Source: a virus
Strand: one strand, 5' to 3'
Virus record (IMG/VR): IMGVR_UViG_3300035698_000210
Coordinates: 1 to 25,665 of that record
Length of the DNA: 25,665 nucleotides
The notes beneath the pieces were generated by a model. That model ran no database searches. It saw nothing but the letters and a program-made list of their open reading frames with translations, and was not told the origin of the DNA. The position numbers were made by a program, and so were the translations under genes. Position 1 is the stretch's first letter. Every line of letters begins with the position of its first letter. Of this stretch, positions 1 through 25,665 are shown in pieces.

Positions 1-3
1 CAT
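1..3 (-). other. Start codon of the next downstream gene, cut by the window edge
   Basis: The last three bases on the minus strand read ATG, 13 bases after the TAA stop of the 770-aa gene and behind an A-rich leader like those before other genes here. It may be the first codon of the next late gene. Nothing further can be seen. Confidence 0.35.
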
Positions 4-16
4 AAGATTGTTTGTT

Positions 17-2329
17 TTATTTTATAAAGTTACCGTTAGCTTCAAAGTTTAATACTTCAATAATGTTTAATGCTGCTTCCATAGTTTTAGATTCATGCTT
101 AATAGCATCCTTATTAAAGTCATATCTACCAGGACCAAATACAGCTCCATCCTCAAAGTCTCCATCTTGTGTTTCCACAAAGAATTGACCAGGACCAGCT
201 TTATATACATTAACTGTTGATCTCTGAGGTATTGTTCTTCCTTTAGAGTCTAATACTTCTACACCCTGCTCATCAGTTCTATTTCCTACTAATTCAATAA
301 AAGTAGACTCCCCATCATTAAGGTTTCTAACTTTAGCTCCATACTTAGAAGAGAATGTAGGATCTGATGCTTTAATATAATTCATAGTATGTGGACTCTC
401 AGAATCTAATACTACCTTCTCCTTGCCTGAAGAAGTTTTAAATGTCTCATCTACAGCATCTACAAAAGTTCTATTTAATAAGTTTTCTCTCAATGATTTA
501 TTAGCACCTTCTACATAAACTTCTTTAGATACCTTTACATCTCCCATTTTTATACCACCATCTTTATAAGTACCAGTAGGTCCTTTAATAGTATTAGTTA
601 CTCTATACTTCATTTTACCATCAGAGTATCCTATAAGCTCAGCCTTTCCATTCTTTAAAGCATGAATATCTTCAATACTCATAGGAGTAAGTTGATTCTT
701 ATTACCTTCGCTAGGTAATTCTAATATGTCTCCTGCAAATAATTCTGGATTAACTGTTAGTGTATTAGTTAATCCTTCTACAGATTTCTTTTGTTCAGCA
801 GTAGCTACTGTTAATGGGGCTCCATATGTATGTGAATATTTATCTTTAATAAATTGATCTTTCTTTTGTTCATACAATTTTTTAGAAGCCTTGGCACTAA
901 CTAAAGTCAGCGTCTCTCCAACACTAAGACCACTATTTAAAGAAGTTTTACGGCCATGAGCATCTCTACCCCTAAAACTTCTACCTCTAGAGTCTGTACC
1001 ACCATTGTCTCTTACCTTTTGTTCTAATTCTTCAATAGTATTATCTAAATGAGCCATTGCCTCAGCGTCTATATGAGTTTCTTCTTCTGCAAAACTATTA
1101 GCACTACTCAATACTTTACGCTTATCATCTACATCCGCAGCAAGTGCTTTAGATCTAGCCTCTGAACTGGCTTTCTTTTCTTTTAAAGAATTTATGTATT
1201 GCTCAGTTTCATTAACTGACCCATTAATAGGATACCCACTATTTAATCTCTCTGTAGTTACAGCAATTTCATTATCAAAGTCCACTATCTCTTGATCAGA
1301 TATTTTTAAATCTTCTTCAGCAGTCCTAACTATTTTGTTCTCATAACCTTTAGTATAATTACCATCTTCAACAACCACAGTTTGATCTAATAAAGAGTCT
1401 GGATCTGGAGAAACATCTGTTGGTACATCAGTTCCTACCATTGGTACTTCTTTATCTTTCTTCTTAGACTTATCTTTTATCTTTTGTTTATACTTAGCTA
1501 ATTCATACCCATCAGTTTTCGCATTAGCATTAGCAGTTCTCTTATTAAAGCTAAACTTCTCTTCTGCTCCTGATAATGCAGCTAATACAGATTTATAATC
1601 TGTGTATCCCTTCTTAGTACCTTGATTATAGTAATTCATTAACTCATCAGATCCTGCAAAGTACTTCTCTATAATACTTCTAGCTTGATCTTCAGTAACA
1701 AATTCATGAGTGCCACTACTAGATTCAATATATTTACCACCAGTATTAGCATTAGCATAAGCAGTCATATCAGCTTTAATACCTTTACCATACTTATCTG
1801 CAAACTTAGTGTAATCTACGTAGTTAGCAATATCTTCCATCTGAATTTTATTGTAGCCTGTAGCTCCTTTCTCACCAATACCTTCATAACCAGACATGTT
1901 AGCTTGGTACATCGTATCATATTGATACTGAGTAATAGTACCTTTCTCTAATCTCTTATCAGCAGATTTAGTCCAAGCATCTACAACATCATAGTTAGAT
2001 TGCATAGCACCTATCCTCCCACTGTTAGAAAAAGCTTTCTTACTCTCACTTATGAATTTTTGATACTCTCTCTTGCCTTCTCTAGAAGTTAAATCCATGC
2101 CAGATAATCTATCTACCTCAGAGTTTAACTTATCATGAATACCAGAAGCTTCACTATAATCTTGAGACAGTTGTTGCCAATCTTGATCACCAACTGCTAT
2201 AGAACCAGCTTGTGCTTTATCTTGTTGAGCCTGTTTAGCATTACCTGCTTGTAATAGCTCTTGATAAGGTAAAGGTACATAAGTATTCATTACAGGTTGT
2301 CCTGCAGGTGTGTTATATCTATTAGCCAT
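17..2329 (-). CDS. Large virion cargo/internal protein, crAss-like (770 aa)
   Basis: The protein is hydrophilic and mostly helical in character. It opens with a short region of the form NTYVPLPYQELLQAGNAKQ, followed by charged helical sequence. This opening (a 'fixed VP-P-LL-AG-AKQ' type) is what I recognise from large proteins at the end of the structural module of crAss-like and related Bacteroidota phages, thought to be packaged in the capsid or tail barrel and delivered with DNA. Residues about 270-300 are a Lys-rich linker, and residues about 330-440 look coiled-coil prone. No enzymatic motif is visible. The ATG lies just after the 1006-aa gene and overlaps any readthrough tail of it. 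It ends in TAA. It probably shares the promoter in front of the 1006-aa gene. The exact role is inferred from family and position. Confidence 0.7.
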   Translation of the reverse strand: MANRYNTPAGQPVMNTYVPLPYQELLQAGNAKQAQQDKAQAGSIAVGDQDWQQLSQDYSEASGIHDKLNSEVDRLSGMDLTSREGKREYQKFISESKKAFSNSGRIGAMQSNYDVVDAWTKSADKRLEKGTITQYQYDTMYQANMSGYEGIGEKGATGYNKIQMEDIANYVDYTKFADKYGKGIKADMTAYANANTGGKYIESSSGTHEFVTEDQARSIIEKYFAGSDELMNYYNQGTKKGYTDYKSVLAALSGAEEKFSFNKRTANANAKTDGYELAKYKQKIKDKSKKKDKEVPMVGTDVPTDVSPDPDSLLDQTVVVEDGNYTKGYENKIVRTAEEDLKISDQEIVDFDNEIAVTTERLNSGYPINGSVNETEQYINSLKEKKASSEARSKALAADVDDKRKVLSSANSFAEEETHIDAEAMAHLDNTIEELEQKVRDNGGTDSRGRSFRGRDAHGRKTSLNSGLSVGETLTLVSAKASKKLYEQKKDQFIKDKYSHTYGAPLTVATAEQKKSVEGLTNTLTVNPELFAGDILELPSEGNKNQLTPMSIEDIHALKNGKAELIGYSDGKMKYRVTNTIKGPTGTYKDGGIKMGDVKVSKEVYVEGANKSLRENLLNRTFVDAVDETFKTSSGKEKVVLDSESPHTMNYIKASDPTFSSKYGAKVRNLNDGESTFIELVGNRTDEQGVEVLDSKGRTIPQRSTVNVYKAGPGQFFVETQDGDFEDGAVFGPGRYDFNKDAIKHESKTMEAALNIIEVLNFEANGNFIK

Positions 2330-2333
2330 CTTT

Positions 2334-5300
2334 CTAACTATTATTTCCTTTGTAATTTAATTTACCAGTAATCTTATCTCCATATCCAAAGTCTGACCAC
2401 ATATCATTTAAAGTATTAGCTCTGATATCATCAGCCCCCTGTTGGTTACCCATATACTTATTCATCTGTGCCATTTTAGAGAACCCTTCAAGTCCTTTTT
2501 CAAGATACCCATCATGAGCAGCTTTGTTCCTGTCATTCATATCTTGTACTTGTAATTTTCTACCTGATCTAGAAGCTCCTAGTTGTGCATCCATCTGAGC
2601 TTGCTGAGCTAAATAACCATTGTTAGCATTGTTAGCTCTAGCATTAGTACTAGCATCTTGTTGACCTCTTCTAACCTGTGCCCCGCCTATATTACTCATA
2701 TAAGATCCTGCACCTCCACCAGAAGCACTAGCTGTGTTTTGATTCATAACATTATAATTTCTTTTGGTTGATTCATATTCAGGCTCAGCATCATATCTTC
2801 TATTAGCCATTGCAGACCTAGCTTGGTCCTCATAAGGATTCTGAAAGTCTTCATGATTCAATTGTTGAGGCTTAGTTAACAAATGTCTTCCTACATTATA
2901 TATACTAGGAGCAGCAGCAAGTGTATTGTATCCCATATCATTCATATTGAAACCACCACCTTCTTCCTCTCCATTAGGATTGTTAGGGCCTACATTACCC
3001 TGTCCTTGATCATTACCTCTATTAGCATAATTAGCTTTCTGAGATCCACCTTGCATTTCATATTGATTAGCAAAGTTCATATATCTCTGAGCCATTTCTG
3101 GATCATCTCCATAGCCACTCTTCTGTAAGAACTCTTCTTGAGAAAGTAATTCTCCATTAGGTCCCATTGCAGCATTCATCTCAGGATTGTTTCCTAAGTA
3201 ATCAGAAAAAGACATTTGAGGTTCTTCCTGACTTATATCATTGACATAACTTCCATTCAAAGAATTTTGATTCATATTCTGCATCCTTGCCTGACTTCTT
3301 TCCCACTCACCAGGTACAACACCACCATTAGCAGCTCGCATTGGATTCATAGGCATTTCACCATTCATCATGGCTTTATTCTCATCCTTTAATTCTTTAA
3401 TCTTTCTAGTCATCTCATGGCCTGCCCATAGCTTTTCTTCTTCAGCCTTAAGCTTAACTAGATTTCTTTTAGCTGATTCCTTAGCATATCTATCAGAGCC
3501 CTTTAAGTTATCTTCATTCTTAGCCATTTGCTTAGAAAGCTTTTCTTTATCTACAGCAAACATGTTCTTAGTTGCAGGATTCTTTAATCTATCAGACCAA
3601 ATTCTTTCTCCGCCTGCCATATCAACTCCACCTTGTCCATGTCTGTTACCTTCAATCTTAGCAGAGTCTCCTGAGATTTGATTTAAATTACCACCTTGGA
3701 ATGCCATTGGATTACCTCCTTGCACAATCTCACCACCTTCTGCTTCATATTGAGCACCAGTGTTTCCACCATTAGCAAATGACATAGGCGATACACCCCC
3801 AGGTATAAAATCAAGCCCAGGTTGTAATCTATTTGCTGAAACCGCAGAAGGTTTCGCCATTGGCCCTAATTCATTATTTGTACTAAGGTAATCAAATGCT
3901 TCATTTGAATCTCTCATGCCTTCTGGTGTTGACATCATTGTTTCATTTTCAGGTTGACCATTACCATAAGCTCCTGTCATTGCTCCCTGATTAGACTGTT
4001 GCCTTACAGGATCAATTGGTCCACCAGTTGGTCCTCCATAGGCGTACTCTTGTCCAGTACTTCTAGCATATCTCTGTAACTTATCTTCTTCTAAAGTAAT
4101 CATAGATCTATCATGACCTCTGACCATGCCATCATCCATATTACTCATATAATCTTTTATATAACTACCTGCAGCATTTCCTGCTTGTTGTCCAGGTAGA
4201 AATCCATTTCCAGACTCTCCAGTAGGTCCGCCATAAGCAGCTACTTGTGGCTTCATCATTCCACCAGCAATGCCAGCAACTCCTCCAGCAGCACCAAGTG
4301 CTCCCTTACCAGCTCCAAATGCAACTTCTTTAGCTACTTCACCAAACTCTGCACCAGTACCTACATTCTCAAGTCCAGCACCTAGTCCGCCCATACCAGC
4401 AGCTATTGCTGTACCAAATCCAGGTATAGCAGATGCTAGTGGTGCTAATGTTTTCATTCCTGTTCCTATACCTTGAGCTAAATCTGCTCCAAATCCATAC
4501 TGAGGAATATCACCGCCAAAGCCTTTCTTGATTTGAGGCACTGCTGTTCTAGTATTAGCATTAACTCCTACGTTAAATAAATCTTGTTCATCTGCTATAG
4601 CGGTTCCTTTTAAAGCACCAGGAGTAGTTCCTTGTACTCCAACACCTCCCCCACCAGGTTGATATCTTTGATGTACATTAGTTAATGAAGCATCATAGCC
4701 AATAACTTGTTGACCAGAAGCATTTTTAGCAACACCAGGAAGATATACATTATTAGGTACAATTTGTTGACTACTAATCTGTCTAGTTCCTCCAGCAGTA
4801 TGTACACTATTAACACCATAGTCAGCAGGATTACCTGCAGGAGTTTCCTTCTCTTCACTAGGCATAGCTTCTGCCATATAGATATGTCTAGGTCCTGCAC
4901 TATAATCAGCCTTTACTAGATTACCTCCAGGTCTCTTATCAAACATTTTATTAACAGCATAAGCTTTATTAAAGTAATCCATCTGCTTTTCCTTAGTATC
5001 ATATCCAGCTGCCATTAGCATTGGATTCTCACTAGGTTGGTAATCAGGATTATCCATAATAGCATTAGGCTTTCCAAAGTCTGAATCAATTTTATAAGTA
5101 CCAGCTTCTGCTTTATTATGATTTACAGTATCTCCTGATCCCTTAGAATGAGCTTTTATCTTTCCTTTAGTCTGTTCAAATGCACCTCTATTGTACTGAA
5201 AGATCATCTTATTCATATTACTAACTTCCTCAAAAGACTTTGCTTCTTCAGGAGTTAAATGAATAATTCTTTCAGTTCCATCACCAGGAAATCTAACTTT

Positions 5301-5354
5301 ATAAGCTTTCTTTTCAACTGGAGCTTTCTTTTTAGGTTTATCTTTATCAGACAT
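2334..5354 (-). CDS. Large Gly/Asn-rich virion cargo or ejection-type protein, crAss-like (1006 aa)
   Basis: The N-terminus is Lys-rich (residues 1-20). Residues about 290-366 form a long Gly/Ala-rich, uncharged, hydrophobic stretch with many GxxxG-like spacings. Two copies of AYGGPTG occur near residues 371 and 436. A Gly-rich block around residues 536-590 carries EAEGGE ... HGQGGVDM ... WSDRL, a pattern I recognise from large packaged proteins of crAss-like and other Bacteroidota phages. The C-terminal third is Asn/Gln/Gly-rich and low in complexity. The gene has its own promoter (5372-5403). It ends in TAG with a second in-frame stop (TAA) three codons later, which overlaps the next gene's start. 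Likely role is an internal virion protein ejected with DNA; the hydrophobic segment could enter membranes. Family recognition is moderate and function is inferred. Confidence 0.68.
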   Translation of the reverse strand: MSDKDKPKKKAPVEKKAYKVRFPGDGTERIIHLTPEEAKSFEEVSNMNKMIFQYNRGAFEQTKGKIKAHSKGSGDTVNHNKAEAGTYKIDSDFGKPNAIMDNPDYQPSENPMLMAAGYDTKEKQMDYFNKAYAVNKMFDKRPGGNLVKADYSAGPRHIYMAEAMPSEEKETPAGNPADYGVNSVHTAGGTRQISSQQIVPNNVYLPGVAKNASGQQVIGYDASLTNVHQRYQPGGGGVGVQGTTPGALKGTAIADEQDLFNVGVNANTRTAVPQIKKGFGGDIPQYGFGADLAQGIGTGMKTLAPLASAIPGFGTAIAAGMGGLGAGLENVGTGAEFGEVAKEVAFGAGKGALGAAGGVAGIAGGMMKPQVAAYGGPTGESGNGFLPGQQAGNAAGSYIKDYMSNMDDGMVRGHDRSMITLEEDKLQRYARSTGQEYAYGGPTGGPIDPVRQQSNQGAMTGAYGNGQPENETMMSTPEGMRDSNEAFDYLSTNNELGPMAKPSAVSANRLQPGLDFIPGGVSPMSFANGGNTGAQYEAEGGEIVQGGNPMAFQGGNLNQISGDSAKIEGNRHGQGGVDMAGGERIWSDRLKNPATKNMFAVDKEKLSKQMAKNEDNLKGSDRYAKESAKRNLVKLKAEEEKLWAGHEMTRKIKELKDENKAMMNGEMPMNPMRAANGGVVPGEWERSQARMQNMNQNSLNGSYVNDISQEEPQMSFSDYLGNNPEMNAAMGPNGELLSQEEFLQKSGYGDDPEMAQRYMNFANQYEMQGGSQKANYANRGNDQGQGNVGPNNPNGEEEGGGFNMNDMGYNTLAAAPSIYNVGRHLLTKPQQLNHEDFQNPYEDQARSAMANRRYDAEPEYESTKRNYNVMNQNTASASGGGAGSYMSNIGGAQVRRGQQDASTNARANNANNGYLAQQAQMDAQLGASRSGRKLQVQDMNDRNKAAHDGYLEKGLEGFSKMAQMNKYMGNQQGADDIRANTLNDMWSDFGYGDKITGKLNYKGNNS

Positions 5355-5371
5355 AGTTTATTAGTTTAATA

Positions 5372-5403
5372 CAAATATAATGATTATTATTTTAAATTCC
5401 AAA
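5372..5403 (-). promoter_or_regulatory. Bacteroidota-type promoter for the 1006-aa/770-aa cargo genes
   Basis: On the minus strand the 70-bp gap holds TTTG (5403-5400), exactly 20 bases, then TATATTTG (5379-5372). This fits the known Bacteroidota housekeeping consensus (-33 TTTG, -7 TAnnTTTG). The predicted start of transcription falls near 5368, about 14 bases before the ATG at 5354. The match is complete, the best of the three in this window. Confidence 0.8.
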
Positions 5404-5424
5404 TATTGTCTATAATGTTTTTAA

Positions 5425-8400
5425 TTATCTAGCACTACTTCTAAAGGTAGAGTTAAAATAATTAACTATAAACTTATAGTTATTAGTATTGTCATATGTA
5501 AGGTTGACAGCCATATACTTATCTCTAAGCCTTTCCCTATTAGTGTTTGATCTAGGAACATCATATTTAAAAGTCCTTTCCTTTCTCCTAATTGTTTTGG
5601 TTCCAGTAGGAAGTAATGTTATAATGTTAGATATTTGATAATCTGTACTACATTCAATAGTATCAAATGTATCCTGATAATTGTCAGCTCCAGTAGCTCT
5701 ATTCTTTGAGCTTGTGTGGAAGAAGATATTATCAAATGTCTTAGTAAATACAGGACCATCATTAACTATATATCTTATTGTACTATCAAAAGTGTCTCCA
5801 TAAAATGTTGCATAGTTTCCTCTATCATGCATATATACTTGCTCATGTTCCAGTGGATCAGAAGTAAAGATATATTTCTGGTTATTAATATAATGATAAG
5901 GAAAGAAGTCATAGAAAGTACTAAATGAATTAATGTATTCATTAAATGCCAAAGTATATCCATTTATAAAAGTTGTGTTACTTGATTGATCTACTAGCGG
6001 TAACCAGTTAGTAGGCAAGGCTGCAGGCAGGGCAGGTGGATTATCAGCAGTAAAGCTTAGGATACATCTGTAATAGATTCCCCCTTGAACTACTATATCT
6101 CCTACCTCATATGTCTTATCAGCAATTACTCCTAATATATATCTAGCACCTTGATAAGTAAAGATTGCTTCATTATACTTATAGTCAAATGTACATACAG
6201 GTCCTTTACCTAGTATAGGATTATCACCGCCATCTTTATATGGAAGTAATACATTTCCTTTTAAGCTATCATCATGCCAAGACATCATACCATTAATATC
6301 TGACACTGGTGTAGTACCATCTCCGCCAAATCTGTAAAACTTCCTAGTGTTAGCATCAAAGAAGTATAAAGCTCTAGGACCTCTAGTGATCCCAAATCTA
6401 TGCTTGCATCCTATTACAGTAGATATGTATGAAGTGTCATGTAACACTCCTCCAGTACCTAGTTCAACAGTCACACCGTCTTCTCCTTGCACAACACTTC
6501 TAGGATTGATACTTACATTACCAAAACCTTTGTCTTGGAAGAAGTATACTCTATCATTTAAACTTATTAAAGTATTGATAGGACCATGTATTCCATCTAC
6601 ATCTATGAAATTATTAGTTTTAAATATAGCCCAACTATCATTAGACTCCCCATTTATCTTAGCATCACTAATGTATATTCTGTTATCAAACTCATTAACA
6701 AAGGTAGTATCTATAGGATTAGATATATAAGTCTGAGTATCATTCTCAGCACTGAATACTTCATTGTAAGTATAGTCATCAATAACTTTATCATTAATAG
6801 GGCTGCTACTTCCTGAGAAAGCTCTACCATTAACACCAAAGTGTACTCCTTCTCTAAGACCTACATTAACATAAGTCTCACAAGGATAATATTGTCCAGC
6901 TAGTCTAGAGTTATCTGCACCAGGAAAGTATTCAGTAGTTGCACTACCAACATTAGCTCCTGATTTAATCATACTTTCTACAGAAAGGAATGTATCTCCT
7001 CCAAATACTTCACAGTTATAAGTAGTGATACCATCATCTGTAGTAACTATTTGATAATGTCCACATGATATGTATTCATTAGCAGCTCTTGCTGCCATAG
7101 TATCTCCACCATATTGAGTACTAAGTTCTACATACAAATTAGCTAACATCTTTCTGCCATTGTATCCGTCATTGAAATCATCAAAGCTAGAAGTAGATGC
7201 ATTAATATTAGGATAATAGGAAGCCTCATGTCCTGGATTTCCTACTAAATCATATAAGGTTTCTTTATAAGCATTCCTAAATGTAGTATTACTTGTTAGT
7301 AACATTGTCTCTGTCCCTTTCCCCCTATACTCATCAGAGCCTGATTCTGGATCACTATAGTTTCTATAATCTACACCTGAACCTCCCCAATCAGCTACTT
7401 CTCCTCCCCAAGATACATCTTGAAAAGCATCAACAACTACAGTGTTAGTATTAATATTACTTCCTGAACTTATATCCTGAGCATAAAAGTTTGTACTACA
7501 GTTGTAGTATTTAGCATATACAGCATGATCAGATGATCCTACAGATGCTGCTACAGAAGTTCCATCAGAAGTAAACTTACCATACTGACTAGTTTGAAAT
7601 CCTCCAATAGGTCTTACACTATAAGTACCTGAAGATGTTGGATATCTTAAGAATTTAAAATCAGAGCAATCAAATGTCTTCCTTAAATCATATATAGTTA
7701 CAGGATTAGGTAAGTTAGATGAAGCTTGTCCTATCTTAGGATAAGATATGAAATGATTATCTGATGCAGTTATGTCTGACATTAGCCCTTGCCCAACTAC
7801 AGTCTTATTAGCATCATCTCTTTTCATTCTAACTATAGAGAAGCCTGATATAAGTTCTTTAGTTGCAGCATCTATATCCACATCAAAGTTTAAGCCTAGT
7901 ATACTACCTGTTAAGGTACCACTATTAATAGTAAAGGCTCCCATATCATAATGCTCAGGCATTCTAATATCAGCAATCCATTTAACTATACTAGCTTTTC
8001 CTGACTTAGAATAGAATATTATACCAAATCTATAAGTCTCTGTTCTCATGTATCCTCTAAAGCCAGAAGATAAATAAGGATTCTTATAATGATCCCATAA
8101 AGATCCCATAGCATAATCAATACCATTAGAGGTTTGATCTGCATATCCTTTAGGTACATCCATCCATTCATTAGCAAAGTTTATGTTTGCTCCCCATACT
8201 GGAGTAGTGTCTAATGTAATATCTTTAGTAACAAAGTTGAAATCAATATTATCACCTGAGTTACCTCCACCGCCTAATGTAGTAGAATTAAACTTATACT
8301 TGTTTTGTGCAGTACTAACTGGAGTACTTGCATATCTTGTACTATCTTTATTATAAGGATTAATATCATCAATAGTATCTGCCCATGCCATATCCCCAGC

Positions 8401-9780
8401 ACCAATAGCCTGTGAACTAGATTGTGACCATCTATATAGTCTAGCATCATAAGTAATATCAAATTGCTCTTCAGTTACATTACCTATTAATAATCTAGCA
8501 TCTTTTACTTCTAATGTCTTAGCTTTAGCAAAGGTTGCAGAAGGTATTAAGAATTGATCTATAGAAAGATCTACTATATTGTTCTCATTACCTGTATAGG
8601 TAAAGGTATAGGTATCAGCATTCTGTAAGTTATCTACAATAACTTGTGCTACTTCTGGCAATGTACCAGCAGCATCTTGATATAAAGCAATAATTTCTAT
8701 AGTATCAAACCTACCATCAATAGTATTGATAGTACATGTAATTGATTTACTAGTAATACTACCTGAAGCACTTCCTTCAAAGTCATACTCTTCAAACACT
8801 GAAGATTCAGAGTCTCTTACTAAACTAATAGGATTAGATAATACAGAATATTGTGTATTAGAACCATTAGATTGTGATAGTCTATAAGCAAACTGATACA
8901 TACCAGTAATTAAAGACCCGCCAGCAGTAGGAATGTCTAGTAAGATAGGCATACTATAAGCCACTTCAGGACTTATATCAATAGAATCTATCATAGGAGC
9001 AGTTGAATCTAGATTCAATGTCCTTACTTTTTGAAAGTTATCTAGCCAATATACCTTCTCTATAGTAGTAGTCTCATATCTACCAACAGCACTAATAGGA
9101 TGATATGCTGTGAAGTTGTCCATAGCATTCCTTATAAGCGTTAATGTAGTAGCTTCAGTAATAGGGTTAATATCTAACTTCCATATCTGTCCTGCAGAAG
9201 CAGAATCAGTTCCACCTGGATCATCATCAGATACATTAGAAGTAAAGAGTACTATATAGTCTCTTAATTGAGTACTACCTATTACTCTAAATATTGTTTG
9301 GGCAGGAACAGAAGTAGTTACAGTATAATCAGCATCAGATATTAGATCTAATGTTAGAGTTAATGTGACAGCATCAGTACTATATACTATTACTTTATCA
9401 GCATTACTCTGTGCAACTAGATTTAAATTAAAGTTATCATCTATAAATGTTACAAAGGAAGCATATAAAGCTTCAGCTGTAGTAGCAGTAGGAGCCCAGT
9501 TAAAGGTTTCATTAGTAGTACCATTATCTATATCCACAGCATAAGGAGTAGATAAAGTAAAGTTACCTGTATACTGAATGCATAGAATACTAGAGGTTCC
9601 AGGTATAGTAAAAGATAAATCATTACCTTTTACAGATACTAAAGCACCATTAGTCTGTCCATCATCAGTAGATACCCTAAAGTTATCAGCATGTTCATAA
9701 CTTGCCTTGTCTTGTAACATCTTAGAGATGTCCTTATCCATCCCTTTAGTGAATGTATTTATCTGTGCCTTCTTTGCCAT
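5425..9780 (-). CDS. Giant crAss-like tail protein, 'stabilization protein' family (1451 aa)
   Basis: The N-terminus (NTFTKGMDKDISK, then HADNFRV and a GALVSVKGN segment) is the hallmark of the large tail proteins annotated as 'stabilization protein' in crAss-like phages, usually about 700-1400 aa. The end of the family's core is also visible: FNEYINSFSTFYDF near residue 1280, followed by the YMHDRGNYATFYG segment. The length seems due partly to insertions. Residues about 58-165 are a beta-rich insert between SFTIPG and VIGSTQLRDYIVLF. Residues about 1220-1262 match a carbohydrate-binding module 5/12 (chitin-binding type 3) pattern: YEVGDIVV, IYYRC, then NWLPL. Its ATG overlaps the frameshift-corrected stop of the tail tubular gene (TAATG). 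It ends in TAA. Likely a tail hub/barrel component that could touch surface glycans; that last point is inference. Confidence 0.8.
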   Translation of the reverse strand: MAKKAQINTFTKGMDKDISKMLQDKASYEHADNFRVSTDDGQTNGALVSVKGNDLSFTIPGTSSILCIQYTGNFTLSTPYAVDIDNGTTNETFNWAPTATTAEALYASFVTFIDDNFNLNLVAQSNADKVIVYSTDAVTLTLTLDLISDADYTVTTSVPAQTIFRVIGSTQLRDYIVLFTSNVSDDDPGGTDSASAGQIWKLDINPITEATTLTLIRNAMDNFTAYHPISAVGRYETTTIEKVYWLDNFQKVRTLNLDSTAPMIDSIDISPEVAYSMPILLDIPTAGGSLITGMYQFAYRLSQSNGSNTQYSVLSNPISLVRDSESSVFEEYDFEGSASGSITSKSITCTINTIDGRFDTIEIIALYQDAAGTLPEVAQVIVDNLQNADTYTFTYTGNENNIVDLSIDQFLIPSATFAKAKTLEVKDARLLIGNVTEEQFDITYDARLYRWSQSSSQAIGAGDMAWADTIDDINPYNKDSTRYASTPVSTAQNKYKFNSTTLGGGGNSGDNIDFNFVTKDITLDTTPVWGANINFANEWMDVPKGYADQTSNGIDYAMGSLWDHYKNPYLSSGFRGYMRTETYRFGIIFYSKSGKASIVKWIADIRMPEHYDMGAFTINSGTLTGSILGLNFDVDIDAATKELISGFSIVRMKRDDANKTVVGQGLMSDITASDNHFISYPKIGQASSNLPNPVTIYDLRKTFDCSDFKFLRYPTSSGTYSVRPIGGFQTSQYGKFTSDGTSVAASVGSSDHAVYAKYYNCSTNFYAQDISSGSNINTNTVVVDAFQDVSWGGEVADWGGSGVDYRNYSDPESGSDEYRGKGTETMLLTSNTTFRNAYKETLYDLVGNPGHEASYYPNINASTSSFDDFNDGYNGRKMLANLYVELSTQYGGDTMAARAANEYISCGHYQIVTTDDGITTYNCEVFGGDTFLSVESMIKSGANVGSATTEYFPGADNSRLAGQYYPCETYVNVGLREGVHFGVNGRAFSGSSSPINDKVIDDYTYNEVFSAENDTQTYISNPIDTTFVNEFDNRIYISDAKINGESNDSWAIFKTNNFIDVDGIHGPINTLISLNDRVYFFQDKGFGNVSINPRSVVQGEDGVTVELGTGGVLHDTSYISTVIGCKHRFGITRGPRALYFFDANTRKFYRFGGDGTTPVSDINGMMSWHDDSLKGNVLLPYKDGGDNPILGKGPVCTFDYKYNEAIFTYQGARYILGVIADKTYEVGDIVVQGGIYYRCILSFTADNPPALPAALPTNWLPLVDQSSNTTFINGYTLAFNEYINSFSTFYDFFPYHYINNQKYIFTSDPLEHEQVYMHDRGNYATFYGDTFDSTIRYIVNDGPVFTKTFDNIFFHTSSKNRATGADNYQDTFDTIECSTDYQISNIITLLPTGTKTIRRKERTFKYDVPRSNTNRERLRDKYMAVNLTYDNTNNYKFIVNYFNSTFRSSAR

Positions 9781-10600
9781 TATTGAATTTTTCTTCTTTG
9801 TTGAGTTCCTAAGTTTTTAAATCCTGTAGCATGGTGGTTCATGCTTTTGAATGTTCTCAATAGTGAGTTCTTCATTGATTCCATCATATCTAGTGAAGGT
9901 TCTTTAGCAGCACTAGTTGCAGCTCCAGCATACCAGTACCAATCACTTTAGATTCTTCATACACAGCTCTCTTTGCTTGACTATTAGCATCATTTCTCCA
10001 AGTCATTCTATCTATCTTCATAGTTATATATGCTTGTACTGCTGACACATAGTTCTCATTATCTGGTATTAAAGGAAATCCTTCATCATCTACTGGGAAA
10101 GCTAAGTATGCTATGCACACTTCTCCTTCTTTAACTGACAATGTAAGATAGTCATCATTAACATCATAGGTAATATCAGATCCAGTTAAGTTACCAAAGA
10201 AGCCTGAAGCAAATTCATTACCAAAACCATCAATATAGAATCCTTCAGACATACCACCTACTTCAGATGTTGCACTTTCTTCAGCACCACAACATTCTCC
10301 CCCAAGTAAATGATGAAAAGAGTCACTAGCATATCTAGCTACACATCCATTAACAGCGATTTGTTCTATTCTATATAGGTTACATGGAAGCTTTGCTTTA
10401 TAGTTCTGTATATCCAAGTTAGGGTTAGCTGAATAACCAGTGACCTTTCTCTTATACTGTGCTGGACAGCTTAATTTGTTTAAAGCCTGTACAGACCATT
10501 CAATAAATCTATCAAATCCAATGTCTAAACTCTGATCATCGTCAGCATAGACTCTGTTTATAATAGTTTTTAAAGATACATATTTTCCATTTAATGCCAT
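9780..10600 (-). CDS. Tail tubular/ring-type protein, frameshifted (273 aa once corrected)
   Basis: Frame 0 runs from the ATG at 10600 through residue Lys218 and then into 18 unlike residues before a TAG at 9892-9890. The -1 frame, open from just after Lys218, reads SDWYWYAGAATSAAKEPSLD and on to a TAA at 9782-9780, adding 55 residues and exactly filling the gap to the next gene with a TAATG overlap like many others here. The WYAGAA plus 'SLDMMESMKNSLLR' style C-terminus is what I expect of the crAss-like tail tubular protein (P22 gp4 / T7 gp11-like ring family). The N-terminal part (SLKTIINRVYADD) also fits. A single missing A in an A-run at 9947-9949 would explain the break. The TCTAAAG context is not a good slippery heptamer, so programmed shifting is less likely than mutation or sequence error. 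Confidence 0.75.
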
Positions 10601-10603
10601 AAT

Positions 10604-11077
10604 CTATAAGTAATAGTCAATTGTGTTGTTAGTTTTTAAAATGAGTGGAAGCCTTTTTTTAAATCCTCTAGCAGGCGCAAACTTATATAGCTTGTGTCCT
10701 GTGTTATTCATGCCATCCTTAGACCAGTATATCTTATATATGTAACCTTTTCTATCTTCATTAAGATGTTTAATTAGAGTTTTCTTCTCTTTAGCTTCTG
10801 GATTAACACTCCATAATGCCATAGTTTCTTTCCAATTAACAGGCAGTTTGTTATAAACTTTAGATAGTTTAAACTTTCTAATACTTAATTTACCAAACCT
10901 TACTGGCAATGCTATTGTAACAGAATTATTTAAGATCCTGTCAGTCATCTTTTGGTTACATTTGTTTATGATATTAGAATAAGTCTTATAATCATGACAC
11001 AGTTCTTTCTCTGTATTCTTTCTATAATACTTATACATATCCTTTGTATGGTAATCTCCTTTAATCTTATCTTTCAT
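10604..11077 (-). CDS. Small basic conserved protein of the crAss-like tail module (157 aa)
   Basis: A Lys/Tyr-rich protein with an N-terminal YKYYRKNT segment, ALPVRFGKLSIRKF near residue 80, and a HLNEDRKGYIYKIYW segment near residues 105-120, ending in DYYL. I recognise this arrangement from an uncharacterised but conserved protein that sits beside ring and tail proteins in crAss-like genomes; I cannot assign a function. The start ATG overlaps the ring gene's stop (TAATG). The stop is TAG, and the codons after it stay in frame with the next gene, whose ATG lies three bases on, so amber readthrough would fuse the two proteins. Confidence 0.75.
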   Translation of the reverse strand: MKDKIKGDYHTKDMYKYYRKNTEKELCHDYKTYSNIINKCNQKMTDRILNNSVTIALPVRFGKLSIRKFKLSKVYNKLPVNWKETMALWSVNPEAKEKKTLIKHLNEDRKGYIYKIYWSKDGMNNTGHKLYKFAPARGFKKRLPLILKTNNTIDYYL

Positions 11078-11766
11078 TATCCTTTAATATCATGATTAGC
11101 ATCTCCTTGTGAATCTGTAGGGGCAGCTGCAGCCATTCTAATGTTTCTTTCCATTATTATATCCTTTAAAGGCTGTATCATATCTCCTGAAATAGGATAA
11201 GCATCATCATCTGTATAACAAGTATTACCTGTATCACACATAGTATACTCCTCAGCATCTTGTGGTATAGTGAATATACCTTGTATATTAATATACTTTA
11301 AGAACTTACTTAAGTCTTGTCCTACTATGTACACATGCCTATTATGTATAAATGTGAAGATCTGTCCTCTAGTCCATTTACTAGCAGTAACATAAGGTGC
11401 TCTTGCATACTTAATCATAGAGAAAGGCTTAGCAGATACATCTACTGGTCCTACTCTAGTTATAATTGATTTCCTTTTACTTTGTATTGTAGGAGGTAAT
11501 TGAGTAACTGTTCTAAGTATCTCACATCCAGCTAATACACAAGGACAATCACTAGCATCTATATAAGCTACTGGTACACATCCCAAAGATTGAATATAGG
11601 AGGGATCAATATCCCCCCCTTTATCCAAGTCTCTTTTAATTAGGGTAGCCCTAACTGTATCTATCCAGAACCCTACCTGTCTTTTAGATATTAATTCATC
11701 ATCACTAATTTTACCACCTCTGGCAATATTTAGTATATCAAAGATTATATGGTTCTTACTTATCAT
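11077..11766 (-). CDS. crAss-like tail ring/structural protein (229 aa)
   Basis: Sequence features match a well conserved crAss-like virion family: FDILNIARGG near residue 10, then QVGFWIDTVRATLIKRDLDK, a CEILRT segment near residue 82, RVGPVDVSAKPF near residue 110, FIHNRHVYIVG, and YINIQGIFTIP near residue 160. The C-terminus has a Cys pair (CDTGNTC), then an acidic YTDDDAYPI segment and the terminal helix. The family forms part of the tail or its rings in crAss-like phages. The ATG overlaps the stop of the exonuclease gene (TAATG) and the TAA overlaps the next ATG, so the three genes are probably coupled in translation. Confidence 0.8.
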   Translation of the reverse strand: MISKNHIIFDILNIARGGKISDDELISKRQVGFWIDTVRATLIKRDLDKGGDIDPSYIQSLGCVPVAYIDASDCPCVLAGCEILRTVTQLPPTIQSKRKSIITRVGPVDVSAKPFSMIKYARAPYVTASKWTRGQIFTFIHNRHVYIVGQDLSKFLKYINIQGIFTIPQDAEEYTMCDTGNTCYTDDDAYPISGDMIQPLKDIIMERNIRMAAAAPTDSQGDANHDIKG

Positions 11767-12716
11767 TATTTTTTAGCTTTTATAAATTTCTTATATGATG
11801 TATTAGGTACAATAAAGTCAGTTCCACATTCAGCACATTCCATATGTCTCTTAACTGTTCCTGCAGCTGTTACTGTATTGCCTAGTAAACTTATGTTCTC
11901 ACTAGAGCAATTAGGACAACTACACTTAGTATTACCACCATGTATACCCATATGAGTATTTGGTTTAATATATGTTTGTATAGTATTGTATACATCTTCT
12001 AACAATATAACATCATTGTCACAATAGTATAACATCTTCTTCATGGCTTCTGGATCTTTTTCAAGTATGATCTTATCCCATAATTGCATACCACCTGTCT
12101 TAATCTTCTCTCCTAACCCTAGGAAAGTAGCTATATAGTTTAATGTATTTGATTGGAAATTAAACATAGACTTCACTTTTCTAAGTGTATCTAATGATTT
12201 AATGTAAGTAGGGAAGGGTAATCTATGAAATAAACATCTGGTTCTTAACCATTTAATGTCAAACCTGTCACCATTATGTGCAATGATTTCATCTGCTTGT
12301 TGTAGTATCTGAGTAAATTCTTTCAGTAAACCCTTGTCATTCTGATCTTTGTCCCATTGAAGATGCTTTACTACATCACTTCCTTCCCATTTCCAAGACA
12401 CACATATAACTTTTCTCTCTTTTATAATGTCCCCTGGATTAATATTTAAATTATAACCAGCTCTCCACGCTTTAACTATGTTATAACTTGTCTCTATATC
12501 AAAAAATAACCTTCTAAATGAAGGTACTCCTGTAACTGTCTTATTTGTAACTTTACTAACTTGTTCTTCTAACTCTTGATTTAAATCTAATTTTATTCTT
12601 TGTATATCTTTAGTAGATACATTAAATTTATTTGCTAATTTCCCTTTACCCCATTTAAGATATCCAGGATTATCTTTTAAAAATTTTATTACTTCTGTAT
12701 ATTTAAGTCTATTCAT
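11766..12716 (-). CDS. DnaQ-like DEDDy 3'-5' exonuclease with N-terminal HTH and C-terminal zinc ribbon (316 aa)
   Basis: Domains in order: residues 1-50 resemble a helix-turn-helix (LANKFNVSTKDIQRIKLDL). Residues 68-250 are an RNase H-like exonuclease fold with all five DEDDy residues visible: Asp73 and Glu75 in FFDIETS, Asp153 in HNGDRFDIKWL, and Tyr231/Asp235 in YYCDNDV. Residues 265-298 form a zinc ribbon with CPNC and CAEC pairs (Cys267, 270, 294, 297). I recognise this as the phage protein often annotated 'DNA polymerase exonuclease subunit'. No polymerase domain is attached. It heads the tail operon rather than sitting among replication genes. Its promoter lies immediately upstream, with almost no 5' leader. 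Substrate is unknown; genome processing, host DNA degradation or proofreading in trans are possible. Confidence 0.85.
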   Translation of the reverse strand: MNRLKYTEVIKFLKDNPGYLKWGKGKLANKFNVSTKDIQRIKLDLNQELEEQVSKVTNKTVTGVPSFRRLFFDIETSYNIVKAWRAGYNLNINPGDIIKERKVICVSWKWEGSDVVKHLQWDKDQNDKGLLKEFTQILQQADEIIAHNGDRFDIKWLRTRCLFHRLPFPTYIKSLDTLRKVKSMFNFQSNTLNYIATFLGLGEKIKTGGMQLWDKIILEKDPEAMKKMLYYCDNDVILLEDVYNTIQTYIKPNTHMGIHGGNTKCSCPNCSSENISLLGNTVTAAGTVKRHMECAECGTDFIVPNTSYKKFIKAKK

Positions 12717-12720
12717 AGTG

Positions 12721-12752
12721 CAAAGGTATAATATATTTATGACAATTCCTAA
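12721..12752 (-). promoter_or_regulatory. Bacteroidota-type promoter for the exonuclease/tail operon
   Basis: On the minus strand, TTAG (12752-12749), 20 bases, then TACCTTTG (12728-12721). The -7 box fits TAnnTTTG fully; the -33 box matches three of four bases. The -7 box ends only four bases before the ATG at 12716, so the transcript would be leaderless or nearly so. The 57-bp gap holds no clear terminator for the upstream gene. Confidence 0.65.
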
Positions 12753-12773
12753 TTAAAGCTATAATAAATTCAG

Positions 12774-13412
12774 TTATATCTGTATTCCATAACCTATAAT
12801 GTTAAATGAATCAACTCCTCTAGTATCATCTTGTACTTTAAATACTATCTTATCTGTAGTACCTTTTCTTAATCTAAATCCCCAAGGTAATACAAATGTT
12901 TTACTTACATCTAGTATAGGTATATATCCTTCTGAATTTCCAGAAACATTACTAGCCCTAAATGCGGTAGTGGTAGCACCAAATGAAGGATTCCCTCCAC
13001 ACAGTCTTACAAAGTCCCAATTAGTTTGAAGCCCCTCATGTATCTGAATATCTCCATTCTTCTGATTAAACCAAAAGAACTCTACACCATTAGTTAAAGC
13101 TGTAATATTACCAAACTTATTTAATGTTGCGGAAGCACCTGCTATCTCTATGGATAAGGTTTTTATATATATATCTACTGCAGAGCTGGCTCCAATATAA
13201 AATTCTGAAGGATTAGTAGAAGATGCATTTACTTGCATATCATTACTACCTCCTGAGTATCCACTATCAGTGAAATACTGTCTATATGGTAAAGCAGAGT
13301 CTTCTTCTTCTATTGGAGGGTGAGTGTGCATGGTAACACTTATCTCACCTTCTTCATTTATTTTTAAAGGTCTCCCACTATTACCTACTATATATGCTTT
13401 TACTCCGCCCAT
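12774..13412 (-). CDS. Beta-rich virion/surface protein (212 aa)
   Basis: No catalytic motif is visible. The N-terminus (RPLKINEEGEISVTMHTHPP) resembles the start of small structural proteins found beside fibre genes in many tailed phages, followed by alternating hydrophobic beta-strand sequence and a WGFRLRKGTTDKIVFKV segment near the C-terminus, suggestive of a jelly-roll-like domain. It overlaps the preceding gene by one base (TAATG) and ends in TAA. It is the last gene of the surface-protein cassette before the tail-operon promoter. Function is inferred from family resemblance and position only. Confidence 0.6.
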   Translation of the reverse strand: MGGVKAYIVGNSGRPLKINEEGEISVTMHTHPPIEEEDSALPYRQYFTDSGYSGGSNDMQVNASSTNPSEFYIGASSAVDIYIKTLSIEIAGASATLNKFGNITALTNGVEFFWFNQKNGDIQIHEGLQTNWDFVRLCGGNPSFGATTTAFRASNVSGNSEGYIPILDVSKTFVLPWGFRLRKGTTDKIVFKVQDDTRGVDSFNIIGYGIQI

Positions 13413-14026
13413 TATTTACTATGCCCATCTTTTCTATGCATGATTAAAGCTACATATACATCAGTAGCTCCCGCAGAAGTTTGAGTATCTATCGTTACTG
13501 CTATTGAAGCTCCTTTAGGTAATTCCATATCTACGTTGTAATATCCTCTAATTCCAGATTGATAAAATAAAGCACAGTCAGTACCATCAGTAATTGTTTT
13601 ACCTTCTGCCCCTTTATATGATAAGGAAGTAGTAGCTAGTGTATTAGTAGATCCAAAGTTTCTATTAACATTAATATCTACAGCAGTAGCTCCTGAGATT
13701 AATGTACCAGTAGTAGGATTCTTGATAACAGTAATTATAGCTTTTTCAGCCATAGTCCCTCCATTTCCTATACCAACATCTATAGCATCAATTACAATTG
13801 AAGACTCTCCATTAATAGGACTCTCACCATTCTTAAAATACATTACAGCACTAACAGTTGAGGAAGTTAATGCTATTGTACCAGAATTAACATTATAAGC
13901 AAGCCCTTTAGAGACAGCATCTTGTATTTCTGTGTTCATTACTGAGTGAACATGTACTCGATTGTTTTGATCTACATGAGCCCCTATATCTCCACCAGCA
14001 CCGCCATTTTTAATTTCTATATCCAT
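13412..14026 (-). CDS. Beta-rich phage structural protein (204 aa)
   Basis: After a Gly-rich start, the body carries GTIALTSSTVSAVMYFKNGE, an IVIDAIDVGIG strand, ITVIKNPTTGTLI, VDINVNRNFGS, and a C-terminal LPKGASIAVTIDTQTSAG ... VALIMHRKDG. I recognise this NPTTGT / NRNFGS / LPKGSSIAVTI series as a common, widely shared phage structural family of unknown exact role, typical of fibre/baseplate neighbourhoods. Start ATG follows a short A-rich leader. The stop TAA overlaps the next start (TAATG). Confidence 0.62.
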   Translation of the reverse strand: MDIEIKNGGAGGDIGAHVDQNNRVHVHSVMNTEIQDAVSKGLAYNVNSGTIALTSSTVSAVMYFKNGESPINGESSIVIDAIDVGIGNGGTMAEKAIITVIKNPTTGTLISGATAVDINVNRNFGSTNTLATTSLSYKGAEGKTITDGTDCALFYQSGIRGYYNVDMELPKGASIAVTIDTQTSAGATDVYVALIMHRKDGHSK

Positions 14027-14038
14027 AATATTGTTTGT

Positions 14039-14407
14039 TTAAAACATTTGTTTAATTAGTTCATTCTGTATAATAAGTAAGTTTACAACTTCTTTACTAC
14101 ACTCTGTATTTCTTTTTATTGCTTTTAGAGTTTCTGCCATAATCTCATTAGTAGGAGAGGCTTCTGTATATATTATTACCTGTAAGTCATCTATAGAAGA
14201 CATTGTAACAGTGCTATACTCTAAAACAAGAGCCCTACCTGTTAAAGTACCTCCCATACCTACACATCCAAAGTTATAGATAACAGTATTATCAGTAACA
14301 TTTGTAATGATAAATATATGTTCTATCTCTATATCCTCAGTAAAAGTAATAGTTCTACTGCCTGCATTGAAAATATACTCAGTTTCTTTTAATATTCTCT
14401 TATCCAT
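14039..14407 (-). CDS. Small phage structural protein, 'ITNVTDNTVIYNF' family (122 aa)
   Basis: Residues about 30-75 read as a compact beta domain: IEHIFIITNVTDNTVIYNF, then GGTLTGRALVLEYSTVTMS and DDLQVIIY. This segment is a recognisable and widespread small domain near fibre and baseplate genes in tailed phages. The last 45 residues are a helix rich in Glu and Lys (MAETLKAIKRNTE ... LLIIQNELIKQMF), possibly an oligomerisation helix. The start overlaps the upstream stop as TAATG. Role in the particle is inferred. Confidence 0.62.
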   Translation of the reverse strand: MDKRILKETEYIFNAGSRTITFTEDIEIEHIFIITNVTDNTVIYNFGCVGMGGTLTGRALVLEYSTVTMSSIDDLQVIIYTEASPTNEIMAETLKAIKRNTECSKEVVNLLIIQNELIKQMF

Positions 14408-14691
14408 TATCCTAATGCTATACTAAGTACAATTGCTGCACAAGTTTTTATTCTAGTTTCTTCTAACTCTGTAACTCTATCGTCTAAAGCTGTTAAGTCA
14501 GCTTCTACTTCTATGAAAGCTTCTGTGGATCTCTCTTCTAAGGCATCTACTTCAGCCCTAGTTAATCTCTTTAAGGTTCTATCCTCCTGACCTCTATATG
14601 TATTACCATCTGGATCAGTATATAATCTGTTATAAGTACCTGTCTTAGTCATTGACAGTTGTACTATATCTTGTCTACTTACTAAACTCAT
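14407..14691 (-). CDS. Short coiled-coil protein (94 aa), unknown function
   Basis: Residues 1-40 contain a TDPDGNTYRGQED segment; residues about 43-80 look like an alpha-helical coiled coil (RAEVDALEERSTEAFIEVEA and on); the last 14 residues (TCAAIVLSIALG) are hydrophobic. No family is recognised. It starts inside the end of the membrane-anchored gene (ATGA overlap) and its stop overlaps the next start (TAATG), so it belongs to the same operon. It could be a small trimeric fibre or chaperone-like piece; this is a guess. Confidence 0.55.
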   Translation of the reverse strand: MSLVSRQDIVQLSMTKTGTYNRLYTDPDGNTYRGQEDRTLKRLTRAEVDALEERSTEAFIEVEADLTALDDRVTELEETRIKTCAAIVLSIALG

Positions 14692-15281
14692 TTACTTAAA
14701 GGTATTGTGAATCCTATGTTATGCTGTGCATTTATAATGTCATAGCTATACATGAAGTCTGTTTGCTTTTTAGTTCTAAATCCTACACCTACTCTAAGCG
14801 ATGCAGATGTTCTATTACCTCCTACACTTCCACCAACTAGTAAAGACCTTTTAGAAGGGCTTAGAATAGTGTTAGTAATAGTATTTTTAATAGTCATAGT
14901 GTCTGTTCTGTAAATATACTTTGGAAATAGAGGTAAATAAAAGATATCTTGAAATAACATTGTACCTTCTTCATCAACCTTTGTAGTTATAATGCCTGTA
15001 ATTAAACTATCCTCATATATGTTGTTATACTCATATGTAGCTAGGCTATCCGTAGTATCTATTTCAGGAGGTAGTATATATACAGGCATTTTTCTATACA
15101 CAGTATCAGTAAAGAATAAAGTATCAGGAGTACCTTCAACAATAAGAGTATCAGTTTCAGTAACAGTTATAGTCTCGCCTGGAGTAATTGTTACTTGATC
15201 ACCATTACACATCCTACATAGTAATAACATTACAAGTAGAGTGACAATTAGTATATTCTTTATGTCAAAGTATTCTTTCAC
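14688..15281 (-). CDS. Membrane-anchored beta-rich protein, spanin-like candidate (197 aa)
   Basis: Residues about 9-23 are a strongly hydrophobic N-terminal segment (NILIVTLLVMLLLC) preceded by charged residues, fitting a membrane anchor or uncleaved signal. No proper lipobox is seen around the two cysteines (Cys22, Cys25). The middle is Thr/Asp-rich (TITPGETITVTETDTLIVEG) and likely extended in the periplasm. The C-terminal 55 residues alternate polar and hydrophobic with a terminal HNIGFTIPLSK strand, resembling outer-membrane beta sequence. I have seen similar Thr-rich anchored proteins in Bacteroidota phages, but none with a firm role. The start is GTG at 15281, overlapping the previous TAG; it is the only in-frame choice before the hydrophobic segment. 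The stop is TGA, the only one in the window that ends a gene in first reading. Confidence 0.6.
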   Translation of the reverse strand: MKEYFDIKNILIVTLLVMLLLCRMCNGDQVTITPGETITVTETDTLIVEGTPDTLFFTDTVYRKMPVYILPPEIDTTDSLATYEYNNIYEDSLITGIITTKVDEEGTMLFQDIFYLPLFPKYIYRTDTMTIKNTITNTILSPSKRSLLVGGSVGGNRTSASLRVGVGFRTKKQTDFMYSYDIINAQHNIGFTIPLSK

Positions 15282-15502
15282 TATCTACAGTATCTCTTTA
15301 GTTTATATTCTATTTGCTCTATCTGAGCAGTAGTTAATATCTTAGCATGCTCACAGTCTGTTAATACTGCTGCATATATGAAATGTAGTTCTAGGTCTTT
15401 TATAGACTCTTCACATGCATTTCCTACCTGCATCTTACTTGCAAGTGTATGTGCCTTATCTTGAAGACAACATATAATACTAGTTTCTGCTGTACATGCC
15501 AT
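15281..15502 (-). CDS. Small cysteine-rich helical protein (73 aa), unknown function
   Basis: Six cysteines in 73 residues (MAC, IICC, NAC, DCEH, YCR) with otherwise helical sequence; no signal peptide. No family recognised. It begins within the previous gene's stop (TAATG). It ends TAG directly followed by TGA in the same frame, a tandem stop. The cysteine content links it to the three genes just upstream of it. Possible metal binding or disulfide-stabilised virion part; not demonstrable from sequence. Confidence 0.6.
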   Translation of the reverse strand: MACTAETSIICCLQDKAHTLASKMQVGNACEESIKDLELHFIYAAVLTDCEHAKILTTAQIEQIEYKLKRYCR

Positions 15503-15936
15503 TATGCTATTCTCATTATAGTGAATACTGATTCAGTTATAGTAGTTACTGCTCCAGTACCATCATAAGTCTCTATTCTAACAACATCTGCTTCTGTAAG
15601 ATATAAATCTTGAGTTACAGTATATGCTTGAGCACCTACAGCTTTAACCTCTCTATGAGAAGTACCATAAGTAACTTCAGTACCATTAACTGTAAATACA
15701 GTTCTTATTACTACAGCATTGTCCCCAGTTGTTGTTGCCTGGAATGATACTCTGTAGTACCCTGTTGCTGGAGCTGTGTGTAATACATCTGCGTCAGATA
15801 AAGCACTATCTGTATATACAGCAGTTGTTGAAGGTACAGTAAAGTCTGCAGTAGTATTAGTAAACCTGTAATAACAGGCACATGCAGCATCACAGCTACT
15901 TCTTGGGAATAAACTCCCTGATCCACAATTTGACAT
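15502..15936 (-). CDS. C1q/TNF-like jelly-roll surface protein with Cys-rich N-terminus (144 aa)
   Basis: The N-terminal 24 residues hold four cysteines (NCGSGS ... SSCDAACACYY). Residues about 28-144 look like a C1q/TNF-type jelly roll: FTVPSTTAVYTDSAL, then HTAPATGYYRVSFQATTT, then LYLTEADVVRIETYDG, ending in a VFTIMRIA strand. Such domains trimerise and occur in phage fibres and capsid decoration proteins. The neighbouring 166-aa protein has the same fold type after a collagen-like stretch. It is translationally coupled to the next gene. Role in host or surface binding is an inference. Confidence 0.65.
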   Translation of the reverse strand: MSNCGSGSLFPRSSCDAACACYYRFTNTTADFTVPSTTAVYTDSALSDADVLHTAPATGYYRVSFQATTTGDNAVVIRTVFTVNGTEVTYGTSHREVKAVGAQAYTVTQDLYLTEADVVRIETYDGTGAVTTITESVFTIMRIA

Positions 15937-15947
15937 ATCTTTATTTT

Positions 15948-16448
15948 TTAAACAACTTGAATAAATAATTCTCCGTATACTACAACACCATCTGTTCCTG
16001 GACTAGCATACTTAGCTTGTAGTGTTAGTACATCTCCAGTTACACAAGTATAAGAATAACTAACTGTACCTCCCATAGTAAATGTACCATCAAAAGTATC
16101 TGATGCAGACTCTTCTATAGAGATAAAAGGCTCTACTGATACAGCTACACCATCTTTAGCTATTGAAAATGTTATATTTCCATCCTTAGAAACTCCTCCT
16201 ATAATACTAGCCCTGATATATAAGGTATCACCATTGTTAGCTGCTAGTACAGTATAAGTCTGACTAGTTACTAATTGATAAGTACCAGTTAAGGTTAAAT
16301 CCATGGCAGTAGAAGTGAGGCTTAACATTGTACCTTTTAAATCTGTTGCTGCTGCACCTGCTGCTCCTGTGGCACCAGTATCTCCTGCATCCCCTTTAGG
16401 ACCTGTAGCTAAACAAAGGGAGCTACTCCCATTACAATTACATCCCAT
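15948..16448 (-). CDS. Collagen-like fibre protein with jelly-roll domain (166 aa)
   Basis: Residues 1-12 have three cysteines (MGCNCNGSSSLC). Residues 16-33 are six Gly-X-Y triplets (GPKGDAGDTGATGAAGAA), a short collagen-like trimerisation stalk. The remaining 130 residues are beta-rich with a C1q/TNF-like pattern (YTVLAANNGDTLYIRASI, then the final GVVVYGELFIQVV strand). Collagen-like stalks with globular heads are typical of phage head or tail fibres. It is followed by a related jelly-roll protein. Start ATG follows an A/T-rich leader; stop TAA. Confidence 0.68.
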   Translation of the reverse strand: MGCNCNGSSSLCLATGPKGDAGDTGATGAAGAAATDLKGTMLSLTSTAMDLTLTGTYQLVTSQTYTVLAANNGDTLYIRASIIGGVSKDGNITFSIAKDGVAVSVEPFISIEESASDTFDGTFTMGGTVSYSYTCVTGDVLTLQAKYASPGTDGVVVYGELFIQVV

Positions 16449-16452
16449 AATA

Positions 16453-17028
16453 TTAACAATTTGAACACCTGTTATCTGTATTTAAAGCAGAGATAACCTG
16501 TAGTAGTTTAGTAAAATTTGTAGAATCATTACAACATCCAGCATATAATAATGCTTGATAGTAAGTCCACGCTAATAGTGCATCATCTTTATCCTGCGAG
16601 TCACAAGCACAGTCTTCATCTATATTGTCAGCAGCATCTGCTATTAATCCAAATACTGAGGTCTTCGCAGTACAATAACTAAACATGTCTACACTTGTAG
16701 TAGTAAACTCTGTTCCAAATCCTACAGTCCACTCTATTGTGTATATAGCATCAGTTAATGTCGCAGTAGCTCCAAACCCTATTAAAGTTATAGGTATAAC
16801 ATAGTTATTATTAATGTCTCTGCTTAAAGAAGTTGCATCTATTGTATATGCAGTAGCATCTGCTAAAGTCACTACAATTACAGAAGTAACTATATCTGTT
16901 AGTGCATAGTTAGGAGAGCCCCAACCACCTACATTTAAAGTAGCATCATATGTACCTGTACAATCAGACATTAAGATCTCATCACAGTCACAATTAGTAA
17001 AAGCATCTATACTTGTTATTAAAGCCAT
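16453..17028 (-). CDS. Cysteine-rich phage surface protein (191 aa)
   Basis: Ten cysteines are visible: NCDCDE and DC near the N-terminus, one at FSYC, then CAC, CC and the terminal RCSNC. Residues about 23-110 are beta-rich, with a GTYDATLNVGGWGSPNYALTD stretch (starting at Gly25) that resembles a domain shared by fibre-region proteins of Bacteroidota phages. Residues about 140-185 are helical and hold most of the cysteines. It is the first gene after the strong terminator at 17040-17070, so its expression depends on readthrough or an unseen promoter. Function unknown; a cysteine-stabilised or metal-binding virion part is plausible. Confidence 0.6.
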   Translation of the reverse strand: MALITSIDAFTNCDCDEILMSDCTGTYDATLNVGGWGSPNYALTDIVTSVIVVTLADATAYTIDATSLSRDINNNYVIPITLIGFGATATLTDAIYTIEWTVGFGTEFTTTSVDMFSYCTAKTSVFGLIADAADNIDEDCACDSQDKDDALLAWTYYQALLYAGCCNDSTNFTKLLQVISALNTDNRCSNC

Positions 17029-17039
17029 AATTTTTTTAT

Positions 17040-17070
17040 AAAAAAAGGGACAAGCTTCATACCTGCCCCT
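17040..17070 (-). terminator. Rho-independent terminator after the capsid gene cluster
   Basis: Minus strand: arm AGGGGCAGG (17070-17062), seven-base loop (17061-17055), arm CTTGTCCCT (17054-17046), then a T-run (17046-17040). All nine positions pair, two of them as G-T wobbles. It stands between the 137-aa decoration protein and the fibre cassette, so it separates abundant capsid products from less abundant ones. No promoter is visible between it and the next ATG at 17028. The 67-bp gap also has an A7/T7 palindrome at 17031-17046. Confidence 0.85.
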
Positions 17071-17095
17071 AGTTATTTTAATTTATATTAACTGA

Positions 17096-17509
17096 TTAGT
17101 CAGCTATATATCCTCTTACCATTAATACAAGTTTCCCTGAATCTATTTTATCATCAGCAACAGTTAAGATAACATCATCGCCACCAGCAGCAGTAACAAA
17201 ATTTCCAACTGCAGCATCAGCAGCAGCATCACTTACACGTGGTGCTCCAGCATCCCAAGTAGTACCTGAAGATATTGCAGTAGCAGCCTCAAAAGCTGTT
17301 AAAGCTCCTGTATACCCTATAGACATTGTAGCTGAATCATCAGCCCCATCTGTAAAAGTAGTAAGTACATGTATCCATGCTTGAGTAATCACAAAGTTCT
17401 CTGGAAGAGTACCTAATGTATGTGCCCCTATAGAACCACTTGTGTCTCCAGTAATATCATAAGTAAACTTATAAAGTACTTCATTCATAAATTGATTTGA
17501 TTGTCCCAT
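17096..17509 (-). CDS. Small decoration-type virion protein (137 aa)
   Basis: The body carries GSIGAHTLGTLPENFVITQA, then HVLTTFTDGADDSATMSIGY, ISSGTTWDAGAP, and a C-terminal ILTVADDKIDSGKLVLMVRG strand. This series is a recognisable small structural protein found in many environmental phages just after capsid genes, probably a capsid decoration or tail/neck protein. It is the last gene before the terminator and thus part of the capsid unit. Residues 85-110 are Ala-rich. Stop TAA. Confidence 0.65.
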   Translation of the reverse strand: MGQSNQFMNEVLYKFTYDITGDTSGSIGAHTLGTLPENFVITQAWIHVLTTFTDGADDSATMSIGYTGALTAFEAATAISSGTTWDAGAPRVSDAAADAAVGNFVTAAGGDDVILTVADDKIDSGKLVLMVRGYIAD

Positions 17510-17536
17510 TTTATTTTTCTTTTATATTATTAATAA

Positions 17537-18535
17537 TTATACTGAGATAGCACTAAATGCACCTGGTAAAGAAGCAATCCAAGGATTGATCTGAGCAAGT
17601 AAGTCAGTAGTTTGTCCAGCAGTATCAGGCATAGCAATCATTACCATTCCTTTTCCTGGTTTAGAACCTGAAACAGCATATGTCTTAGAAGGAATGAAAT
17701 ACTCTAAAGTAAGTACATCATAAGTTTCTGTTGACACTGCGCTACTAAATCCTGAAGCAGTTGGATGGAAAACTCTATTTACAGCTCCTTCAAATCCATT
17801 AGCAAACCATTCAATCTCAGAAATAAGTTCTGGAGTTCCTAGTCCTCTATCAGAGAAAGTTGGAGTAGTGTTAGTAGTTGTTCCAAATGCACTATTCAAT
17901 AGTACTGTAAACTTTACTTTATCATAAGCAAAATCTCCAATGTTACTGAAGTCATAGTCCAAAGCCTCTCCATCTAATTGGATTCCAAAATCAGAACCTG
18001 AATTTACAGAAGTTGCTAAGATACCTGGGTACTCATCAGCATTGATATCAATTACTAGAGCCGTTACAATCTCAGTCTGAGTAGCTGTAGAACCAGTAGT
18101 ATAAGTATATGTTCTTTTCAATAATTGTTCGCTAAAAAGCTCAACGTTATTATGATATACAAGAGTTAATTTATAAGTAGTAAAAGGTTGTGCATCTATT
18201 GATCCAGTAGTTAATACTGTATCATACCCAACAAATGATTGCTGTTCTACTGCAGCAGCATAGCTTTCGCCAGCAGCTTTAATTAGAGCATTGCCATCAA
18301 TTACTAAAGATGATTTCATGAAAGTAGTTGCACTAGTTCCTTGAACAATTCTTATTGATTTAGTGTCAGCGTAGGTATCACCTGGAGTTAGAACATTTCC
18401 ATCCTCATCCAATACTAGGATCTCCCCAGCTGCGATAAAAGTACCACTAGTAGCTGCATCCGTTATTTGAACACTTGCAGTTCTAGAAATATCAGTACCT
18501 ACTAACACGTTAAAGTTATTATCCGCTTTAAACAT
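17537..18535 (-). CDS. Beta-rich virion structural protein (332 aa)
   Basis: No signal or membrane segment. The sequence is Thr/Ala/Ser-rich with alternating beta-strand patterns throughout, starting FKADNNFNVLVGTDISR and ending in a helix (DLLAQINPWIASLPGAFSAI). Position between the decoration-like genes, downstream of the capsid promoter, and behind an A/T-rich trinucleotide leader suggests an abundant virion component. Some features (a VLTLEYFIPSK segment near residue 275, then GMVMIAMP) remind me of tube/sheath or auxiliary capsid proteins, but I cannot choose between these. A crAss-like podovirus would favour an auxiliary capsid or head-associated role. Confidence 0.55.
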   Translation of the reverse strand: MFKADNNFNVLVGTDISRTASVQITDAATSGTFIAAGEILVLDEDGNVLTPGDTYADTKSIRIVQGTSATTFMKSSLVIDGNALIKAAGESYAAAVEQQSFVGYDTVLTTGSIDAQPFTTYKLTLVYHNNVELFSEQLLKRTYTYTTGSTATQTEIVTALVIDINADEYPGILATSVNSGSDFGIQLDGEALDYDFSNIGDFAYDKVKFTVLLNSAFGTTTNTTPTFSDRGLGTPELISEIEWFANGFEGAVNRVFHPTASGFSSAVSTETYDVLTLEYFIPSKTYAVSGSKPGKGMVMIAMPDTAGQTTDLLAQINPWIASLPGAFSAISV

Positions 18536-18575
18536 TTTATTTGTATTTAATTGTTATTATTATTTATTATTATTC

Positions 18576-19190
18576 TTAAACTGCTACGCCTTTAATTAAT
18601 GCAAAGTTTATTAAAATTACATCTGAAGCAGAGCTAGTAGACATATTTGATATAGTTATATCAAAAGATCCTACACCAACATCTGTTACAAAAGCATTAT
18701 ATTCTCCAGAAGTTCCTCCTGATTGAATGCTTAACACTATTACATCTGTGATTGCTACATTTGTATTAGTTACTGTAAAAGTAGTTTCTGCTGCAGCTGC
18801 TAGTTCTTCTGCATGAGTAGTTATAGTACCAGTTACTTTACTTAAAGTTACCCCAGTTTGTTTATTAGTAGCCTGAGTTACTATACCACCTGCTCCTGTA
18901 GCATAACCAATTCCAGAACTTGATCCTGAAGTTGTTATTTTTTTAGCAGTAGTAATATTATCTGTAGCTGCGAGCGTACCATCTTTTAATAGTACTTGTT
19001 CAATTGTGACACCTGCATTAGCAGTTAATTCTGTTATTGTGTCTCCTATCAAGTCTCCTTTAGTTATAGACATTGAATCTACCTTATCTATGATAGGATC
19101 AATATCTTGTTTACGAGCATAGTTATTATCATTAACTCCTGCTGTTAACTGAGTCTGTCTTGTAAGATTACTTATTTTTCTTAATCCCAT
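18576..19190 (-). CDS. Head decoration/fibre-type protein with 'GIGYATGAGG' domain (204 aa)
   Basis: Residues 1-75 include an N-terminal basic segment (MGLRKISNLTRQ) and a helical linker that could anchor it to the particle. Residues about 84-204 hold a widely distributed phage domain: TTAKKITTSG, GIGYATGAGGIVTQATNKQT, GVTLSKVTGTI, then AAAAETTFTVTNTNVAITDV and a C-terminal INFALIKGV strand. This domain appears in many phages near capsid or tail genes and is generally considered structural. Only two bases separate it from the upstream neck-like gene. Stop TAA. The precise place in the particle is unknown. Confidence 0.65.
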   Translation of the reverse strand: MGLRKISNLTRQTQLTAGVNDNNYARKQDIDPIIDKVDSMSITKGDLIGDTITELTANAGVTIEQVLLKDGTLAATDNITTAKKITTSGSSSGIGYATGAGGIVTQATNKQTGVTLSKVTGTITTHAEELAAAAETTFTVTNTNVAITDVIVLSIQSGGTSGEYNAFVTDVGVGSFDITISNMSTSSASDVILINFALIKGVAV

Positions 19191-19192
19191 TT

Positions 19193-19909
19193 TTATTCTA
19201 TGTTATTTAATTCCTGTTTAGCTGTATTGTATCCAACTGATTCTATGTTCCATAAAGTATCTTTAACAGCAACTGCTATTATTTCTCTATGAAGATGTTC
19301 TGACATCTCACAATCTACATCGGTTACTGGAGTTTCATACTGAGTCCCATATCTTATAACTACTGGCTCTTTGATATATCTAAGGTAGTAATTAGTAACT
19401 GTTATTCCAGTGGTTGTAATTAATTCAAACACTTCAGTACTACTAACCTTACCAAATCCTAATCTAATAACTGTATTTTTATCAGGTTTATTGAATGGGT
19501 CTTTTTTTGTATTGTTGTATCTATCATGTGTAGTAGGTACTACTTCTGCTCTTATAGTAGCAGTAGCACTATTACAGTCTGTATAAGATACAGTTGCTTC
19601 TTCTTCCATAGCAAACATATAGTCTGGAGGGAGATCCACAAATACTCCATTAGGCTTATTACTTCCATTGTTAGTGAATACTGCCACAGTATAATTGGTG
19701 AATAAGTTTTTCAAATCATCAAGTCTCTTTTGAGTCTCTTCAAGCCCTGGACTTCTAGAACCTTTAGGATAAGCTCTTGTTTTAATAAGCTTCTCTTGAG
19801 CGATGTTTAAAATATCATCAATTTCCTCTGGTAAAAAATTAGGGTTGGACAAGGAATCAACCTTATCCATTCCCAACTTAAACTCACTATGCATGGTAGC
19901 AACAGTCAT
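19193..19909 (-). CDS. Neck / head-tail connector-like protein (238 aa)
   Basis: A helical N-terminus (MHSEFKLGMDKVDSL, then FLPEEIDDILNIAQEKLI) is followed by a beta core with PPDYMFAMEE near residue 95, and a C-terminal helix (LHREIIAVAVKDTLWNIES) after an EPVVIRYGT segment. This order (helix, beta core with 'LPxDY', 'YLRYIKEP', closing helix) is common to head-completion/neck proteins of Bacteroidota phages and fits its place after the capsid gene. No enzymatic motif. Its leader is a TTTA repeat that also contains the upstream stop codon. Confidence 0.6.
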   Translation of the reverse strand: MTVATMHSEFKLGMDKVDSLSNPNFLPEEIDDILNIAQEKLIKTRAYPKGSRSPGLEETQKRLDDLKNLFTNYTVAVFTNNGSNKPNGVFVDLPPDYMFAMEEEATVSYTDCNSATATIRAEVVPTTHDRYNNTKKDPFNKPDKNTVIRLGFGKVSSTEVFELITTTGITVTNYYLRYIKEPVVIRYGTQYETPVTDVDCEMSEHLHREIIAVAVKDTLWNIESVGYNTAKQELNNIE

Positions 19910-19914
19910 TGTTA

Positions 19915-19930
19915 TTTATTTATTTATTTA
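19915..19930 (-). repeat. Tetranucleotide repeat (AAAT on the minus strand) serving as spacer/leader
   Basis: Four TTTA units on the plus strand, i.e. AAAT-type units ahead of the 238-aa gene's ATG. The TAA stop of the 274-aa gene (19922-19920) lies inside the repeat. The same repeat occurs before the capsid gene. Confidence 0.8.
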
Positions 19931-20744
19931 TTTCTAATCTGTTTTTCAATGAGAAAACTATTTCCTGATTGGCAGAATCTTTCAAGTACTTTATAGTTTC
20001 ATCTATAGAGAATCCCATAAGGTCTCCTCCAGGTTGAAGTAAGTACTTAGATCCTAGCTTCTTCACTAGTCTACTCTCTATACATTTACCTAGAAACAAT
20101 TTAGCTTCATAAGAACTATCCTCAATTATATCTAAGAACGCCTGTGGGTTATCTTTAATTATAGTTGCAATTTCATCCTCTATGACATCAACATTAGAAT
20201 CGCCTAAAGCTTTACCATATACAGTTAAGAAGTTAGTCATGCCTTCTAGTTCCATATTGTAAAACAATTTATTAGCTTGTTTTCTTATTTTGTTAACAAC
20301 ATTATTAGCTTTTGCTTCTTGAGCAATTGAAGTTAAGACATATTCAGCATGTGGTGAATCAGCTTTTTCTGCTTCAGAGTTTGCTACTTTACTATGTTCT
20401 AAAAGAACTTTGTAAATTAACTCATCTGAGGGAACACTGAGATCAAGAATTCTACCTTCCTTAGGTATCTTCACTTTAAAACCTCCCCAGTATTCAACAT
20501 TATACCTGGACAAGGTGCCTGCTGCTAGTCTCAATTTCTTTTCAAAATAGGCTTCATCTGTTTCAGTAAGTCCAGTAACATGTAATCCATTACTTAAATG
20601 TACCTCTGCAGTTATTCCAACAAAACAATTAGAATACCTGAGTTCCCCGTCATGCCCTTCTGGTAACCATCCATTTCTTCTGAATTGCTTCAGGGTTACC
20701 TTTCCTTTCTTCTCCACTTTCTCTTTTATTAGATCTTCCATCAT
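19920..20744 (-). CDS. Conserved virion-module protein downstream of the capsid gene (274 aa)
   Basis: A mixed charged protein with no membrane segments. It opens with basic helix and TLKQFRRNGWLPEGHDG, has a beta segment to about residue 115, then a long helical region with a DNPQAFLDIIEDSSYEAKLF block near residue 215, and ends with YLLQPGGDLMGFSIDETIKY. The C-terminal pattern ('G.SIDETIKYLKDSANQEI') is reminiscent of a conserved protein that follows the capsid gene in Bacteroidota phages; I do not know its function. Start: two ATGs in tandem; either could serve. Stop TAA in the AAAT repeat. Confidence 0.6.
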   Translation of the reverse strand: MMEDLIKEKVEKKGKVTLKQFRRNGWLPEGHDGELRYSNCFVGITAEVHLSNGLHVTGLTETDEAYFEKKLRLAAGTLSRYNVEYWGGFKVKIPKEGRILDLSVPSDELIYKVLLEHSKVANSEAEKADSPHAEYVLTSIAQEAKANNVVNKIRKQANKLFYNMELEGMTNFLTVYGKALGDSNVDVIEDEIATIIKDNPQAFLDIIEDSSYEAKLFLGKCIESRLVKKLGSKYLLQPGGDLMGFSIDETIKYLKDSANQEIVFSLKNRLEINK

Positions 20745-20758
20745 CTTTTTATTTTATA

Positions 20759-21775
20759 TTAATATATAGCTGAGAAAATTAATTCAGCACAAGACATTGG
20801 GTTTTCAATTACAATAGACTGAGTACACTGACAGTGTAGTTCATATCCATCTACAGCAGAAGCTGATCCAGTTGAGAATGACATATTAGGCCCTAGTGGT
20901 GAAGTAGATCCAGCAATGTGCCACATCAATTCTTTTCTCCCTTTAGGATATACTTTTCTAATATTAGATTTCCCTTTGTGTGTACCAAAGTTTAATATAG
21001 TATATCTATAAGATTCTACAGGACCTCCATCAGGATGTTCTAATCTGTTAGTTACTACATTATCATACTCAGGTAAATGTACTAAAGTAAATTTAACTCC
21101 TTGAGGACCCATGTACTCTCTGTACTGTCCTTGGAATCCTAAATTCTGACCTGAACCTGAAATTCTTTTAGAATCAAGTGGTTGGAATCTAGCAGAGTGA
21201 TTTTCTAAAGCTCTATGGAACTGAATAAATCCTCTTTCACCAGTTAAAGCCACAAAGTGTCTTTGATCTTCTGGTAAGATGTTTATAGATAAGTTAAACA
21301 ATACATCCTCTAACCAATCAATAGTGAAATTAGTATAGTAAAACTTATATGCTGGAGAGATTTGCTGACGCATACCTGCACCTTCTATAATAGGGAATCC
21401 TGATTCACCTTTCATAGTATAAGAGCCATTACTGTTTTTGTTAGATTCTGAATAGATTAAACTTCTATTCTTTTCCTTGTACCACTGACACATGAATTCC
21501 CATTCAGCATACTGAGTCCAGATCTTAGTAGTCTTAGAAGACTTAGGATCTAACATCTCAATAACCAATGGTCTATTGTGCATGTTTCCAGGAATTGTAT
21601 AAGTTTTTCTCAATGTAGAGAAAGCATTACGCATCTTAAAAGAAGAAGTAAAGCTAGTTTCACCTGCTGTTCTAGAAAGAGTTCTTTCTTGAGGAGAGTA
21701 ATCTTTACTTAATTTTCTATTAGCTGTTAATAATGCTACAGGAATAAACGCTGTAGGATCACTTCCACCCATCAT
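20759..21775 (-). CDS. Major capsid protein, C-terminal part (338 codons after the in-frame TAG)
   Basis: This is the larger part of a crAss-type HK97-fold major capsid protein: DPTAFIPVALLTANRKLSKD, TSFTSSFKMRNAFSTLRK, TIPGNM, a TQYAEWEFMCQWYKEKNRSL helix (the E-loop/spine region of this family), GAGMRQQISPAYKFYYTNFT, then TGERGFIQFHRALE and the C-terminal segments. The first ATG pair at 21775 is almost certainly internal sequence: codons VYEVA and the upstream 140-codon part are in the same frame, separated only by TAG. Full length would be 484 residues, the usual size for this family. A GAGG five bases before the ATG could allow restart, but Bacteroidota rely little on such sites. Stop TAA. 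Confidence 0.85.
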   Translation of the reverse strand: MMGGSDPTAFIPVALLTANRKLSKDYSPQERTLSRTAGETSFTSSFKMRNAFSTLRKTYTIPGNMHNRPLVIEMLDPKSSKTTKIWTQYAEWEFMCQWYKEKNRSLIYSESNKNSNGSYTMKGESGFPIIEGAGMRQQISPAYKFYYTNFTIDWLEDVLFNLSINILPEDQRHFVALTGERGFIQFHRALENHSARFQPLDSKRISGSGQNLGFQGQYREYMGPQGVKFTLVHLPEYDNVVTNRLEHPDGGPVESYRYTILNFGTHKGKSNIRKVYPKGRKELMWHIAGSTSPLGPNMSFSTGSASAVDGYELHCQCTQSIVIENPMSCAELIFSAIY

Positions 21776-21790
21776 TGCTACCTCATATAC

Positions 21791-21793
21791 CTA
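21791..21793 (-). other. In-frame TAG codon interrupting the major capsid gene (whole gene 20759-22213)
   Basis: Reading on the minus strand: PSGTN, TAG, VYEVAMMGGSDPTAF, with no change of frame. The 140-codon and 338-codon parts together give the expected full capsid protein. TAG would have to be read as an amino acid (Gln in the known crAss-like code; Trp or Tyr by single-base change are also possible) for a complete product. Confidence 0.9.
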
Positions 21794-22213
21794 GTTTGTT
21801 CCACTTGGATAAGGTTCTGCCATTACACGTACTGCATATTTTCTATCATCAAAGACAAGCTTGTCTGTATAAGCAAAATATTTTTCAGGCATTGTAATTC
21901 TGAAAGGTGTGTTATTAACACCTGGTCTAGTTGTATCTGGAGCAGTATAAGAAATGATTGAAATTGCTTTCTCATCATCACCTTTTAAGTTCCATTCATA
22001 GTCTGCGTCTGAAGGAGTTTCCTCATCACTTCCAAACATTGACAATAGTGTATCCATTCCTGTATAGGAATACATTCCAAACACTCTTGACATTATGTTA
22101 GATAGTAAAGTTGGTTGCTCGCTAAATACAGCACCTAGATGGTTCTCAGTAGTTAGTCCTGACCAGCTCTTTTGTTCATATACTTGTAAAGTATTTATAG
22201 TCTGTTTAGCCAT
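21791..22213 (-). CDS. Major capsid protein, N-terminal part (140 codons before the in-frame TAG)
   Basis: N-terminal arm and start of the capsid fold: QTINTLQVYEQKSW, then LLSNIMSRVFGMYSYTGMDT, an acidic GSDEETPSDADYEW loop, and a beta segment ending FDDRKYAVRVMAEPYPSGTN. A 140-residue protein with this content would lack the core of the fold and could not make a shell on its own. The continuation, in the same frame after TAG, supplies it. The ATG is preceded by a TTTA/AAAT repeat leader 15 bases after the scaffold stop. The gene sits second in the capsid unit, behind the scaffold-like gene. Confidence 0.82.
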   Translation of the reverse strand: MAKQTINTLQVYEQKSWSGLTTENHLGAVFSEQPTLLSNIMSRVFGMYSYTGMDTLLSMFGSDEETPSDADYEWNLKGDDEKAISIISYTAPDTTRPGVNNTPFRITMPEKYFAYTDKLVFDDRKYAVRVMAEPYPSGTN

Positions 22214-22214
22214 T

Positions 22215-22234
22215 TTTATTTATTTATTTATTTA
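22215..22234 (-). repeat. Five-unit TTTA (AAAT) repeat before the capsid gene
   Basis: Plus-strand TTTA repeated five times. It holds the TAA stop of the scaffold-like gene (22230-22228) and forms the A-rich leader of the capsid gene. It resembles the repeat at 19915-19930. Confidence 0.82.
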
Positions 22235-23373
22235 AAGTTTATTGCGTTTTTCATTATATTTAAGTCTAAATCTTTCATTGATCCTCTAGAGTTAGTGGTT
22301 CTCTTACCATTACCTTTAGATTTATTCTTTAAGCTTTTTAAAGCTTTAGTTTCTGCAACCTCTGACAGTTTAGACCAGTCAATCTTATTATCCTTTGTTT
22401 TTAGTACGGTAGCCATATAAGCTACAACTAAATCAAAATCAGGATTAGCTTCTCTAAACTTCATGACATCATTCTTGCCATTCTTGTCTACTTTAGTTAT
22501 TCCTGTAAATAATTTCTTTCTTTGAACATCAGTCATAGCAATACCAGGAATAATCTCTTCCTTCTTATCTATATCTGCTTTAAGTCCAGTATACCAATTA
22601 TCATACTTTTCTTTCTGTTCTACTTGTGCCCTCTTCTGAATCTCTATTAAGTTAAAGGCTTCATTCTTTTGATGAGCAACTAATTTCTTTTTTGATCTGA
22701 TTGCCTGCTTCTCTAGTAAGCCAGTATCCTCATAGTCCATAAGAGCTTCATCAATTTCATCTCTGGATTCACCAGAAAGATGTAATGCTTCTCTTATTAA
22801 ACTTTTCTGTAAAGAGATGTTATCATCTAAATCCTCATCAGTAATAGAAGCATATTGAGTAATTCCTTTCTCTGCCTTAGCAAGATCCACTAAACTCACA
22901 CCTTCATCATACTTTTCAATTAAGAATTTCAATTCATCTGGTAAAGACTCTTTATAGTCACTAATACCATCTTCAACTCCTTTATCAATTTTACTAGCAG
23001 CCTTTCCTGCAAACCACTCCATGTCCTTTACATCATCACTATCTAGTTCATCATCTTCTAACTCTATAATACCTGCATCACTAAATGCTTGCCATAAGTC
23101 AGTATTTTCATTTGTAGGAGTTCCTGATGCATTATCATCAGCTTCATCTCCTTTTAACCCTATACCTGTGAACTCTGTTTTAAATCCAACTGGCTCATCA
23201 CCATTTTCATCATCATCATCATCATCAGGGTCATTAATTTCTTTTTTATCGTCTATAATAGGAATAATATCATCTGCACCATTCCTAACATCAAATGGGG
23301 AACCAGTTCCTCCAGTTGAAAGTAAGTCTAAATCAAGCCCCTCTAATGGATTTTCCATATCTATTTCTGCCAT
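22228..23373 (-). CDS. Acidic scaffold-like capsid assembly protein (381 aa)
   Basis: Located directly before the major capsid gene. The N-terminal third is strongly acidic and probably disordered, with a run of six Asp near residue 50, then EDDELDSDDVKDMEWF near residue 100. Residues about 115-300 are helical and charged (KFLIEKYDEGVSLVDLAKAE; many Lys/Glu). The C-terminus is basic (LKSLKNKSKGNGKRT). Acidic helical proteins with a basic tail in this position are typical of capsid scaffolds; there is no protease motif. No close family is recognised beyond this. Promoter 23394-23425 lies just upstream with a leader of about 17 bases. Stop TAA. Confidence 0.65.
   Translation of the reverse strand: MAEIDMENPLEGLDLDLLSTGGTGSPFDVRNGADDIIPIIDDKKEINDPDDDDDDENGDEPVGFKTEFTGIGLKGDEADDNASGTPTNENTDLWQAFSDAGIIELEDDELDSDDVKDMEWFAGKAASKIDKGVEDGISDYKESLPDELKFLIEKYDEGVSLVDLAKAEKGITQYASITDEDLDDNISLQKSLIREALHLSGESRDEIDEALMDYEDTGLLEKQAIRSKKKLVAHQKNEAFNLIEIQKRAQVEQKEKYDNWYTGLKADIDKKEEIIPGIAMTDVQRKKLFTGITKVDKNGKNDVMKFREANPDFDLVVAYMATVLKTKDNKIDWSKLSEVAETKALKSLKNKSKGNGKRTTNSRGSMKDLDLNIMKNAINFK
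23208..23225 (-). repeat. Trinucleotide repeat (CAT)6 coding for an Asp-rich run
   Basis: Six CAT units on the plus strand, read on the minus strand as GAT/Asp codons in the acidic N-terminus of the scaffold-like protein. Such a run can vary in length by slippage. Confidence 0.75.
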
Positions 23374-23393
23374 GTCTACTTTTTATTAAGTTA

Positions 23394-23425
23394 CAAATAT
23401 ATATCAAATTTTAATAGTATACAAG
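23394..23425 (-). promoter_or_regulatory. Bacteroidota-type promoter for the scaffold/capsid unit
   Basis: Minus strand: CTTG (23425-23422), 20 bases, TATATTTG (23401-23394). The -7 box matches TAnnTTTG; the -33 box matches the TTG core. Transcription would start near 23390, about 17 bases before the ATG at 23373. It lies in the 101-bp gap after the holin gene. Confidence 0.75.
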
Positions 23426-23448
23426 TAAAATCTACACTATATATATCT

Positions 23449-23467
23449 TTATAATAAATGATTATAA
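23449..23467. repeat. All-A/T inverted repeat between holin gene and capsid promoter
   Basis: TTATAAT (23449-23455), five-base loop, ATTATAA (23461-23467). It lies 8 bases after the holin stop and 24 bases upstream of the -33 box. It has no adjacent T-run, so it is a weak terminator at best; an operator is possible. A/T-rich surroundings make chance occurrence likely. Confidence 0.35.
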
Positions 23468-23474
23468 CCTTACT

Positions 23475-23885
23475 TTATAATTCATCTTTTCTCTTTCTCA
23501 TGAAATCCTTAAATTTATCTAATAAGTTAAATCCAAATATATCATTAGCATTCTCAATTATACTAAGCCACTCTACTGCAGCAATCATACCAGTTGCTCC
23601 TTTAATAAAAGGTACTTCTGGAAATAGGGATTCTGCACCTGCGCCAGCTATTAATATTAAAGGATATAAAAGAAGCTTTGGTAATAATCCATTAGATAAC
23701 TTTTTACTAGATGTTTTCTCATTCCTCTTATTAGCTGCCCACATGCCTGTTAGTGTGTCAATAGTTATCAATAGTCCAATAAACACTAAAGACTCCCCTA
23801 AAGGGATTAAAATAGCCATCAGTACAGCTGCAACATAGTCAAGTTTCTCAATAATAAATCTAGTCATCTTATTTAGTTTGTTCAA
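23475..23885 (-). CDS. Phage holin, Phage_holin_4 type (136 aa)
   Basis: Residues about 18-50 contain two hydrophobic segments (VAAVLMAILIPLGE, then SLVFIGLLITIDTLTGMWAA) with the conserved D-x-x-T-G of this holin family at Asp43-Gly47. A third hydrophobic segment covers residues about 68-86 (LLPKLLLYPLILIAGAGAE). The C-terminus is charged and ends in a basic tail (FMRKRKDEL). Together with the overlapping amidase gene (17-base overlap) it makes a lysis pair: the holin forms membrane lesions that let the endolysin reach the wall. Stop TAA. Confidence 0.85.
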   Translation of the reverse strand: MNKLNKMTRFIIEKLDYVAAVLMAILIPLGESLVFIGLLITIDTLTGMWAANKRNEKTSSKKLSNGLLPKLLLYPLILIAGAGAESLFPEVPFIKGATGMIAAVEWLSIIENANDIFGFNLLDKFKDFMRKRKDEL

Positions 23886-24537
23886 TTAATAATATTGCAT
23901 TAAAGTGTGCCTTAGCTATCTTTTCCTTGAAGCAATCTGTTGTTAGTTTTTTAAAGTCCTTATAACTGTCATAGAAAAAGTTTTCTGTTAACACTGCTGG
24001 CATAGTTGTATACTTTAGTACATAAAAGTCAGCTTCCTTATCCCAGTCACCATCTCTTAGATCTTTTCTAAATACTTCCCCTTTAAATTCTTTATGTAGT
24101 TCTTTGCTTATAATGTCTCCATAGATGTCTGCTGAAGTATATCCTTTAGATGTGTAAACTTCATTACCAGTTCCTCTACCAGCATTAGAGTGTATAGAAA
24201 TGAATATACAAGGCTTCTGTTGCTCTGAAGCAATTAAATTGGCTTGGTATACTCTTAGGTCTAGGGATATGTCCTTATATGTATCTGCTACAAAAGAATG
24301 TTGTATTCCTTCTTCCATTAACATATTAGACAAGTGTTCTCTAATTCTCCTATTAGAAACTCCTTCATAGAATTTCTCATCAGAGTTAGTCTCTAACCAA
24401 GCCACTCCTTTAGAAGAAGGTAATAGTTTACCATTTTTAAAGTATGATCTTTTCCACCACTTAGTTGAGGTAGTGTACCTTCCTTTATCATCTAGTCCAC
24501 CATGACCAGCATCTATTATATAATGAAACTTTTGCAT
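23869..24537 (-). CDS. N-acetylmuramoyl-L-alanine amidase (Amidase_3) endolysin (222 aa)
   Basis: Zn-dependent amidase cleaving the bond between MurNAc and the peptide stem. Zinc ligands and catalytic residues are all present: His12 in DAGHGG, Glu58 in FYEGVSNRR, His116 in SIHSNA, and the catalytic Glu185 in VLTENFF. A short insertion (residues 20-50) follows the first motif. No signal peptide and no extra cell-wall-binding domain are seen, so export depends on the holin. The start ATG lies three bases after the stop of the 129-aa gene. A complete single-domain enzyme of usual length. Confidence 0.92.
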   Translation of the reverse strand: MQKFHYIIDAGHGGLDDKGRYTTSTKWWKRSYFKNGKLLPSSKGVAWLETNSDEKFYEGVSNRRIREHLSNMLMEEGIQHSFVADTYKDISLDLRVYQANLIASEQQKPCIFISIHSNAGRGTGNEVYTSKGYTSADIYGDIISKELHKEFKGEVFRKDLRDGDWDKEADFYVLKYTTMPAVLTENFFYDSYKDFKKLTTDCFKEKIAKAHFNAILLIEQTK

Positions 24538-24540
24538 TAC

Positions 24541-24930
24541 TTATGATTTTTTTTGTAGTTTTAATTTAATCCAGTTTAATAGTCTAATATACCACGGTAG
24601 TATTATAATTTCTTCTGAAGATATTGTTGATGATCTCTTCTTAATAACAGTTTCCATATTAAATGGAGCTTGAGCTTGCCATTTAGATGTAGCCATTAAT
24701 TCTAAGGCTTCTCTATGCGAAAGATATGGCTTGAAAGCAATGAAATCTGCTTTAAGTTTTTCATCTGTAATATCCTCTTCTGAATTAATATTACTGGGTA
24801 ACTTTAAAATTACTAAAGAACCATCTAATGATTTTCTACAATTCTTTAAATTACTTTGAACTACGTTACCAAACCATTCTTCTTGAATATTCTTTAATGG
24901 TAATACTTTATATAAATTTTCTTTATTCAT
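24541..24930 (-). CDS. Small protein between LamG gene and endolysin (129 aa), unknown function
   Basis: No recognised domain. The central part (ITDEKLKADFIAFKPYLSHR) is helical and charged; residues about 105-129 hold a short amphipathic stretch (IIILPWYIRLLNWIKLKLQK) that could bind membranes. The start overlaps the LamG gene's stop (TAATG), and the endolysin start follows three bases after its stop, so it is translated with both. It might be a tail-tip accessory protein or a lysis helper; the sequence does not decide. Confidence 0.5.
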   Translation of the reverse strand: MNKENLYKVLPLKNIQEEWFGNVVQSNLKNCRKSLDGSLVILKLPSNINSEEDITDEKLKADFIAFKPYLSHREALELMATSKWQAQAPFNMETVIKKRSSTISSEEIIILPWYIRLLNWIKLKLQKKS

Positions 24931-25665
24931 TATGGTGCTTGAATTTCTACATCTGCTTCTTCACAGTTTACTGTAAATGCATTATTATTTCCTATTTGAT
25001 CCTTAAAGCTCCACTCATTTGCTACATCTACATTGTAGTTGTCATTCTCTCCATCGCCTATTAGGTAATTTGTAATTCCATTTGATATTGCAGACTCATC
25101 TTTAGGTGCTCCACTATTATAAACATCTAATAGTTGCGGAGCAGTTAACGCCCTGTTTATAAATAATGGATCATCTATATTGCCGTTTAAGAATTGTATA
25201 TTCCCACCACTGTTATAGCTAAGACAGCCTATTATGCCGTTATCTAAGTTTGTATTAGAATCAAACCATTTTGTTTTATCAGTTGATACTGGAAATGAAA
25301 ACCCTAAAACCACACCATTTTTGTACATCCTTAATTCAGTCCCGTCCTGAACTATTGCAATATTAATCCACGTATTGTCAGTAAAAATAGTTGATACGCT
25401 TCCCGTATTCCATTGTGTTGTTCCATTAATACCAAAGGCACATTGTAATTTTCCTACCCCTGTCTTGTGGAGTGTAAAAAAACTTAGTCCATTAGTGTCC
25501 CCAAATGTTATAATTCTCTCCAATGCAAAAGCTGTTACAGGCTTAATCCATATAATAATAGTTCCTACGCTAGATGTTTTTAAGTCAGCTAATACAGAAT
25601 CTACATTAACATACTCATCTATACCATCTAGATACAAGGACTTAGCATCTATCCACACCCAACCA
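24930..25665 (-). CDS. LamG/concanavalin A-like domain protein, 5' end outside the window
   Basis: The visible 242+ residues form a LamG-like (Laminin_G_3) jelly roll: LYLDGIDEYVNV at the start, GTIIIWIKP, the NTWINIAIVQDGTELRMYKN strand pair typical of the family, then GNIDDPLFINRALTAPQLLD, and a closing segment after YLIGDGENDN. The frame stays open to the window edge (upstream codons encode Gly-Trp), so a GTG at 25658 is not needed as a start and the gene is probably cut. Such domains bind sugars or glycoproteins and are common in tail or surface-adhesion proteins. Ends in TAA overlapping the next ATG. Confidence 0.8.
   Translation of the reverse strand, partial: GWVWIDAKSLYLDGIDEYVNVDSVLADLKTSSVGTIIIWIKPVTAFALERIITFGDTNGLSFFTLHKTGVGKLQCAFGINGTTQWNTGSVSTIFTDNTWINIAIVQDGTELRMYKNGVVLGFSFPVSTDKTKWFDSNTNLDNGIIGCLSYNSGGNIQFLNGNIDDPLFINRALTAPQLLDVYNSGAPKDESAISNGITNYLIGDGENDNYNVDVANEWSFKDQIGNNNAFTVNCEEADVEIQAP

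Follow-up and report, generated by a model that had tools for sequence, protein, structure and literature searches.

Stop codon reassignment does occur in the Crassvirales (PMC7886860, PMC9523058), and 52% of the phages predicted to use code 15, in which TAG is read as Gln, carry a suppressor tRNA (PMC11210395). In the crAss-like phage OFRY01000050, of the beta group, a TAG-suppressor tRNA has been acquired and TAG has begun to accumulate in conserved genes; in the published survey, a code change was inferred from stops in the TerL, MCP and portal genes (PMC7886860). Capsid genes are interrupted by introns in some Crassvirales. Sporadic in-frame stops have also been described in prokaryotic genes, where many were judged to be short-lived and likely deleterious (Belinky et al. 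2021, PMC7918605). In crAss001 gp32 (PDB 7qof), residues 79–180 form an insertion domain (I-domain) in the E-loop (PMC10172136).

Here we analyzed an IMG/VR record over its full length of 25,665 bases (the window); judging by the longest related contigs, it is probably part of a phage genome that spans approximately 95 kb. Its phage genes are encoded on the minus strand, and CTA at positions 21791–21793 of the plus strand is a TAG in the minus-strand frame that runs from 22213 to 20759. This TAG is codon 141; it is preceded by 140 codons (21794–22213) and followed, with no change of frame, by 343 codons and a terminal TAA (20759–21790), so that the read-through product has 484 residues. Re-reading of the sequence thus bore out the position and size of the interrupted capsid gene as given in the initial annotation, which had also correctly stated that no other gene has an internal TAG. 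When same-strand open reading frames of related phages were aligned to the window, the only internal stop found was the one in the capsid gene.

The read-through protein is a Crassvirales major capsid protein of the HK97 fold. Its residues 5–481 match positions 4–493 of the 495 in the phrog_11589 (major head protein) profile with an E-value of 1e-107, and gp32 matches it with an E-value of 3e-70; the window protein shares with both a full-length HK97-type homology that includes the E-loop insertion domain. A tblastn search against GenBank phages gave 140 records, all below 60% identity (best 36%), and those matches whose records were opened were all Crassvirales. Closer relatives are numerous in IMG/VR, where viral contigs match over the full length with 62–81% identity. 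Sequences of the same species were found neither in GenBank phages (megablast), nor in IMG/VR (26-base pattern across the site), nor in GTDB genomes, searches that may leave out records very near the window. Judged by these alignments, the interruption is beyond chance, with one stop in a 484-codon frame that is matched end to end, at about 80%, by relatives.

We aligned the capsid gene to 85 related IMG/VR contigs, 76 of which cover codon 141. All 76 are open at this site, which makes the window the only one with an internal TAG: 52 carry the Trp codon TGG, and the others are divided equally between TAT for Tyr and TTT for Phe (12 each), with no Gln, gap or stop in any of them. The nine nearest relatives (L002–L009 and L011; 78–81% identity) all carry TGG, and no internal stop was found in 38,167 aligned homologous capsid codons. 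Farther away, five Suoliviridae capsid genes from GenBank (open frame, 33–38% identity) have Trp or Tyr at the site, and the residue is Ala or Cys in three genes of the Steigviridae. In a maximum-likelihood tree of 47 proteins, the window groups with 13 other rows in a fully supported set, and since these are all Trp, the ancestral state at codon 141 was, on this tree, almost surely Trp. TAG is one transition (G-to-A on the coding strand) away from TGG; the only codons that lead to TAG by a transition are TGG and CAG, with 78 and 87 sites here.

Two local features were recorded next to the site. Shortly after the TAG, at 21758–21775, there is one codon more in the window (MMGGSD) than in its IMG/VR relatives (LM-SD or LMTG-D), and crAss001 also has GG at this place. 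One related contig, L054, breaks off at position 10423, precisely with the TGG that corresponds to the TAG; it is one of approximately 12 partial contigs, and this coincidence is probably due to chance.

The initial annotation had raised the amber-to-Gln recoding known from part of the Crassvirales, and this is not borne out at a site that is Trp, Tyr or Phe, and never Gln (0/76), in the homologous genes. The window resembles code-15 Crassvirales in viral order, in the codon concerned and in its location in a late structural gene. It differs from them in that it has a single internal TAG in approximately 8,300 codons, with every other gene open, rather than TAGs within many genes, and in that TAG is not avoided as a terminator: apart from the capsid TAG, the listed genes end in TAA (22), TAG (4) or TGA (1). 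One of these, the gene at 11077–10604 on the minus strand, serves as a control: it ends in TAG while its relative L009 ends in TGA after the same C-terminus (IDYYL), and read-through of its TAG would fuse it to the next gene. We rejected recoding to Gln on the grounds of the aligned residue, the solitary TAG and the use of TAG as a terminator, and we read the window, from its codons, as using the standard code.

The search for decoding factors was also negative in the sequences covered. There is no tRNA in the window, and ARAGORN found none in 22 relative loci; in 14 relative records, a single match, 137 bases long, exceeded the cut-off of the Rfam tRNA model, and ARAGORN did not confirm it. 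Neither a suppressor tRNA with a CUA anticodon, in the relatives searched or in the window, which is itself only a genome fragment, nor a gene with an RF-1 domain, in the 14 relative records, was detected; the remainder of the genome lies outside the window. Since amber phages need no detectable suppressor tRNA (PMC11210395), this absence carries little weight on its own, and the aligned residue and the TAG terminators weigh more.

These data bear on the possibility that amber reassignment is incipient, with a suppressor tRNA provided by the rest of the genome or by the host and TAG just appearing, in the capsid gene first. OFRY01000050 offers a precedent, and it resembles the window in having TAG in a conserved gene while the code is otherwise near standard; it carries its TAG-suppressor tRNA, whereas none is seen in the window, a 25.7 kb fragment of a genome that could encode one elsewhere. 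Constraint on the part downstream of the TAG would also fit such a phage. However, the amber code of the order inserts Gln and this site is aromatic, the TAG is a solitary one in a window where four other genes terminate with the same codon, and the relatives searched yielded neither a suppressor tRNA nor a release factor. We thus consider incipient reassignment improbable. Slightly less probable still is the form in which a suppressor, from the rest of the genome or from the host, inserts an aromatic residue instead of Gln at one capsid codon.

The sequence downstream of the stop has not decayed. In comparisons with the nine nearest relatives, pS values ranged from 0.60 to 0.67 and pN values from 0.11 to 0.13 after the TAG, against 0.58–0.77 and 0.15–0.20 before it; the part after the stop is therefore under purifying selection, and is constrained at least as much as the part before. 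Such constraint implies that the stop is recent, is not really present or is efficiently suppressed, and the lack of decay argues for a recent change.

The initial annotation had also suggested regulated amber suppression, in which a leaky TAG would give a 140-residue product and the full-length capsid protein in set proportions. The unchanged frame and the intact downstream sequence are compatible with this mechanism, but no relative has the stop, the RNA that follows it shows no unusually stable structure that could act as a read-through element (z = −0.76), and the 140-residue product would end inside the insertion domain. Capsid protein is needed in large amounts, which counts against it as well. 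With a conserved Trp, Tyr or Phe at the site, TAG in use as a normal terminator and no suppressor tRNA found, regulated read-through is very unlikely.

The fate of the two fragments can be judged by homology. The gp32 alignment places codon 141 within the E-loop insertion domain, so that the 140-residue product, which contains the N-terminal part and the first portion of this domain, would lack its remainder and all that follows, and a product restarted after the TAG would be without both the N-terminal part and a large share of the domain. As the stop lies within this domain, neither fragment should make the HK97 fold. A structure predicted from 24 sequences was poor (mean pLDDT of 45), and in it residues 140–148 look like a beta strand within the one confident block.

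Such a restart had been proposed at the ATG pair at 21770–21775, which would make the gene a split one that encodes two proteins. The pair follows the TAG by 15 bases and, as annotated, has GAGG five bases upstream; yet GGAG, GAGG or AGGA is found upstream of 0/25 window genes, and the GAGG before 21775 is therefore uninformative as a start signal. Motifs of this type precede an ATG 97 times on the gene strand, and the upstream regions of the window genes (17–24930) are 83% A+T. A+T-rich starts that lack a Shine-Dalgarno-like motif are expected for phages of Bacteroidota. In addition, no relative is split at this position or shares the stop, and the break would cut through the I-domain. Unsplit relatives, together with the lack of Shine-Dalgarno-like signals, led us to discard a restart, which we regard as extremely improbable.

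An equally improbable origin is the relic of a self-splicing intron or intein at the site of codon 141. In support of it, besides the introns known from capsid genes of the order, the capsid gene of cr111_1 (NC_055880.1; L066, 430–1345) is interrupted by an insert that contains a homing endonuclease; this insert immediately follows the counterpart of codon 142 and lies one codon away from the equivalent of the window TAG. Nevertheless, nothing is inserted between the two parts of the window gene, which align without gaps around codon 141 to uninterrupted relatives, and this explanation was rejected; the proximity of the cr111_1 insert to the TAG position is probably a coincidence in a conserved stretch.

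We therefore favor, with a probability of about 0.9, a recent nonsense change that altered one base of a conserved aromatic codon and is either an error or a defective allele, under the standard code. The TAG would be an isolated change, most simply from TGG at a conserved Trp codon, in an otherwise intact capsid gene; translation of the gene as written would stop after 140 residues, and functional capsid protein would not be made. Among the four options that the initial annotation had listed, a nonsense mutation and a sequencing or assembly error fit all of the evidence, and regulated suppression and restart are not supported.

The homologous residue, the code usage and the selection are observations made here; the source of the change, error or allele, we infer. 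We give about even odds to a base that is wrong or unrepresentative in the consensus assembled from the metagenome, whether through a sequencing or assembly error or because it stems from a minority strain, and somewhat lower odds to the true presence of a loss-of-function capsid allele in the genomes that were sampled. Among the 75,033 single substitutions that can be made in the window genes, 3,734 (5.0%) create a stop, so that a single erroneous base would, in a contig of this size, produce an internal stop with a chance of approximately 1 in 20, a figure that is based on this substitution count and not on a measured assembly error rate. Finding one isolated nonsense base in a metagenomic contig of 25 kb is thus unsurprising, and scans of many contigs must yield such cases.

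An isolated in-frame TAA was also seen in the capsid gene of Bohxovirus sp. 'endotrachealis' (PV686213.1; L067, 501–1976), at the equivalent of window residue 136, a position that is Gln in several relatives from the Suoliviridae, cr6_1, cr130_1 and cr124_1 among them. That record annotates its capsid gene as separate hypothetical proteins, and its TAA resembles the window TAG in appearing to be either a nonsense change of one base or an error. The window resembles the stops analyzed by Belinky et al. 2021 (PMC7918605) in having an isolated in-frame stop followed by conserved sequence; it differs in that the gene is an essential phage capsid gene, taken from a metagenome, with no second genome that shares the stop.

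If amber suppression did operate at this Trp site, the case would show a code change just as it begins, and with a suppressor that inserts an aromatic residue, synthesis of the capsid would depend on suppression. On the reading that we favor, a lone stop in a marker gene gives little support for reassignment when the gene comes from a metagenomic contig, and it is the aligned residue, together with terminator usage, that separates true reassignment from isolated stops.
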